A DNA stretch of 64,000 bases from Pelagibacteraceae bacterium AG-414-E02 (GTDB lineage Bacteria > Pseudomonadota > Alphaproteobacteria > Pelagibacterales > Pelagibacteraceae), in NCBI GenBank assembly GCA_003214615.1, contig QCLK01000001.1:1-64000 (forward strand), read 5' to 3'. Below, one piece after another: positions 1 to 64,000 of this stretch; within the stretch, counting starts at the first letter, position 1; every line of letters begins with the position of its first letter. Position numbers and translations under genes: made by a program. Under the pieces are notes generated by a model. The model was not told the DNA's origin, did no database searches, and saw nothing but the letters and a program-made list of their open reading frames with translations.

Positions 1-656
1 GATAAAACATGAACGAAATCAGGCTTAATATAATCAAGTAAACGTTGATAATGAGTAATAACTAAAAAAGATTTTTTACCATTTCTTGAAGAATTAACCC
101 CCTTAGCAATTATCTTTAGTGCATCAATATCTAATCCTGAATCAGTTTCATCTAAAATTGAGAAATTTGGATCTAAAATTTTCATTTGTAAAATCTCATT
201 TTTCTTCTTTTCGCCTCCAGAAAATCCAACATTTAATTGTCTAGATAAAATCTTTTCGTCAATTCCTAGTTCCGTAGATTTTGCCTTTACTAATTTTAAA
301 AAAGATATTGAATCTAGCTCTTTTTCTCCATTTGCTTTACGTACTGAATTTAATGATGTTTTTAAAAAGTTGTTTGTATTTACCCCCGGTATTTCTAGAG
401 GATATTGAAATGCTAAAAAAATTCCTTTTTGAGCTCTTTCTTCAACAGCAACCTCTTTTAGGTCTTCTCCTTGAAATTTAAGTTCTCCTGAAATTTCATA
501 ACCTTTTTTACCTGATAAAATATTTGCTAAGGTGCTTTTTCCTGAACCATTAGGACCCATTATTGCGTGAACTTCCCCAGGATTAATAATTAAATTTAAC
601 CCTTTAAGGATTTCTTTATTATTTATTGATGCTTTTAAATCTTTAATTTCCAACAT
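1..656 (-). CDS. sufC: SufC, Fe-S assembly ATPase (3' end off window)
   Basis: ABC-type ATPase of the SufBCD scaffold, which builds Fe-S clusters in the cytoplasm. Translating the minus strand from ATG at 654-656 gives MLEIKDLKA, then Walker A GPNGSGKST, an ABC signature region (VGFSGGEKKK) and Walker B (FSILDETDSGLD), followed by the switch histidine in VITHYQR. These are typical of SufC. The reading frame is still open at base 1, so the C-terminal end lies outside the window. The start overlaps the end of sufE by 14 bases, so this is the fifth gene of the operon read from iscR. sufD and sufS are expected further left but cannot be seen. Confidence 0.95.
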   Translation of the reverse strand, partial: MLEIKDLKASINNKEILKGLNLIINPGEVHAIMGPNGSGKSTLANILSGKKGYEISGELKFQGEDLKEVAVEERAQKGIFLAFQYPLEIPGVNTNNFLKTSLNSVRKANGEKELDSISFLKLVKAKSTELGIDEKILSRQLNVGFSGGEKKKNEILQMKILDPNFSILDETDSGLDIDALKIIAKGVNSSRNGKKSFLVITHYQRLLDYIKPDFVHVL

Positions 657-1056
657 TTTGAACTTTCCTTATCATTATTTCAATCATCTGGTAAAAGCCA
701 GTTTTTCTATTCATTGTTAATAATTCATCCATCTTAATTTTTTTAAAATGTTCTACGGTAATTTTTTTTGCTTCATTCATCGGAGAGGAATTAAAAATAT
801 CCAATAGTATGTATGCATAACCACCGGCTACCATAGCATTACTCCACGCTTTGAATTTGTTATTTTCCATATCAACAAATAAATCAAACTGACAGCGATC
901 TACTTTGTTTTCGCCGGTACACTTCACTTTGCTTAAAGGATCTTCTTGTAACTTTTCTCCTAGTGAAATTAACCATCGATAAACTTCTAAACTATCAATT
1001 GCCTGAAGTGATTCAATATTTCTCCTATATTCATCAAGTTTTTTATCGATAATCAT
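643..1056 (-). CDS. sufE: SufE-like sulfur acceptor protein
   Basis: SufE takes persulfide sulfur from the cysteine desulfurase SufS and passes it to SufBCD. The 137-residue length and the layout fit the family: N-terminal helices, a conserved Cys in KVDRCQF (the sulfur-accepting position), the AWSNAMVAGGYAYILLDIF helix, and a C-terminal MNRKTGFYQMI segment equivalent to the SufE 'SRRNGL' region. It overlaps the upstream VOC gene by 4 bases and sufC by 14, so translation is coupled. The assignment rests on the family pattern and the SUF context. Another Cys (VKCTGENK) lies a few residues upstream of the presumed active one. Confidence 0.85.
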   Translation of the reverse strand: MIIDKKLDEYRRNIESLQAIDSLEVYRWLISLGEKLQEDPLSKVKCTGENKVDRCQFDLFVDMENNKFKAWSNAMVAGGYAYILLDIFNSSPMNEAKKITVEHFKKIKMDELLTMNRKTGFYQMIEIMIRKVQNVGN

Positions 1057-1490
1057 TTTTCTTTTTTAAATAAAGAATCAGGATTTTTCATAGTTTTTAT
1101 TTCCATACAGTTACCATTTGTATCTTCAATAAACATCGTTTCCTGTTCTTTTTCCTCTCCTTTAAATCTTATATACGGTGGGTCTATAAATTTTATTTTT
1201 TTTTGAATTAGTCTTTCTTTTAAATTTTTAAACGTTGTAGCATCTAAATGTACGCCAAAATGTGGAACTGATACATTGCCCATATCAACATTATGACGTT
1301 CGCCATTATTCTTTTTCTTTGGATCAGTTGCGTGTAAAGTTAGTTCATTACCCCAAAAGTTAATGTCTGCCCATGCATCAGGATATTTAAACTCGGCTTT
1401 ACCCCTGCTGCAACCTAATACATCACAATAAAATTTTAATGCTATATCTAAGTTTCCTGCTGGTATTGCTAAATGAAATCTATTTGTCAT
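1053..1490 (-). CDS. VOC (glyoxalase/bleomycin-resistance) family protein
   Basis: A 145-residue single-domain vicinal-oxygen-chelate protein. The paired beta-alpha-beta-beta-beta pattern is visible, with candidate metal-ligand positions: His in RFHLAIP at the N-terminus, His in PHFGVHLD mid-protein, and Glu in NCMEIKT near the C-terminus. The family includes glyoxalase I, ring-cleavage dioxygenases and fosfomycin-resistance enzymes; the substrate cannot be told from sequence. Its place is odd: it lies inside the SUF operon, sharing one base with the sufB stop codon (TAATG) and overlapping sufE by 4 bases. It must therefore be co-expressed with Fe-S assembly genes. A role in repair or stress is only an inference. 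Confidence 0.8.
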   Translation of the reverse strand: MTNRFHLAIPAGNLDIALKFYCDVLGCSRGKAEFKYPDAWADINFWGNELTLHATDPKKKNNGERHNVDMGNVSVPHFGVHLDATTFKNLKERLIQKKIKFIDPPYIRFKGEEKEQETMFIEDTNGNCMEIKTMKNPDSLFKKEK

Positions 1491-2926
1491 TACCCAACAC
1501 TACCTTCTAAACTTATTCCAACTAATTTTTGAGCTTCAACAGCAAATTCCATTGGCAATTGCTGTAATACTTCCTTGCAAAAACCATTGACTATTAAACC
1601 TACGGCTTCTTCTTGGTTAAGACCTCTTTGGTTACAGTAATATAATTGTTCTTCATTTATTTTTGAAGTAGTTGCTTCATGTTCTACTACTGACGAACAA
1701 TTTTTATTTTTAATATAAGGAACTGTGTGAGCTCCACATTTGTTTCCCATCAACAATGAGTCGCATTGTGTATAGTTTCTAGAATTAGTCGCCTTTTTAT
1801 TAATATCGACCAAACCTCTATAAGTATTGTCTGCGTAACCAGCGGAAATTCCTTTTGATATAATTTTGCTCTTTGTATTTTTTCCTATGTGTATCATTTT
1901 AGTACCTGTATCTGCTTTTTGATGATTATTAGTAATTGCTATAGAATAAAACTCACCTACAGAATTATCACCTTGTAAAATACAACTAGGATATTTCCAG
2001 GTAATTGCTGATCCGGTTTCTACTTGTGTCCAAGAAATTTTAGAATTTTTTCCTCTACAAGCACCTCTCTTAGTAACAAAATTATAAATCCCGCCTTTAC
2101 CATTTTCGTCTCCAGGATACCAATTTTGGACTGTAGAATATTTTATTTCAGCATCATCTAAAGCTACTAATTCCACATTTGCAGCATGAAGTTGGTTTTC
2201 ATCACGCATTGGTGCTGTACAACCTTCAAGGTAACTTACGTAGCTTCCTTTATCAGCAATAATTAATGTTCTTTCAAATTGGCCAGTTTCTGATGCATTT
2301 ATTCTAAAATAAGTTGAAAGCTCCATTGGACATCTAATACCTTCGGGGATGTAAACAAAAGAACCATCAGTAAAAACAGCTGAGTTTAATGTAGCAAAAT
2401 AATGATCAGTAATAGGAATTACAGAACCAAGATATTTTTTTACTAAATCTGGATGTTTTTGAATTGCTTCAGATATTGGGCAAAAAATAATTCCTTTTTC
2501 AGTTAATTTATCTTTGAAAGTTGTAGCAACTGAAACCGAGTCAAAAACTGCATCAACTGCTACACCACTAAGTTTTTCTTGTTCTTTAAGAGGAATGCCT
2601 AACTTAGCATATGTCTCCAATAGCTTTGGGTCTACTTCATTAAGACTTTTAGGTTTATTCTTTGCACTTTTTGGGGCAGAGTAATAGTATAAATCTTGAT
2701 AATTAATTTTTGGATACTTAGGTTTTTGCCAATTTGGTTCTTTCATATTTTTAAGTCTGTTAAATGCTTTAAGTCTCCAATCCAACATCCATTTAGGTTC
2801 TTTTTTAATTTTAGATATAAATTTTATAACTTCTTCATTTAAACCTTTTGGTGCTCTTACACTTTCAATATCAGTAGTAAAGCCATACTTGTATTCTTTA
2901 ACTTTTTCTATTTCTTGCTGTTTCAT
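1490..2926 (-). CDS. sufB: SufB, Fe-S cluster scaffold subunit
   Basis: Core scaffold subunit of the SufBCD complex. The length (478 residues) is typical. Recognisable blocks are the N-terminal [11 protein letters not shown], the central [18 protein letters not shown] and [22 protein letters not shown], and the C-terminal beta-helix with [16 protein letters not shown] and [20 protein letters not shown]. The Cys in the YLEGCTAP and EHEATTSK regions match conserved SufB positions. The start overlaps the iscR stop by 4 bases (ATGA). It is the second gene of the IscR-controlled operon. Confidence 0.97.
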
Positions 2927-3363
2927 AAATTTAATTCTTTTTGTTTATCTTTGTTTGCTCTGTAAGTTATGTCTCTTAAAGTATTTTTTTCAAAAAAACT
3001 ATTTATATGATTCTCAAGATCATCCCATAAGTCATGAGTGATGCATTTTATTGATTTTCCATTACATCCTCTTTTGGATTCTTTTTTACATTTAACAGTC
3101 TTTATTTTTTCATCAACAGCGTTAATTATACTGGACAGCTTAATTTCTTCAGGAGCCTTGCTTAGTGTATATCCCCCATTAGGTCCTCGTGAACTAAGAA
3201 CTAGATTATTTTTTTTTAATCTTAAAAAGAGCTGTTCTAAAAAAGAAATTGAAATTCCTTGCCTTAATGATATTTCTGTTAAATTTGTGGGTGTTTTAGC
3301 ATTGTTATTTGCCAAATCAGCCATGGCCATAACTGCATATCTTCCTTTACTAGTTAATTTCAT
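2923..3363 (-). CDS. iscR: IscR-type Rrf2 Fe-S regulator
   Basis: Rrf2-family winged-helix transcription factor of 146 residues that senses Fe-S status. The helix-turn-helix spans about residues 25-60 ([26 protein letters not shown]), followed by the wing [12 protein letters not shown]. Three Cys and one His in the pattern C-x7-C-x6-C-x2-H (within [11 protein letters not shown]...KCITHDLW) correspond to the [2Fe-2S] ligands of E. coli IscR (C92, C98, C104, H107), so it should bind a cluster. It heads the SUF operon and an IscR-like palindrome lies in its promoter, so it probably represses itself and the operon when clusters are plentiful. Confidence 0.93.
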
Positions 3364-3390
3364 ATCAAATAAGTCCTATTTTATTAACTT

Positions 3391-3423
3391 TATTTATTTA
3401 ATCCTACTAAAATAGTCAAGTAT
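3391..3423 (-). promoter_or_regulatory. SUF operon promoter with IscR-type operator
   Basis: On the minus strand a TTGACT -35 (3414-3419) is separated by 17 bases from a TAAATA -10-like box (3391-3396). The 25 bases at 3399-3423 resemble the E. coli IscR type 1 site as I recall it: the core GACT-N4-5-AGT with flanking ATA and GG positions matches at about 18 of 25 places by hand alignment. The operator covers the -35, as expected for repression. Assignment is by eye only. Confidence 0.55.
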
Positions 3424-3505
3424 AGAAATAATTAAAATAACCACACTCTAATCATGGTATAAAACTAATCATTTTTTTGAAAATAGTTATCATTATTAGT
3501 AAATT

Positions 3506-4162
3506 ATGAAAAACGAGAGCAAAGAAATTTTTATCCCCGGTCCTAGCGGGAGGATACAGGCACAATATTTTAAAAATAAGCAGCAAGGGGCTCCTGTTGC
3601 ACTGGTGCTTCAACCACATCCGCAATATGGAGGAACAATGAATAACAGAATTGTTTTTGAGACTTATAATTGTTTTTTCAAAAATGGATTTTCTGTGATT
3701 AGAATAAATTTTAGGGGCGTAGAAAAAAGTGATGGAATATTTGATAATGGCCAAGGCGAGCTTTCTGATGCTGCCGCAGCTCTAGACTGGATAGAAAGAG
3801 AAAATCCAGGGTATAGCCAGTGTTGGGTTTCTGGTTTTTCTTTTGGCTCATTAATTTGTATGCAATTAATTATGCGAAGACCAGAGGTAAATAAATTTAT
3901 AGCAATTTCACCACAGCCAAATGTTTATGATTTTACTTTTCTTGCTCCCTGTCCGATATCCGGATTAATGGTATATGGAAAAAATGATGAATTAGTATCA
4001 GAAGAAAGTATATTAAGTTTGAAAAAAAAATTTAGTATTCAAAAAAATATTGATGTAAAATTTGATTGTATTGATAAAGCTAATCACTTTTACAAAGGTA
4101 AAGAAAAAGAATTAGCTTCTATTATAGAAAGCTACATAAAGAGCAAAATATCTGTTGCTTAA
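3506..4162 (+). CDS. Alpha/beta hydrolase
   Basis: A 218-residue alpha/beta-hydrolase-fold protein without signal peptide. It carries the HPHP-like oxyanion segment (LQPHPQYGGTMNN), the nucleophile elbow GFSFGS (Ser near residue 113), an acidic residue in YGKNDELV and a C-terminal catalytic His in KANHFYKGKE. This compact family is widespread in alphaproteobacteria and usually annotated simply as alpha/beta hydrolase; the substrate is unknown. It is transcribed away from iscR and converges on anmK, the two coding regions sharing their last 4 bases. Confidence 0.85.
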   Translation: MKNESKEIFIPGPSGRIQAQYFKNKQQGAPVALVLQPHPQYGGTMNNRIVFETYNCFFKNGFSVIRINFRGVEKSDGIFDNGQGELSDAAAALDWIERENPGYSQCWVSGFSFGSLICMQLIMRRPEVNKFIAISPQPNVYDFTFLAPCPISGLMVYGKNDELVSEESILSLKKKFSIQKNIDVKFDCIDKANHFYKGKEKELASIIESYIKSKISVA

Positions 4163-5265
4163 TTTTTAAAAATCAAACCGCCAGTGCACGGTTTACTTAC
4201 TCCAGTGGTTTCAGGAAAAGAGATAGGCTTTCCAAGATAAGATCTAATAGCAAGATAAGCAAAAGCTTGGGACTCTATAAAGTCACCATCAACTTTATAT
4301 TCATCAATTAATTTCATATAAGGATTTTCTTTTTTTAATTTTTCGAATAAAAAATTGTTTTTTCTTCCTCCGCCACATAGAATTATTTCCTTTCTGTGAA
4401 GATTTAATTTTTTAAGGGATGAGATTATTATTTGAGCAGTAAATTCTGTTAATGTAGCAGCCCCATCTTCTAAGGACAAATCTTTAACAAATGAATAATT
4501 AAAATATTTTGTATCAAATGATTGTATTGGACCTTTTGTCAAAATATTTTCTTTCTCGTAAAAATTTTCTAAAAGCTTGTTTAGTATAACCTTATTTATT
4601 TTTCCTGATTTAGCTATTGTTCCATTCTTATCATAATTTTTTTTTGACTTTTCTCTTAACCATCGATCAATCAAACACATGCCGGGACCAATATCAGTTC
4701 CTGACATATCATTATTGTTTAAGATGATAGTTAAATTTACTATCCCCCCTATATTTAAAAACGCAACTTCTTTGATTTTAAATTTTATTTTAAATAATTT
4801 ATGAAATATTGGAGTTAGTGGAGCACCATGCCCTCCATTCTTCAAATCGTTTTGTCTAAAACTACAAATAATTGTTTTATTTGTAAGTTTTGAAAGAAGT
4901 TTTCCATCTCCTAATTGTTTTGAAATTTTTTCTTTAGCATTATGAAAAATAGTTTGCCCATGAAATCCAACAAAATTAATATTTAATTTGGATTTCTTTA
5001 CGATCTTATTAACAACGTCTGCATGAAATCTTGTAATTTCTTTTTCAAGAGGTTGTATTTTTTTCGTTAATTTTACTAAATCTTTTGAATTATTTATTTC
5101 TTCTTTAACTCCATGAATTTTTTCATAAATACTTTGGTTATACTTAAAATATTTGTCTAAAATTACTTCATATTTGATATCGCCATCTGATTGAATAATC
5201 GAAGCATCAACACCATCAGCGGATGTGCCACTCATTAGGCCTAAACTATTATAGAATTTGCTCAT
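4159..5265 (-). CDS. anmK: Anhydro-N-acetylmuramic acid kinase
   Basis: Cytoplasmic enzyme that hydrolyses and phosphorylates 1,6-anhydro-MurNAc to MurNAc-6-phosphate during cell-wall recycling. The N-terminal GLMSGTSADGVDAS is the family hallmark. VGFHGQTIFH, NIGGIVNLTII, GTDIGPGMCLIDRW and ILCGGGRKNNFLFEKL mark the ASKHA ATPase fold, and 368 residues is the usual length. It is divergent from tyrS with 61 bases between the two starts. Its product would link with the PBP1A gene further right only at pathway level; no other recycling genes are in the window. Confidence 0.95.
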   Translation of the reverse strand: MSKFYNSLGLMSGTSADGVDASIIQSDGDIKYEVILDKYFKYNQSIYEKIHGVKEEINNSKDLVKLTKKIQPLEKEITRFHADVVNKIVKKSKLNINFVGFHGQTIFHNAKEKISKQLGDGKLLSKLTNKTIICSFRQNDLKNGGHGAPLTPIFHKLFKIKFKIKEVAFLNIGGIVNLTIILNNNDMSGTDIGPGMCLIDRWLREKSKKNYDKNGTIAKSGKINKVILNKLLENFYEKENILTKGPIQSFDTKYFNYSFVKDLSLEDGAATLTEFTAQIIISSLKKLNLHRKEIILCGGGRKNNFLFEKLKKENPYMKLIDEYKVDGDFIESQAFAYLAIRSYLGKPISFPETTGVSKPCTGGLIFKN

Positions 5266-5326
5266 AAATTATATTTAATTTAAAAGGAATCTTGTATATT
5301 ACAACTTTAAAGAAGCTGAAAAATTC

Positions 5327-6568
5327 ATGCAAGATACATTTCTAACAGAATTTAAAAAAAGAGGTTATTTTAATCAATGTACTGATCAGACGTCTTTGAG
5401 CGATTTAATGTCAAAATCTAAAATCAAGGCCTACATTGGCTTTGATTGCACAGCTCCAAGTCTACACGTTGGTAGTTTAATGCAAATAATGTGTCTTCGC
5501 CTACTTCAAAAATATGGTCATCAACCAATAGTTCTTCTTGGCGGAGGAACAACACTTATAGGCGATCCTTCAGGAAAAGAAGAAACTAGAAAGATTCTTG
5601 ATAAAAATGAAGTTAATAGAAATATTAAAAGTATTGAAAATATATTTAAGATATTTTTAAAATCGAAAAACCCAAAAACCAAACCAATTTTTGTAAACAA
5701 TTATTCATGGTTAGGCAAACTAAACTATATTAATTTTTTAAGAGAAATTGGAAAACATTTTACTATAAATAAAATGCTCACTTTCGACAGTGTTAAATTA
5801 AGATTGGAAAGAGAACAATCTCTTAGTTACATGGAATTTAACTATATGATGCTTCAAGCTTATGATTTTTACGAACTTAATAAAAAACATAAGTGTGTTT
5901 TGCAAATAGGAGGATCTGACCAATGGGGAAACATAGTTAATGGAACTGACCTAATAAAAAGAAAGGATGGTAAACAATCTTATGGTTTAACTACTCCATT
6001 AATAACAATGTCGTCTGGTGCTAAAATGGGAAAAACTGAAAAAGGAGCTATTTGGCTGAATAAAAAAATGTTTTCACCATACAGCTACTGGCAATTCTGG
6101 AGAAATACTGATGATAAAGATGTGATTAACTTTTTAAAATTTTTTACAGATTTAGATGTTGAAAAAATAGATAGTTTAAAAAACGATAGCCAAGACATAA
6201 ACAAACTCAAAATTTTACTTGCTAACGAGGCTACAGCAATGCTCCACGGATCTAAGGCCGCAAAAGATTCTGAATTAACAGCTCTAAAAACTTTTGGAGA
6301 TAAATCCATTGGTAAAAATCTACCTGTTGTAAAAATAAAAAAAAATATAATAACTAATGGCATTAATATATTAGATTTGGTTCTTCATACTAACTTGGCT
6401 AATTCTAAAAGTGAAATTAGACGTATGATTAAAAATAATGGTTTAAAAATTAATAACGAAACAGTAACTGATGAATTAAAAATAATTAATCAAAGCGACT
6501 TCGATTCTGAAAATAATATGAAAGTTTCTCATGGAAAAAAGCAGCATGTAATTATAAAAATTATTTAG
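5327..6568 (+). CDS. tyrS: Tyrosyl-tRNA synthetase
   Basis: Class I aminoacyl-tRNA synthetase of 413 residues. The Rossmann domain shows the HIGH-equivalent (APSLHVGSL), the tyrosine pocket (GGSDQWGNIVNG), and a KMSKS-equivalent that reads KMGKT. The C-terminal about 65 residues form an S4-like RNA-binding domain (LANSKSEIRRMIKNNGLKIN). The start ATG lies in the short divergent gap with anmK. The 3' end overlaps the convergent AsmA-like gene by 8 bases. Confidence 0.97.
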   Translation: MQDTFLTEFKKRGYFNQCTDQTSLSDLMSKSKIKAYIGFDCTAPSLHVGSLMQIMCLRLLQKYGHQPIVLLGGGTTLIGDPSGKEETRKILDKNEVNRNIKSIENIFKIFLKSKNPKTKPIFVNNYSWLGKLNYINFLREIGKHFTINKMLTFDSVKLRLEREQSLSYMEFNYMMLQAYDFYELNKKHKCVLQIGGSDQWGNIVNGTDLIKRKDGKQSYGLTTPLITMSSGAKMGKTEKGAIWLNKKMFSPYSYWQFWRNTDDKDVINFLKFFTDLDVEKIDSLKNDSQDINKLKILLANEATAMLHGSKAAKDSELTALKTFGDKSIGKNLPVVKIKKNIITNGINILDLVLHTNLANSKSEIRRMIKNNGLKINNETVTDELKIINQSDFDSENNMKVSHGKKQHVIIKII

Positions 6569-8798
6569 CTTTTTCCTTATTATTTTTTTTCATTTTTTCA
6601 ATAGCCCGTACGATAAATCTCGGAGTAATTGTTTTAATTGGATTAACAGTAGTTTTTATATCCTTTGGTGGCCCCTTCATTTTAAAGCTTACTCCGACCA
6701 CACCTTCTCCTGTTTTTTTTCCCACTAAAATATCTCCAACAATCGGTATTGAAGCAATTATTGCATTAAGCTTAGTAGCTGGTACTAATGTTCCTCTTAA
6801 ACTAACTACTTTACCTTTATCTACATATCCTTCTAATAAAATTGATACCGCAGGCCCTATGGCTAATGCATCTTCAATATTTAATACATTGCCTTCTGAA
6901 TTTGATTTCATTTCAAATGAATCAAAACGTATACCTTCACCACTAAGAGTATCTGCTATACCTTGTAAAGATGCTAAAGTTAAAAGCTTTGCCAAAGCAG
7001 GAACTTTTGAAACTTTAAAATCTGTAATTGTTAACTTTGAATTTGATATATTTTTTGAAATAATTGATTCATATTCCAGCTTTCCACCTTCAAATCCTTT
7101 CACAAAATCAAAGTTTTTTATAAAAGGTCGAGCACGATCTGATATTACTTGGAGAGTTTTTTTATCTTTATCTACTTGATAAATAGACATTTCAATTATT
7201 TCATTTTTTGAAAAATTTCCTTTCAAACTTAACTTTTCATACGATCCATTATTAATGAAAGCAATCATAGCAAAATTAGAAACATCATCATTTGTTCCTG
7301 TTAAGGTTTTTTCAAAATTTACACTAATATGGCTCTTAAAATTTTTGCCAAAGGTTTTTCTGGCATCTTTTTTATAAAGAGATTTTAGAAGATATTGTGC
7401 ATCAAAAACTTCACCATTAATAATAATTTTTTTAGATTTTGATGCAGAAAAATCATTATTTTTAACTCCATCAGAAAAAGTTTTAACATTAATATTTTTA
7501 AAATCAATTATTTCAAAATTTTTATTTAAAATTAACTTGGCTAATTTAATTTTAGTATTACCCTCTAAAAGTTCTAAATTTTTTATATTGTAATTTTTAT
7601 TTAAATTGAAATTTATATCAAAAAGCAGTTGAGATTTTTTTCCACTATTTTTTTTATAATTCAATCTTGAAATATTAACTTCAGAATTAGTTAAATCTAA
7701 CAAACCATTAATTGCAAAATTTTTTTTCTTATAATCATACTTTTCATTAATTTTAAAATTATCAAATTTTTCTCTTATTTTTATTAAACCTCTTAATTCG
7801 GCAGTTTGGTTGGATTTAGATTTGGTTAGTTTTACAATAATATCTTTAGCTACTAACTTTGGATCGTAATTTGCTAGATATCTCCTTATTATTTTTTTTT
7901 CTTTGGTTTGAAGTTCGAGTGAAGAAATTTTACCTTCTGTTTTATATGATAAATCTTTTATTTTTAATCTCTTGCTTAAATAAAAATTGATATTTGTTTT
8001 CAAATCTACTTTAGTATCAATATCTTTAAATTCAAACTTATTTAGATCAAAAAGAGATAACATTTTTTTAACTTCAAAAGTATTAAGCTTTCCTTTTGTA
8101 TGTAATAAACTTTTTATCTTTGTTTTATCTTTTTCACGTTTTAGATTAATTATAGTCCCTGCCAACTCTAAATCTAACAACGAACCTTTCGTTATTTTAA
8201 TAGCAAAGCCTCCTTCTTCTACTCCTTGGCCATGTTGTATTTCTGTTGTAAAATTTTTGATTGCAAAATCTTTTGTCAAAATAATAGAGGCATCAGAAAC
8301 TTTACCTGAAAATCCATAGTCTTCTCCAATATCACCATTTGGATCAAATGGTATATTGAATTCTCCTTCCAAATTTCCTTTTGCGAACACTTTTTTAAGC
8401 TGTTTATTTATAATTCTAGGAAGAAAAATATTGGTGATTTTAGCCAAATCTTTAATGTCATTTCTTACAAAAGCAACTTCAGCTTTTTTTAATAAAAAAT
8501 CAGAACTAAAAAAAGATTTTAGTGATAAGTATAAATCTAGTTTTGATAAATCGATTGTATTGTTTTTTATTAAAATTTTTGGACTTTGTAGCTTAACAAC
8601 AAGATTAAATTTTTTTGGATTAATATGAATTTTTGTCTCCTGAAAATTTAGTTTTACATGTCTGTTTACTTCATTTGCTTTTCCTTTAATTAAATTATCG
8701 AATTTGTCTGTTTTTATTCCAAAAAAACTTAAATAAAGTATTAAAATAATAGCACTAATTACTATTAAAAAAAAAAATCTTATTAAAAATTTACCCAT
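6561..8798 (-). CDS. AsmA/YhdP-like envelope protein
   Basis: A 745-residue protein with one N-terminal membrane helix (about residues 5-28, FLIRFFFLIVISAIILILYL) and a long, beta-rich periplasmic part. The conserved C-terminal block (about 620-730: LTLASLQGIADTLSGEG..., AIGPAVSILLEGYVDKG, LRGTLVPATKLN, IPIVGDIL) is that of the YhdP/DUF3971 branch of AsmA-like proteins, which are thought to carry phospholipids between the membranes. It lies just upstream of neither LPS nor lipid genes; mrcA-prfB is on the same strand and reads into it after 8 bases, so it may be the last gene of that unit. Confidence 0.75.
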   Translation of the reverse strand: MGKFLIRFFFLIVISAIILILYLSFFGIKTDKFDNLIKGKANEVNRHVKLNFQETKIHINPKKFNLVVKLQSPKILIKNNTIDLSKLDLYLSLKSFFSSDFLLKKAEVAFVRNDIKDLAKITNIFLPRIINKQLKKVFAKGNLEGEFNIPFDPNGDIGEDYGFSGKVSDASIILTKDFAIKNFTTEIQHGQGVEEGGFAIKITKGSLLDLELAGTIINLKREKDKTKIKSLLHTKGKLNTFEVKKMLSLFDLNKFEFKDIDTKVDLKTNINFYLSKRLKIKDLSYKTEGKISSLELQTKEKKIIRRYLANYDPKLVAKDIIVKLTKSKSNQTAELRGLIKIREKFDNFKINEKYDYKKKNFAINGLLDLTNSEVNISRLNYKKNSGKKSQLLFDINFNLNKNYNIKNLELLEGNTKIKLAKLILNKNFEIIDFKNINVKTFSDGVKNNDFSASKSKKIIINGEVFDAQYLLKSLYKKDARKTFGKNFKSHISVNFEKTLTGTNDDVSNFAMIAFINNGSYEKLSLKGNFSKNEIIEMSIYQVDKDKKTLQVISDRARPFIKNFDFVKGFEGGKLEYESIISKNISNSKLTITDFKVSKVPALAKLLTLASLQGIADTLSGEGIRFDSFEMKSNSEGNVLNIEDALAIGPAVSILLEGYVDKGKVVSLRGTLVPATKLNAIIASIPIVGDILVGKKTGEGVVGVSFKMKGPPKDIKTTVNPIKTITPRFIVRAIEKMKKNNKEKAK

Positions 8799-8806
8799 TA
8801 TTTTAT

Positions 8807-9911
8807 TTATAGATTCTTTTCTTTTGTTTTATAAAGTGTGGCTTCTAAAAAACCATCAATATCTCCATCTAGCACACTTTCGGGATCGGTATTTTCTAAA
8901 TTATTCCTTAAATCTTTAACTAATTGGTAAGGTTGCAAAACATAAGACCTTATTTGATGACCCCAGCCAATATCAGTTTTTGATTTAGCTAAATTTTCTG
9001 ATGCTTCCTCTTTTTTTTGCATTTCATATTTATATAAACGAGCTTTTAACATGTTAAAGCATGTTTCTTTATTTTTGTGTTGAGATCTTTCATTTTGACA
9101 TTGTACAACAATGTTAGTTGGTAAATGTGTTATTCTAACAGCACTGTCTGTGGTGTTTACATGCTGACCTCCTGCGCCACTAGATCTATATGTATCTACT
9201 CTAATATCTTTTTCTTGAATATCTATTTTAATACTATCGTCTACTACTGGATAAATCCAAACACTAGCAAAGCTAGTGTGTCTTCGTGCGCCCGAATCGA
9301 AAGGCGATATTCTTACTAATCTATGAACACCAGATTCTGACTTTAACCATCCGTACATATAAGATCCTTTTATTTTAAGTGTGCTAGATTTTATTCCAGC
9401 TTCATCGCCTTTATGTTCGCTGATTATTTCTATACTTCCTCTTTTTTTTTCTGCCCACTTAGAATACATTCTTCTTAACATTTGAGCCCAGTCCTGACTT
9501 TCTGTACCTCCGGCACCAGCATGTATTTCTAAATAGGTATCCAAATGATCGTTTTCACCTGACAGGAAACAAGAAACCTCAGTTTTTTTAATTTGATTTT
9601 GAAGTTGTATAATTTTTTTATCACAATCTTTTATAACCAAAGCATCATTTTCTTTTAACGCGAGGTGTAAAAGCTCCTCTAAATTATCTAACTCATTCAC
9701 AACTAAATTGTAATTACTATAAATATCTTCTAGAAATTTTTTTTCTTTAACAATTTTTTGGGCTGATAATCTATCTTTCCAAAAATTTTTTTCACTTATT
9801 TTTTTATCGAGCTGTAATATTTTTTTGTTGGCATCTTTTTTTTCAAAGATACCTCCTGACATTTTCAACTGTTTTCTTTACTTTTGCGATCTTACCCTTA
9901 CTATCATCCAT
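8807..9911 (-). CDS. prfB: Peptide chain release factor 2, with +1 frameshift
   Basis: RF2 releases peptides at UAA and UGA codons. The body shows the stop-codon tripeptide region (ISPFDSG) and the GGQ loop (SSGAGGQHVNTTDSA). The real start is ATG at 9909-9911, one base after the mrcA stop. It encodes 22 residues ending VRRYL, then an in-frame TGA at 9843-9845. A +1 shift there joins the main frame (EKKDANKK...), giving 367 residues, about the length of E. coli RF2. Reading the downstream frame alone would suggest a false TTG start at 9868. The layout lets RF2 regulate its own level through UGA termination efficiency. Confidence 0.95.
9843..9857 (-). promoter_or_regulatory. prfB programmed +1 frameshift signal
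   Basis: On the minus strand the sequence is AGGAGG (9852-9857), then TAT CTT TGA (9843-9851). A strong internal Shine-Dalgarno sequence just before a CTT-TGA slip site is the classical RF2 recoding signal. In E. coli the same order (AGGGGGTATCTTTGA) stimulates slippage of the Leu tRNA onto UUU. The match is nearly complete and the protein makes sense only after the shift. Confidence 0.95.
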
Positions 9912-9912
9912 A

Positions 9913-12270
9913 CTAATAAAATTTTAGAACCATTTTTTGTTTTTTAGAATCATCAATTCCTAATCTATCCTTATTAGACAATTTTTCAAGGTTAGTAAAA
10001 AAAATATCTTTTGATTTAAAGGACTCGTATATTACACTTTTAGTGTTGTTATCAGGAGGAAGTCCAGTTTCAACATCAATCATGACTAGATTTATATCTT
10101 TTGGAACTTTAAAAGGACGTGCATCTTTTTTTTTAATAACATTTTTAACAAACTTTTTAAAAACTGGTAAAGCAGCTTTGGCACCAGTTTCATATTTTCC
10201 TAGACTTTCTGGTTCATCAAAACCAACATACACACCTATCACTAATTTTGATGTAAAACCCAAAAACCAAGCATCCATATTTTTATTAGTGGTTCCTGTT
10301 TTCCCTGCTAGATTTAAATTTAAATTTCTTAATTTTCTACCTGTGCCTCTTTTAATTACTCCTTCCATCATTGAGGTAACTTGATAAGCAGTCTCTGGAG
10401 AAATAATTTGTTCCTTATTATCTTGAATAGTAGGTATTTCTTCTCGCAAATAAGATATTTCTGCACAACCTAGGCATTTTCTTTTATCAGAATTAAAAAT
10501 AGTTTTTCCTCTTCTATTTTGAATTCTATCAATAAAAATTGGGGTAATTTTTTTACCTCCATTAACAAAAGTGCAATAAGCACTTGTTAGCTTAATTAAG
10601 GTTGTTTCTGCAGAGCCCAGTGATACGGACAAAAGTTCTGGCACATCCTTGTATATCCCAAAATTATTCGTGTATTTTGTTATTTGATCAAAGCCAACTT
10701 GTTGCGCTATACGCACCGTCATTAAATTTCTAGATTTTTCTATACCTGTTCTTAAAGTTGAAGGTCCATAAAACTTTTTTCCATAATTTTCAGGCTTCCA
10801 AGTTTTTAATCCCTCTCCTTGGTCTATAACGAAAGGCGCATCTAACACTAAAGTTGATGGTGTAAAACCATTTTCTAATGCTGCAGCATAAACAAAAGGT
10901 TTAAAGGCTGATCCTGGTTGTCTTTTAGCTTGTGTCGCTCTATTAAATTCACTTAACTTGAAACTAAATCCACCAGCCATAGCAAGGACTCTTCCGGTGT
11001 ATGGATCCATTACGACTATTGATCCATTAATTTTAGGCAGTTGTTTTAATGACCATTTTTTATTTTTTATTTTTTTAACATAAATTATATCATTCAACTT
11101 TAAAAAATCGTCAAAACTTTTTTTTCTTGTCCAGCTAGCATATTGGAAATCTACAAATCCTATTTCTTTGTCTTCAGTTTGAATTTTTATTGATAGTTTA
11201 TTTATTTTTATTACTTTTGCTAATTTCCAATTTAGACTTTTATCAATTTTTAATTCTTTTATTTTTTTTATCCAATCTTTTTCTTTTAAATTTGTGACTG
11301 TACCTCTCCATCCATGTCTTCTATCATATTCTTCCAATCCGTCTCTAAGAGCATTTATCGCTTCTATTTGATAATTTGTATTCAACGGAGTTCTTATTGA
11401 AAGTCCCCCTTTATACAAGTCATCATATCCGTATCTCTCATTAATTATTCTTCTTACTTCTTCGGAATAAAAATTTGCTTCTTCTAATAATTTAATTTTT
11501 CTTTTTTTTAATTTTATCTTACTTTTAATTAATTTTTCATATTCTGCTTTATCTATATAAGAGTTTTCATATAAATTTTTTAACACTATATTTCTTCTAG
11601 CTGTTGCTTTCTTTTTTGATTTATAAGGATTATACTTACTCGGAGCTTTGGGTAGACCTGCTAAAAGAGCAGATTCATTATAGTTTAATTCACCAACGGC
11701 CTTATCAAAATATTCCAAACTAGCAGCTGCTACGCCATAAGTCCCCTCACCCAAATATATCTGGTTAAGATATAATTCCATGATTCGTTCCTTTGAATAA
11801 GCTCTTTCAATTCTAAAAGCTAAAATAGCTTCTTTTATTTTTCTTTTAATTGAAACTTCATTAGTTAAAAGGAAATTTTTAGCCACCTGTTGAGTTATTG
11901 TTGAAGCTCCTTCTAATCGTTTATCAGAAAAAATGTTCTTTAAATTCTTTATTATAGCTCTTGTTACACTTTTTGCATCTACACCCGGATGTGAAAAAAA
12001 ATTTTTATCCTCAGCGGATAAAAAAGAAAATACTACTTTCTTAGGTATAGAATCGTATGGAATAAATAATCTTTTTTGTATGGCATATTCTGCTATTAAC
12101 TGCCCATCTCCTGAGTGTACTCTGCTTGAGACGGGCGGCTTATAATTAGCCAATATCTTGTAATCTGGTAAATCTGAAGAAAAGTACCATAAAGTTGAAA
12201 ATACGAAAATTATTCCCAACACAAAAACAGCGATTATCAATCTCGCGAATCTTCTAAAAAAACCTAGCAC
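9913..12270 (-). CDS. mrcA: Penicillin-binding protein 1A
   Basis: Bifunctional peptidoglycan synthase anchored in the inner membrane (785 residues). Order: N-terminal helix (about 10-30), GT51 glycosyltransferase (EDKNFFSHPGVD, EGASTITQQVAKNFLL, about 75-250), an OB-like insertion, and the transpeptidase domain with SxxK (QPGSAFKPF), SRN (EKSRNLMT) and KTG (GKTGTTNKN). The start codon is GTG at 12268-12270; the nearest upstream ATG is out of frame and stops at once, and I see no strong ribosome binding site. prfB follows after one base, so they are one transcript. Confidence 0.96.
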   Translation of the reverse strand: MLGFFRRFARLIIAVFVLGIIFVFSTLWYFSSDLPDYKILANYKPPVSSRVHSGDGQLIAEYAIQKRLFIPYDSIPKKVVFSFLSAEDKNFFSHPGVDAKSVTRAIIKNLKNIFSDKRLEGASTITQQVAKNFLLTNEVSIKRKIKEAILAFRIERAYSKERIMELYLNQIYLGEGTYGVAAASLEYFDKAVGELNYNESALLAGLPKAPSKYNPYKSKKKATARRNIVLKNLYENSYIDKAEYEKLIKSKIKLKKRKIKLLEEANFYSEEVRRIINERYGYDDLYKGGLSIRTPLNTNYQIEAINALRDGLEEYDRRHGWRGTVTNLKEKDWIKKIKELKIDKSLNWKLAKVIKINKLSIKIQTEDKEIGFVDFQYASWTRKKSFDDFLKLNDIIYVKKIKNKKWSLKQLPKINGSIVVMDPYTGRVLAMAGGFSFKLSEFNRATQAKRQPGSAFKPFVYAAALENGFTPSTLVLDAPFVIDQGEGLKTWKPENYGKKFYGPSTLRTGIEKSRNLMTVRIAQQVGFDQITKYTNNFGIYKDVPELLSVSLGSAETTLIKLTSAYCTFVNGGKKITPIFIDRIQNRRGKTIFNSDKRKCLGCAEISYLREEIPTIQDNKEQIISPETAYQVTSMMEGVIKRGTGRKLRNLNLNLAGKTGTTNKNMDAWFLGFTSKLVIGVYVGFDEPESLGKYETGAKAALPVFKKFVKNVIKKKDARPFKVPKDINLVMIDVETGLPPDNNTKSVIYESFKSKDIFFTNLEKLSNKDRLGIDDSKKQKMVLKFY

Positions 12271-12295
12271 ATATTCAAAGGAATAATCTAATTTT

Positions 12296-12316
12296 GGCCT
12301 TCTTAAGGCATTTTTT
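12296..12316 (+). terminator. Short hairpin with T-run in mrcA/rne gap
   Basis: GCCTT-CTT-AAGGC (12297-12309) forms a 5-bp stem with a 3-base loop, followed on the plus strand by A and six T. It looks like a small rho-independent terminator facing rne, but no plus-strand gene lies upstream. It also falls in the 5' leader of mrcA on the other strand, so it could block antisense transcription or be chance. The rest of this 176-base divergent gap shows nothing I can assign. Confidence 0.25.
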
Positions 12317-12446
12317 AATTTAATTGAAATTTAGTAGGGAAAATTACATATATTTCTTTGTAAATATAAGGTATAGTTGAATAATAGTTGTTTACAAAAT
12401 TTAAAAATATGAACAATCAAAAAGTTACATACAGGAAAAAATATTC

Positions 12447-14282
12447 ATGGAAAAAAATTTATATGTGGATGCATCGCATCCAGAAGAAACTAGGGTTGTA
12501 CTTAAATCAAATAATCGTATTGAAGAATACGAGTACGAGAACAAAAATAAACCTAATTTAAAAAATAATATTTATCTAGGAAAAATAAGTAGGATAGAAC
12601 CTTCTTTGCAGGCTGCCTTTGTGAATTATGGTAGAGATAGGCATGGGTTTTTAGCTTTTAACGATATTCAATCAGATTACTATCAAATTCCACACGATGA
12701 TTTAGATAGACTTAAAAAGGAAGAGGAAAATTTAAGACAAGAACTTAAAGAAAAAAGTAACAATATTGAAGAACCCAATACATCTCCAGATCAATCACAA
12801 AGTTCTAATAACACAAACGAATCTGTAGATGTAAGTGATAAGCCTAAAAATGAAAATTCTTCGATTGGAAGAAAAAGTAATTTTAATGATTTAAAAAAAA
12901 GGTATGGAATAAGAAGATATAAAATACAAGAGGTAATTAAGCCAGATCAAATAGTATTAGTGCAAATTTTAAAAGAAGAAAGAGGACAAAAAGGTGCTGC
13001 TCTAACTACTTTTATATCTTTGGCAGGAAAATATAGTGTTTTAATGCCAAACACTTCTAAAGGTGGAGGTATTTCTAGAAAAATAATGAATTCTGATGAC
13101 AGAAGAAAGATTAGAAATATGCTCCAAGAAATAGAAATTCCTCAAAATATGGGACTGATTGTAAGAACCGCAGGATTAAACAAAACAAAAAATGAACTTA
13201 ACAATGATATAGTAAATACAATTAGTGTTTGGGAAGAAATTAAAGATAAAGCAGTAAAATCAATAGCTCCATCTTTGGTTCACGAAGAGGGTGACATTAT
13301 CAAAAGAGTTTTGAGAGATATGAATGATAGCGAAACTAAAACTATAATTATCGATGGAAATGAAGGATATCAAAGAGCAAAAAATTTTATGAAACTGTTA
13401 ATGCCTGAAAGTTTAAATAAAATAAAAAAATACAGAGGTAAAATACCTCTTTTTCATGATACTGGAATAGAAAAAGATTTAAATAAAATATTTGAACCTG
13501 TTGTTAAGTTAGAATCGGGCGGATATATAGTAATTAATCCTACTGAAGCTTTAGTATCTATTGATGTAAACTCTGGTCAGTCAATCAAAGAAGTAAATAT
13601 TGAAAAAACTGCTCTAAAAACCAATCTTGAAGCTACCGACGAAATAGCAAGACAAATTAAAATTAGAGATTTATCTGGACTGCTTGTTATAGATTTTATT
13701 GATATGTTAAATTTTCATAATAGAAGAATGGTCGAAAGAACTTTAAAGGAAAAACTAAAGGAAGATAGAGCTAGAATCCAGTTTGGAGTAATAAGCAATT
13801 TTGGTCTTTTAGAAATGACAAGACAAAGATTAAGGGAAAGTTCTATTAAATGGAAAATGACACTATCTTTAGACTCTTTTGCTCTAAAAATAATAAAAAA
13901 ATCTGAAGAATTGGCTTTCTCTAATAAAGCTAAAATAATAAATATTAATATTCCTGAGAAGGTTAAAATTTATATTGAAGAAAATTTAAAAAAGGAAATA
14001 AATCATTTCAAAAAAAAATATAAATTTGACTTTAATTTAATTTCTGACAAAAATTTAATAATTCCTGAGTATAAAATAGAACTACTAAATAAAAATAAAA
14101 AAACTATAATGAAAGTTGAAAATATTGAACGTACTGAAAGTAATATTCAAAAGAAAAATCACATTAGAAAAAATTTTAGAAATAAAAAATTTAATAAACG
14201 AGGTAAGTTCAAAAAAAAATTTAATTATCACTCAAAAATAAAAAGAGACAACTATCATGGCAAAAAATCTGTTAATTATTAA
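12447..14282 (+). CDS. rne: Ribonuclease E/G, short form lacking zinc-link
   Basis: Endoribonuclease for mRNA decay and rRNA/tRNA processing. The S1 domain (about 36-200) carries an acidic, low-complexity insertion at about 84-155. The DNase I-like catalytic site is intact: Asp373 (VSIDVNSGQS) and Asp416 (VIDFIDM) are 43 residues apart, as in E. coli D303/D346. After MTRQRLRESS the usual CPxCxG zinc-link that joins subunits is missing; the sequence goes straight to the small domain. The long C-terminal degradosome scaffold is replaced by a short tail very rich in Lys, Arg and Asn (about 560-611), perhaps RNA-binding. Length 611 residues. Confidence 0.93.
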   Translation: MEKNLYVDASHPEETRVVLKSNNRIEEYEYENKNKPNLKNNIYLGKISRIEPSLQAAFVNYGRDRHGFLAFNDIQSDYYQIPHDDLDRLKKEEENLRQELKEKSNNIEEPNTSPDQSQSSNNTNESVDVSDKPKNENSSIGRKSNFNDLKKRYGIRRYKIQEVIKPDQIVLVQILKEERGQKGAALTTFISLAGKYSVLMPNTSKGGGISRKIMNSDDRRKIRNMLQEIEIPQNMGLIVRTAGLNKTKNELNNDIVNTISVWEEIKDKAVKSIAPSLVHEEGDIIKRVLRDMNDSETKTIIIDGNEGYQRAKNFMKLLMPESLNKIKKYRGKIPLFHDTGIEKDLNKIFEPVVKLESGGYIVINPTEALVSIDVNSGQSIKEVNIEKTALKTNLEATDEIARQIKIRDLSGLLVIDFIDMLNFHNRRMVERTLKEKLKEDRARIQFGVISNFGLLEMTRQRLRESSIKWKMTLSLDSFALKIIKKSEELAFSNKAKIININIPEKVKIYIEENLKKEINHFKKKYKFDFNLISDKNLIIPEYKIELLNKNKKTIMKVENIERTESNIQKKNHIRKNFRNKKFNKRGKFKKKFNYHSKIKRDNYHGKKSVNY

Positions 14283-14295
14283 TATATTAAAAAAA

Positions 14296-15066
14296 TTATA
14301 TTAAGTTTTTTTCTGGGGATGAGGCGCTACCGTAATTTCTTTTATTCATTCTGCCTGCTATAAATGCTTTTCTTCCTGCCAAAACTGCATGTTTCATTGA
14401 TTCCGCCATTAATATTGGCTTTTTTGCTTCTGCTATAGCTGTATTAATTAAAACGCCATCACATCCCAACTCCATTGCAATTGTAGCGTCAGACGCTGTA
14501 CCGACTCCAGCATCTACAATTACTGGAACTGACGACTGTTCTTTAATAATTTTAATGTTTGTTTTATTTTGTATCCCAAGTCCAGAACCTATAGGAGCAC
14601 CCAAAGGCATAATTGCGCAAGCACCTACGTCTTCCAATTTTTTTGTCATGATTGGATCGTCAGTGCAGTAAACCATAACTTCAAAACCTTCTTTAACTAA
14701 AATTTCTGTCGATTTAATTGTTTCTATCATGTTTGGGTATAATGTTTTTTTATCCCCTAAAACTTCTAATTTTACTAATCTCCATCCTCCCATTTCTCTA
14801 GCCAACCTCAATGTTCTTAGAGCTTCTTCTGAAGAATAGCAGCCAGCTGTATTTGGAAGATATGTAATTGATTTAGGATCTATATAATCCATTAATAAAG
14901 GTTGGTCTTTATCTAAAATATTTACTCTTCTAACAGCTACTGTAACTAGATCTGCACCTGATGCTACCACTGCTTTTGCTGTTTCTTCAAAATTTTTGTA
15001 TTTTCCAGTTCCAACTATCAATCTTGATTTAAAATTTTTGTTAGCTATTGTAAAAACATCTTCCAT
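14296..15066 (-). CDS. thiG: Thiazole synthase
   Basis: TIM-barrel enzyme that makes the thiazole moiety of thiamine from deoxyxylulose phosphate, dehydroglycine/iminoacetate and ThiS thiocarboxylate. Key parts: [10 protein letters not shown], the Schiff-base Lys in [10 protein letters not shown], and [32 protein letters not shown]. The chosen start is ATG at 15064-15066 ([10 protein letters not shown]), 4 bases after the thiS stop; a longer frame to 15111 would run into thiS and adds residues foreign to the family. Length 256. The rest of the thiamine pathway is not in the window. Confidence 0.95.
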
Positions 15067-15070
15067 AAAT

Positions 15071-15289
15071 TTACCCGCCACCGATAAAATGAACAATCTC
15101 AACTTTGTCATCTTTATTTAAAATTAAATTTGTATATTTATTTTTTTCAATAATTTCCCCATTTACTTCTATGGCTACTTTATTTTTATGTATTTTAAGC
15201 TTATTTAGTAGTTGAATTAAATTAGTCCCATCATGTATTTCGTAAGGATTTCCATTTAATTGTATTTTTGCCACATTTAAGTTATTCAT
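15071..15289 (-). CDS. thiS: ThiS sulfur-carrier protein
   Basis: Small ubiquitin-like carrier of 72 residues. It ends in HFIGGG, providing the C-terminal Gly-Gly that is adenylated and thiocarboxylated to supply thiazole sulfur. It lies directly upstream of thiG. The start is 23 bases from the divergent aroQ start, so both promoters must overlap neighbouring coding sequence or be very compact. Confidence 0.93.
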
Positions 15290-15312
15290 TTAAATTATTT
15301 TAACTTATTTAA

Positions 15313-15753
15313 ATGACAAAAAAAATACTAATAATAAATGGCCCTAATTTAAATCTTCTTGGAGAACGGGAGGAGACTAAATATGGAAAAGTTACACTTG
15401 AAGAACTTAAAAAGAATTGCGAATCTCATGCAAAATCAATTGGTGTTAAAATTGCATTTGATCAATCAAATATTGAAGGTGAAATAGTAACGATGATACA
15501 AAAGGCAAAAGGTGAGTTTGATGGAATAATTATAAATGCAGCGGGTTATACACATACCTCCGTTGCTATATTGGATGCGCTTCTTGCTGTTAAATTGCCT
15601 GCAATAGAGGTTCACATTACAAATATATATAATCGTGAGGAATTTAGGAAAAAATCTTTAATCAGCAAAGCCGCTAAAGGAATTATTTGTGGATTTGGTG
15701 TAAAAGGATATATTATGGCATTAGACTCTATGAAAGAAATTCTTACTAAATGA
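15313..15753 (+). CDS. aroQ: Type II 3-dehydroquinate dehydratase
   Basis: Third step of the shikimate pathway: 3-dehydroquinate to 3-dehydroshikimate. The 146-residue protein has the type II motifs INGPNLNLLGERE with the catalytic Tyr in TKYGK, NAAGYTHTSVAILDAL, and EVHITNIYNREEFRKKSLIS. It is the first gene of aroQ-accB-accC, a common alphaproteobacterial operon. The last 4 bases overlap accB (ATGA). Confidence 0.96.
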   Translation: MTKKILIINGPNLNLLGEREETKYGKVTLEELKKNCESHAKSIGVKIAFDQSNIEGEIVTMIQKAKGEFDGIIINAAGYTHTSVAILDALLAVKLPAIEVHITNIYNREEFRKKSLISKAAKGIICGFGVKGYIMALDSMKEILTK

Positions 15754-16154
15754 AAATAAACAAAAAAATTATTGAAGAATTAGTGGATTATCTAAAAGAA
15801 TTTAATCTTAGCGAAATTGAATATGCTGAGGGTTCTACTAAAGTTAAAGTTTCAAGATCAATTAATAGCGCTAGCGTTATATCTTCAGAAATAAAAAAGA
15901 ATCCTCTTGTTAAAAAAAATGAAACAAGTGTAACTTCTCCAATAGTAGGAACGGCATATTTAGCACCAGAACCTGGTGGAAAAAAATTTGTTGAAGTTGG
16001 GCAAAAAGTTAAAAAAGGTCAAACTATTATGATTGTTGAAGCAATGAAAACAATGAATCATGTGCCTTCAACCCAAGATGGAACAGTTAGTGAAATTTTA
16101 GTTAAGGATGGTGAGCCAGTTGAATTTGGTCAACCACTTATTTCTGTTAAATAA
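15750..16154 (+). CDS. accB: Biotin carboxyl carrier protein of acetyl-CoA carboxylase
   Basis: Carries biotin between the carboxylase and carboxyltransferase of acetyl-CoA carboxylase, first step of fatty-acid synthesis. The C-terminal biotinyl domain holds the attachment Lys in VEAMKTMNHV, preceded by a linker and the SPIVGTAYLAPEPGG thumb region. At 134 residues it is slightly short for AccB because of a trimmed linker. It shares one base with accC (TAATG). Confidence 0.95.
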   Translation: MKINKKIIEELVDYLKEFNLSEIEYAEGSTKVKVSRSINSASVISSEIKKNPLVKKNETSVTSPIVGTAYLAPEPGGKKFVEVGQKVKKGQTIMIVEAMKTMNHVPSTQDGTVSEILVKDGEPVEFGQPLISVK

Positions 16155-17491
16155 TGTTTAAAAAAATTTTAGTTGCAAATCGTGGGGAAATAGCGGTTCG
16201 AATTATCAGAGCCTGTAAAGAATTAGATATTCCTACTGTGGCTATACATTCTGATGTGGATTCGGAATCAATGCACGTTCGTTTAGCTGATGAAAGTATT
16301 TGTATAGGTTCTCATAAACCTCAAAATAGCTATCTCAATGTAGGTGCGATTATGTCGGCAGCAGATGTTACTGGAGCTGATGCTATCCATCCTGGATATG
16401 GATTTTTATCGGAAAATTATCGCTTCGCAGAAATTGTTACTAAAAATAAAATAAAATTTATTGGGCCCAGTGCAGAGATAATGAAAAAAATGGGAGATAA
16501 AATTGAAGCAAAAAAAACAGCAAAAAAATTTGGTCTTCCTATCATCGAAGGTTCTGAGGGAAATATTAAATCTTTAGAAGAGGCTAAAAAAATTTCGTCA
16601 AATATTGGATATCCAGTTTTGATCAAAGCTACAGCAGGTGGTGGTGGAAAAGGAATGAAACTTGTTAATAGTGAACAAGAACTTGATGTTGCTCTTTCTT
16701 TAGCGAAGCAAGAAGCAAAAAAATATTTTTTGAATGAAGATGTGTATATTGAAAAATATTTTGAAAAACCTAGACATATAGAAGTGCAAATTTTATCAGA
16801 TAAAAAAACAACCATACATATGGGAGAAAGGGACTGCACTGTACAAAGAAAACATCAAAAACTTATTGAAGAATCTCCAAGTCCAGTACTAAACGAAAAA
16901 ACTAGACAAGCTTTGTTAGATAAAACTGTAGCAATGGTAAGTAAGCTTAATTATGAAGGTGCAGGAACTGTTGAATTTATCTATGACAAAGGAAAATTTT
17001 TTTTTCTAGAAATGAATACGAGAATTCAAGTAGAACATCCAGTCTCTGAAATTAGAGGTGGTATAGATATTGTTAAAGAACAAATAAAAATTGCTTCTAA
17101 AGGAAAAACATCTTTAAAACAGTCTGATATAACTTTTCGTGGTCACGTTATTGAATGTAGAATAAATGCTGAAGATCCAAGCAAAAACTTTCAACCAAGT
17201 CCTGGTATTATATCTGTATGTCATCAACCTTCTGGTTTCAGAACGAGAGTGGATGGTGCAATTTTTCAAGGTTGTAAAATCACCCCTTATTACGATAGTT
17301 TAATTTGCAAACTTATTTGCCAAGGAAGAGACCGAGAGGAAGCGATACAAAGAATTCAAAGGTCTTTAAGCGAATTTGTAATAGAGGGAATTTCTACTAC
17401 TATTGATTTACATAAAAAAATACTTAGTCATAAAAAATTTATAAGTTCTGACTTTGATGTTAATTGGCTGGTTAAAGAATCTTTTTATTAG
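16154..17491 (+). CDS. accC: Biotin carboxylase
   Basis: ATP-dependent carboxylation of AccB-biotin. The 445-residue protein shows the N-terminal KILVANRGEIAVRIIRACKEL, the ATP-grasp glycine loop (TAGGGGKGMKLV), the HIEVQIL segment and the catalytic EMNTRIQVEHPVSE. It is the last gene of the operon. The stop overlaps the convergent DUF2155 gene by 4 bases, where many relatives carry aat; that gene is absent here. Confidence 0.97.
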   Translation: MFKKILVANRGEIAVRIIRACKELDIPTVAIHSDVDSESMHVRLADESICIGSHKPQNSYLNVGAIMSAADVTGADAIHPGYGFLSENYRFAEIVTKNKIKFIGPSAEIMKKMGDKIEAKKTAKKFGLPIIEGSEGNIKSLEEAKKISSNIGYPVLIKATAGGGGKGMKLVNSEQELDVALSLAKQEAKKYFLNEDVYIEKYFEKPRHIEVQILSDKKTTIHMGERDCTVQRKHQKLIEESPSPVLNEKTRQALLDKTVAMVSKLNYEGAGTVEFIYDKGKFFFLEMNTRIQVEHPVSEIRGGIDIVKEQIKIASKGKTSLKQSDITFRGHVIECRINAEDPSKNFQPSPGIISVCHQPSGFRTRVDGAIFQGCKITPYYDSLICKLICQGRDREEAIQRIQRSLSEFVIEGISTTIDLHKKILSHKKFISSDFDVNWLVKESFY

Positions 17492-18018
17492 ATATTTTCA
17501 CAACTAGTAATCCATAAATCATAAACAGGATGGTCTAACGATTGTAAGGTAGGACTTGAGGCAAAAGTCCAACCATTAAATAAAAAAACTTGATTATTAT
17601 CTTTTGCAGATAAATCTTTTACTTGTAAATAAGCAACTGTATCAGAAATATCTGCTCCCTCGGACATTTGGCATTTTAATGCTTTAATTTCTAACGCACC
17701 AAAAAATTTTTTCTCCCCAACTGCTAATCTGAAATCTGATGTTTTGGCAGTTATTTTATCTAAAGCTTTTAAGTTTACATAAATTTTATCGTTTTTAATT
17801 GACGTAGAAGCATCATAAAGATTTTCATTATCGCTCGTAGTATTATTTTTTTCTTCAGCTTTCTCCAGCTCATCTTTATCTTCTTCAAACGTAGGGGACA
17901 AATCTTCTAGATTAATTAAAGGGACAGATTTAATACTATCATCCCCATAAAGAGAGATGGTGCTTTGAGAATACAAAATAATACAGAAAATAAATATTTT
18001 AAGGTTTCCAAGTCTCAT
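17488..18018 (-). CDS. Secreted DUF2155 protein
   Basis: A 176-residue protein with an N-terminal signal peptide (about 1-24), an acidic low-complexity spacer (about 40-75) and a DUF2155 domain. The domain is recognised by LDKITAKTSDFRLAVGEKKFFGALEI, the Cys in ALKCQMSEG, and FNGWTFASSPTLQSLDHPVYDLWITSC. DUF2155 has no assigned activity that I know of. Next to an NDUFA12-family gene it is a standard alphaproteobacterial pair; the start lies inside the end of that gene (20-base overlap). Confidence 0.85.
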   Translation of the reverse strand: MRLGNLKIFIFCIILYSQSTISLYGDDSIKSVPLINLEDLSPTFEEDKDELEKAEEKNNTTSDNENLYDASTSIKNDKIYVNLKALDKITAKTSDFRLAVGEKKFFGALEIKALKCQMSEGADISDTVAYLQVKDLSAKDNNQVFLFNGWTFASSPTLQSLDHPVYDLWITSCENI

Positions 18019-18367
18019 AACTTTTTATTTCTTTTTTAGATTGAGATGATAACGATCCCGGTGGTTTATAAGCTCTCTTAGTTCCTGTTAAATTTTCTTC
18101 ATATTTTTTTTGCCAATTAAATTTACTTGGGTTTTCAATAGGTTTATTATTTTTGTGAGAATGAATCCATAAATGCCATTCTGGAGGAATTTTTGTAGAT
18201 TCAACCGTATCCTTATAGATAACCCATCTTTTTCCTGAAGAACTGGAATAATATTTGTTGCCGAATTCATCGCTTCCAACCAATTTACCATTAAATAATG
18301 TATAAATAAAAGTTCCAAAAGTTTGTCGGTTCCACCAAGTAAATATCTGTTTAAAAAAAATTTTCAT
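17999..18367 (-). CDS. NDUFA12-family complex I accessory subunit
   Basis: A 122-residue homologue of the mitochondrial 17.2-kDa NADH:ubiquinone oxidoreductase subunit. Diagnostic pieces are TWWNRQTFGTFIYTLFNGKLVGSDEFGNKYY, RWVIYKDTVESTKIPPEWHLWIHS and the C-terminal RAYKPPGS. These supernumerary subunits occur in alphaproteobacteria as well as mitochondria. It overlaps the DUF2155 gene by 20 bases and is the first gene of the pair. Confidence 0.92.
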   Translation of the reverse strand: MKIFFKQIFTWWNRQTFGTFIYTLFNGKLVGSDEFGNKYYSSSSGKRWVIYKDTVESTKIPPEWHLWIHSHKNNKPIENPSKFNWQKKYEENLTGTKRAYKPPGSLSSQSKKEIKSYETWKP

Positions 18368-18530
18368 AGTTTTTTGATTCGTTTTATATTTTATAATAAT
18401 TTTTATTTAAGTTTATAAATCCACACAATTAGAAATTGTAAATAATTTATTAGACTTAAACCATATTTAGTATATATCATACAAATGCATACAATTTCAA
18501 AAAATAATCAAATTTTGGAGAACAGATTCT

Positions 18531-19385
18531 ATGACTAAGTACTTGGTTGAGACCTTTTATACGTGTTCATTTAAAATAGTTCATAAACTTGAAGAACTAA
18601 ATGAAAAAAAACTTTCTGAGCTACAACATCGAAAGGATGGAAAAATTGAGATAATTGATGTTAAGTTAAATAACAGAAAAACTAAGACAATAAACAACAA
18701 AGATAAAACGGATCACTCTTCAGATAAGTCCTCAATAGATAATTTTCAAGAAATTCCGTCTATAGTTAGCGAAACAATTAGTAATCCGGATAGGTTAAAA
18801 AATTTAGAAGATAAAAATAATATAAATATACAGAGATCTATAAAAATAAATAATAATAGATCAAAAATGCCAGATAGAAGAAAAGGATATATACAAAAAG
18901 TTACTATTGGCGATCATAAAATTTACCTTCATACAGGAGAGTATGATGATGGAAAAGTTGGTGAAATTTTTATTGATATGAATAAAGAAGGAGAACTTGT
19001 AAAAGCCTTAATGAATAACTTCGCCATAGCTATATCATTAGGTCTACAATACGGTGTGCCTTTAGATGAATTTGTTGATGCATTCATTGAAACTAAGTTT
19101 GAACCCTCAGGCGAAATTAAAGGAAATGACAGAATATTAAATGCTTCTTCTATTTTAGACTACATCTTTAGAGAGCTAGCTATATCATATTTAGGTAGGG
19201 AAGATTTAGCTCACACTCCATCTATTAGCAAATCTTCAGGTAGCAACTTTATAAGCGGTGATGAAGAAGATACATTCTTAAAATTAGTAAAAGATATAAC
19301 AAGCAAAGGCTTTGTAAGAAGTAATTACAAAGACAAGCTTATTGATTTAAGTGATGTTAGAATCAATTTAAAAAGTAAGAAGTAA
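18531..19385 (+). CDS. Free-standing class II RNR C-terminal domain protein
   Basis: A 284-residue protein. Residues about 113-224 ([74 protein letters not shown]) closely resemble the tail region of B12-dependent ribonucleotide reductase NrdJ that precedes its last cysteines. The catalytic barrel is absent, and so is any C-terminal Cys pair; the only Cys is near the N-terminus (YTCSF). The first 110 residues are low-complexity. A GGAGA ribosome binding site precedes the ATG, and the gene stands alone in a 163-base gap. Function unknown: perhaps an RNR partner, nucleotide sensor or regulator. Confidence 0.7.
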
Positions 19386-19388
19386 ATA

Positions 19389-21182
19389 TTATTTTTTTTT
19401 ATCTAAAACTTTAATATTTAATTCTTTGAGTTGGTTGTCACTTGCTTTAGAAGGTGCCCCCATTAGTAAATCCTGAGCGTTTTGATTCATAGGAAATAGC
19501 GTAACTTCTCTAATATTGCTTTCCCCAGCTAGTAACATAACAATTCTATCTATCCCTGGAGCCATACCACCATGCGGAGGAGCTCCGTATGAAAGTGCCT
19601 TTATCATACCTTCAAATTTTTTATTAACTTCCTCTTTAGAATAACCTACTTTCATGAAGACTTTATACATTAACTCAGGTAAATGATTTCTTATTGCTCC
19701 TGAAGACAATTCGTATCCATTACAAACCAAATCATATTGATAAGCAAGTATAGATAGAGGATCAGTTTTATCAAAGTCTTTAAAATTAACCTGGGGCATG
19801 GAAAAAGGATTATGACTAAAATCAATTTTTTTCTCCTTCTCATCATATTGATACATGGGATAGTCTGTTATCCAACAAAATTCAAATTTTTTACTATCTA
19901 TAAGATTAAGTTCTTTACCTAATTTTTGTCGAGCAATGCCAGAGATTCTTTCCGCATCTTTTACCTTATCTGCCGAGAAAAAAACTGAATCTTTTTCCGT
20001 TAACTTACAAATTTTTACCAACTCATTAATAGCTATTTCGGAAAAAAACTTTGCGATAGGCCCTTTGCCCATTAATTTTCCGTCTTTTTTTTCTAGTATA
20101 ATATAACCTAGTCCTTTTGCTCCTTCCTCTTTTGCCCAATCATTATATTTATCAAAAAAACTCCTTTGTTTAGTAGAAGTATTAGGAGCAGGTATAGCTC
20201 TAACAACTCCACCTTGTTTGATCAATTTTTTAAAAATATCTAGTTTAACGTCATCTCTTTCCATAATTTTAGTAACATCAAATATTTCAATTGGATTTCT
20301 TAAATCAGGCTTATCTGTTCCATATTTTAGCATTGAATTTTTGTAAGTAATTCTTTTAAACGGAGTTTTAGAAATAATTTTTCCTTTTCCAAATTCTGTA
20401 AAAAGTTTAAAAAAAATAGGTTCTACTGCTTTAAATATATCATCCTGCTCAACAAAAGACATTTCTATATCTAATTGATAATGTTCTCCGGGACTTCTGT
20501 CTGCGCGCCCATCTTCATCTCTAAAACATGGAGCTATCTGAAAATATTTATCAAATCCTGAAATCATAACCATTTGTTTAAATTGTTGCGGGGCTTGTGG
20601 TAACGCATAAAATTTTCCAGGATGCATTCTACTTGGAACCAAAAAATCTCGTGCTCCTTCAGGACTAGAAGCTGTTAATATTGGAGTTTGAAATTCCAAA
20701 AAACCTTCTTGCATCATTTTATTTCTTATAAAAGAAATTACCTTAGATCTTAAAACAATATTTTTGTGCATTTCTTGTCTGCGTAAATCCAGAAATCTAT
20801 ATTTCAATCTTGTTTCTTCTGGATAATCTTGTTCACCAAAAACCGGCATGGGTAAATCTTTAGATTCGGATAAAATTTGTAATAATGAAATTTTTACTTC
20901 TATCTCGCCTGTGGGCAAACTTTTATTTACTGTATCAGAAGATCTATTAACAACTTCGCCAGTCACACAAACAACTGACTCTGGTCTTATTTTTTCTACT
21001 GTTTTAAAAAAATCATTACTGTTTTCTATTACACATTGAGTTAAACCAAAATGATCCCTCAAATCAAAAAAAAGAAGATTGCCATGATCTCTCTTTCTAT
21101 GAATCCAGCCAGATAGTTTAACTGTTTTACCAGAATTTTTCTTAGTTAGTTCTGAACACGTATGAGTTCTATATTTATGCAA
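19389..21182 (-). CDS. aspS: Aspartyl-tRNA synthetase
   Basis: Class II synthetase of 597 residues. Bacterial-type architecture: an N-terminal OB anticodon domain ([23 protein letters not shown]), the catalytic core with motif 2 ([23 protein letters not shown]), the bacterial GAD insertion in the middle, and motif 3 ([19 protein letters not shown]). As this appears to be an alphaproteobacterium, it may be the non-discriminating Asp/Asn type, but that cannot be read directly from the sequence. It converges on the RNR-like gene with 3 bases between. Confidence 0.97.
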
Positions 21183-21202
21183 AGTGATTCCTTGTTAAAA
21201 AA

Positions 21203-21862
21203 TTATATCATTTTTAGGACTTCTTTAATTAATTTTAAAGTAATTGGATTACCCTTTTTTAAAGAATATTTGTCTAAAATTGAAATAAACTTGGATATTT
21301 TTTCATAAGACCTGTCAATTCTTTTTATAATGTAGTCAATTTGTTTTTTTTCAACATTAATTTGCTTATCTGAGAAATTTTTAGCAAGTATAACACTCAT
21401 TAAATCGTCATTTGGAAGTTTTAAACCTATACTTATACAGCTATCAACTCTAGATTTTAAATCAGGTAATTTAAATTTGTAGGCACTTATAGGTTTTATT
21501 GAAGTTGTTAAAAGATATTTATTATCTTGTAAAGCTAAGTTCCACAAAGAAAAAAGTAAATTTTCTGAAATCTTTTCGTCTAAATTTTCAATTAACAATG
21601 CCTCTTTTGTTTTATACTCAAAAAAAATTTTATCACTTAGCTCATGTGACTGAACTTCTAATGTTGATGTTTTATTTTTCAGAATTGAAGCTATATGTGT
21701 TTTTCCAGATCCTGTAGGTCCAAATATATTTGCTATTCTCTTTAACCACTTTGGCCAGCTATTTACAAAATCATAAGCCTCTTGATTGCTCGAAGAAACA
21801 AAATAATCTTCGCTTAAATATACTTTCTTTGAAGGAAATTTTAAAATTAACTGGTCAGTCAT
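21203..21862 (-). CDS. hda: DnaA-like AAA+ protein, Hda type
   Basis: A 219-residue protein related to the DnaA ATPase domain. It has the Walker A motif GPTGSGKTHIA and DnaA-like sensor and lid segments (LKSRVDSCISIGLKLPNDD, KFISILDKYS), but no DNA-binding domain IV. Hda-type proteins stimulate ATP hydrolysis by DnaA to prevent re-initiation. The Walker B region reads ALLIENLDE. The chosen start is ATG at 21860-21862, overlapping the DUF2066 gene by 8 bases; a TTG two codons upstream is possible. DUF2066 next to hda is a usual alphaproteobacterial neighbourhood, normally with a perM-type transporter between, absent here. Confidence 0.8.
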   Translation of the reverse strand: MTDQLILKFPSKKVYLSEDYFVSSSNQEAYDFVNSWPKWLKRIANIFGPTGSGKTHIASILKNKTSTLEVQSHELSDKIFFEYKTKEALLIENLDEKISENLLFSLWNLALQDNKYLLTTSIKPISAYKFKLPDLKSRVDSCISIGLKLPNDDLMSVILAKNFSDKQINVEKKQIDYIIKRIDRSYEKISKFISILDKYSLKKGNPITLKLIKEVLKMI

Positions 21863-22937
21863 TTGCAAGTAATTCCCAATGACTTTGATTATTATTTAAC
21901 CCATAACCAAACTTAAAAAGTTCCGAACTTAACCTTTTTGGATTTCCATAGTAATAAATTTTAAAAAAAGAATTATCTATATTAAATTTTTCAAGTGCGT
22001 AGTTATCAATTATTTTTATTTTTTTTAAAACATTTTTTAATTTATCTAGATCTTGAATATTTGAATGCTTGAATTTTACAGTAATTGATAATGGCATTAA
22101 AAGATTTAAATAATTCATTTCTTTCCATATGTCTGTAATCTTTATTTTTAAATCTTTCAAAATAAAACTTAATTTATCCTCGTTCTTTATATTATTAATC
22201 TCATAAGTAATATTTTGGCTAATTTTATTATTATCAAAATTTAGTTTAATATGAGTTTTTAGTTTTTTATTTTTGTAATACATAAATAAAAAAACATAAT
22301 TTTCGCTATTATACCTATTAACAATCCCGGTAACATTTAGTTCTTCAATTTTGTTTCTCATCTCTTGTATTTTTGATAAATCATCTAAATCTTCTAAGGG
22401 TAATATAAAATCAATAAGTTCATTTTTAATCTCAATTTCTTGCCACTTGTTATAAAAAAAATTTTCGCTAAAACTTTGCACTTCATCGTTTACAAAAAGA
22501 ACCGGGTAAAAAATTGCAGGGATCTCTCTTGGTTGAGAAAAGGAAATATTTTTATTTGCTAAAAAATTTTTTATTTTTCTTTCATTGTAAAATATTTTAA
22601 AAGTTGCTTCGTGTTTACCTTTTACATACTTCTCTTCAATAATTTGAAAACTATTAATTAAATCTTTTATTTTGTTCAACTTTATATTTTTAATTTTATC
22701 TAAATCGCTTGATACTAGAATTTTAGACATAAGTATTTCAAATGATTCTGTAAACGCTTTGTTAATATATTTATTTCTAGAATAATTTATATCAACTTTC
22801 CCCTCAACTTTAACTTTATCCACTACAAAAATATTTTCTTCTGAAAAACTTTTTGAGTATGGAACGATCAATAATATAGTTGCTGCTGAAATAATAAATA
22901 TATATTGTCTTAAAGTGTTTAATAAAAAATTTAGCAT
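21855..22937 (-). CDS. Secreted DUF2066-like protein
   Basis: A 360-residue exported protein. An N-terminal hydrophobic segment (about 11-30, IFIISAATILLIVPYS) fits a signal peptide. The mature part starts VDKVKVEGKVDINYSRNKYINKAFTESFEILM, the usual opening of DUF2066. The rest is a beta/alpha mix very rich in Lys, Asn and Ile with no catalytic motif that I recognise. Family and name rest mostly on this N-terminal block and on the position upstream of hda; function unknown. It is divergent from purM with 15 bases between starts. Confidence 0.6.
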   Translation of the reverse strand: MLNFLLNTLRQYIFIISAATILLIVPYSKSFSEENIFVVDKVKVEGKVDINYSRNKYINKAFTESFEILMSKILVSSDLDKIKNIKLNKIKDLINSFQIIEEKYVKGKHEATFKIFYNERKIKNFLANKNISFSQPREIPAIFYPVLFVNDEVQSFSENFFYNKWQEIEIKNELIDFILPLEDLDDLSKIQEMRNKIEELNVTGIVNRYNSENYVFLFMYYKNKKLKTHIKLNFDNNKISQNITYEINNIKNEDKLSFILKDLKIKITDIWKEMNYLNLLMPLSITVKFKHSNIQDLDKLKNVLKKIKIIDNYALEKFNIDNSFFKIYYYGNPKRLSSELFKFGYGLNNNQSHWELLAND

Positions 22938-22952
22938 CTATAACAATTCCTC

Positions 22953-23987
22953 ATGAAAAAAACCTATAATACTTATAAAAAAAGCGGTGTTAATATGGCA
23001 TCCGCTGATAAGTTAGTAGATTACATATCTAAAATATCAAGAAAAACTTACAAAAAATATAAAGAAAAAAAATCTTTTAAAAATATAGGTAGTTTTGGAT
23101 CTATATACGATATCTCACAGTTAAAAATGAAAAATCCTATTATTGTATCTTCAACTGATGGTGTTGGAACAAAAATTGAGATAGCAAATCAAATAAAAAA
23201 ATATGACACAATAGGCATAGATCTGGTTGCCATGTGTGTGAACGACTTAATTGTTCAAGGGGCTAAACCTATCTTTTTTTTAGATTATATAGCAATTAAC
23301 AAACTGAAAATAAAAAAAGTTAAAAAAATCTTAGACGGCATAGTTTATGGATGTAGGTTAGCGGGATGTGCTTTGGTTGGCGGGGAGACTGCTGAAATGC
23401 CGGGGACCTATGAAAAAAATAAATTTGATTTAGCAGGATTTGCAGTTGGTTTGGTTGAAAAAGAGAATTTACTTACTAAAAATAAAGTAAAATTTAACGA
23501 TGTAGTTTTGGCTGTACCATCATCTGGTTTGCATTCTAATGGATTTTCACTTGTCAGATATTTGTTAAAAAATAAAAATTTGTCTTTATCAAAAAAAATT
23601 AAAAGAGAGTTAATTAAGCCAACAAAAATTTATGTAAGTGAATTAAATAAAATTAACGAAAAAAAATTAATTAATGGCTGTGCTAATATTACAGGAGGAG
23701 GATTATTAAACAATTTATCTAGAATTGTTCCTAACAATTTATGCTTAAATATTAACTTATCAAAAATCAAAATTAAACCCATTTTTAAATGGATAAAAAA
23801 TAAAAATATTAGTGATCCTGAAATGTTAAAAACTTTTAATTGTGGAGTTGGCTTTTGTATAATCGCAAATAAAAAAAAAATTAATGAAATTAAGAAAATT
23901 TTTTCCAAAGATTATAAACCCTATGAAATTGGCTTAGTATCAAAAAGTAGAACAAAAATTAAAACTTTCGGAAAATTAAAATGGTAA
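22953..23987 (+). CDS. purM: Phosphoribosylformylglycinamidine cyclo-ligase
   Basis: AIR synthetase, fifth step of purine synthesis (344 residues). Visible family motifs are YKKSGVNMASADKLV, VSSTDGVGTKIEIA, the metal-binding IGIDLVAMCVNDLIVQGAKPIFFLDY, GGETAEMPGTY, SSGLHSNGFSLVR and ITGGGLLNNL. It overlaps purN by 7 bases, so the two are translated together. Confidence 0.97.
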   Translation: MKKTYNTYKKSGVNMASADKLVDYISKISRKTYKKYKEKKSFKNIGSFGSIYDISQLKMKNPIIVSSTDGVGTKIEIANQIKKYDTIGIDLVAMCVNDLIVQGAKPIFFLDYIAINKLKIKKVKKILDGIVYGCRLAGCALVGGETAEMPGTYEKNKFDLAGFAVGLVEKENLLTKNKVKFNDVVLAVPSSGLHSNGFSLVRYLLKNKNLSLSKKIKRELIKPTKIYVSELNKINEKKLINGCANITGGGLLNNLSRIVPNNLCLNINLSKIKIKPIFKWIKNKNISDPEMLKTFNCGVGFCIIANKKKINEIKKIFSKDYKPYEIGLVSKSRTKIKTFGKLKW

Positions 23988-24544
23988 ATAAAATAAAAAC
24001 ATGTATTTTTATTTCTGGTGATGGATCGAATCTTGAATCTATAATTAAAAATTCAAGAGAATATAATTTTCCAATTAAAATTGAATTAATCATATCAAAC
24101 AATCCTAATGCAAAAGGTATTATATTTGCGAAGAAATATAATATTCCATTCAAATTTTTTTCATCACAAAATCAAAATAATTTTGAGAGAAATTGTCTGT
24201 TTGAAATTAAAAAAAAGAAAATTAAATTTTTGTGCTTAGCCGGTTTTATGAAAATTTTGTCACAAAATTTTATAAAAACTTTTAGATACAAAATTGTTAA
24301 TATTCATCCTTCTTTACTACCTAAATATAAAGGACTAAATACACATAAAAGAGTTTTGAAGGACAAAGAAAAGTACTCTGGATGCACCGTCCATTTTGTT
24401 AATTCTAAATTAGATTCTGGCAAGATAATTTTGCAAAAAAAAGTTTTAATATACAAAAATGAAACGGAAAAATCTTTGAAACAAAGAATTTTAAAACAAG
24501 AACATAAACTTTATCCCCAATCGATAATTTCGATATTCAAATAA
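23981..24544 (+). CDS. purN: Phosphoribosylglycinamide formyltransferase
   Basis: Transfers formyl from 10-formyl-THF to GAR in purine synthesis (187 residues). The phosphate loop FISGDGSNLESII, the folate-site LAGFMKILS, and the catalytic NIHPSLLPKYKGLNTHKRVL and GCTVHFVNSKLDSGKII blocks are present. It is an end user of the folate one-carbon pool that the demethylation genes at the right of the window would feed, though the link is only metabolic. Confidence 0.95.
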   Translation: MVNKIKTCIFISGDGSNLESIIKNSREYNFPIKIELIISNNPNAKGIIFAKKYNIPFKFFSSQNQNNFERNCLFEIKKKKIKFLCLAGFMKILSQNFIKTFRYKIVNIHPSLLPKYKGLNTHKRVLKDKEKYSGCTVHFVNSKLDSGKIILQKKVLIYKNETEKSLKQRILKQEHKLYPQSIISIFK

Positions 24545-24548
24545 TTGT

Positions 24549-24950
24549 TTATTTGAAGAAAAAATCTATTTCTTTTTTTCCATTTTCAACACTATCAGAT
24601 CCATGAACAGAATTTTTATCTATTGATAAACCGTACATTTTTCTCAGTGTACCTTCCTCTGCTTTTTTGGGGTCAGTTGCTCCCATTAATTTCCTGTTAT
24701 TTAATACAGCATTTTCTCCTTCTAAAACCATTACAATAATAGGACCGGACGACAAATAATTGCATAAATCATTATAGAATGGTTTGGTTTGATGCACTTT
24801 ATAAAATTCCGAAGCTTCTTCTTTAGAAATTTTTACTTTTTTACTTTTTAAAATTTTTAGATTATTTTTTTCAAAAAAAGACTTTATCTTATTATCTAAA
24901 TTACGCTCTACCGCATCTGGTTTAATGATTGATAAAGTTTGCTCAATCAT
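24549..24950 (-). CDS. ndk: Nucleoside diphosphate kinase
   Basis: Balances nucleoside triphosphate pools by phosphate transfer through a His. The protein has 133 residues, with the N-terminal EQTLSIIKPDAVERN, the GPIIVMVLEGENAV and LMGATDPKKAEEGTLR blocks, and the active-site His in KNSVHGSDSVENG. It follows pepA by 4 bases; holC, which often lies in this place, is missing. It converges on purN. Confidence 0.96.
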   Translation of the reverse strand: MIEQTLSIIKPDAVERNLDNKIKSFFEKNNLKILKSKKVKISKEEASEFYKVHQTKPFYNDLCNYLSSGPIIVMVLEGENAVLNNRKLMGATDPKKAEEGTLRKMYGLSIDKNSVHGSDSVENGKKEIDFFFK

Positions 24951-24954
24951 AGGA

Positions 24955-26433
24955 CTATTCGTAGTACTCTCTTATAAGATTATTTAATAATCTTACCCCA
25001 AAACCTGTAGCTCCCCCTGGATTTAAATTTGCAGCTTTTTTTGAAAAAGCCATTCCAGCAATATCTAAATGTGCCCAGGGAGTTTTGTTTAATATAAATC
25101 TTTGTAAAAACTGTGCGGCAGTAATAGATCCTGCGCCTCCGGCATAATTAATATTTTGAACATCAGCTATATTAGAATCCATGAGTTTATCATAATTCTT
25201 ATGAAGTGGTAATCTCCATACTTTTTCATTTACATTTTCACTTGCTTTGAAAATATTTTTTGATAATTCGTCATTATTAGAAAATAAACCCGCATACTCT
25301 TCCCCTAAACTAACAATAATTGCTCCGGTTAATGTAGCTAAATCTATAATAAATTTTGGTTTATATTTTTTTTCTGCAAAACTAAGTGCATCAGCTAAAA
25401 CAAGTCTTCCTTCAGCATCAGTATTGAGAACTTCAATAGTTTTACCTGAATAAGATTTGACAATATCTCCCGGTCTTTGAGCATTACTTCCCGGCATATT
25501 TTCAACTAATCCCACTACTCCAACTGCATTTACTTTTGCTTTTCTTAAAGCAAGAGATTTTAAAAGACCTACAACAACTGCTGACCCCGCCATATCATAT
25601 TTCATTTCCTCCATAAATCTCGCTGGTTTCAAAGAAATACCTCCCGTATCAAAACAAACTCCTTTACCAACGAAAGTCAGAGGATCTTTTAATGAATTTT
25701 TTTTTCCATTCCATTCGAGTGTAACTAAATATGTTTCATTGGCACTACCTTGACCTACCCCAAGCAATGCATTTAAACCCAATTTTTTTAATTCTTTTTC
25801 ATTATAAGATTTAATTTTAAGTCCGAGTTTTGATAATTTATGTATCTGTTGTGCATAAACTTTAGGATTTAAAACATTTGGCGGTTCTGAAACTAAATCT
25901 CTAGTTAAAAATACCCCTTCTTGTATTGAGTTGTAATATTTATATTTTTTTTCTATTTCCTTTTTATATTTTGTTATAATTTTATAGCTAATTTTTTGAT
26001 TAATTTTTTCTTTATTTAGAGTTTTATATTTATTGAATGTATAGCTTTTTAAATTAAAACCAAAAATAAATTGTGAAAAAAAACTTACTAAACTGTTCCC
26101 ATCCAAATTTAAACTGTCTGGATAGAAATCTATTTTTTTTATATCTTTAAATTTTTTGATATATGAAAAAAAGTTTCCACCATTTTCTTGTGGCCAATAG
26201 CCAGAAAATTTATTTTTTACTTTGATTATAAAACATTTTTGCTTATTCGAAATTTCGAAAAAATTTATATCCTGTTCCTCTTTTTTTAATTTTTCTTCTT
26301 TTAAAAAAGAATTGATTTTTTGAATCGTGCTGTCTGGTATTGCAACTTTCCTATCTTTAAACTCCCGTTTTTCTGTCACAAATACGACTAAAGCCTCACT
26401 ATCTGGACTCAAACTGCTTGTAAAACTTAACAT
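24955..26433 (-). CDS. pepA: Leucyl aminopeptidase, M17 family
   Basis: Dinuclear-metal cytosolic aminopeptidase (492 residues). The C-terminal catalytic domain contains VGKGVCFDTGGISLKPA, the metal-binding EEMKYDMAGSA, and NTDAEGRLVLADAL. The N-terminal macro-like domain is weakly conserved and Lys-rich. Its start is 74 bases from the divergent lptF start. In some bacteria PepA also binds DNA, but nothing here shows that. Confidence 0.95.
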   Translation of the reverse strand: MLSFTSSLSPDSEALVVFVTEKREFKDRKVAIPDSTIQKINSFLKEEKLKKEEQDINFFEISNKQKCFIIKVKNKFSGYWPQENGGNFFSYIKKFKDIKKIDFYPDSLNLDGNSLVSFFSQFIFGFNLKSYTFNKYKTLNKEKINQKISYKIITKYKKEIEKKYKYYNSIQEGVFLTRDLVSEPPNVLNPKVYAQQIHKLSKLGLKIKSYNEKELKKLGLNALLGVGQGSANETYLVTLEWNGKKNSLKDPLTFVGKGVCFDTGGISLKPARFMEEMKYDMAGSAVVVGLLKSLALRKAKVNAVGVVGLVENMPGSNAQRPGDIVKSYSGKTIEVLNTDAEGRLVLADALSFAEKKYKPKFIIDLATLTGAIIVSLGEEYAGLFSNNDELSKNIFKASENVNEKVWRLPLHKNYDKLMDSNIADVQNINYAGGAGSITAAQFLQRFILNKTPWAHLDIAGMAFSKKAANLNPGGATGFGVRLLNNLIREYYE

Positions 26434-26507
26434 TTTTCCTTTCTTTAACGTATAAATTGAATTCTATTCAAAGTTGATTTATTAACTATATATAACCATT
26501 ATTTACT

Positions 26508-27638
26508 ATGAATAATAGAGTTTACAAATATTTTTTTCATGAATTTTTACGCTATTTTGTGCTTGTCCTTTTTGCGGCTACTGCAATTATTTGGACTATT
26601 CAAGCAGTAAACTTTCTAGATTTAGTAACAGAAGATGGGCATGCATTTCGTGTCTATCTCTATTATTCTTTTTTACTTTTGCCAAAAGTAATAACAAAAC
26701 TAATTCCTTTCACTTTTCTAATAGCTTCAATAATAACTATCATAAAGTTGGAAAAAGATAATGAATTAATTGTGTTATGGACATCTGGTCTAAATAAAAT
26801 TCACATAGTTTATCTAATATTTCGTATTTCTTTAATTATCACTCTAATACAAGTTTTGCTTTCATGCTTTGTTACCCCAGAAACTTTAAAATATTCTAGG
26901 TCTATAATAAAAAATTCCCAATTTCAATTTGCATCTTCACTTTTGAAAGAAAAACAATTTAACGACACAGTTGAAGGTCTTACAATTTTTGTAAACCAAA
27001 AAAATGTTGATGGGACATTATCAAATATTTTTATTAAAGACCAGGGACAAACTTTAACCAATATTTCTTCTCCTAATCTTAGTTCAACAATTTTTGCAAA
27101 ATCTGGTTATATGTCTGGAGATGAACAAAGTTTAATTCTACATAATGGTAGTATCCAAAAAGCTTCGAAGGACAGTAAAGTAAATATTATTAAATTTGAA
27201 AAAACTATAATAAATCTTTCAGGTCTAACAACTAAAACAATTACAGAACCCAAAATACAAGAAACATCTACTGTTCAAGTATTAAGATGTTTAAAGGAAA
27301 AAAATATGCGCATGCAAAACTGTAATTTAACTTCTGATTATCAAAAAGATTTGCGTATTGAAATTAATAAAAGATTTGGAATGCCTATTTATATTCCTTT
27401 AATTTCCTTAATTATATGTTTTTTACTCTCAACCAGAAAAGATAAAAAAATTTCTCCATATAGAAAATATATTTATTTTACTGTTTGTTTTATAGTGCTT
27501 ACAGCTTCAGAAATAACCGTTAGATATTCCGGAAATTCTTTTAATAATAATCTTTTATACTATTTAATCCCAATTGTACTGTTACCTATAACTTATTTTT
27601 TTTTAGTAAGAACTTTTAAATATGAAAATTTAAATTAA
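26508..27638 (+). CDS. lptF: LPS export permease LptF
   Basis: Inner-membrane half of the LptB2FG transporter that extracts LPS. The 376-residue protein has six expected membrane helices: three near the N-terminus (including VLFAATAIIWTIQAVNF and ITKLIPFTFLIASIITII) and three near the C-terminus. A periplasmic beta-jellyroll lies between (about 130-270). The ELIVLWTSGLNKIHIVYLI segment is the cytoplasmic coupling region. It is followed after 5 bases by lptG, so the outer-membrane operon starts here. Confidence 0.92.
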   Translation: MNNRVYKYFFHEFLRYFVLVLFAATAIIWTIQAVNFLDLVTEDGHAFRVYLYYSFLLLPKVITKLIPFTFLIASIITIIKLEKDNELIVLWTSGLNKIHIVYLIFRISLIITLIQVLLSCFVTPETLKYSRSIIKNSQFQFASSLLKEKQFNDTVEGLTIFVNQKNVDGTLSNIFIKDQGQTLTNISSPNLSSTIFAKSGYMSGDEQSLILHNGSIQKASKDSKVNIIKFEKTIINLSGLTTKTITEPKIQETSTVQVLRCLKEKNMRMQNCNLTSDYQKDLRIEINKRFGMPIYIPLISLIICFLLSTRKDKKISPYRKYIYFTVCFIVLTASEITVRYSGNSFNNNLLYYLIPIVLLPITYFFLVRTFKYENLN

Positions 27639-27643
27639 TAATT

Positions 27644-28735
27644 ATGATTAAATCATTTGTAATAATTAAATACTTGACCAAAGAATTTTTAAAAGTAGTT
27701 TTAAATATAACTTTTATTTTTGTTTGTTTAGGTTTTATCGTTAATTTATTTGAAGAAATAAATTTTTTCAAAGATTATCAAGTTGGAATTCAAGTTCCTA
27801 TTTACATGTCGATGCTATTTGTTCCAAATTTAGTTTATAATATATTTCCTTTTATAATTTTATTATCTGGAATTTGGTTTTTTTTAAAAATAAAAAAAAC
27901 TGATGAAATCATAGCTTTAAAAGCTTCTGGAATATCAAACTTATCAATAATAAATGTTCCTAGCATGTTAGCTGTTATTTTGGGTATCGTTCTAGTTACT
28001 TCTATTAGTCCGCTAACTTCTGTTATGATAAAAAAATATGAATCTATAAAAAGTTCTTATGAGAAAGAAAAAGAATCCTTAGCTTCTGTAACTGTAAACG
28101 GAATATGGATAAAGGAAAAAACTTCAGAAAGTAATTATATAATACAATCCTCTAAGTACGACAATTTTTATTTAATGGATATCTCAATTTATCAATTTGA
28201 TAATGATTATAATTTTATTAAAAGAATTGAAGCAAAAAAAGCAAATATTAGCACCTCCACATGGAAGCTTAATAATGTCAACATAACCGATAAAGATGGA
28301 AATGTGCTTAGCAACGGTGATGATGCTTTTTATTACAAAAGCTTATACGATATCAATAAAATTAAAAGTTTATATTCAAATCTTGATACTGTCTCTTTTT
28401 GGAGTATTAAAAAAGAAATCAAACTTTTGGAGGAAAGAGGTTATTCTACAAAAGAGATGGAAGCAAAAATGCATCAATCTTTTGCATTTCCATTTTTTCT
28501 TCTAAGTATGGTTTTGTTAAGTGGTTTTTTTACATTAGGAACAAAGTTTAAAGAGAGTAATTGGACCTATGTATTTATTGCTATAATTACCAGTGTAATA
28601 ATATTCTATTTCAATGACTTTTCATCTGCTTTAAGCAAAACAGATAAATTATCTGTTGAAGTTTCAGTTTGGATGCCAATTGTTATTATTTTTATCTTTA
28701 GTGCAGTAGGAATGTTACATGCTAATCAAAAATAA
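27644..28735 (+). CDS. lptG: LPS export permease LptG
   Basis: Partner of LptF (363 residues, same fold). The coupling motif DEIIALKASGISNLSIIN, the N-terminal helices (NITFIFVCLGFIVNLFEEINFF, NLVYNIFPFIILLSGIWFF), the periplasmic jellyroll and the C-terminal membrane helices are all visible. The last 17 bases overlap the lptD start, showing tight coupling of inner- and outer-membrane parts of the LPS bridge. Confidence 0.92.
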   Translation: MIKSFVIIKYLTKEFLKVVLNITFIFVCLGFIVNLFEEINFFKDYQVGIQVPIYMSMLFVPNLVYNIFPFIILLSGIWFFLKIKKTDEIIALKASGISNLSIINVPSMLAVILGIVLVTSISPLTSVMIKKYESIKSSYEKEKESLASVTVNGIWIKEKTSESNYIIQSSKYDNFYLMDISIYQFDNDYNFIKRIEAKKANISTSTWKLNNVNITDKDGNVLSNGDDAFYYKSLYDINKIKSLYSNLDTVSFWSIKKEIKLLEERGYSTKEMEAKMHQSFAFPFFLLSMVLLSGFFTLGTKFKESNWTYVFIAIITSVIIFYFNDFSSALSKTDKLSVEVSVWMPIVIIFIFSAVGMLHANQK

Positions 28736-31151
28736 AATATTTCAAATAGCTGTTTTGCTATTAAGCCTATTATTAATGAATAATAGCCTTCAGGCTGAAG
28801 AGTTTAATATTGAGGCAAAGGAAATTTCTGTAGATAAAAAAAATAATATTGTTACTGGCAAAGGTTCGGTTGTGGTTACTGACCAAGATGGCATAACAGT
28901 TAAAGCTGATAAAATAATTTATGAAAGATCAAAAGAATTTCTAACTGCCGAAGGCTCTGTTGAAGTTTTTGATGCTGATAACAATCTTCTTACTACTGAT
29001 AAAGCTACCTATGACAAAACAAATGAAATAATTAATACATTCCAAAATTCAAAGGCAAATTTAAAAGGCGGTTATGAGCTTGTAACTGATTTTATTGCTT
29101 ATGAAACTATAAATAAAATTATAAGTTCAGATAAATATTCTGTACTTACAGATATAGAAGGTAACATTGTTAAATTAGATATGTTTCAATATCAAATAAG
29201 CAAAAATTTATTTTCTTCTGTAGGAAACATTAGGGTAATTGATAAAGATAAAAATAGATATTTTTTTAAAGAATTTCATGTAGATACCAAAAAAAAAGAA
29301 ATGATAGGTTCTGATGTAAGTGTTTTACTAGATAAAAAAACTTTTGGTCTTAGTGAAGAAAACGATCCTAGATTTGTATCAAATGATATATATCTCACAA
29401 AAAATAAATCTACTATGTCGAAAGGTGTTTTTACTGTTTGTAAAAATAGAGGAGAAGATAAGTGTCCTCCATGGTCTTTAAAAGCAAAAAAAATCAGCCA
29501 TGATAAAACAAAAAAAACTATTTACTACGATCATGCAGTGCTAAAATTTTATGAAGTTCCTATATTTTATTTCCCTAAATTTTTTCATCCAGATCCAACG
29601 GTTAAAAGACAATCTGGTTTTTTAGCACCCTTTTTCACAGATTCAACATCTATTGGAACAGGATTTGGATTACCTTATTTTTGGGCAATCAGCCATGACA
29701 GAGATCTAACTTTCACAACTAAAACTTATTCAAATGAAAACATATTATTTTTAAACGAATATAGACAAGCTTTCCGAAATGGATTTTTAACATTAGACAC
29801 AAGTTATACCGAAGGTTACCAAAGTATTTCTTCAACTAAAACTAAAGGTTCTAGAAATCATATTTTTGCTAATTTAGATTTAGAGCTTAGTAATGAAAAA
29901 GATTATGACAGCAGCCTTTCTGTCGAAGTCCAAAGAACTTCTAATGACACATATTTTAGAATACATGATGTAAATACTTCATTAGTGGACTCCTCGAATA
30001 CAAATTTATCAAATAAAATTGCTTATAATTATAGTAAAAAAAATATGTTTTTAAATATTTCAAGCACCATGTATGAAGATTTGAGAAAATCAAGTGACAG
30101 ATATGAATTTTTTTTACCAAATATTCTTTATGGAAATACTTTTTTTACTGAGAAATTTGGTACATTCAATTTTCAATCAAATGCATTTTATAAAAATTAT
30201 GATGCAGATAAACATACTACTTTGTTAACTAACGAAGTTATTTGGTCACCAAAAAACTGGATAACTAGTAACGGTCTCGTAAACTCTTTGGAAGGTATGG
30301 TAAAAAATAGAAACTATGAGGCAAAAAATACTAAGAATGAGTATAAAACTGAAGGTACTATAAATGAGTTAAGTGGAGTAGTGAGTTTTAAGAGTTCTTT
30401 ACCAATGAAAAAAAAGGGAATTAATTTTTCTAAAATTGTTTCACCAAACTTTATGTTAAGGTACGCTCCAGGGCACATGAGGGATTTAAGCGGAGATGAT
30501 GTTAATCTAAATTATGCAAATCTTTATTCGATGAACAAAACTTCTGAAATAGAAGATGGTTTAAGTGCTATTCTGGGACTTGATTTTAAGATTAATGAGA
30601 AAGATGAAAATGGTAATGACAAAGAAAAAATGTCCTTCTCAATAGGTCAGGTTTTCAACAGAAAACAAAATGAGGATATACCTTCCAAAAGTTCCCTTGA
30701 TCAAAAAACATCAGATGTTGTGGGAGAATTTAATTATAATTTTTCAAAAATAGGAAATATTGCTTATAAATTCTCTTTAGATCATAACCTAAATGATCTT
30801 AACTATAACGAAGTTTCCTCTAATTTTAATTTAGGTAAAGTTGAATTTAATATAGATTATTTGGAACAAAGAAATCACGTTGGTACAGAGCATTCTCTGG
30901 GAACAGGAGTTGCGGTTAATTTTAATGATCATAATAAATTATCATATTCAACCAAAAAAAATTATAAAACAGATAGCACAGAGCTTTATGACATAAGTTA
31001 CCAGTATCAAATTGACTGCTTAACCGCTGGCTTAGTGTTTAGAAGAGAGTTTTATAAAGATAGTGATGTTGAAGAAAAGGATACGTTAATGTTTAAAATT
31101 ACTTTTGTTCCTTTCGGTGGAGCAAAAACACCTTCTATTATTAAACCGTGA
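28719..31151 (+). CDS. lptD: LPS assembly outer-membrane protein LptD
   Basis: Inserts LPS into the outer leaflet (810 residues). A signal peptide (about 1-26, ending SLQAEE) is followed by an LptA-like OstA domain (about 27-200, with ISVDKKNNIVTGKGSVVV repeats) and the beta-barrel. FTVCKNRGEDKCPPWSLKAKKI marks the junction with its conserved Cys, and the C-terminus ends in short beta strands (LMFKITFVPFGG). It overlaps surA by 4 bases; SurA normally helps fold LptD. Confidence 0.93.
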   Translation: MLIKNKIFQIAVLLLSLLLMNNSLQAEEFNIEAKEISVDKKNNIVTGKGSVVVTDQDGITVKADKIIYERSKEFLTAEGSVEVFDADNNLLTTDKATYDKTNEIINTFQNSKANLKGGYELVTDFIAYETINKIISSDKYSVLTDIEGNIVKLDMFQYQISKNLFSSVGNIRVIDKDKNRYFFKEFHVDTKKKEMIGSDVSVLLDKKTFGLSEENDPRFVSNDIYLTKNKSTMSKGVFTVCKNRGEDKCPPWSLKAKKISHDKTKKTIYYDHAVLKFYEVPIFYFPKFFHPDPTVKRQSGFLAPFFTDSTSIGTGFGLPYFWAISHDRDLTFTTKTYSNENILFLNEYRQAFRNGFLTLDTSYTEGYQSISSTKTKGSRNHIFANLDLELSNEKDYDSSLSVEVQRTSNDTYFRIHDVNTSLVDSSNTNLSNKIAYNYSKKNMFLNISSTMYEDLRKSSDRYEFFLPNILYGNTFFTEKFGTFNFQSNAFYKNYDADKHTTLLTNEVIWSPKNWITSNGLVNSLEGMVKNRNYEAKNTKNEYKTEGTINELSGVVSFKSSLPMKKKGINFSKIVSPNFMLRYAPGHMRDLSGDDVNLNYANLYSMNKTSEIEDGLSAILGLDFKINEKDENGNDKEKMSFSIGQVFNRKQNEDIPSKSSLDQKTSDVVGEFNYNFSKIGNIAYKFSLDHNLNDLNYNEVSSNFNLGKVEFNIDYLEQRNHVGTEHSLGTGVAVNFNDHNKLSYSTKKNYKTDSTELYDISYQYQIDCLTAGLVFRREFYKDSDVEEKDTLMFKITFVPFGGAKTPSIIKP

Positions 31152-32083
31152 TATATATTAATAAAATACTCTATTTTTTTATAGCATTTATTTTTTTTTC
31201 TGTATCAGCATATGGAGAAATAAAGGATTCATTGTTTGCTACAATTGGAGATAAGGCTATAACAAACTCTGATATAGTAAATGAAATTAAAGTAATCTTA
31301 ATTTTAAGTGACAAACCTTATACTGAAGATAAAAGAGATGAATTACAGTCAATTGCGGTAGGTGAAGTTATTAAAAGAAATATCAAGAAAATTGAAATTG
31401 AAAAATATACAGCTTTATCATTCAGTAAATTTGCCCTTGAAAATGAATTAGAAAATTTAGCAAAAAATATTAATATTGATATCGATACACTTAAAAGACG
31501 TTTTGCTACACATGGGGTTAGTTATCTAGAACTTGCTGAAAGCATAAAAACTGAACTGTTATGGAACAATCTAATATATGAATTATATAAAGATAGATTA
31601 ATTGTTAATTTAGATGAGATCGATGAACAATTGAGTGCGTACGAAGATAAAGAAGCAATTAATGAGTATCTGATTTCCGAGATTATTGTAAAACCAGTTG
31701 CTAGTTCTGAAGTAGATTCTGAGGTAAAAAAGATAAAAGATAAAATAAATAATGAAGGTTTCGAAAAAGTTGCTATGGATTTAAGCATTTCTGAAACCGC
31801 TATTAATGGTGGAGATTTAGGATGGGTTAATGAAAATCTAATGACTAGTAATTTTAAATCTACAGTAGTTAATACATCTATAGGAGAAATTTCAAATCCA
31901 ATTATTTTACCTGAAGGTATATTATTTTTTAAAGTTAGAGATAAAAGAAAAATAGAAAAAAAAATAGATTTAAAAAAAGCAAAAAAGCAGTTAGTTAACG
32001 CTGAAAAGCAAAAAATACTTAATATGTACTCATTGTCTCATTATGATACGCTGAAACGTTCAATTTCAATAAATTATTATTAA
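31148..32083 (+). CDS. surA: SurA-like periplasmic peptidyl-prolyl isomerase
   Basis: Periplasmic chaperone for outer-membrane proteins (311 residues). It has a signal peptide (about 1-23), an N-terminal chaperone module (SLFATIGDKAITNSDIVNEI) and one parvulin domain (about 170-270: ISEIIVKPV, FEKVAMDLSISETAINGGDLGWVNENLM, GEISNPIILPEGILFFKV). E. coli SurA has two parvulin domains, so this is the short form common in alphaproteobacteria. It lies between lptD and pdxA, sharing one base with pdxA. Confidence 0.9.
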   Translation: MIYINKILYFFIAFIFFSVSAYGEIKDSLFATIGDKAITNSDIVNEIKVILILSDKPYTEDKRDELQSIAVGEVIKRNIKKIEIEKYTALSFSKFALENELENLAKNINIDIDTLKRRFATHGVSYLELAESIKTELLWNNLIYELYKDRLIVNLDEIDEQLSAYEDKEAINEYLISEIIVKPVASSEVDSEVKKIKDKINNEGFEKVAMDLSISETAINGGDLGWVNENLMTSNFKSTVVNTSIGEISNPIILPEGILFFKVRDKRKIEKKIDLKKAKKQLVNAEKQKILNMYSLSHYDTLKRSISINYY

Positions 32084-33054
32084 TGATTAAACCTATAGCA
32101 ATAATTGCAGGAGAGCCTAACAGCATATCTTCAGAAATAATTTTTAAAAGTTGGAGTTTAAGAAAACTATATACGCATAAACCATTCATGGTAATAGGAA
32201 GTGTTAAGCTGCTTAATTTACAAAAAAAAAAACTAAATTTTAAAATAAAAATTAAGGAAATTAATAATAGTTTTAGTTTGAAAAATTTAAAAAATAATGA
32301 GCTTCCAGTATATAATGTTGATTATGAACAAAAAAAACCTTTTCAAAAAATTTCAAAAAAATCAAATAAATATATATTAAAATCATTTAATATTGGTTTG
32401 AATTTAATTAAAAACAAAAAAGTCTGCGGATTAATAAACTGCCCGGTTAGTAAAGAAACATTATTCACAAATAAAAACCAGGGCGTTACTGAGTTTCTGT
32501 CAAAAAAAATTGGTATTAAAGGAAATGAAGTAATGTTAATTTATAATAAAAAATTATCTGTTTCCCCAATAACAACTCATATACCAGTAAAACAAATAAG
32601 CAGTAAAATTAATAAAAAAATATTAATAAAAAAAGTTAAAACTATAAATAATTTTTATAAAGATAATTTTAATAAAAAACCTAAAATTTCTGTTTTAGGA
32701 TTAAATCCCCATAATTTTTCAAGATTGAATAAAGCAGAAGAAGAAAAAATTATATCACCTGCTATAAAAAATATTAAAAAAATGAAGATAAAAGTAGCTG
32801 GACCAATCTCGCCCGATACTGCTTTTGTTTTTAATACTAAAGATAAACCTGACGTTATAGTTGGAATGTACCATGATCAGGTGTTAACGCCTTTTAAAAC
32901 TTTATTTAAATATGATGCTATAAATATTACCCTTGGTCTACCGTTTATAAGAATATCACCAGATCATGGTGTAGCAAAAAATATCGTGGGCCATAATATT
33001 GCTAGCCCAAAAAGTTTAATTGAATCAATCAAGTTTTTTAATTTAATAAAATAA
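32083..33054 (+). CDS. pdxA: 4-hydroxythreonine-4-phosphate dehydrogenase
   Basis: NAD-dependent step of pyridoxal phosphate synthesis (323 residues). Family motifs are IAIIAGEPNSISSEI, GLINCPVSKETL, TTHIPVKQI, VLGLNPHNFSR, GPISPDTAF, GMYHDQVLTPFKTLF and the metal-site SPDHGVAKNIVG. The gene is strikingly rich in Lys, Asn and Ile codons, as is rsmA after it, showing extreme AT pressure. No sign of foreign origin. Confidence 0.95.
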   Translation: MIKPIAIIAGEPNSISSEIIFKSWSLRKLYTHKPFMVIGSVKLLNLQKKKLNFKIKIKEINNSFSLKNLKNNELPVYNVDYEQKKPFQKISKKSNKYILKSFNIGLNLIKNKKVCGLINCPVSKETLFTNKNQGVTEFLSKKIGIKGNEVMLIYNKKLSVSPITTHIPVKQISSKINKKILIKKVKTINNFYKDNFNKKPKISVLGLNPHNFSRLNKAEEEKIISPAIKNIKKMKIKVAGPISPDTAFVFNTKDKPDVIVGMYHDQVLTPFKTLFKYDAINITLGLPFIRISPDHGVAKNIVGHNIASPKSLIESIKFFNLIK

Positions 33055-33056
33055 TA

Positions 33057-33860
33057 ATGAATTTTATTAAATATGCCAAAAAAAGTTTAGGTCAAAATTT
33101 TTTAATTGATCAAAATATAATTAATAAAATAGTTAAAATTGCTGATATAAAAAATAAAACAATTATGGAAATTGGATCAGGTAACGGAAATTTGACAAAA
33201 AAAATTATGGAAATGAATCCTAAAAAATTATATGCAATTGAAAAAGATAAAAATTTATCTCTAATTCTTAAAAATAAATTTAAAAATTATAAAAATATTA
33301 AAATAATTAACGATGACATATTAAATATAATTAAAAATAAAAATATAGATAAAAATATAATCGTAATTGGTAATCTTCCATATAATATCTCTACACAAAT
33401 ATTGGCTTACCTTATGCTTATTAAAAAATGGCCCCCTTGGTATAAAATGTTAATATTAATGTTCCAGAAAGAAGTTGCTGACAGAATTACAGCACAAGAA
33501 AATACTAAAGAATATGGAAGATTAGCAATTTTATGTAATTGGAAAATGAAAATAACAAAGCATTTTGACGTTTCCAAAAATTGCTTTTTTCCTAAACCAA
33601 AAATTAAATCTAGTGTTTTATCTTTTACTCCAAAGGAAAATACTAAGTTTCAAATTAAAAATCCGAAAAATCTTGAAAAAGTAACTAGAATATTATTTTC
33701 AAATAGAAGAAAAATTATCAACAAAAACTTTTTGAAATTGTTTGAAAATAATGTTTCGGTTGCAGAGGAACTAAATATAAACTTAAAACAAAGACCAGGC
33801 GAATTAAGTAAAGAAACGTTTTATAATATTGCTATGAAATACGAAAATTTATTTAGTTAA
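33057..33860 (+). CDS. rsmA: 16S rRNA dimethyladenosine transferase (KsgA)
   Basis: Dimethylates two adjacent adenosines near the 3' end of 16S rRNA during 30S assembly (267 residues). It has the KKSLGQNFLIDQNII opening, the SAM-binding IMEIGSGNGNLTKKI, the catalytic NLPYNIS (IVIGNLPYNISTQIL), and the C-terminal FPKPKIKSSVLSFTP. It is the last gene of the lptF operon and ends overlapping convergent gmk by 12 bases. Confidence 0.97.
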   Translation: MNFIKYAKKSLGQNFLIDQNIINKIVKIADIKNKTIMEIGSGNGNLTKKIMEMNPKKLYAIEKDKNLSLILKNKFKNYKNIKIINDDILNIIKNKNIDKNIIVIGNLPYNISTQILAYLMLIKKWPPWYKMLILMFQKEVADRITAQENTKEYGRLAILCNWKMKITKHFDVSKNCFFPKPKIKSSVLSFTPKENTKFQIKNPKNLEKVTRILFSNRRKIINKNFLKLFENNVSVAEELNINLKQRPGELSKETFYNIAMKYENLFS

Positions 33861-34481
33861 TTCTTTAACTTTTTTTTCTATTTCACTAAAATCTTGATTT
33901 TTTTTAATTCCTTTTTTTTCAGAAGAAATTATATCTAATATTTTTTCATAACATAAATTTAAATCATCGTTTACTACAATGTAGTTATATTCGTTCCAAT
34001 GTGAAATTTCTTCATTAAATTTATTCATTCTTTTCTTAATTATTTTTTCTTGTCCCTCATGACGATTTAGTAATCTACTTTTCAAAGCTTCGATATTGGG
34101 TGGAAGTATGAAGAAAGTAACTAACAATATATCTTTTACACTTTTTAGCTGTTGAGTCCCTTGCCAATCTATATCGAATAATACATCTTTTCCTTCAGAT
34201 ATAAATTTTAACACGGGTTCCTTTTGTGTTCCGTAATAATTATCAAATATTCTGGAATGTTCTAAAAAACTTTTACTTTTAATTAATGAGTTAAATTTTT
34301 CTTCATTAACAAAATAATAATCTTTTCCATCTATTTCATTTGGCCTAGGTGTTCTAGTCGTATGTGATATTGATATTTTGAAATTTGAATTATTGTTTGC
34401 TATTTTTTTTGTTAATGTTGTCTTTCCTGCTCCTGATGGGGAAGATAGGACAAACATCATACCATTTTTTTTTCTTAACAT
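33849..34481 (-). CDS. gmk: Guanylate kinase
   Basis: Phosphorylates GMP to GDP (210 residues). P-loop SSPSGAGKTTLTKKI, GMP-binding SHTTRTPRPNEIDGKDYYFV, and the lid RLLNRHEGQEKIIKKRM are present. In many alphaproteobacteria gmk follows fabF, mltG and yicC; here it follows acpP with 44 bases between, so those genes are lost or moved. Confidence 0.96.
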   Translation of the reverse strand: MLRKKNGMMFVLSSPSGAGKTTLTKKIANNNSNFKISISHTTRTPRPNEIDGKDYYFVNEEKFNSLIKSKSFLEHSRIFDNYYGTQKEPVLKFISEGKDVLFDIDWQGTQQLKSVKDILLVTFFILPPNIEALKSRLLNRHEGQEKIIKKRMNKFNEEISHWNEYNYIVVNDDLNLCYEKILDIISSEKKGIKKNQDFSEIEKKVKELTK

Positions 34482-34525
34482 ATCTAGAATTTTTTGGCTG
34501 ATGTTATTGAGTCTCTAAAACAAAT

Positions 34526-34765
34526 TTAATTTGACTTGCTTTCAATAAATTTAATGGCATCACCTACGGTTAGAATTTTTTCAGCTTCGCCATCAGAAAT
34601 TTCAGCTCCAAATTCTTCTTCAAAAGCCATAACTAGTTCTACAGTATCTAAACTATCGGCACCTAAATCGTCAATAAAGTTTGCTTCATCAGTAACTTTT
34701 GCTTCATCTACACCTAGATGATCTACTACCATTTTTTTCACTTTGCTTGAAATATCTTCTGTCAT
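34526..34765 (-). CDS. acpP: Acyl carrier protein
   Basis: Fatty-acid carrier (79 residues, acidic). The phosphopantetheine Ser is in [20 protein letters not shown]. The protein is unusually well conserved for this AT-rich window. It lies 54 bases after fabG; that gap could hold its own promoter, as is usual for this highly expressed gene, but no box stands out. Confidence 0.97.
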
Positions 34766-34819
34766 ATGTAATTCCTTAATTTGATTTATTAATCCTTAAT
34801 AAATTATTAATGATTTTTG

Positions 34820-35554
34820 TCAAGACATATACATGCCCCCGTTAACATGTAATGTTTCTCCCGTTACATATGAGGCTTGATCGGAAGACAAAAAGGCAAC
34901 GCAATTGGACACGTCCTCCCCTGTTCCAAGTTTTCCCATAGGTATCCTTGATGTTAAATATAATTTAACTTTTTCTGCTATATTTAGTGTCATATCTGAA
35001 GTTATAAAACCAGGGGACACACAATTAATTGTGATATTTTTTTTGGCATATTCGGTTGCTAAACTTTTTGACATTGCAATAATCCCTGCTTTAGATGCCG
35101 CATAATTTGACTGACCTAAATTTCCGGTATGACCCACAATAGATGTGATATTGACAACTCTTCCAAATTTATTTTTTAACATTTTTTTTATTGCATATTT
35201 GGATAGTAAAAATGTAGAGGTTAAATTGACATCAATTACTTTTTTCCATTCTTCCTCTTTCATTCTTAACGATAAATTGTCAACATTTTTTCCTGCATTG
35301 TTAATTAAAATATCTAGACCTCCCAATTCCAACGCAACGTCATCTAAAAATTCCTCAATTCTTGAGTGTTCAGAAATATCAAATTTTTTTACTTTAACAT
35401 TTGGAAAATTTTTTTTTATTTGATCTAATTTTTCGGATTTAGTTCCGGTTCCAAGAACATTTCCTCCTAGTGAAACAAACTTTTTAACAAGCTCATTTCC
35501 GATACCACCACTTGCCCCGGTTATCAAAATATTTTTATTTTTAAAACTAATCAT
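34820..35554 (-). CDS. fabG: 3-oxoacyl-ACP reductase
   Basis: NADPH-dependent short-chain dehydrogenase of fatty-acid elongation (244 residues). TGASGGIGNEL binds the cofactor; NNAGKN, Ser in NITSIVGHTG, and YAASKAG make up the active site; SPGFITSDMT and GETLHVNGGMYMS close the fold. It overlaps fabD by 4 bases. Confidence 0.96.
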   Translation of the reverse strand: MISFKNKNILITGASGGIGNELVKKFVSLGGNVLGTGTKSEKLDQIKKNFPNVKVKKFDISEHSRIEEFLDDVALELGGLDILINNAGKNVDNLSLRMKEEEWKKVIDVNLTSTFLLSKYAIKKMLKNKFGRVVNITSIVGHTGNLGQSNYAASKAGIIAMSKSLATEYAKKNITINCVSPGFITSDMTLNIAEKVKLYLTSRIPMGKLGTGEDVSNCVAFLSSDQASYVTGETLHVNGGMYMS

Positions 35555-36468
35555 TTATTTATATCATCTAAAGAACTAATATTTTTAATATTTACTGTTT
35601 TATTTATTTTTTTTACTAAACCTGAAAGCACTTTACCAGGGCCAATTTCTATAAAATTAGTGACTTTTTCATTTATCATGTAGTTTACACTTTCCCTCCA
35701 CCTAACTTTTGATGTTATTTGATCAACCAATAATAATTTTATGTTATTTATATCATCTTCTGCCTTAGCTGTAACATTGCTTATTATGCTGGGTTTCGGT
35801 TTTATAAAGTCAGTATTTTGAATTTTTTCTTTCATTGATATTGAGGCTTTTTCCATTAATGAACAGTGAAAAGGTGCGCTTACTGGTAAAATAATTCCTC
35901 TTTTTTTTTTCTTTTTTAAATTCTCGCTAAAAATTCTAATAGATTCTTTTTTTCCACTAACTACTACCTGTTCATTACTGTTATCATTTGCAACTTCGCA
36001 AATTTCTGATTTGGGTAATAAATCTATTTCTTTTTCAACTTCATCCAATTGCATTCCTAAAACAGCAACCATTGCGCCTTCTCCCGTAGGCACAGCATCT
36101 TGCATAGCCTTACCTCTTTCATAAAGCAAAAAAGCTGCTCTCTCCAAAGTTAATGAGCCAGCACAAACTAAAGCAGTGTACTCGCCCAAGGAATGTCCCG
36201 CAAAAAATTTAGCCCCATTTAAATCTAAATTAAATTTTTCATTTAATACTTTAAATATAGAAACCCCTAGAGTCATGATTGCAGGTTGGGTATTTTGCGT
36301 TAATTTTAGTTCAGATTCTGATCCTTCTAATATAATTTTTGATAACGCAAAACCTAATGTATTATCAACGGTGTCAAAAATTTTTTTCACCAAATCAAAT
36401 TTTTGGTAAAAATCTGACCCCATTCCAACATACTGCGAACCTTGTCCTGGAAATAAAATTGCTTTCAT
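35551..36468 (-). CDS. fabD: Malonyl-CoA:ACP transacylase
   Basis: Loads malonyl onto ACP (305 residues). The N-terminal FPGQGSQYVGMG, the active-site Ser in AGHSLGEYTAL, the conserved Arg in LLYERGKAMQ and the catalytic His in VSAPFHCSLM are all present. First gene of fabD-fabG-acpP. The divergent gap to rpsF is 128 bases. Confidence 0.97.
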   Translation of the reverse strand: MKAILFPGQGSQYVGMGSDFYQKFDLVKKIFDTVDNTLGFALSKIILEGSESELKLTQNTQPAIMTLGVSIFKVLNEKFNLDLNGAKFFAGHSLGEYTALVCAGSLTLERAAFLLYERGKAMQDAVPTGEGAMVAVLGMQLDEVEKEIDLLPKSEICEVANDNSNEQVVVSGKKESIRIFSENLKKKKKRGIILPVSAPFHCSLMEKASISMKEKIQNTDFIKPKPSIISNVTAKAEDDINNIKLLLVDQITSKVRWRESVNYMINEKVTNFIEIGPGKVLSGLVKKINKTVNIKNISSLDDINK

Positions 36469-36503
36469 TAAAAATAAGTAACAATATAATTGAATTTTAG
36501 CAG

Positions 36504-36532
36504 TTGTATATTTAAAACTTTAATAGTATAAA
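36504..36532 (+). promoter_or_regulatory. Candidate sigma-70 promoter of rpsF operon
   Basis: TTGTAT (36504-36509) and TATAAA (36527-36532) are separated by 17 bases, a good housekeeping promoter shape in front of a ribosomal-protein operon. In such AT-rich DNA similar boxes arise by chance, so support comes mainly from the spacing and place. Confidence 0.45.
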
Positions 36533-36541
36533 ACCCCAGCC

Positions 36542-36578
36542 TCTGCAAAGAAATGCGGATTATTCGAGAAATACGAAT
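36542..36578 (+). promoter_or_regulatory. Two stem-loops in rpsF leader
   Basis: TCTGCA/TGCGGA (36542-36547 with 36554-36559, one G-T pair) and ATTCG/CGAAT (36562-36566 with 36574-36578) can each form a hairpin in the leader, just before the AGGGAA ribosome binding site. Many rpsF operons are controlled by an S6:S18-binding leader; I cannot confirm that motif here, only that the leader is structured and richer in GC than its surroundings. Confidence 0.35.
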
Positions 36579-36596
36579 TAACCAAGGGAAGTATAA

Positions 36597-36926
36597 ATGA
36601 ACTGCTACGAGCATACACTGATTATAAAAGGCGATATATCAGAAACAGATATTAAAAAACTTTTTGAAAAATACAGTAATATTATAAGTCAAAATTCAGG
36701 TAAAATATTGAAAACAGAAGAATGGGGATTAAGACCTCTTAGTTATAATATTGATAATTACAAAAAAGGTTTTTATTTCCATATAAAATTGGAAGGATCC
36801 GGCAAAACAATTGAAGAGCTTGAAAAAAATGAAAGTATTGATAAAGCCGCTCTAAGATTTTTAACTGTAAGAGTAAAAAAACATGATCTTGAAACAAACT
36901 TTTTTGAAAAAAAGGAACAAAGTTAA
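36597..36926 (+). CDS. rpsF: 30S ribosomal protein S6
   Basis: Ribosomal protein S6 (109 residues). It starts [15 protein letters not shown] and contains the family core [31 protein letters not shown] and the S18-contact end [14 protein letters not shown]. The stop shares one base with rpsR (TAATG). First gene of rpsF-rpsR-rplI. Confidence 0.96.
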
Positions 36927-37204
36927 TGTTTAAAAAAAGAGGAAATAAAAAAAAAGGAGGCTACTCAAAATCCTCAAATTCTAGATTAAGTTTATTTCAA
37001 AAACCAGGGGTAAAGTTTTTTAAAGCCTGCCCTTTGTCTGGAAAAGATGCTCCAAAAATTGATTACAAAAATACCAAATTGTTAAGAAAATATATTTCTG
37101 AAACTGGAAAAATCTTACCTTCAAGAATTACCTCGGTATCTCAAAGAAAACAAAAGGAGCTTTCTAAGGCTATAAAAAGAGCAAGAGTATTAGCCTTGCT
37201 GTAA
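36926..37204 (+). CDS. rpsR: 30S ribosomal protein S18
   Basis: Ribosomal protein S18 (92 residues). It has a basic N-terminus and the conserved core [43 protein letters not shown]. The Cys in KACPLSG is of the type present in many bacterial S18 proteins. It pairs with S6 on the 30S platform, which fits their overlap. Confidence 0.97.
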
Positions 37205-37210
37205 TATAAA

Positions 37211-37672
37211 ATGGAAGTAATACTATTAGAAAATATTAAAAATCTTGGTCAAATAGGTGACAAAGTTGATGTTAAAAGAGGATATGGTCGTAATTTTTTG
37301 ATAAAATATGGAAAAGCATTAATAGCTTCAAAAACAAACATAGATCTAGTTAATAAAAAAAAAGACGAACTAAATCAAAAAAATCTTGAACTTAAAAAAA
37401 GTGCTAAAAAAATATTTGATATTTTAAATAATACAAAATACAGGTTTTCAAAAAGAGCCAAAGAAAATGGTGAATTATATGGTTCAATAAAGCCTATGGA
37501 AATTTGTCAAAACATAAGTGATACAAAAAAAACTGATATTAAGCCGTCACAAATAGATTTAATCCAAAAAATTAAGAAAACAGGAACTTATGAAGCAAAA
37601 GTTAATTTGCATGCAGAAGTTCAAGCTAAGATTCATATTGAGGTTGTGGAAGAAGAGAAGGCTAAAAACTAA
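37211..37672 (+). CDS. rplI: 50S ribosomal protein L9
   Basis: Ribosomal protein L9 (153 residues). The N-terminal rRNA-binding domain reads MEVILLENIKNLGQIGDKVDVKRGYGRNFLI, followed by the long Lys-rich connecting helix (about 45-80) and the C-terminal domain with GELYGSI. It is 6 bases after rpsR; some alphaproteobacteria have an extra membrane-protein gene between them, absent here. Confidence 0.97.
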   Translation: MEVILLENIKNLGQIGDKVDVKRGYGRNFLIKYGKALIASKTNIDLVNKKKDELNQKNLELKKSAKKIFDILNNTKYRFSKRAKENGELYGSIKPMEICQNISDTKKTDIKPSQIDLIQKIKKTGTYEAKVNLHAEVQAKIHIEVVEEEKAKN

Positions 37673-37678
37673 TATTAT

Positions 37679-37687
37679 TTTTCCACA
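37679..37687 (+). promoter_or_regulatory. Possible DnaA box before dnaB
   Basis: TTTTCCACA matches the DnaA box TTATCCACA at 8 of 9 positions and lies 72 bases upstream of the dnaB start, in the 87-base gap after rplI. A single near-match may be chance; I see no second copy nearby. Confidence 0.25.
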
Positions 37688-37759
37688 GGCGTTTACAAAA
37701 ATGTATAACTTTGATGTTTTTTTAAATATTTTTTTAGTATTAAATATCTAAAAATAATA

Positions 37760-39187
37760 ATGACACAACCTTTTAAAGTAGTACAAAACTCACAGAAACA
37801 GCTACCTAGTAATATTGAGGCTGAACAAGCTGTTATAGGTTCAATTTTAGTTTCAAATGATATTTTCGATGAAGTGTCTCTCGTAATAGATTCTCAAAAA
37901 TTTTTTGATCCAATACATGTAAAAATTTTTGAAACTATTGAAAAATTAATAAACAAAGGTCTTTTGGCTAATCCAATAACATTAAAAAATTATTTTGAAA
38001 ATAACGAAGGTTTAAAAGAATTGGGAGGGCAAGAATATTTAATTAAAATTACTAAGTTTTCTACTTCTGGAAAGCAGGTTATTGATTACGCCAATATCGT
38101 GCATGAAATGCATGTTCGTAGAGAATTAATCAAAATTTCAGAATCTCTTATGAATGAATCTTCCAGCTCTTCTGAGATAACTTTATCTGGGGAAGATATT
38201 ATTCAAAACACAGAAAAGTCTTTATTTGATTTAGCGGAGAGAGGACATTTTAATAAATCATTTTTAAAATTTGAAAATGCATTAAAACAAACAATTGAAA
38301 TGGCAAAAAATGCTTATCAAAATGATGAGGGTATAGTTGGTGTCCCAACTGGACTAACTGATCTGGATTCGAGATTAGGAGGTTTGCATAAACAGGACTT
38401 GATTATTATTGCCGGAAGACCTTCTATGGGAAAAACAGCCCTTGCTACAAATATTGCTTTTCATGCTGCAAAAAATATTGAAAAAAAAGGTACAAAATCA
38501 ACTGTTGCCTTTTTTTCGTTAGAAATGTCCTCTGAGCAACTATCAACTAGGATACTCTCTGAACAATCAAGGATAAGATCAAATGATATTAGAAGAGGTA
38601 AAGTATCTGAAAAAGAATTTGAACAATTTATTGAAACTTCAAAAAATATAGTTGATCTACCTTTATATATAGATGAAACACCCGCTATCTCTATATCTGC
38701 CATAAGTAACCGAGCCAGAAGAATTAAAAGACTTTTCGGACTAGAATTAATTGTAGTTGACTATATTCAGTTAATGAAAAGTACCATGAGAAAAGATTTT
38801 AATAGGGTTCAAGAAATTTCTGAAATAACACAAGGGTTAAAGGCGCTGGCAAAAGAACTTGATGTTCCTGTGCTTGCTTTATCACAACTTTCTCGTGCTG
38901 TTGAGCAACGAGATAACAAAAAGCCACAGTTAGCAGACTTGCGAGAATCTGGGTCTATTGAACAGGACGCCGATGTAGTAATGTTTGTCTACAGGGAAGC
39001 TTATTATCTTGAAAATAAAGAGCCTACACTAGGGTCAATTGAACATGCCGAATGGCAACAAAAAATGAACGAAATATCAAGTTTGGCGGAAATAATGATT
39101 GGTAAACAAAGGCATGGACCAACGGGGAACATTAAAGTCGAATTCGAAGCAATGTATACTAAATTTAAAAATTTAGAAAATAAATAA
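37760..39187 (+). CDS. dnaB: Replicative DNA helicase DnaB
   Basis: Hexameric fork helicase (475 residues). N-terminal DnaG-interaction domain (LPSNIEAEQAVIGSILVSND), linker, then RecA-like ATPase with Walker A (IAGRPSMGKTALATNIA), H1a (AFFSLEMSSEQL), Walker B (LELIVVDYIQLM) and ALSQLSRAVEQRDNKKPQLADLRESGSIEQDADV. No intein. It follows the ribosomal proteins as in relatives; alr and radA, often next, are replaced by an MMPL gene. Confidence 0.97.
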   Translation: MTQPFKVVQNSQKQLPSNIEAEQAVIGSILVSNDIFDEVSLVIDSQKFFDPIHVKIFETIEKLINKGLLANPITLKNYFENNEGLKELGGQEYLIKITKFSTSGKQVIDYANIVHEMHVRRELIKISESLMNESSSSSEITLSGEDIIQNTEKSLFDLAERGHFNKSFLKFENALKQTIEMAKNAYQNDEGIVGVPTGLTDLDSRLGGLHKQDLIIIAGRPSMGKTALATNIAFHAAKNIEKKGTKSTVAFFSLEMSSEQLSTRILSEQSRIRSNDIRRGKVSEKEFEQFIETSKNIVDLPLYIDETPAISISAISNRARRIKRLFGLELIVVDYIQLMKSTMRKDFNRVQEISEITQGLKALAKELDVPVLALSQLSRAVEQRDNKKPQLADLRESGSIEQDADVVMFVYREAYYLENKEPTLGSIEHAEWQQKMNEISSLAEIMIGKQRHGPTGNIKVEFEAMYTKFKNLENK

Positions 39188-39201
39188 CTTTATACATTTC
39201 G

Positions 39202-41655
39202 ATGTTTGAAAAAATATACAAAAATTCAGTAATTGAAAAACCAAAATTAGTTCTATTAATTCTAGCTATTTTATTATTAAGTTTTGGTTATTTTGCTAAA
39301 AATTTCCAGCTAGACGCTTCTTCTGATACATTGCTGCTAGAAAATGATCCTGATTTAAAATATCTAAGAGAAGTAAATAAAAAATACGGATCCAAAGATT
39401 TTTTAGTTTTAACTTATACCCCGCAGGATAGTCTTTTATCTTCTAATACAATTGAAAATCTAACTAATCTTAAAAATAACTTAAAAAATCTAGACTGGGT
39501 AGATAATGTAATTACTATATTAGACGTTCCTTTGCTGAAAAATAACGATGATCCTTTAGCAGACAGAATTAAAAATTTTAAAACCTTATCTAGTGAAGAT
39601 GCTAACAAAGAAAGAGGTTTTGATGAAATTATTAATAGTCCAATTTATAAAGAATTTGTGATTAGTAATGATGGTAAAACTAGTGGAATATTAGTTTATA
39701 TTAAGGCAGATAAAAGATTATCTGAGTTAATTGTTAAAAAGAACAATTATTTAGATAAAAGGGATAAAGGACAATTAGACTCCCAAGATAAAAAAGATTA
39801 CAAAAAATTTCTTAAAGAATACGATAAATACAAAAAATTATACAACCAAAAAAATCATCAAAATATAAATGAGATAAGAGCAGTTATAAAAAAATATAAA
39901 AATACAGCAAAGATTCATTTAGGAGGAATTCCTATGATTGCGGATGATATGATGACTTATATTAAAAGTGATATAATAGTGTTTGGCGCTGGAGTATTTC
40001 TTTTCATTGTTGCTACGCTTTGGTTTGTTTTTAGAAGCTTGCTTTGGGTATTTATTCCGTTATTAAGTTGTTTTTTCTCAGTTCTAATTATGATCGGTTT
40101 ATTAGGACTAGTTGGTTGGAAAGTTACTGTTATATCTTCAAATTTCATAGCCCTAATGCTTATTTTAACAATGGCAATGAACATTCATATGAGTGTTCGA
40201 TATTTACAGTTTAAAAAAGAAAATCAAAATATTTCAAATACCGAAGCTTTGCTGTGGACATCAAGTAAAATGTTTTGGCCAATACTTTATACGGTACTTA
40301 CAACAATATGTGCTTTTCTATCACTTATATTTAGTGAAATAAAACCTATTATAGATTTTGGGTGGATGATGACCGTTGGTCTATTAGTTTCTTTAACAAT
40401 AACTTTTACTTTGCTTCCGGCAGCTTTAAATATTTTGAGCAAAGGAAATCAAAATATGAAAGAACAAAAAAAATCAAAAATAACATCGTTCTTAAGTCAA
40501 ATTGCTCAGAAAAAAACTAAAACTATTTTTGGTACAGCTTTCATTGTAATTATTTTAAGTATTGTTGGTATTGCAAAACTAGAAGTAGAAAATAGTTTCA
40601 TTAATTACTTTGACAGTGAAACTGAAATTTATAAAGGTATGAAATTAATTGACAGCAAATTAGGGGGAACAACGCCTCTAGACGTAATAGTCAAATTTCC
40701 AAGTAAGGAAAAAGCAGAAAATAGCGAAGATGATTTTGACAGCTGGGATGATGAAGAAAAAGATGATGCTAAATATTGGTTCACTAGAAATAAAATAGAC
40801 AAAATTACTCAAGTTCATGACTATCTTGACGGTTTAGAAGCGGTAGGCAAAGTTATTTCTTTTGCTTCAATGGTTAGAGTCGCTGAAGATTTAAATGATG
40901 GGAAAAAATTGCAAGGATTAGAAATGGGTGTTTTATATACAAAAATACCAGACTCTATTAAAAAAGAAATAATTGATCCTTATATATCTATAAAAAATGA
41001 TGAAGCTAGAATTAGCTTGAGGGTATTAGATTCTAAAGAAGACCTTAGAAGGAATGAGTTAATAAAAAAAATTAATTATGATTTAGAAAATGAGTTAGGT
41101 TTAAGTCGAGACGAATTTAAATTGGCTGGTGTACTTATTCTTTTTAATAATCTTTTGCAGAGCTTGTTTAAATCACAAATATTAACATTGGGTGTTGTTA
41201 TGGCAGGTATAACTTTAATGTTTTTAATCTTGTTTAGAAATATAACTTTATCGCTGATTGGGGTAGTGCCAAATTTTATGGCTGCTTTTTTAATTTTAGG
41301 AATAATCGGTCTATTAGGAATACCTTTGGACATGATGACAATAACTATTGCCGCAATCACAATAGGTATCGCAGTAGATAATAGCATTCATTATATTTAT
41401 AGATTTAAAGAAGAGTTTAAAAGCATTAAAGACTACAACAAAACTCTTGAAAAATGCCATAGCACAGTAGGGGTAGCAATATTAAATACATCTATAACAA
41501 TTGTTTTTGGTTTTTCTATTTTAATACTTTCTAATTTTATACCCACAATTTATTTTGGGGTTTTTACTGGAATAGCAATGCTTTTAGCTATGATTTCAGT
41601 TTTAACTCTCTTACCAAAACTTATTCTAATAGTAAAACCTTTTGGCAATGTCTGA
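39202..41655 (+). CDS. RND/MMPL-family membrane transporter
   Basis: An 817-residue integral membrane protein with the two-fold RND layout. A first helix (about 12-32) and a periplasmic loop (about 33-245) are followed by five or six helices (about 250-420). A second helix (about 445-465) and loop (about 466-650) are followed by the final helices (about 655-815). The sterol-sensing-like segments LMLILTMAMNIHMSVRYL and TITIAAITIGIAVDNSIHYIYRF contain the conserved polar residues of proton-driven exporters. Substrate unknown; lipid or hopanoid export is typical for the family. It ends overlapping cvpA. Confidence 0.85.
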   Translation: MFEKIYKNSVIEKPKLVLLILAILLLSFGYFAKNFQLDASSDTLLLENDPDLKYLREVNKKYGSKDFLVLTYTPQDSLLSSNTIENLTNLKNNLKNLDWVDNVITILDVPLLKNNDDPLADRIKNFKTLSSEDANKERGFDEIINSPIYKEFVISNDGKTSGILVYIKADKRLSELIVKKNNYLDKRDKGQLDSQDKKDYKKFLKEYDKYKKLYNQKNHQNINEIRAVIKKYKNTAKIHLGGIPMIADDMMTYIKSDIIVFGAGVFLFIVATLWFVFRSLLWVFIPLLSCFFSVLIMIGLLGLVGWKVTVISSNFIALMLILTMAMNIHMSVRYLQFKKENQNISNTEALLWTSSKMFWPILYTVLTTICAFLSLIFSEIKPIIDFGWMMTVGLLVSLTITFTLLPAALNILSKGNQNMKEQKKSKITSFLSQIAQKKTKTIFGTAFIVIILSIVGIAKLEVENSFINYFDSETEIYKGMKLIDSKLGGTTPLDVIVKFPSKEKAENSEDDFDSWDDEEKDDAKYWFTRNKIDKITQVHDYLDGLEAVGKVISFASMVRVAEDLNDGKKLQGLEMGVLYTKIPDSIKKEIIDPYISIKNDEARISLRVLDSKEDLRRNELIKKINYDLENELGLSRDEFKLAGVLILFNNLLQSLFKSQILTLGVVMAGITLMFLILFRNITLSLIGVVPNFMAAFLILGIIGLLGIPLDMMTITIAAITIGIAVDNSIHYIYRFKEEFKSIKDYNKTLEKCHSTVGVAILNTSITIVFGFSILILSNFIPTIYFGVFTGIAMLLAMISVLTLLPKLILIVKPFGNV

Positions 41656-42196
41656 GATAATAGAATTTATTCAAAATAATATTTCTGCATTTGATCTTAC
41701 CGTTTTCCTAATTACTGTTTATTCTATGGCGCAGTGTGCTGCGAAGGGATTTATGATGAGTCTACTTTCTTTTTCGAAGTGGTTGCTCGCTCTAGTAATA
41801 ACGATAATTTTGGTGCCAAAATTGAATCCTTGGATTCAGAATTATATAGAATCAAAGTTTGTTACTGATATAGGTTTAGGGATTTTTATATATATAATTT
41901 CGCTCTTTGTAATAATTAATATAGGCAAAGCCATTAATAAGGCTGTTACTTACACAGGTTTAGGCTCTGTAGATAAAAGTTTTGGACTAGTTTTTGGAAT
42001 TTTTAAGGGCTATATAATTTGCGTGTGTGTTTTTTCTCTACTTAATTGGTTTTATCCACACAATAATTGGCCAATTGAAACCAGAGATACTTATTCTTTT
42101 GGAATAATATATAAAGGAAGTGAGTTTTTGGTTGATGAATTTCCGAATAGCAAAGATTACTACGATCAAACCGAAGAAAAATTAGAAAAAATTTAA
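41648..42196 (+). CDS. cvpA: CvpA family membrane protein
   Basis: About 182 residues with four predicted membrane helices, e.g. FDLTVFLITVYSMAQCAAKGFMMSLL and the glycine-rich YTGLGSVDKSFGLVFGIFKGYIICVCVF, typical of CvpA. The ATG at 41648-41650 is preferred over a TTG two codons earlier; it lies 8 bases inside the MMPL gene. CvpA next to purF is a classical arrangement, and one base is shared with the purF start. Role in envelope physiology is not well defined. Confidence 0.88.
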   Translation: MSEIIEFIQNNISAFDLTVFLITVYSMAQCAAKGFMMSLLSFSKWLLALVITIILVPKLNPWIQNYIESKFVTDIGLGIFIYIISLFVIINIGKAINKAVTYTGLGSVDKSFGLVFGIFKGYIICVCVFSLLNWFYPHNNWPIETRDTYSFGIIYKGSEFLVDEFPNSKDYYDQTEEKLEKI

Positions 42197-43635
42197 TGGC
42201 TCGATTAAATGAAGAATGCGGTATTTTTGGAATTTCTAATAACAAAGATGCAGCATCACTCACTGCGCTAGGCTTACATGCTTTACAACACAGAGGGCAA
42301 GAAGGATGTGGTATCGTTACACTTGATGGAAAAAAATTTTACTCTGAAAGAAGGCTTGGTTTAGTTGGTGATAATTTTACTAAAGGAAATATTTTAAAAA
42401 AATTACCAGGTGATTATGCAATTGGCCACAATCGGTACTCAACTACTGGAAACAATTTAATAAAAAATATCCAACCTTTTTTTGCTGATCTTCATGATGG
42501 TGGAATTAGTATTGCCCATAATGGAAATTTGAGTAACTCACGACATCTGAGAAACGAATTGGTAAAAAATGGTTCTATTTTTCAAACAACTTCCGATACT
42601 GAAACAATAGTTCAATTAATTGCAAAATCAAAAAGAACAAAAATTGTTGACAAAATAATTGATACTCTTTTCAAAATTCAAGGTGGATACGCATTAACAA
42701 TTTTGATAGATAAAAAACTTATTGGAATTAGAGATCCTTATGGAATACGACCTTTGGTAATAGGCAAACTTAATAAATCATATATTTTTGCATCAGAAAC
42801 TTGTGCCCTTGATATAATTGGGGCCAAATTTATTAGAGAAGTTAGAAATGGTGAGATAGTTATTATTAATGAAGATAGACTTGAATCGATAAATCCTTTT
42901 CCTAAAGTTAAAGAACGTCCATGTATCTTTGAGTATATATATTTTTCAAGACCCGATAGTTTAATAAATAATACTAGTGTTTATCAGTATAGAAAAAAGC
43001 TTGGTGCTGAATTAGCAAAAGAATCTAATATTGATGCTGATTTGATTATTCCTGTCCCAGACTCCGGTGTCCCTGCAGCAATTGGATATGCTGAACAAAT
43101 AAAAAGAAACGTGGAATTAGGTATCATTAGAAATCATTATGTTGGAAGAACTTTTATAGAGCCGACTCAGCAAATAAGAAGTCTTGGTGTTAAACTAAAA
43201 CATAGTATTAATAAACCTTTGGTTAAAAATAAATCCTTAATTTTAATTGATGATTCTTTAGTTAGAGGAACAACTTCGGGAAAAATTATAAAAATGCTTT
43301 ATGAATCTGGGGCAAAAGAAATTCATTTGAGAATTGCTTCTCCCCCAATAAAATTTCCAGATTATTACGGAGTAGATACTCCTAGTAAAAATGAATTATT
43401 AGCATCAAGACTAGATCTTGAAGGTATGAAAAAATTCATAAACGTCGATTCATTGTATTTTTTATCGATTGAAGGTCTTTACAAATCTATGGGTTACGAA
43501 AAAAGAAATTCATCTTATCCTCAATTTACAGATCACTGCTTTACTGGAGATTATCCAATTAAACCTATCGATGCCACAAGTAAAGATTTTGAAAAAAACC
43601 ATCTTTCTTTCATGTCATCAAAATCTTTAACATGA
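42196..43635 (+). CDS. purF: Amidophosphoribosyltransferase
   Basis: First committed step of purine synthesis (479 residues). The class II glutaminase nucleophile Cys is at residue 8 (MARLNEECGIFGI), so a short propeptide is removed. RYSTTGNN, HNGNLSNS and TSDTETIVQLIA complete the glutaminase, and the phosphoribosyltransferase has LILIDDSLVRGTTSGKII. It converges on bamB. Confidence 0.97.
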   Translation: MARLNEECGIFGISNNKDAASLTALGLHALQHRGQEGCGIVTLDGKKFYSERRLGLVGDNFTKGNILKKLPGDYAIGHNRYSTTGNNLIKNIQPFFADLHDGGISIAHNGNLSNSRHLRNELVKNGSIFQTTSDTETIVQLIAKSKRTKIVDKIIDTLFKIQGGYALTILIDKKLIGIRDPYGIRPLVIGKLNKSYIFASETCALDIIGAKFIREVRNGEIVIINEDRLESINPFPKVKERPCIFEYIYFSRPDSLINNTSVYQYRKKLGAELAKESNIDADLIIPVPDSGVPAAIGYAEQIKRNVELGIIRNHYVGRTFIEPTQQIRSLGVKLKHSINKPLVKNKSLILIDDSLVRGTTSGKIIKMLYESGAKEIHLRIASPPIKFPDYYGVDTPSKNELLASRLDLEGMKKFINVDSLYFLSIEGLYKSMGYEKRNSSYPQFTDHCFTGDYPIKPIDATSKDFEKNHLSFMSSKSLT

Positions 43636-43644
43636 TAAGTTATA

Positions 43645-44994
43645 TTATTTAAAACCTAGAATTCGAGAATTTTTTGTTAAAAGATACAATGATCCATTGG
43701 TTATAATCGGATTTGCAGTAATTGATTCTCCTATTTTTTTAAAACCTTCCACTTTTCCCGTAGATGCAGAACATATAATTAAAAAACCATTTTGTGTTGT
43801 AACATAAATTTTTCCAGAACCCATAATGACACCGCTTATTTCAGTTTTTTGTTTTCTTTTTTTTAATATTTTTAATATATTTGTTGACCAAATAGTTTCT
43901 CCTGAGGTCTTTTCTAAATTTATAAAAAAACCATCATTTGAAACTAAAAAAATATTATTACCATCAATTATAGGTGTAATTTTTGACAATATATTTTTTT
44001 TCCAATTAAGAGTTCCATTAACAAAATTAAATGAAAATATTGATGATGATGCAAAAAAGATAATTGAATCATCACTTATTACAATATCTGAAGAATTAAG
44101 AAAATCTGTATCATGGGCAAAAGTAGTAGCTGTTGCATTAAGCGACCAATAGATCCTTCCATTATTTGCATCTATCTTCATTAGATCTCCAGCTGAACTA
44201 AGCGTTATTAAATCTCCTTTTTCTGAAATTGCTAAAGCTAAAAAATTTTGTAATTTTATGAAAGAAGATATCGAACGAATATCCCATATTTTTGATCCAT
44301 CTGTAGCATCTAAACAAATAACTTTGTTATCTTGATTTACTACAAAAATTTTATTATCAAAAACTTTTAAATTAGATTTAAGTGGGACACCTTGATTTTT
44401 TATCCAAATAATTTCACCACTTACAAGTTTAATAGCGTAAATGAACCCAATATTATCAGAAACATAAATTATCTCTTTATCTATAAATAAAGATAAATTT
44501 TTGTATATTTTTTTATACAATTTTTTATAAATATTTCTCTTCCATTTAATTTTACCTTTTTGATTCATATTAAAAATATTACCGACATCATCTGAGATTA
44601 TAATACTATCATTAGCAACAAGTGGGGATATCGTGGAATTTTTAATTTTAAATTTATTTTTTCCGACCTTTTTCTTAAGAAAATTACTATCAACTCCTGA
44701 TAAATATATGTGCCCAGTAAAATTTTGAAGATTTTGCCCGGACATTCTCCAAGACACATTTTTCTTTGGCTTGCTTAAAGAAACATTTTTTGTAGCTTGT
44801 ATTTCTTTTTGAAGAGGTACCGTTTCTGAAGAATAGATAGTAATTAAGTCCTTTTTTTGATCTTCTAATATTTTAAGTGCTCTTCTTTTTTCCTCTTCTC
44901 TTCCTGACCAAATTCCTGTTTTATTGTCAAAAGAACAATTTACAATCAGACAAAATATTAAAAAAAAAGTTAATTTTTTTATTTTATTATTCAT
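43645..44994 (-). CDS. bamB: BamB-like outer-membrane assembly lipoprotein
   Basis: A 449-residue lipoprotein with signal peptide and lipobox (LIVNC, Cys about residue 20). It is followed by a beta-propeller of PQQ-like repeats, each with a G-x-I-x-W pattern (GKIKWKRNIYKK, GEIIWIKNQGV, GSKIWDIRSI, GRIYWSLNATAT, GTLNWKKNIL, GETIWSTNIL). BamB assists the BAM complex. The YfgM-like gene just upstream on the same strand and the propeller support the call; der, often next, is not here. Confidence 0.87.
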   Translation of the reverse strand: MNNKIKKLTFFLIFCLIVNCSFDNKTGIWSGREEEKRRALKILEDQKKDLITIYSSETVPLQKEIQATKNVSLSKPKKNVSWRMSGQNLQNFTGHIYLSGVDSNFLKKKVGKNKFKIKNSTISPLVANDSIIISDDVGNIFNMNQKGKIKWKRNIYKKLYKKIYKNLSLFIDKEIIYVSDNIGFIYAIKLVSGEIIWIKNQGVPLKSNLKVFDNKIFVVNQDNKVICLDATDGSKIWDIRSISSFIKLQNFLALAISEKGDLITLSSAGDLMKIDANNGRIYWSLNATATTFAHDTDFLNSSDIVISDDSIIFFASSSIFSFNFVNGTLNWKKNILSKITPIIDGNNIFLVSNDGFFINLEKTSGETIWSTNILKILKKRKQKTEISGVIMGSGKIYVTTQNGFLIICSASTGKVEGFKKIGESITANPIITNGSLYLLTKNSRILGFK

Positions 44995-45631
44995 TTGTTA
45001 ACTCTAATCGTATCTGAGTTCTATTATAAAACTCATTATGTAAATTTTTAATTTTTAAAATTTCAGAATAAAATTCTCTTGCTTTAATATTTTCTTTTTT
45101 TGAAACATAATAATCCCCTAGTAACAATAAAGCATGATGTTTCCATAAAGATTCGCTATTAGTCAATGGTTTTAAAGATTTTAATAGTTTGTTCTCACTA
45201 ACAAAAGTAGATTCTAGCAATGCCTTTTTAAAAATTATTAAATCACTAATTTCTTTTTCAAATTTACAATTTTCTAAAATGTGATTAAAAAGATTTGATA
45301 GTTCCTTTTGATCTTCTAATAAATTTTCGTTTAATATTAAAAACAGAGATAATGTTGAGTAAGTACTATCATTTTCAAAAATGATTTCTTTTAAAAGCTT
45401 TGTAGCTTGAGTCTTTTCTCCAATAGCTATATATACTCTTGCATTAATATAATTTTCGGACAAAGCTGTTCTTTTATTTTTTTTAACTTCTAAATAAATG
45501 CTTAAAGAAATCAAAAGCACAATGAAAGAAAACAATACGGAAAATATTTTTATTTTATTTCTTTCATAAAATTGCTTAATTTTTGATTTCTTTGTTACAT
45601 CTTGTCCTGATTCAAATAAATTTTCACTCAT
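44987..45631 (-). CDS. YfgM-like membrane-anchored TPR protein
   Basis: A 214-residue protein with a cytoplasmic N-terminus, one membrane helix (about 31-48, SVLFSFIVLLISLSIYLEV) and helical repeats of tetratricopeptide type (ALSENYINARVYIAIGEKTQATKLL..., LLLGDYYVSKKENIKAREFYSEIL). It overlaps bamB by 8 bases. In E. coli YfgM precedes bamB (yfgL) and works with the SecYEG/PpiD chaperone network; the same role is inferred. Confidence 0.7.
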   Translation of the reverse strand: MSENLFESGQDVTKKSKIKQFYERNKIKIFSVLFSFIVLLISLSIYLEVKKNKRTALSENYINARVYIAIGEKTQATKLLKEIIFENDSTYSTLSLFLILNENLLEDQKELSNLFNHILENCKFEKEISDLIIFKKALLESTFVSENKLLKSLKPLTNSESLWKHHALLLLGDYYVSKKENIKAREFYSEILKIKNLHNEFYNRTQIRLELTNE

Positions 45632-45643
45632 TTTTATAATATA

Positions 45644-46426
45644 TTAAAATTTATAAGCATGTTTGGCTGTGGGAAATCTTTTTAATTTAACATCCTTATG
45701 ATAATTTTTAACACTTTTTTCTATAATTTTTCTTATATTAGAATATTGTTTAACAAACTTTGGGTGAAGATTGCTCATGCCCAATATGTCATCTGTAACG
45801 AGTATCTGTCCATCGCAATATTTGGAAGCTCCAATTCCTATGGTTGGGACAGAAACCTGATTGGTAATTTTTTTTGCCAAACTTTCCAAAACACATTCTA
45901 TTACTATTGCAAATACCCCTGAATTTGCTAGAGACAAAGCATCTTCTAAAATTTGTTTTTTTTGAACAGAACTTTTTCCTTTTATCTTATACTTTTTTGC
46001 TGTTTGTGGTAGTAAACCAATGTGTCCCATTACCGGTATACCTTTCTTCACCAGGTGCTTAACTATATTAATTATTTTTTTTCCTCCTTCTAATTTTACA
46101 GCATCACAATTTGTTAACTTGATCACTTTGTGAGCATTTTTGTATGCTAATTTTTTATTAGAATATGTTTTGTAAGGCATATCAAAAACTACCAAACTTC
46201 TTTTGGAAATTTTTTTAACAGCTTTAGCGTGAAGTATCATAGTATCTATTTTTACCTCTCTGGTTGTTTTCATTCCATATAAAGCCATGCCAAGTGAATC
46301 TCCTACTAAAATAATATCACAATATTTATCTATAATTTCAGCAACACTTTTTGAATATGCTGTCAAACAACATATAGGTTCTTTTCCCTTTTTCTTTAAA
46401 ATTTTTTTAATTTTTATTATTTTCAT
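45644..46426 (-). CDS. panB: Ketopantoate hydroxymethyltransferase
   Basis: Transfers a hydroxymethyl group from 5,10-methylene-THF to alpha-ketoisovalerate for pantothenate (260 residues). CCLTAYSKSVAEIIDKYCDIILVGDSLGMALYG, VVFDMPYKTY, NCDAVKLEGG, GHIGLLPQTAKK, the catalytic Glu in FAIVIECVLESLAKKIT and TIGIGASKYCDGQILV are present. It lies between two TPR genes; panC is not in the window. Confidence 0.95.
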   Translation of the reverse strand: MKIIKIKKILKKKGKEPICCLTAYSKSVAEIIDKYCDIILVGDSLGMALYGMKTTREVKIDTMILHAKAVKKISKRSLVVFDMPYKTYSNKKLAYKNAHKVIKLTNCDAVKLEGGKKIINIVKHLVKKGIPVMGHIGLLPQTAKKYKIKGKSSVQKKQILEDALSLANSGVFAIVIECVLESLAKKITNQVSVPTIGIGASKYCDGQILVTDDILGMSNLHPKFVKQYSNIRKIIEKSVKNYHKDVKLKRFPTAKHAYKF

Positions 46427-46856
46427 TCTCTGGAATAAGTCTGCTAAACTTTTCTTTTATTTCAGATTTTTTTGAGCAAAAAGTCTTACAAATTAATTCG
46501 AATTTTTCTATTAATTCCTTGGCGGAATTATAGTCAGATTGTTTTATTTTATGAAGTATTAACAAGTATAGAGCTTCATCGTTATTTGGGTTTAATAATA
46601 TAACGTTGTTTAATTTCATTTCTTCTTGGTCGGCATCATTATTTTTTGCAAAAATTTTGGCTAAATATAAATAAGATCTTTCATTTTTTGGATTAAATAC
46701 TATGTCTTTTTGAAAAAAAATTTTTGACTTTTCATATTTTTCCTTTTCAAATAGCTCTTTACCTTCATCAAAAAAATTAGAATTTTTCGCATAAACATTT
46801 GAAAAAACAAATAAGCAAAAAACAAATATTTTAAATATAAAAATCATTTTAATCAT
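46407..46856 (-). CDS. Secreted TPR protein
   Basis: About 149 residues. The start is set at ATG 46854-46856, where an AAGGA ribosome binding site precedes a good signal peptide (MIKMIFIFKIFVFCLFVFSNVYAKN); the longer frame to 46916 runs into rlmE and lacks these features. The mature part has two or three TPR-like helical pairs (KYEKSKIFFQKDIVFNPKNERSYLYLAKIF, LNNVILLNPNNDEALYLLI). It may act as a periplasmic assembly factor. It overlaps panB by 20 bases. Confidence 0.75.
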   Translation of the reverse strand: MIKMIFIFKIFVFCLFVFSNVYAKNSNFFDEGKELFEKEKYEKSKIFFQKDIVFNPKNERSYLYLAKIFAKNNDADQEEMKLNNVILLNPNNDEALYLLILHKIKQSDYNSAKELIEKFELICKTFCSKKSEIKEKFSRLIPENENNKN

Positions 46857-46891
46857 AATTGATTCCTTTTTTAAACGAATTACACTAAGTA

Positions 46892-47509
46892 TCATATATT
46901 TAATAAACCTTTGCAAAAAAAATAAATTTCTTTTGAACTGCTTTTGCTAGCTAATGGTTTATATTTTATGACTTTATTAAAATACTTTTTAGCTTTTTCG
47001 TGCACTTCTTCAAATACAGATCCCATAAAGACCTTTGTTAAAAAAACACCATCTCTTTTTAAAATTTTTTTAGATAAGTCCATTGAATTTAAGCAAAGCT
47101 CACCAGTTCTGTAAACATCGAGATCTTTATTCCCAGTAGTATTTGCCGCCATATCAGAAATTATAACGTCAACTTTTTTATTAAAATATTTATATATTTT
47201 CTCACAAAATTCTTTATCGTTCATATCCCCTCTTATAAAGGTAACTTTGTTCAATTTTTCCATATTTTTTATATCGGTAGCTAATATTTCACCTTTGGTT
47301 ATTAATTTTGCTGCCACTTGCGACCATCCTCCAGGGCAAGATCCTAAATCTAATAGACAAGTATCTTTTTTTATAAATTTAAATTTATCATTCATTTCAA
47401 TTAATTTATATGCTGCTCTTGATCTATAACCTTGTATTTTAGATTGATTAAAATAAAAATCTCTTTTACGTTCACTTAACCAATTTTTTGAGATTTTATT
47501 TTTGCTCAA
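46892..47509 (-). CDS. rlmE: 23S rRNA 2'-O-methyltransferase RlmE (FtsJ)
   Basis: Methylates U2552 of 23S rRNA (205 residues). RSRAAYKLIEMNDKF, the SAM-binding LLDLGSCPGGWSQVA, IISDMAANTTG, the catalytic Lys in FLTKVFMGS and Glu in SKEIYFFCKG form the K-D-K-E tetrad. The frame opens with TTG at 47507-47509; no in-frame ATG is near, so this unusual start is likely. pssA lies 14 bases upstream in the same direction. Confidence 0.93.
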   Translation of the reverse strand: MSKNKISKNWLSERKRDFYFNQSKIQGYRSRAAYKLIEMNDKFKFIKKDTCLLDLGSCPGGWSQVAAKLITKGEILATDIKNMEKLNKVTFIRGDMNDKEFCEKIYKYFNKKVDVIISDMAANTTGNKDLDVYRTGELCLNSMDLSKKILKRDGVFLTKVFMGSVFEEVHEKAKKYFNKVIKYKPLASKSSSKEIYFFCKGLLNI

Positions 47510-47523
47510 TTGACTATAAAGCG

Positions 47524-48318
47524 TTATAAAATATCTTCTGTATCTTCATCATAATTAGATACTGATGCTTGTTTATTTAATTTCCTATAATGAAAAAAAC
47601 TTATTGGAATTAAAATAACATAAATCAAACCACTGAAGAATAATGTTTCAAATGTATAAAAAATTATAAGACTCAAATATATTCCTATCCCAAGTAGTAA
47701 AAAAATAGCTAAATGCCTTGGAATTAAAATTCTTTTTAGTGAATATGTGGGTAGTTTACTTACCATTAAAAATGATACGGCCAAAATTGTTGAAGAACTT
47801 ATAATTGCATTATTTTCAAATTGGACTATACCGCTTAAATCCAATATGAGCGGAAGTAGCACCAATCCTGCTGCAGCCGGAGATGGCACTCCTTCGAAAA
47901 AATTTATTTTCCAAGATTCGTTTTCTTCAATAGTTGTTAAGTTAAACCTTGCTAAACGTAGAGCGCAGCAAACAGAATAAATTAAAACAAACATCCATCC
48001 AAATTTCCCCATTTCATTCAAAGTCCAAAAATAAATTATAAATCCTGGAGCAACACCAAAACTAACTACGTCTGTCAGAGAATCTAATTCTTTTCCTACT
48101 TTTGAAGTTCCTTTTATCAATCTTGCTACTCGACCGTCTAAAGTATCAAGTATAGCGGCAAAACCTACTGCAATTACTGCCATACTATAATTTAAATCTA
48201 ATGCAAACTTTATTGAACTTAGTCCTAGGCAGACACCAAGAATAGTCAATGCGTTTGGTAAAAGATGTTTTGGGTTTTTCTTTGTAATTAATTTAAATTC
48301 TTTTTTATTTTCAATCAT
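47524..48318 (-). CDS. pssA: CDP-diacylglycerol-serine O-phosphatidyltransferase
   Basis: Makes phosphatidylserine (264 residues). A polytopic membrane protein with about eight helices. The CDP-alcohol phosphotransferase signature D-x2-D-G-x2-A-R-x8-G-x3-D-x3-D is seen in DTLDGRVARLIKGTSKVGKELDSLTD (split over about residues 62-87). It is 3 bases from psd, so phosphatidylethanolamine synthesis is encoded as a unit. Confidence 0.95.
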   Translation of the reverse strand: MIENKKEFKLITKKNPKHLLPNALTILGVCLGLSSIKFALDLNYSMAVIAVGFAAILDTLDGRVARLIKGTSKVGKELDSLTDVVSFGVAPGFIIYFWTLNEMGKFGWMFVLIYSVCCALRLARFNLTTIEENESWKINFFEGVPSPAAAGLVLLPLILDLSGIVQFENNAIISSSTILAVSFLMVSKLPTYSLKRILIPRHLAIFLLLGIGIYLSLIIFYTFETLFFSGLIYVILIPISFFHYRKLNKQASVSNYDEDTEDIL

Positions 48319-48321
48319 ATT

Positions 48322-48969
48322 CTATTTTTTTGCAATTATAGTTTCACCAGAAATTGTTTTTTGCCCCTGACGAACCATAATTTGGTAATTTTCAAAATAT
48401 AAATCAACTCTACTACCAAATCTAATCATTCCAAATCTGTTTCCCTGTTTAATTTCATCGCTTTCTTTAACATTGCAAACAATTCTTCTTGCGATTAATC
48501 CAGCTATTTGAACTATAGCCAATTCATCACCTTTAGAATTTGTCATTTTTATGTAGTTTCTTTCGTTTTCTTCACTTGATTTATCCAGAGATGCATTTAG
48601 AAATTTTCCAGTTTTATAAAATATTTTATCAATTTTTCCTGTAGATGGAATTCTATTAACGTGACAATTAAATGCATTCATAAAAATACTTACTCTTGTA
48701 TATTTTTTTTTTTCTAAGCTTAGTTCATTTGGTCCATTTATTTCCAAAATTTGAGACACAACTCCATCTGCTGGACTAAGTAAATAATTTTCATCTTTTA
48801 TTGGAAATCTTTCTGGGTCTCTAAAAAAATAATATACCCATATAGTTATAATAAAACTTATTAACCCTAAAAAACTAGAAATTAACAAAAGAATAAAAGT
48901 CGCAACAACTGCTATCCCTAAAAACCTGTAACCTTCCTCATGTAATTTTGGAAATAAATCACTAATCAT
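48322..48969 (-). CDS. psd: Phosphatidylserine decarboxylase
   Basis: Short, archaeal/alphaproteobacterial-type decarboxylase (215 residues). An N-terminal membrane helix region is followed by LLSPADGVVSQI, VSIFMNAFNCHVNRIPSTG, and the self-cleavage site FGSRVDLYF, where the Gly-Ser bond is cut to make the pyruvoyl group. It lies upstream of pssA on the same strand. Confidence 0.94.
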   Translation of the reverse strand: MISDLFPKLHEEGYRFLGIAVVATFILLLISSFLGLISFIITIWVYYFFRDPERFPIKDENYLLSPADGVVSQILEINGPNELSLEKKKYTRVSIFMNAFNCHVNRIPSTGKIDKIFYKTGKFLNASLDKSSEENERNYIKMTNSKGDELAIVQIAGLIARRIVCNVKESDEIKQGNRFGMIRFGSRVDLYFENYQIMVRQGQKTISGETIIAKK

Positions 48970-49045
48970 ATTTATATGTTTAATAATAGTAAGCTAATAT
49001 GTATATTAAGTAATAAAATTCAATTGATATAATTTTAAATATTTG

Positions 49046-50260
49046 ATGTCAAAAATTAAAGTAAAAAACCCAGTAGTTGAGCTAGACGGGGATGAAATGA
49101 CCCGAATAATATGGAGTTTTATCAAAGAAAAACTAATTCTACCTTATCTTGATATAGACATTAAGTATTTTGATTTAGGCATAAAAAATCGTGACAAAAC
49201 ATCTGATCAAGTGACAATTGATAGTGCAAATGCCATAAAAAAAATTGGTGTTGGCATCAAATGTGCAACAATAACTCCGGACGAAAATAGAGTAAAAGAA
49301 TTTAAATTAAAAAAAATGTGGAGGTCTCCAAATGGAACGATTAGGAACATTTTAGGAGGAACAGTTTTTAGAGAACCTATAATCTGTAAAAATATACCAA
49401 AGCTGGTTCCTAGTTGGACAAACCCAATTGTAATTGGAAGACATGCATTTGGTGACCAATACAGAGCTACAGACTTCAAAGTTCCTGGGAAGGGTAAATT
49501 AGAAATTAAATGGATATCTGAAGATAAAAAAGAAAAAAAAGAATTTGAAGTTTTTAATTTCACAGGACCTGGAGTTGCGCTGTCTATGTATAATTTAGAT
49601 CATTCAATAAAAGACTTTGCCAGAGCATGTATGAATTATGGTTTAAATAGAAAATGGCCTGTTTATCTTTCTACAAAAAATACAATTTTAAAAAATTATG
49701 ATGGTAGATTTAAAGATTTGTTTCAAGAAGTTTATGAAAAGGAATTTGAAAAAAAATTCAAAGAAAGAAATATAACCTACGAACACAGACTTATTGACGA
49801 TATGGTTGCTTGTGCAATTAAATGGAATGGAAACTATATTTGGGCTTGTAAAAACTATGATGGAGATGTTCAGTCAGATACGATCGCACAAGGGTTTGGT
49901 TCATTAGGCCTTATGACAAGCGTTCTAATGTCACCTGATGGTAAAACGATAGAATCAGAGGCTGCACATGGTACAGTTACAAGACATTATAGATTGCACC
50001 AACAAGGTAAGGAAACTTCAACAAATCCTATAGCTTCTATTTTTGCATGGGCGAGAGGTTTATATCATAGAGGAAAATTGGATGGCAACGAAGATTTAAA
50101 AAAATTCGTAAAAATTTTAGAAAAAGTTTGTATACAGACAGTTGAAAATGGTTCTATGACTAAAGATCTAGCTTTACTAATTAGTAAAAACCAAAAATTT
50201 CTAACTACAAATCAATTTTTGGAAGCAATAAATAGTAATTTAAAAAAATCTTTAAATTAA
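49046..50260 (+). CDS. icd: NADP-dependent isocitrate dehydrogenase
   Basis: TCA-cycle enzyme, dimeric eukaryote-like type II (404 residues). [34 protein letters not shown], the [10 protein letters not shown] metal site, and [12 protein letters not shown] are diagnostic. The start is ATG at 49046 ([11 protein letters not shown]); an in-frame TTG just before it is not needed. It converges on the ETF-QO gene with 4 bases between. Confidence 0.97.
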
Positions 50261-50264
50261 ATAA

Positions 50265-51872
50265 TTACATGTTTCCGTAACGCGGACCACCACCACCTTC
50301 TGGAACTACCCACGTGATATTTTGTGATGGTTCTTTAATATCGCACGTTTTGCAATGAATACAATTTTGCGAATTAATAACAAATTTTTCATTTTGAATT
50401 TCATAAACCCCCACGGGGCAATATCTTTGAGCAGGTTCATCATATTCTTTCAAAGTATAACTGATGGGCAAATTAAAATCTTTTAATTTGAGATGAACTG
50501 GTTGATTTTCTGTATGATTTGTTCCTGTTAAATAAACTGAACTTGTTTTGTCAAAAGTAATTTTTCCATCAGGTTTTGGGTAGTTTATTTTTTTCATTTT
50601 ATTTGATGGTTTTAAAGCTTCATGATCCGCATGCCTATGTTTTAAAGTTAAAGGCAGCTTTCCTCTAAATAATATTTGATCTAAACCTGTAAAAATTATG
50701 CCTAAAATCAAACCCCAACTAAAACTTGGTTTAACATTTCTTGCTGCGTGCAGTTCTTTGTATATCCAGCTTTTTTTAAATTTTTCTTCATATATTGATA
50801 AGTCTTTTTTATTTTTTATATGTTCGATAATAGTTTCGGCAGCAATAATTCCACTTTTCATCGCAGTATGTGAACCTTTAATCTTGGGCATGTTTAGGGT
50901 GCCAGCATCACAACCAATTAATAACCCACCTGGCATAAACATCTTAGGTAAACTTTGAATACCTCCTTCAATTAAAGCTCTAGCCCCAAAAGCTATTCTT
51001 TTTCCTCCATCTAGCATTTTTCTAATGTCTTTATGAGTTTTAAATTTTTGAAACTCATCGAAAGGTGACAAATGAGGATTTTGGTAATCAAGTCCAATAA
51101 CATAACCAATATAAATTTGTTTTTTTTCTGCATGATAAACAAAACTTCCTCCATAGGTTTTATTATCAAGTGGCCAGCCGGCTGTATGCATAACCAAACC
51201 TTCTTGATGTTGTTGATCATTCACTTCCCAAATTTCTTTGAATCCAATGCCGTACTGTTGGGGATTCTTTCCAGCATCAAGATTATATTTTTTAATTAAT
51301 CGTTTTCCTAAATGACCTCTACAACCTTCAGCAAAAACGCTAACTTTTGCATGAAGCTCCATACCTTCTTGATATCCTTCTTTTTTATTTCCGTCTTTAT
51401 CTAGTCCCATATCTAATGTAGCAACACCCTTTATAGATCCATCTTCATTATATAAAATTTCGCTGGCTGGAAATCCTGGAAATATTTCAACTCCTAATTT
51501 TTCTGCTTTTTCTGCTAACCATCTACAAAGATTTGCTAAACTAATAATGTAATTATTATGATTTTTTTGAACAGAAGGTAAAAGCCAAGTAGGCCAACTT
51601 AAAGATTTATTTTTTCCTAAAAATAGAAATTTTTCTTTTAAAACCTTGATTTTAATAGGAGCATCTTCTTTCTTCCAATTAGGTATTAGTTCATCTAAAG
51701 CTCTAGTTTCAAAAACATTTCCACTTAAAATATGAGCCCCAACTTCAGATCCTTTTTCTAATACGCAAACATTTAAATTGGAATCCAATTGTTTTAGTCT
51801 AATTGCGGTAGACAGTCCTGCGGGACCAGCGCCAACAATAACTACATCGTATTCCATCGCTTCTCTAGGCAT
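50265..51872 (-). CDS. Electron-transfer flavoprotein:ubiquinone oxidoreductase
   Basis: Inner-membrane enzyme passing electrons from reduced ETF to ubiquinone (535 residues). FAD-binding GxGxxG (VVIVGAGPAGLSTAIRL), the central SFVYHAEKKQIYIGYVIGLDYQNPH, a hydrophobic helix for membrane contact (WGLILGIIFTGLDQILF), and the C-terminal [4Fe-4S] cysteines (YCPVGVYE, NCIHCKTCDIKEP). Last gene of the operon DMGDH-etfB-etfA-ETF-QO (20-base gap after etfA), so it finishes the electron path. Confidence 0.95.
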   Translation of the reverse strand: MPREAMEYDVVIVGAGPAGLSTAIRLKQLDSNLNVCVLEKGSEVGAHILSGNVFETRALDELIPNWKKEDAPIKIKVLKEKFLFLGKNKSLSWPTWLLPSVQKNHNNYIISLANLCRWLAEKAEKLGVEIFPGFPASEILYNEDGSIKGVATLDMGLDKDGNKKEGYQEGMELHAKVSVFAEGCRGHLGKRLIKKYNLDAGKNPQQYGIGFKEIWEVNDQQHQEGLVMHTAGWPLDNKTYGGSFVYHAEKKQIYIGYVIGLDYQNPHLSPFDEFQKFKTHKDIRKMLDGGKRIAFGARALIEGGIQSLPKMFMPGGLLIGCDAGTLNMPKIKGSHTAMKSGIIAAETIIEHIKNKKDLSIYEEKFKKSWIYKELHAARNVKPSFSWGLILGIIFTGLDQILFRGKLPLTLKHRHADHEALKPSNKMKKINYPKPDGKITFDKTSSVYLTGTNHTENQPVHLKLKDFNLPISYTLKEYDEPAQRYCPVGVYEIQNEKFVINSQNCIHCKTCDIKEPSQNITWVVPEGGGGPRYGNM

Positions 51873-51893
51873 ATGGCAACTATATCAAAATTT

Positions 51894-52847
51894 TTATTTT
51901 TGGATAGTATTGAGTTTATTAAGTTCTTCTAAGAACTGTGGCAATGCTTCAAATAAGTCTGCTTCTAAACCATAGTCAGCAATACTAAAAATTGGAGCTT
52001 CTCCATCCTTATTTATCGCAACTATGATTTTACTTTCTTTCATTCCAGCCAAATGTTGAATGGCTCCAGAAATACCAACAGCAATATATAAATCTGGAAC
52101 AACAACTTTACCGGTTTGACCTACTTGGTGATCATTACTTATATAACCTGCATCGACTGCTGCGCGTGATGCACCAACTGCTGCATTTAATTTATCTGCA
52201 ATAGCATTAATTAATTTAAAATTTTCTCCACTTTTCATACCTCTGCCCCCAGAGATAACAACTCTAGCTGTTCCTAGCTCAGGTCTTTCTGATTTAGTTT
52301 CTTCTCTTTTAATAAATTTTGAAACACTTGGAATATTTACTGAATCAATTTTTTCGATTGTCGCAGTTCCTCCAGAAGTAGGAGCTGGATCAAATGATGT
52401 TGGTCTTATCGTAACACATTTTGTTTTGTCATTGCTCTTAACTGTTGCAAATGCATTTCCAGCATAAATAGGTCTAACAAAATTATCTGGTCCATTAACC
52501 TTAATTATATCGCTAACTTGAGAAATATCTAATAAAGCCGCAACTCTTGGCATAAAATTTTTTCCAAATGTATTTGCTGACGCTATCAAATGAGTATATT
52601 TACCGGCTAGTTTTACAACTAGTGGGGTTAAATTTTCCGCTAAATAATTTTCATAATTAGGTGAATCAGATTGTAAAACTTTTTTTACTAATGGCACAGC
52701 GGCTATTTCTTTACAAACATTTTCACATTTGTTGCCAGCAACTAAAACATGTATATCTGAATCAATTTTGGAAGCTGCATTAATTGTGTTTAAAGAAAAA
52801 GTTTTTAAAACTGAATTGTCATGTTCTGCAATTACTAAAATAGACAT
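51894..52847 (-). CDS. etfA: Electron transfer flavoprotein alpha subunit
   Basis: FAD-binding subunit of ETF (317 residues). The C-terminal FAD domain has the family block RVVISGGRGMKSGENF, AAVDAGYISNDHQVGQTGKVVVPDLYIAVGISGAIQH and VAINKDGEAPIFSIADYGLEADL. It shares one base with etfB. Encoded between etfB and ETF-QO. Confidence 0.97.
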   Translation of the reverse strand: MSILVIAEHDNSVLKTFSLNTINAASKIDSDIHVLVAGNKCENVCKEIAAVPLVKKVLQSDSPNYENYLAENLTPLVVKLAGKYTHLIASANTFGKNFMPRVAALLDISQVSDIIKVNGPDNFVRPIYAGNAFATVKSNDKTKCVTIRPTSFDPAPTSGGTATIEKIDSVNIPSVSKFIKREETKSERPELGTARVVISGGRGMKSGENFKLINAIADKLNAAVGASRAAVDAGYISNDHQVGQTGKVVVPDLYIAVGISGAIQHLAGMKESKIIVAINKDGEAPIFSIADYGLEADLFEALPQFLEELNKLNTIQK

Positions 52848-53596
52848 TAGATTACTTTGGCCTCATTTTTAAGTTTACTTACAAGCTCAGCTACACTCGA
52901 TACTTTAATTCCACCTTTCCTTTTAGGCGGTTCTTCTACCTTCAATTGTTGAATTCTATTTGAAATATCAACACCCAAATCTTTTGCGATCAATTGCTCA
53001 ATTGGCTTTTTCTTTGCTTTCATTATGTTAGGAAGTGAAGCATAACGTGGCTCGTTAAGTCTTAAATCACAAGTAACAATAGCGGGAAGATTTATCTCAA
53101 TCGTTTCTAGACCTTCGTCAACTTCTCTGGTTACTTGTATGATCTTATCTTTTAATTCTATTTTTGAAGCAAAAGTTCCCTGCGACCAACCCAATAAAGC
53201 TGACAACATTTGACCTGTTTGATTGCAATCATCATCTATAGCTTGTTTTCCCATAAAAACAATATCAGGTTTCTCTTTTTCAATAACTTTTTTTAAAATT
53301 TTAGCTACTCCCAAGGGTTCAATGTAACTATCTGCTTTAATATGTATACCTCTGTCCGCTCCCACAGCTAAAGCTTTTCTGACAGTTTCTTGCGCTTTTT
53401 CTTCTCCCACAGTAATAGCAACAACTTCTTTAGCCTTACCTGACTCCTTAAGTTTTACCGCTTCCTCGATAGCATTATCGTCTGGTGGATTGGTTGACAT
53501 TTTAACATTATCTGTATGAACACCCGTACCGTCTTCCTTAACTCGAATTTGTACGTTGTAATCAATAACTCTTTTAACTGCTACCAAAATTTTCAT
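52847..53596 (-). CDS. etfB: Electron transfer flavoprotein beta subunit
   Basis: AMP-binding subunit of ETF (249 residues). [35 protein letters not shown], the nucleotide loop [17 protein letters not shown] and the C-terminal recognition loop [17 protein letters not shown] are visible. Its ATG follows the dehydrogenase stop codon with no base between, which makes that dehydrogenase the most likely electron donor. Confidence 0.97.
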
Positions 53597-56029
53597 TTAA
53601 GCTCTTAACAATTTATTTTCTGGATCATATGGACTTTCTTCCAGAATTGTAGCGTCGTGCATTTTTCCTAAAATATCAATTTTTAATTTTTGGCCTGTTG
53701 TCGCAAGTTCGGGCTTAACCATACCTAAAGCTATTGATTTATTTAATCTAAAACCAAAATCGCCACCCGTAGCTCTTCCAACAACCTTGTTATTTTGATA
53801 AATCGGGTTATTTCCCAATACATCAGCATCAGTTACATTATGTAATTCAAGTGTTACTAATTTATTTGCAAAACCTTTTTCTCTCCATTTATTTAATGCT
53901 TCTAAGCCAATAAAGTTCCCTTTGTTTGGGTGAATAAATCTGTCTAATCCAGACTCATAAGGAGAATATTCAATAGATAATTCTGTTCCTACTAATTTAT
54001 ATGACTTTTCAACCCTTAAACTGTTCATGGCTCTTATCCCATAAGGTTTCAAACCTAAGTCTTTTCCAGCTTCCATTAACTTATCAAATATATGATTTTG
54101 ATATTCCATAGGATGATGAAGTTCCCATCCTAATTCACCTACGAAATTTACTCTCATTGCGTTAACCGGGGCATTTCCTACATTAACTTGTTTGGAGCTC
54201 AACCATTTAAAATTTTCATTTGAAAAGTCATCTTTCGAAACTCTTTTCATTAATTCTCTTGCCTTAGGCCCAGAAACAACAAGTACACCAATACTATTTG
54301 TTAAATTTTCAAACTGAACCGACCCATCTTTGGGCATCCATTTAAGAATCCAATCGTGATCTAATCTTTGAAAAGCGCCCGCAGATACTAAATAAAAACT
54401 GTCTTCTGCTTCTCTCATAATGGTAAATTCTGAATGAACACCACCTTTTGTATTTAGTGCGTGACATAAATTTATCCTGCCAACTTTTTTAGGAAGTTTA
54501 TTTGCTACTAAATAATCTAAAAATGACTCCGCCTTAGGACCTTTAATTCTACATTTGGCGAATGCTGTCATATCTAAAAGGCCAACATTTTCTTTAACGT
54601 TTTTACATTCCTTTTGTATTGCCTTAAACCATTTTGATCTTCTGAAAGACCAATCATCTTTTTGTTCCATTCCGTCTGTAGCAAAAAAATTCGCTCTCTC
54701 CCAACCAAATTTTTGTCCGAATACCGCTCCTAAATTTTTTAATCTATCGTAACACGGTGCAGTTCTTAGCGGTCTAGCAGCTGATCTTTCTTCATCAGGA
54801 TAATGAATAATAAATACATTTCGATAAGCTTCTTCGTTTTTTTCTTTTAAATATGATTTGGTAGCATAATCGCCATATCTTCTAGGTTCAACGCCAAGCA
54901 TATCAATTGTAGGTTCTCCATCCACAATCCACTCGGCTAATTGCCAACCTGCCCCACCCGCAGCTGTAATTCCAAAACTGTGTCCTTCGTTAATCCAAAA
55001 ATTTTTTAGACCCCAAGCAGGACCAACAACTGGATTGCCATCGGGAGTATAACAAATTGCTCCATTGTAAACTTTTTTAACACCTACTTCTTTAAAGGCC
55101 GGCACTCTATGATATGCGCTTTCAATATGAGGTAAAAGTCTATCTAAATCTTCTTGAAATAATTCATATTCTGAGTCTTTTGATGGTCCATCTACGTAAC
55201 AACAAGGAGCGCCATCTTCATAAGGTCCTAATATTAATCCTCCCGCTTCTTCTCTCATGTACCAACGACCATCACTGTCTCTAAGTACTCCCATTTCTGG
55301 CAAACCTTCTTTTTTTCTTTTTTGTATTTCAGGATGAGGTTCGGTTACTATGTATTGGTGCTCAACTGGTATTACTGGAATATTTAACCCAACCATTTGA
55401 CCAGTTTGCCTTGCAAAATTTCCTGAACAAGAAACAACATGTTCGCATTCAATTGTACCTTTATCAGTTTCAACCACCCATCCATTCTTTGTTTGTTTAA
55501 TTCCTATCACTGTTGTGTTTCTGTAAATTTCTGCACCTCTATTTCTTGCGCCGGTTGCTAGTGCTTGTGTTAAATCTGCTGGCTGAATATATCCATCCTC
55601 AGGATGTTGGATGGCGCCTACTAATCCTTCGATATTGATTAATGGCCAAATTTCTTTTACTTGTTCTGGTTTTAAAAATTTTACATCAACTCCAATTGTT
55701 TGAGCTACTCCTGCATATTGATGATATTCATCCATTCTATCTTTTGTACTTGCTAACCTAATGTTTGACACAACGCTAAATCCAACATTTTTCCCTGTTT
55801 CCTTTTCTAAAGTTTTATAAAGATCTACTGCATACTTATGAAGTTGTCCTACAGAATAACTCATATTGAAAAGTGGTAATAAACCTGCGGCATGCCAGGT
55901 TGAGCCTGATGTAAGTTCTTTTCTCTCAATTAAAACTACATCGGACCATCCTTTTTTAGCAAGATGATAAAGCATACTTACTCCAACTACGCCTCCACCA
56001 ACTACGACAACTTTAGCTTTTGATTTCAT
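53597..56029 (-). CDS. Dimethylglycine/sarcosine dehydrogenase family flavoprotein
   Basis: Oxidises N-methyl groups of dimethylglycine or sarcosine, passing electrons to ETF and the one-carbon unit to tetrahydrofolate. Start set at ATG 56027-56029 (MKSKAKVVVV), giving 810 residues; 15 extra upstream residues look spurious. Order: FAD-dependent DAO domain with VVGGGVVGVS (8-17) and His46 in GSTWHAAGL, the position carrying covalent FAD in this family; then a linker and a GcvT-like folate-binding half (about 450-800) with KGNFIGLEAL and GRATGGDFGFRLNKSIALG. Which of the two substrates is used cannot be settled by reading. Operon with etfBA and ETF-QO. Confidence 0.9.
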   Translation of the reverse strand: MKSKAKVVVVGGGVVGVSMLYHLAKKGWSDVVLIERKELTSGSTWHAAGLLPLFNMSYSVGQLHKYAVDLYKTLEKETGKNVGFSVVSNIRLASTKDRMDEYHQYAGVAQTIGVDVKFLKPEQVKEIWPLINIEGLVGAIQHPEDGYIQPADLTQALATGARNRGAEIYRNTTVIGIKQTKNGWVVETDKGTIECEHVVSCSGNFARQTGQMVGLNIPVIPVEHQYIVTEPHPEIQKRKKEGLPEMGVLRDSDGRWYMREEAGGLILGPYEDGAPCCYVDGPSKDSEYELFQEDLDRLLPHIESAYHRVPAFKEVGVKKVYNGAICYTPDGNPVVGPAWGLKNFWINEGHSFGITAAGGAGWQLAEWIVDGEPTIDMLGVEPRRYGDYATKSYLKEKNEEAYRNVFIIHYPDEERSAARPLRTAPCYDRLKNLGAVFGQKFGWERANFFATDGMEQKDDWSFRRSKWFKAIQKECKNVKENVGLLDMTAFAKCRIKGPKAESFLDYLVANKLPKKVGRINLCHALNTKGGVHSEFTIMREAEDSFYLVSAGAFQRLDHDWILKWMPKDGSVQFENLTNSIGVLVVSGPKARELMKRVSKDDFSNENFKWLSSKQVNVGNAPVNAMRVNFVGELGWELHHPMEYQNHIFDKLMEAGKDLGLKPYGIRAMNSLRVEKSYKLVGTELSIEYSPYESGLDRFIHPNKGNFIGLEALNKWREKGFANKLVTLELHNVTDADVLGNNPIYQNNKVVGRATGGDFGFRLNKSIALGMVKPELATTGQKLKIDILGKMHDATILEESPYDPENKLLRA

Positions 56030-56085
56030 AAATAAATAAGGTAAATTTCTAAATATAACCATATGATAGGTCAAGTTAGATTTAA

Positions 56086-56328
56086 ATGATTAAAAAAATT
56101 ATACTTTTATTGGCAATTGTGGGTCCTTTTGGTCTCTATTTTTTCTATTCTTGGCTGAGAAAACTAGAAAAGAAAAAAGTTCCAATTGTAAAATTGTCCA
56201 TTATTAGTCTAATTTTACTTGCATTGGCTTTAGGTTTTTTAAGATTTTATGGGGGTTTTGATCCTAATACCAAATATTCACCTGCCAAGTACGAAAATGG
56301 AAAATTAAAACCAGCCGAAAACAAATAA
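56086..56328 (+). CDS. Small membrane protein, DUF6111-like
   Basis: An 80-residue protein with two membrane helices (about 3-23 and 36-56). Its pattern of PFGLYFFYSWLRKLEKKK, a second helix, then a C-terminal YSPAKYENGKLKPAE resembles the small alphaproteobacterial family DUF6111. Function unknown. It is divergent from the dehydrogenase operon (56 bases) and shares one base with the next gene. Confidence 0.65.
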   Translation: MIKKIILLLAIVGPFGLYFFYSWLRKLEKKKVPIVKLSIISLILLALALGFLRFYGGFDPNTKYSPAKYENGKLKPAENK

Positions 56329-56789
56329 TGAAAATACTATTTAGATTAATATTTTTCTTTTTTATTTTCACGAATATTTCTAATGCAGACTTAATTAAAC
56401 CGAACGCAAAATTTAAACCTTTCGATGTGCTTATGATTCAATTAAATTCTCTGAAAAATAATAATAATCCTTACAAAGATGCTGGTATTGAACAAACTTG
56501 GGAATTTGCTCATCCAGTTAACAAATCATCAACTGGTCCCTTAGAAAGATTTAAACAAATGATTTATAGTGATAGTTACAAAATATTAATTAGCCATGAA
56601 AATAATAAGACAATAACTTTAAAAAAAACACCAGATAAATTTGTATATAAAGTTTATGTTTTATCTAAAAACAAAAAAAAATACTATTATATTTGGCAAA
56701 TAGAAAAAGTGACAGCGGAAGGTAAACTTAAAAATTGTTGGATGACAACTGGAGTATCAGATCCAATATTTTTAGGTGAAACAATATGA
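56328..56789 (+). CDS. Secreted DUF4864-like protein
   Basis: A 153-residue exported protein: a signal peptide (about 1-20, ILFRLIFFFFIFTNISNA) and one small alpha/beta domain with IQLNSLKNNNNPYKDAGIEQTWEFAHP, RFKQMIYSDSYKILISH and YYYIWQIEKVTAEGKLKNCWMTTGV. This resembles DUF4864/NTF2-like secreted proteins. Function unknown. The three small plus-strand genes here overlap one another and form one unit. Confidence 0.55.
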   Translation: MKILFRLIFFFFIFTNISNADLIKPNAKFKPFDVLMIQLNSLKNNNNPYKDAGIEQTWEFAHPVNKSSTGPLERFKQMIYSDSYKILISHENNKTITLKKTPDKFVYKVYVLSKNKKKYYYIWQIEKVTAEGKLKNCWMTTGVSDPIFLGETI

Positions 56790-56917
56790 ATGATGATTTA
56801 GATGATATTTGCGAAGAATGTAAAAAAAAAGATGAAAGCGTCTCTCAAAATTTAATTAAGCATGGATATAAAGTTTGTAATTCTTGTTATATATCTAAAA
56901 CAATCTTTCCAGTTTAG
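56786..56917 (+). CDS. 43-residue zinc-ribbon-like protein
   Basis: A short frame starting in a 4-base ATGA overlap with the previous gene and ending 4 bases into the convergent Yip1 gene. It encodes MNDDLDDICEECKKKDESVS and so on, with two CxxC knuckles: CEEC at 9-12 and CNSC at 31-34, spaced 18 residues apart. That is a classical zinc-ribbon or rubredoxin-like metal site. The coupled start, exact fit between neighbours and paired cysteines argue it is real. Function unknown. Confidence 0.7.
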   Translation: MNDDLDDICEECKKKDESVSQNLIKHGYKVCNSCYISKTIFPV

Positions 56918-57435
56918 GTAGGACCAAAAATTCTCAGAATCATTATTAAAACAATGGCTTGAACTAAAAATCCAATCACAACTACTCCGATTGCCCTCCA
57001 AGTACTTTCATAGTCTAGAGCTTGTCTTACGGCGATCACCATTGCAACCAACATCCATATTCCAGCTCCAATAAAAGTTATGCTCATCAAATCTGGAGTA
57101 AATCCAAATACTCTAATTAGTCCAGGAGCACTTGAAAAACCAATTGTTCTTAACAATTGACCATGATCAGCTGTAGTGTTTGGTTCAGGAAAAATTTTTG
57201 CTCCAATAATATAAATTAGATACGCCCATATGTACCAACTAACTAACGAAAGTATAGGTGCTATTAAAAAATTAGATGCGCCCAAAGATATTGCTCCTAC
57301 TCCAGCAGCTAGGCTTGACAAAACAACTACAAGAGCGGCTTGAAAAGTTGCATTTTTATCGGCTTCTACTTCTTCATATAAACTTACATCTAGTTTGCAA
57401 GCTCTTATAATTCTGTTTACAAACACTGAATTCAT
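56914..57435 (-). CDS. Yip1-domain membrane protein
   Basis: A 173-residue protein with about five membrane helices (ALVVVLSSLAAGVGAISLG, LSLVSWYIWAYLIYIIGAKIF, FIGAGIWMLVAMVIAVRQAL, VVVIGFLVQAIVLIMILRI). The order DHGQLLRTIGFSSAPGLIRVFGF followed by AVRQALDY is typical of bacterial Yip1/DUF1282-like proteins. Function unknown. Convergent with the zinc-ribbon gene. Confidence 0.75.
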   Translation of the reverse strand: MNSVFVNRIIRACKLDVSLYEEVEADKNATFQAALVVVLSSLAAGVGAISLGASNFLIAPILSLVSWYIWAYLIYIIGAKIFPEPNTTADHGQLLRTIGFSSAPGLIRVFGFTPDLMSITFIGAGIWMLVAMVIAVRQALDYESTWRAIGVVVIGFLVQAIVLIMILRIFGPT

Positions 57436-57483
57436 TTTTTCTCTATATCATATTATTGCCATGAAGATATATGAAATAAAAGC

Positions 57484-58110
57484 ATGCTAAAAACTTTTAT
57501 AAATTCTTTCGTATTATTTTTTATAACTATAGACACCATAGGGAATTTACCATTCTTTCTAAGTCTGACTGAGGATGCGAAATTCAAAAAAAGAACTCAG
57601 ATAGCTATAAAAAGTACAATAATAGCTTTCTTTATCTTAATTGGTTTTGCTTATATAGGAAGATATTTGCTAGAAGCTTTAGGCGTAACCCTAGATTCTT
57701 TAAAAATTGCAGGAGGAATTATCCTTATGTTTATAGCAATTGATATTCTTTTTGAAAAAAGAAAAATAAGAAGAGAAAAAAAAGTTGAAGAAGCGCTAGA
57801 TGAAAAAAGTTATGATGAAATCGTAGTCTTTCCGATAGCTATCCCTTTTATTGCTGGTCCGGCCACATTAGCCACTATAATTCTTCTAATAGGAAACTAT
57901 GCAAGTTTACCTGAATTTCATATAACAGTTATTTTGGCTTTAGTTGCAGCTTTAATTGTAAGTCTATTATTAATGATAGGTGGAAGTTATATTGTAAAAT
58001 TTTTGCCTAAACAATTTTTGCACACTACTGCTAGAGTAATGGCTTTCATACTTGCTGCTCTTGCAACACAATTTATTATAGACGGTATTAAAGCTAGCTT
58101 TAATATTTAA
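57484..58110 (+). CDS. MarC family membrane protein
   Basis: A 208-residue protein with six membrane helices. MarC features include FFITIDTIGNLPFFLSLT near the N-terminus, ALGVTLDSLKIAGGIILMFIAIDILF in the middle, and FPIAIPFIAGPATLATIILL. Despite the name the family is not proven to give antibiotic resistance; its transport substrate is unknown. Its stop lies directly against the stop of the convergent DmdA-like gene. Confidence 0.88.
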   Translation: MLKTFINSFVLFFITIDTIGNLPFFLSLTEDAKFKKRTQIAIKSTIIAFFILIGFAYIGRYLLEALGVTLDSLKIAGGIILMFIAIDILFEKRKIRREKKVEEALDEKSYDEIVVFPIAIPFIAGPATLATIILLIGNYASLPEFHITVILALVAALIVSLLLMIGGSYIVKFLPKQFLHTTARVMAFILAALATQFIIDGIKASFNI

Positions 58111-59520
58111 CTATTTATTCAGAGTTGCCAACACTTCAGCTTCACGAGTATTTGCATTGAACGACTGAGTAAAAGGTATAGGAACAACTACCGCATCAAC
58201 TGGTTTCTTGGAATATTTCTTCGGCAAATGAACCTTGTATTTTTTACCAAAATTTCCAATTGGAAATCCTTTAGCGCTTCTATGTCCTTCGTACGGAACA
58301 TATCCCATTGCAATATTTTTTTTCTTTTCTGGGTGATACCAAGGTGATGTTATATAACCTATTGGTTTTCCTCCTTTTGCATCTGAAATCAGCCAAAAGT
58401 CTGGAGCATACTCTTCTATTGGTTTTCCGCCTAGTTCTAAACCTACGAGTTGGAGTTTGTAAGGTTTTTTTCCTTGTTGAATTTCTTCTTTCATTTTTTC
58501 TAAAGCTTCTTTTCCCACATAGTCTGTTTTTTTATTCCACTCACCTTTACCAGACAAAGAAACTTGATAACCTAAGTTGCACTGAAAAGGATTGTGTTCA
58601 TTATCCATATCTTGACCCCAAGACAAAATTCCTGCTTGGATTCTTCTGTGATGTGCAGGAGCAATAACCATTAACTTATGTTTTTTTCCAGCTTTTAGAA
58701 CAGCATTCCACATATCCTCTGCGTATAACGTGGCATCACGTAGATAAATTTCATACCCTGCTTCACCAGAAAATCCTGATTGAGAAATCACACAGCTCCT
58801 GCCACCTACTTTAGCTTCTGCCAAACCATAAAAAGGCATGTTATCTAAATCAACTTGATCTCCGATTAAATCATTCAGTAATGCTTTTGATTTAGGACCT
58901 TGTATTTGTACTGGGCATGCATCTATTTCGTCTATTTCTACGTTAAATTTTTTATCAGCATTAACTCCTTGTAAATACATTCCGATATCAGAGTCGGACA
59001 AACTAAACCAAAACTCATCATCAGCTACTCTTAATAAAACTGGATCGTTTAATACGCCACCTTTATTATTACAAAGAATAACGTAACGACCTCTCATTGT
59101 TGAAATTTTAGTTGCATCACGTGTTATCACATAATCTGTAAATTTTTCAGCATCTGGTCCTTTCACACGAATTTGTCTCTCAACAGCTACATTCCACATT
59201 GTTACATGATTTTTAATTGCTGCATATTCAACCATAGCACCACCTTTTTCAGGTTTCACGTAACCTCTTGGATGGTAAACACGATTATAAACTGTAGCTC
59301 GCCAGCATCCGGCTTTCATTGATAAATGCCAGTAAGGTGATTTTCTTACTCTTGTTGAAATTAACAATTCTACTTTTGTTGGTCCGCTTTGCCTTAAATT
59401 GTAAGGTACATATCGATCAGACTGATCAACAGATGTGGCGTGTCTAACTTTATCGTAATTAACTTTTTCAGGTTTGAATGAAACTGATTTTATTTTTTTA
59501 GTTTTTTTCTTTTTAGGCAT
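58111..59520 (-). CDS. DmdA-like THF-dependent demethylase (GcvT family)
   Basis: A 469-residue GcvT-fold protein. Residues about 57-420 follow DMSP demethylase DmdA as I recall it: TRVRKSPYWHLSMKAGCWRA, MWNVAVERQIRVKGPDAEKF, TRDATKI, DEFWFSLSDSDIGMYLQGV and RIQAGILSWGQDMDNEHNPF each have close DmdA counterparts. It is about 100 residues longer, with a Lys-rich N-terminal extension (1-55) and a longer C-terminus ending VVVPIPFTQSF, also seen in LigM/DesA-type O-demethylases. It probably moves a methyl group to THF; the donor (DMSP or another methylated compound) is unsure. It overlaps the MetF-like gene by 8 bases. Confidence 0.75.
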   Translation of the reverse strand: MPKKKKTKKIKSVSFKPEKVNYDKVRHATSVDQSDRYVPYNLRQSGPTKVELLISTRVRKSPYWHLSMKAGCWRATVYNRVYHPRGYVKPEKGGAMVEYAAIKNHVTMWNVAVERQIRVKGPDAEKFTDYVITRDATKISTMRGRYVILCNNKGGVLNDPVLLRVADDEFWFSLSDSDIGMYLQGVNADKKFNVEIDEIDACPVQIQGPKSKALLNDLIGDQVDLDNMPFYGLAEAKVGGRSCVISQSGFSGEAGYEIYLRDATLYAEDMWNAVLKAGKKHKLMVIAPAHHRRIQAGILSWGQDMDNEHNPFQCNLGYQVSLSGKGEWNKKTDYVGKEALEKMKEEIQQGKKPYKLQLVGLELGGKPIEEYAPDFWLISDAKGGKPIGYITSPWYHPEKKKNIAMGYVPYEGHRSAKGFPIGNFGKKYKVHLPKKYSKKPVDAVVVPIPFTQSFNANTREAEVLATLNK

Positions 59521-60241
59521 AATTATTCTCCGTTAACCATTTGTTAGTTTCTTTAAGTCCGCCAAAAGTATAAATATGAAAATTTTTAGTAGAATTTTTT
59601 AGTTTTTCTATTATATCATTTGGATCTCTAGGTTTTAATAAATCTACAGCTTTAGTTACATTAGATTTAAGAAAATCAATTGAATTTTTTGCCCCAACAA
59701 TATTCGCAAACTTTAATAGACTACTTATTTTTAGGGGACCAGTAATTCCAACATGAACTGGTAAAGTTTGTTTAGAAATAAATTTAACTATTGGCTCAGC
59801 ATTTAATAACCACTGGGTAACTATATAATCTGCATAAGGTTTCTTATCTATCATAGCTTTTTCTAAATCCGAGTCGGATATATCAGGGGACCCATCCGGA
59901 TGTCCAGCAATTCCTATCCTCCACCCCTCAAATAATCCTGTCTCTAACAACTGCAGTGAACAATGAAAATCTCCAATGGGTTGCGCGCTACCCCCAATTA
60001 CGAGAGCTTGTTTAACTCCACCATCTTTGCATCTACCAACAAAATCTTTTAATTCAGCTAGGTTTTTTATAGAACGCGCTGGAAAATGAGGCACTGGATT
60101 AAATCCAGATTTGGCTAGTTCTATAGCCTTGTTTGCTACCTCTCTATAATCGTTACCGGGTAATAAGGTTATATAAACATCTTTTACTTTGGGCAAAACT
60201 GCTAGGTCAGTCTTCATGGTAATTTCTATTGAGAAATTCAT
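59513..60241 (-). CDS. MetF-like methylenetetrahydrofolate reductase
   Basis: A 242-residue TIM-barrel protein of the MTHFR family. Recognisable parts are VYITLLPGNDYREVANKAIELAKSG, PHFPARSI, QALVIGGSAQPIG (like the GD loop of MetF), GIAGHPDGSPDIS (like the YPEGHP loop) and DYIVTQWLLNAEPIVKFI (like the FITQ segment). It is shorter than ordinary MetF. Coupled to the DmdA-like gene, it probably oxidises the 5-methyl-THF made there to methylene-THF. ATG at 60241 or a second ATG at 60217 may be the start; neither has a strong ribosome binding site. Confidence 0.8.
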   Translation of the reverse strand: MNFSIEITMKTDLAVLPKVKDVYITLLPGNDYREVANKAIELAKSGFNPVPHFPARSIKNLAELKDFVGRCKDGGVKQALVIGGSAQPIGDFHCSLQLLETGLFEGWRIGIAGHPDGSPDISDSDLEKAMIDKKPYADYIVTQWLLNAEPIVKFISKQTLPVHVGITGPLKISSLLKFANIVGAKNSIDFLKSNVTKAVDLLKPRDPNDIIEKLKNSTKNFHIYTFGGLKETNKWLTENNYA

Positions 60242-60256
60242 AATCCACGGGATATA

Positions 60257-60281
60257 CCAGCGGACCCCCTGGAATGTCCAG
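60257..60281. promoter_or_regulatory. GC-rich dyads in divergent promoter region
   Basis: CTGGA-ATG-TCCAG (60269-60281) is a perfect 5-bp dyad, CCAG/CTGG (60257-60260 with 60269-60272) is another, and GGAC/GTCC overlaps both. They form an unusually GC-rich island in the 92-base gap between the MetF-like and Rieske genes (using the 60334 start), where an operator controlling both directions would be expected. It could instead be a coding remnant. Confidence 0.35.
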
Positions 60282-60333
60282 AGATTTTGCTTCGAATCTA
60301 TTGCCTATTTATAGGGAAATGCTAGGATTTTCT

Positions 60334-61527
60334 ATGACCAAGCTTAACGGCCAAACAAATATTTACGATATAGTAAAAAAAGAAAAGTTAGATGTTGTAA
60401 ATAAACCTATTTCTGAAGCACACGGTCTTCCAAACGAATGCTACAATAATATTGAATATACTAAAATAGAAAGAAAAAAACTTTTCGAAGATAAATGGGT
60501 TGTTGTAGGAGTTGCTAGCTCAATACCTAAACCAGGAGATGCAAAACCTTTTGATTTATTAGGAATTCCCTTAATTTTATTAAGAAATAAAAAAAATCAA
60601 GTTAAAGTTTACCATAATGTTTGTAGTCATAGAGGATATAAAATTTTACAAAAAAAGTGCTATATAAAAAATGTAATAAGATGTCCCTACCACTCCTGGT
60701 CTTATAATTTAGATGGTGAACTTGTTGCAACTCCTCACCTAGGAGGAATGGATAAACACGAATCAAAGGATTTTGACAAATCTTTAAGCGGTCTTAAAGA
60801 AGTTCGCTCCTTCATTTGGTTAGATATGATTATTGTAAATATTTCCAATAATGAAGTACCGTTTGAGAAATATATTAAACCATTAAAAGATCGATGGTCT
60901 AAGTTTTGGCCAGAAAAAGATCAAAAACTAATTAAACATTCAAATGATTTAGGTTATTTTAAATTAAAAGCAAAGTGTAATTGGAAGTTTGCTATTGAAA
61001 ATTATTGCGAAAGCTATCATTTACCTTGGGTTCATCCAGGTTTAAATAGTTATTCTAAAATTAGTGATCATTATCATATACAAGGTTTGCCAAATAGATT
61101 CGCTGGCCAAGGAACTGTTGTTTATAATCCTAGATTAAAAGGTAAAAATAAATTTCCATGTTTTCCTAATTGGCCAAAAAATAAAATAAATATAGCCGAA
61201 TATGTTGCTCTTTTTCCTAATGTAATGATGGGCGTGCATAAAGACCACTATTACGCATATTGGTTAGAACCAGTAAATCATCAACTTACCATAGAACATA
61301 TGGAAATTTATTATGTGGGTAATGAAGCAGCAAATTCAAAAAAATTTAAGAACTTAAGAAAGCAAAATTTAAAACTTTGGTATAATGTTCAATACGAGGA
61401 TGTTCATATTATAGAAGGCATGCAAGAAGGTAGAAACTCACCTTCTTATAATGGTGGAAACTTTTCACCAGTTATGGACAATCCTACTCATCATTTTCAT
61501 AAATGGGTAGCAACAAATATAGTGTAA
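60334..61527 (+). CDS. Rieske non-heme iron oxygenase, GbcA-like
   Basis: Alpha subunit of a Rieske oxygenase (397 residues from the chosen ATG at 60334, preceded by AGGA with 6-base spacing; an ATG at 60274 is also open). The [2Fe-2S] ligands are Cys97, His99, Cys117 and His120 (CSHRG, CPYHSW). The mononuclear iron ligands are His229, His234 (ENYCESYHLPWVHPG) and Asp356 (YEDVHIIEG). The pattern is that of the glycine betaine/stachydrine/carnitine monooxygenase group rather than classical ring dioxygenases. No reductase partner is in the window. First gene of a four-gene operon. Confidence 0.85.
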   Translation: MTKLNGQTNIYDIVKKEKLDVVNKPISEAHGLPNECYNNIEYTKIERKKLFEDKWVVVGVASSIPKPGDAKPFDLLGIPLILLRNKKNQVKVYHNVCSHRGYKILQKKCYIKNVIRCPYHSWSYNLDGELVATPHLGGMDKHESKDFDKSLSGLKEVRSFIWLDMIIVNISNNEVPFEKYIKPLKDRWSKFWPEKDQKLIKHSNDLGYFKLKAKCNWKFAIENYCESYHLPWVHPGLNSYSKISDHYHIQGLPNRFAGQGTVVYNPRLKGKNKFPCFPNWPKNKINIAEYVALFPNVMMGVHKDHYYAYWLEPVNHQLTIEHMEIYYVGNEAANSKKFKNLRKQNLKLWYNVQYEDVHIIEGMQEGRNSPSYNGGNFSPVMDNPTHHFHKWVATNIV

Positions 61528-62765
61528 TGAAATTTAAAAGAAAAATAATTCCTGATTCTAATTATTCTCCTGGTATCATAACTAAAAAAAGGTTGTATGA
61601 AGAAGAAATTGATTTTGATAAATTAAGATTATATCGACTAGACAGAATAAAAAATGAGTTGTCAAAAAAAGACATTGGTGCATGCATTTTATTTGATCCT
61701 GTAAATATTCGATATGCTTTGGATTCAGTAAATATGAGTATATTTACTATGCATAATTTACATCGGTATTGTTTTATTCCAGTAAATGGGCCGATAATTC
61801 TTTTTGAATTTTTTAATTGTGAACATCTGTCAAAGCACCTGAAATTAATTGACGAGATAAGACCGGGAATATCATGGGATTATTTTGCTCATGGAGATCA
61901 AGTTGAAAAGCAAATTAAAAAATGGACTGATGAAGTTCAAAATTTAATGAATCAAAATTGTGGAAAAAATAAAAGATTAGCTATTGATGTATGTAATGGA
62001 CCTGGTGTTTTAGCACTTAACAAAATTGGATTAAAAATTATTGATGCAAAAGAAATATTTGAACAAGCAAGAGTTATCAAATCTAAAGAAGAAGTTCAAT
62101 GTATGAAGGCTTCTCTTGAAGTTTGCGAAAAAGGAGTTCGGTTGATGAGAAATGAATTAAAAGCTGGCATTACAGAAGATGAACTTTGGTCTCTATTTCA
62201 TAAAACAAATATTGAAAATGGAGGTGAGTGGATTGAATGTAGAATGTTAACTTCAGGACAAAGAACAAATCCGTGGATGCAGGAAAGCAGTAATAAAGTT
62301 ATTCAACAAGGAGAAATAGTTTCTTTCGATACAGACATGGTCGGTCTTTACGGATACTGCGCTGACATCTCAAGAACTTTTGTTGTGGGTCATAAATTTA
62401 GTTCTGAACAAAAAAAATTATATAAAATGGCTACTGATCAAATAAATCATAATTCAGAATTAATTAAACCTGGTTTATCATTTAAAGAGTTTGTGCAAAA
62501 ATCTTGGAAACTTCCAGAACCTTATTATGGCAATCGTTATTCCTGTATGTTGCATGGAATCGGTTTGTGTGATGAGTGGCCAATGATTAAATATCCTACT
62601 GACGGCGGCCAACAAAGTGGGCGGTTTGAAAAAAATATGACTGTAACAGTTGAATCATACATAGGAGAAGTTGGTGGTAAAGAAGGAGTAAAATTAGAAC
62701 AACAATATATGATTGGGGAAAATGGACTTGAGCTGATGTCCCATCATCCTCTAGAGGATTTATAA
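61527..62765 (+). CDS. dddP: DddP-like M24 protein, probable DMSP lyase
   Basis: A 412-residue protein of the M24 (creatinase/prolidase) fold. The start is ATG at 61527, sharing one base with the Rieske stop (TAATG). Metal ligands are Asp268, Asp270, Asp280 (FDTDMVGLYGYCAD), His343, Glu376 and Glu391, with spacing equal or within one residue of roseobacter DddP (D295, D297, D307, H371, E406, E421 as I recall). Tyr338 and Asp349 (RYSCMLHGIGLCDEW) fit the DddP catalytic Tyr366 and Asp377. DddP cleaves DMSP to dimethyl sulfide and acrylate. A different onium substrate remains possible given the neighbours. Confidence 0.8.
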   Translation: MKFKRKIIPDSNYSPGIITKKRLYEEEIDFDKLRLYRLDRIKNELSKKDIGACILFDPVNIRYALDSVNMSIFTMHNLHRYCFIPVNGPIILFEFFNCEHLSKHLKLIDEIRPGISWDYFAHGDQVEKQIKKWTDEVQNLMNQNCGKNKRLAIDVCNGPGVLALNKIGLKIIDAKEIFEQARVIKSKEEVQCMKASLEVCEKGVRLMRNELKAGITEDELWSLFHKTNIENGGEWIECRMLTSGQRTNPWMQESSNKVIQQGEIVSFDTDMVGLYGYCADISRTFVVGHKFSSEQKKLYKMATDQINHNSELIKPGLSFKEFVQKSWKLPEPYYGNRYSCMLHGIGLCDEWPMIKYPTDGGQQSGRFEKNMTVTVESYIGEVGGKEGVKLEQQYMIGENGLELMSHHPLEDL

Positions 62766-62770
62766 TTAGA

Positions 62771-63622
62771 ATGAATAATAGATTAGAAACCATAGTAGAT
62801 CTTAAAAAATATCCAATCCAGGATTTAGATTCTCCTTTAATAAAAAAATTAATAAAAAAATGTAAAAGTGATTTAGACCAATTTAGTTGTGCTACTATTC
62901 CTAATTTTATTTTACCCAAATCATTAAAAATAATGAATACAGAGTTAGAAAAACAACTTGATGAAGTTTATATGTCAAAGCAAAGTATAAACGCATATTT
63001 ATATTCAAAAGACGATCCTTCATTACCAAAAGATCATCCAAAAAGAATATTTATGGATCGTTATAATGGATATTTGAACTCAGATGTTTTTCCGAAAAAT
63101 TCGGAAATGAAATTTCTTTATGAACAAGATGAACTTTTAAATTTTGTGTCAGCTTGCCTTGGAATATCACCGATTTACCGATGGGCCGATCCTTTAGCTT
63201 GTCATGCTTATAATGTTATGAAACCAGACGGTATTCTTCCTTGGCATTTTGATAGCTGCGAATTTACCTTAAGTTTCATGATACAAAAACCTGACAAAGG
63301 TGGAATATTTGAGTACTGCCCTAACATACGTGAACCTGGAAATGAAAAATTAGCAGAAGTTAAAAAAGTACTTGATGGAGATCGTAAAAGAGTTCGTCAA
63401 TTAAAATTAGAACCGGGTGATCTTCAAATATTTAAAGGACGTTTTACTCTTCATCGAGTCACAAAAATAGAAGGAAATCGTTCTAGATACCTTTGTATAC
63501 CAGCTTACGTGCTTGATCCTTGGAGAGTAAATACTCCAGAGCATTCTAAAGCTATATATGGGAAAATACTTCCAATTCACATTGAAAGAAATAAGCCTAG
63601 ATCTGATGGCTTGGCGGATTAA
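62771..63622 (+). CDS. Fe(II)/2-oxoglutarate dioxygenase, PhyH-like
   Basis: A 283-residue double-stranded beta-helix oxygenase. The iron triad is His159, Asp161 (LPWHFDSCEFT) and His228 (GRFTLHRVT); Arg residues in EGNRSRYL probably bind 2-oxoglutarate. The GDLQIFKGRFTLHRVTKIEG stretch is typical of a phytanoyl-CoA dioxygenase-like subgroup with unknown substrates. It lies 5 bases after the DddP-like gene and ends directly before the next ATG. A hydroxylation step on a small quaternary or carboxylic compound is inferred. Confidence 0.8.
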   Translation: MNNRLETIVDLKKYPIQDLDSPLIKKLIKKCKSDLDQFSCATIPNFILPKSLKIMNTELEKQLDEVYMSKQSINAYLYSKDDPSLPKDHPKRIFMDRYNGYLNSDVFPKNSEMKFLYEQDELLNFVSACLGISPIYRWADPLACHAYNVMKPDGILPWHFDSCEFTLSFMIQKPDKGGIFEYCPNIREPGNEKLAEVKKVLDGDRKRVRQLKLEPGDLQIFKGRFTLHRVTKIEGNRSRYLCIPAYVLDPWRVNTPEHSKAIYGKILPIHIERNKPRSDGLAD

Positions 63623-64000
63623 ATGATTAAAAAAGTATCAATTATAGGTACTGGGGTTATTGGTACCGGTTGGATTATTAGATGTTTAGCCCATAATAAA
63701 AAAGTTATCGCGTTTGATAAAGAAATTAAATTAAAAAAAAAATTAATAGTTGAGATAAAACGTGCGTGGCCTTTTATAAAAAAATTATTTAATAAAAAAA
63801 AACTTAATCTTAAAAATTTTAAATATGTCTCTACAATTGAAGAAGCTGTAAAAACCGCTGATTTTATTCAAGAATGTGCAACAGAAAATTATAATCTAAA
63901 AACAAAATTAATGAAAAATATTGGAAAATTTGCAAAACCAAATGCAATTATTTCCTCTAGTTCATCTGGATTATTACCTACAAAAATTTACTCGAAATGT
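63623..64000 (+). CDS. L-carnitine dehydrogenase-like enzyme (3' end off window)
   Basis: The frame starts with ATG immediately after the previous stop and stays open for 126 codons to the window edge. It begins MIKKVSIIGTGVIGTGWII, an NAD-binding Rossmann motif, then VSTIEEAVKTADFIQECATEN and AIISSSSSGLLPTKIYSK. The ADFIQE and SSxSGLLPT segments are those of L-carnitine 3-dehydrogenases within the 3-hydroxyacyl-CoA dehydrogenase family. That enzyme turns carnitine into 3-dehydrocarnitine, which leads to glycine betaine. A general hydroxyacyl-CoA dehydrogenase is the alternative. Confidence 0.75.
   Translation, partial: MIKKVSIIGTGVIGTGWIIRCLAHNKKVIAFDKEIKLKKKLIVEIKRAWPFIKKLFNKKKLNLKNFKYVSTIEEAVKTADFIQECATENYNLKTKLMKNIGKFAKPNAIISSSSSGLLPTKIYSKC

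Follow-up and report, generated by a model that had tools for sequence, protein, structure and literature searches.

A probable two-module operon for onium catabolism at the right end of a 64,000-nucleotide Pelagibacteraceae window

Which compound or compounds are handled by four closely packed plus-strand genes in a SAR11 genome, and do the four enzymes act together? The genes lie at the 3' end of the window, i.e. the whole stretch of 64,000 nucleotides analysed here, which forms the left end of contig C1 (QCLK01000001.1) in a 1.14 Mb, 87%-complete genome (Pelagibacteraceae bacterium AG-414-E02). Judged by the 2-oxoglutarate (2OG) oxygenase gene, its nearest relatives are Pelagibacteraceae single cells (SAR11). 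An earlier note, made from the letters alone, had assigned the genes to the breakdown of a methylated onium compound, with one substrate passing through several of the products. All four open reading frames were found, and the parts of the operon are known kinds of enzyme. The features are as follows.

53597-56074, minus strand: dimethylglycine dehydrogenase-like protein, C1 island context (Pfam DAO and GCV_T)
58111-59520, minus strand: DmdA/GcvT-like aminomethyltransferase of the SAR11_1265 type, neighbour (Pfam GCV_T; NCBIfam DmdA)
59513-60241, minus strand: MetF/MTHFR-like gene of the SAR11_1264 type, divergent neighbour (open reading frame)
60334-61527, plus strand: Rieske oxygenase alpha subunit, CntA-like quaternary-ammonium (group Va) type (Pfam, CntA match, conserved residues)
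61527-62765, plus strand: M24-family enzyme, DddP-like, outside the DddP clade (NCBIfam score, residues, tree)
62771-63622, plus strand: HalD/BesD-like 2-oxoglutarate/Fe(II) oxygenase, predicted hydroxylase (PF23169, AF2/Foldseek, triad)
63623-64000, plus strand: predicted L-carnitine 3-dehydrogenase (HADH family), first 126 of 312 residues (NCBIfam score, BKACE partnership)
64562-64921 of the contig, plus strand: GFA-family gene, fifth and last of the run, 0 bp after HADH

The junctions Rieske/M24, M24/2OG, 2OG/HADH and HADH/GFA measure -1, 5, 0 and 0 bases, so the gaps of 0 to 5 bases or a one-base overlap reported earlier for the four genes were confirmed; the overlap is the single base shared by the Rieske TAA (61525-61527) and the M24 ATG at 61527. 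As the earlier note had also stated, the operon goes on past the right edge, where HADH extends to contig position 64561 and is followed by the GFA gene. The Rieske frame can be read from 60274, but close relatives begin at an ATG corresponding to 60334; this codon, preceded by AGGA, is therefore the probable start. At 29-32% GC, Rieske, M24, 2OG and HADH are close in composition to the whole window (mean 29%). The sequence separating the divergent MetF-like and Rieske genes, a leader at 60242-60333, is conserved among close relatives, with the invariant GGGATATA...CAG. A known RNA element in this leader was considered and rejected: the consensus structure comprised just 3 pairs with zero double changes, and an Rfam search at E<=1 gave no match.

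To the right of GFA, the minus strand carries in order ALDH, ProW, ProX, DMGDH-like and BHMT genes. To the left, the GcvT-like neighbour scores 241 bits against NCBIfam DmdA, below the cut-off of 410; in the accessible text of PMC3160333, the MetF-like gene is paired with the GcvT-like gene (SAR11_1264/1265). The window operon lies among the genes of the SAR11 glycine betaine/C1 pathway (BhmT, DMGDH, SarDH) described in that text, which, however, does not name Rieske, M24 or 2OG.

Co-occurrence was counted in 117 Pelagibacterales genomes, at identities of at least 70% for M24, 77% for 2OG and 70% for HADH. M24 and 2OG were present in exactly the same 16 genomes, all of which carried Rieske. 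Such an identical set would have a probability of about 5e-20 if the draws were independent, a weight that shared descent lowers; since the 16 genomes, like the 20 of the HADH set considered below, are related by descent, the independent events are fewer than the genomes. In four of the 16 (G015, G056, G074 and G088), M24 and 2OG are separated by more than 100 kb or belong to different contigs, and linkage alone therefore cannot explain their co-occurrence. Another 24 genomes have Rieske but neither M24 nor 2OG, and Rieske may therefore act on a different substrate from theirs. In separate counts over the order, 36 of 150 near-complete genomes encoded a relative of the 2OG gene, and 35 of 75 a Rieske of the window family.

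In 66 of the 81 loci carrying the 2OG gene, a single strand bears Rieske, then M24, then 2OG, a recurrence that goes beyond chance. The genes inserted among them vary from locus to locus (BHMT, DMGDH, methyltransferase, small kinase, nucleotidyltransferase), and the downstream end of the cluster is ECH, HADH-GFA or AldII-HADH-FrhB. The exact four-gene order, for which a search in other genomes had been proposed, is thus one arrangement of movable modules, although its first three genes recur. The strong differences in order and insertions among loci, together with the occurrence of Rieske and of HADH each without the others, would suit mere neighbours in a recombining SAR11 C1/onium island, with Rieske, M24/2OG and HADH each serving a compound of its own. 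We consider this doubtful: M24 and 2OG keep strictly to the same genomes even where they are unlinked, and the pair is met again in beta-, gamma- and other alphaproteobacteria.

In our preferred reading, the right end of the window is probably a composite onium-catabolic operon made of two modules, A (Rieske, M24 and 2OG) and B (HADH). The assignment to onium catabolism in the earlier note is supported, and its idea of one substrate passing through several enzymes finds support in the functional tie between M24 and 2OG, which always go with Rieske, but not for all four in order. Module A is best read as a so far undescribed oxidative pathway whose substrate would be a small, betaine-like onium compound with a carboxyl group.

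The departure from a single substrate comes from HADH. This protein matches Pfam 3HCDH, and its best NCBIfam score is with L-carnitine dehydrogenase NF005471 (360 bits, below the cut-off of 414); the SAR11 form beside BKACE and BBOX, at 372 bits, is likewise under that cut-off. In carnitine catabolism, carnitine 3-dehydrogenase supplies 3-dehydrocarnitine to BKACE. Within f1, the family of the window, HADH and BKACE occupy an identical set of 20 genomes, and in family f2 each is present in 38 of 39. In seven genomes (G015, G056, G030, G042, G044, G107 and G088) HADH and BKACE are direct neighbours, and BBOX and ProXWV-type genes belong to the same island, as the known carnitine route would have it. 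The window genome differs in that its dehydrogenase is in the Rieske operon, whereas the corresponding island is about 50 kb downstream (C1:112444-122257: choline dehydrogenase-like, HD, TauD, thioesterase, BKACE at C1:115933, SDR, ProVWX and BBOX); this island contains no HADH, and no second member of the window HADH family was found in the genome. Because HADH tracks BKACE and the home island lacks the dehydrogenase, the window HADH is very probably a carnitine 3-dehydrogenase.

A linear pathway would use all four enzymes on a carnitine-like substrate, which 2OG hydroxylates, HADH oxidises, M24 cleaves and Rieske demethylates. 2OG does directly adjoin HADH in the window and in 7 of the 81 loci, and the two genes are found together inside the carnitine island, behind ProV, in L057 and L089. 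However, of the 16 genomes that have both M24 and 2OG, five are without HADH (it is present in 11), and nine f1 genomes have HADH without M24/2OG, always with BKACE; it follows BKACE and not M24/2OG, which speaks against a single substrate for all four and leaves the linear pathway quite unlikely. The simplest reading of the two loci is that the 2OG-HADH pair moved between the carnitine island and the Rieske operon. Also in the downstream island, TauD-like and HD-domain oxygenase genes (L244:2444-5391, i.e. C1:112444-115391; TmpB/PhnZ-like, below cut-off) stand beside the choline dehydrogenase gene, which suggests phosphonate use there.

Within module A, the 2OG protein scored 46 bits against Pfam HalD PF23169 (cut-off 26) and had no match to Pfam PhyH at cut-off. 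Its AF2 model, computed from an alignment that excluded two rows from plasmid records, had a pLDDT of 93.8, and the top Foldseek matches were HalD, BesD, HalB and HalA, with E values down to 2e-15. The PhyH label given in the earlier note was thus discarded in favour of HalD, on Pfam and Foldseek evidence. The protein shares the fold and the 2OG/Fe site of the BesD/HalD enzymes (PDB 7u6h, 6nie; hydroxylase homologue 7jsd), with site residues H159-x-D161, H228 and R239 and a triad invariant in 19 sequences; it differs in its 11-18% identity to them, in its betaine-type context and in its triad. In halogenases of the BesD/HalD type, Gly replaces the Asp of the HxD triad. The window protein reads H159-F-D161 instead of the halogenase HxG, and since Asp161 is present the enzyme is predicted to be a hydroxylase; a halogenase function was excluded on the same ground.

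Pairs of 2OG and M24 genes were also found outside SAR11. On a Caballeronia SBC2 plasmid, a LysR gene is next to the series 2OG-M24-OpuAC-OpuAB-OpuAA; Pseudomonas MPC6 has 2OG-M24-FrhB with ProXWV a few kb further on; and the alphaproteobacterial genome G311 has the 2OG-M24 pair. In rhizobia, M24 genes pair with a GbcA-like Rieske and a reductase, and have 4-hydroxyproline genes or genes of formaldehyde oxidation as neighbours. Near relatives of M24 (L207) and of 2OG (L210) there are genes for MTTB-type methyltransferases and DMGDH-like proteins. Among solved binding proteins, RnDmpX, whose structure contains DMSP, is nearest to the ProX of Caballeronia and SAR11. The RnDmpX residues W35, T64, W84, W152, Y200 and W202, which include the four cage tryptophans (W35, W84, W152 and W202), are kept in the ProX of the Caballeronia, MPC6 and SAR11 loci; the OpuAC of G311 has no tryptophan cage.

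The M24 protein, a Pfam Peptidase_M24 match, was compared with DddP. It shares with DddP (PDB 4rzy) the fold and every one of the eight metal-binding or catalytic residues compared: the ligands D295, D297, D307, H371, E406 and E421, and Y366 and D377 near the metals. It differs in being only 36.6% identical to RlDddP, in scoring 384 bits against NCBIfam DddP NF043017, under the equivalog cut-off of 600, and in its position in the tree, where it falls outside the DddP clade and groups with the 2OG-linked M24s of MPC6 and G311 and with an S. meliloti M24 (support 0.93). A true DddP identity thus failed on score and tree, the conserved residues notwithstanding. Moreover, D377, the proposed catalytic base, is replaced by Gly in the proteins of G311 and S. 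meliloti and, by sequence reading, in that of Caballeronia, so the chemistry inside this clade may vary.

The conserved residues, the DMSP-bound RnDmpX as closest structure to the importer, the adjacent DmdA-like gene and a true DddP in a related SAR11 onium operon (L229) would all suit an M24 that is a working lyase for DMSP or a close sulfonium relative (gonyol), in an operon serving sulfoniums through the DmpX-like transporter next door. We judge this unlikely, given the identity, score and tree position above and the grouping with M24s of soil-bacterial 2OG operons, where DMSP would be an unexpected substrate. Finding a DddP-like M24 gene in a metagenome should accordingly not be taken as evidence of a DMSP lyase unless its clade has been tested.

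The Rieske protein contains Pfam Rieske and Ring_hydroxyl_A domains, and its best PDB match, covering most of the protein at 111 bits, is CntA (6y8j). Y244 aligns with the pi-cation Tyr203 of CntA, so that the aromatic residue is kept, and E246 corresponds to the bridging Glu205 and is invariant in 19 sequences. The proteins differ at the Cys206/Cys209 pair of CntA (and some group V members), which is replaced by S247 and L250, and in the lack of a CntB-type reductase partner near the window gene. GbcA, named beside CntA in the earlier note, was ruled out by score and motif: the match to NCBIfam NF058607 is partial (46-259) and reaches 118.5 bits for a cut-off of 670. The DddP-like and carnitine-dehydrogenase-like assignments of that note held, as did the CntA-like one. 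Among the genes for which it had proposed a search to the right, those for betaine transport lie close by, and those for BKACE and thioesterase were located some 50 kb off, but a Rieske reductase of the GbcB/VanB type was not found in the 87%-complete genome, where tblastn with four reductase types returned a single weak match at 25% identity.

The sister clade of the SAR11 Rieske sits in Rieske-ALDH-FAD-FAD-cupin-LysR operons, which we take to resemble the homarine operon of Ferrer-Gonzalez et al. 2026. Were the window Rieske a homarine-type (homA-like) oxygenase, module A would degrade a methylated pyridine. The companion genes of the sister operon are, however, not near the SAR11 Rieske. 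Identity to the FAD oxidase of that operon is 29-33% in its closest SAR11 relatives, and the ALDH on the window side matches the ALDH there at 35%; we regard this reading as very improbable. A complete homarine-type operon was searched for in the window genome and was not found.

For module A we return to a carboxylated onium compound, the likely substrate class, with DMSP, gamma-butyrobetaine-like compounds and other betaines as candidates. The literature searched yielded no substrate description for the Rieske and 2OG families. The compound would be imported by the ProXWV-type transporter. The BesD-type 2OG enzyme would then hydroxylate it, and the DddP-like M24 would cleave what results or a derivative of it; this division of labour between 2OG and M24 is probable. 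That Rieske acts on the same compound, or on its product, is favoured slightly; the CntA-like enzyme would N-demethylate or oxidatively cleave it. The order of these steps is one that we infer. SAR11 would in this way use an O2-dependent Rieske for demethylation, instead of the MTTB-type methyltransferases near the relatives. Formaldehyde and glycine-type products would pass to the neighbouring C1/betaine genes GFA, DMGDH, BHMT and MetF. In module B, HADH would take part in the route from gamma-butyrobetaine through carnitine and 3-dehydrocarnitine to glycine betaine, with the other genes of the route (BBOX, BKACE, thioesterase and ProXWV) in the downstream island.

More generally, the chances are about even that a BesD-type hydroxylase and a DddP-like M24 constitute an undescribed two-enzyme core, associated with a tryptophan-cage importer in alpha-, beta- and gammaproteobacteria, which hydroxylates and cleaves a carboxylated onium osmolyte and to which SAR11 adds a CntA-like Rieske. 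In the open literature searched, we found neither the 2OG-M24 core nor its combination with a CntA-like Rieske described. If the reading is right, Caballeronia or Pseudomonas strains with 2OG-M24 beside a transporter offer a culturable, genetically tractable route to the substrate.

Several related loci showed other combinations. In L233 and L234 (G022 and G042), Rieske occurs without M24/2OG, together with an EgtD-type histidine-specific methyltransferase, an EgtB-like protein and an SBP56 (methanethiol-oxidase-type) protein; both loci also encode a [2Fe-2S] ferredoxin, which could be the Rieske electron donor. A second 2OG paralogue, about 51% identical, is found with HIBADH, class II aldolase-family and FrhB-family genes (L034:10855-11697 and other loci), and this is another undescribed set. 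Behind Rieske-2OG-HIBADH-AldII-FrhB in L114 lies a mandelate-racemase-family gene (5742-6845) whose PDB matches include 4e8g/4izg/4j1o and 2pmq/4h2h, presumably the hydroxyproline betaine epimerase group; an HpbD-type epimerase was rejected as a general partner, being found behind 2OG in this one SAR11 locus. Finally, the true DddP of L229 (11574-12944; G002, genus g8 of SAR11 family f2) scores 788 bits, above the cut-off of 600, and is part of a BKACE-HADH-BBOX-DddP-BHMT-DMGDH operon; M24 genes at its match level were found in 15 genomes of genus g8.
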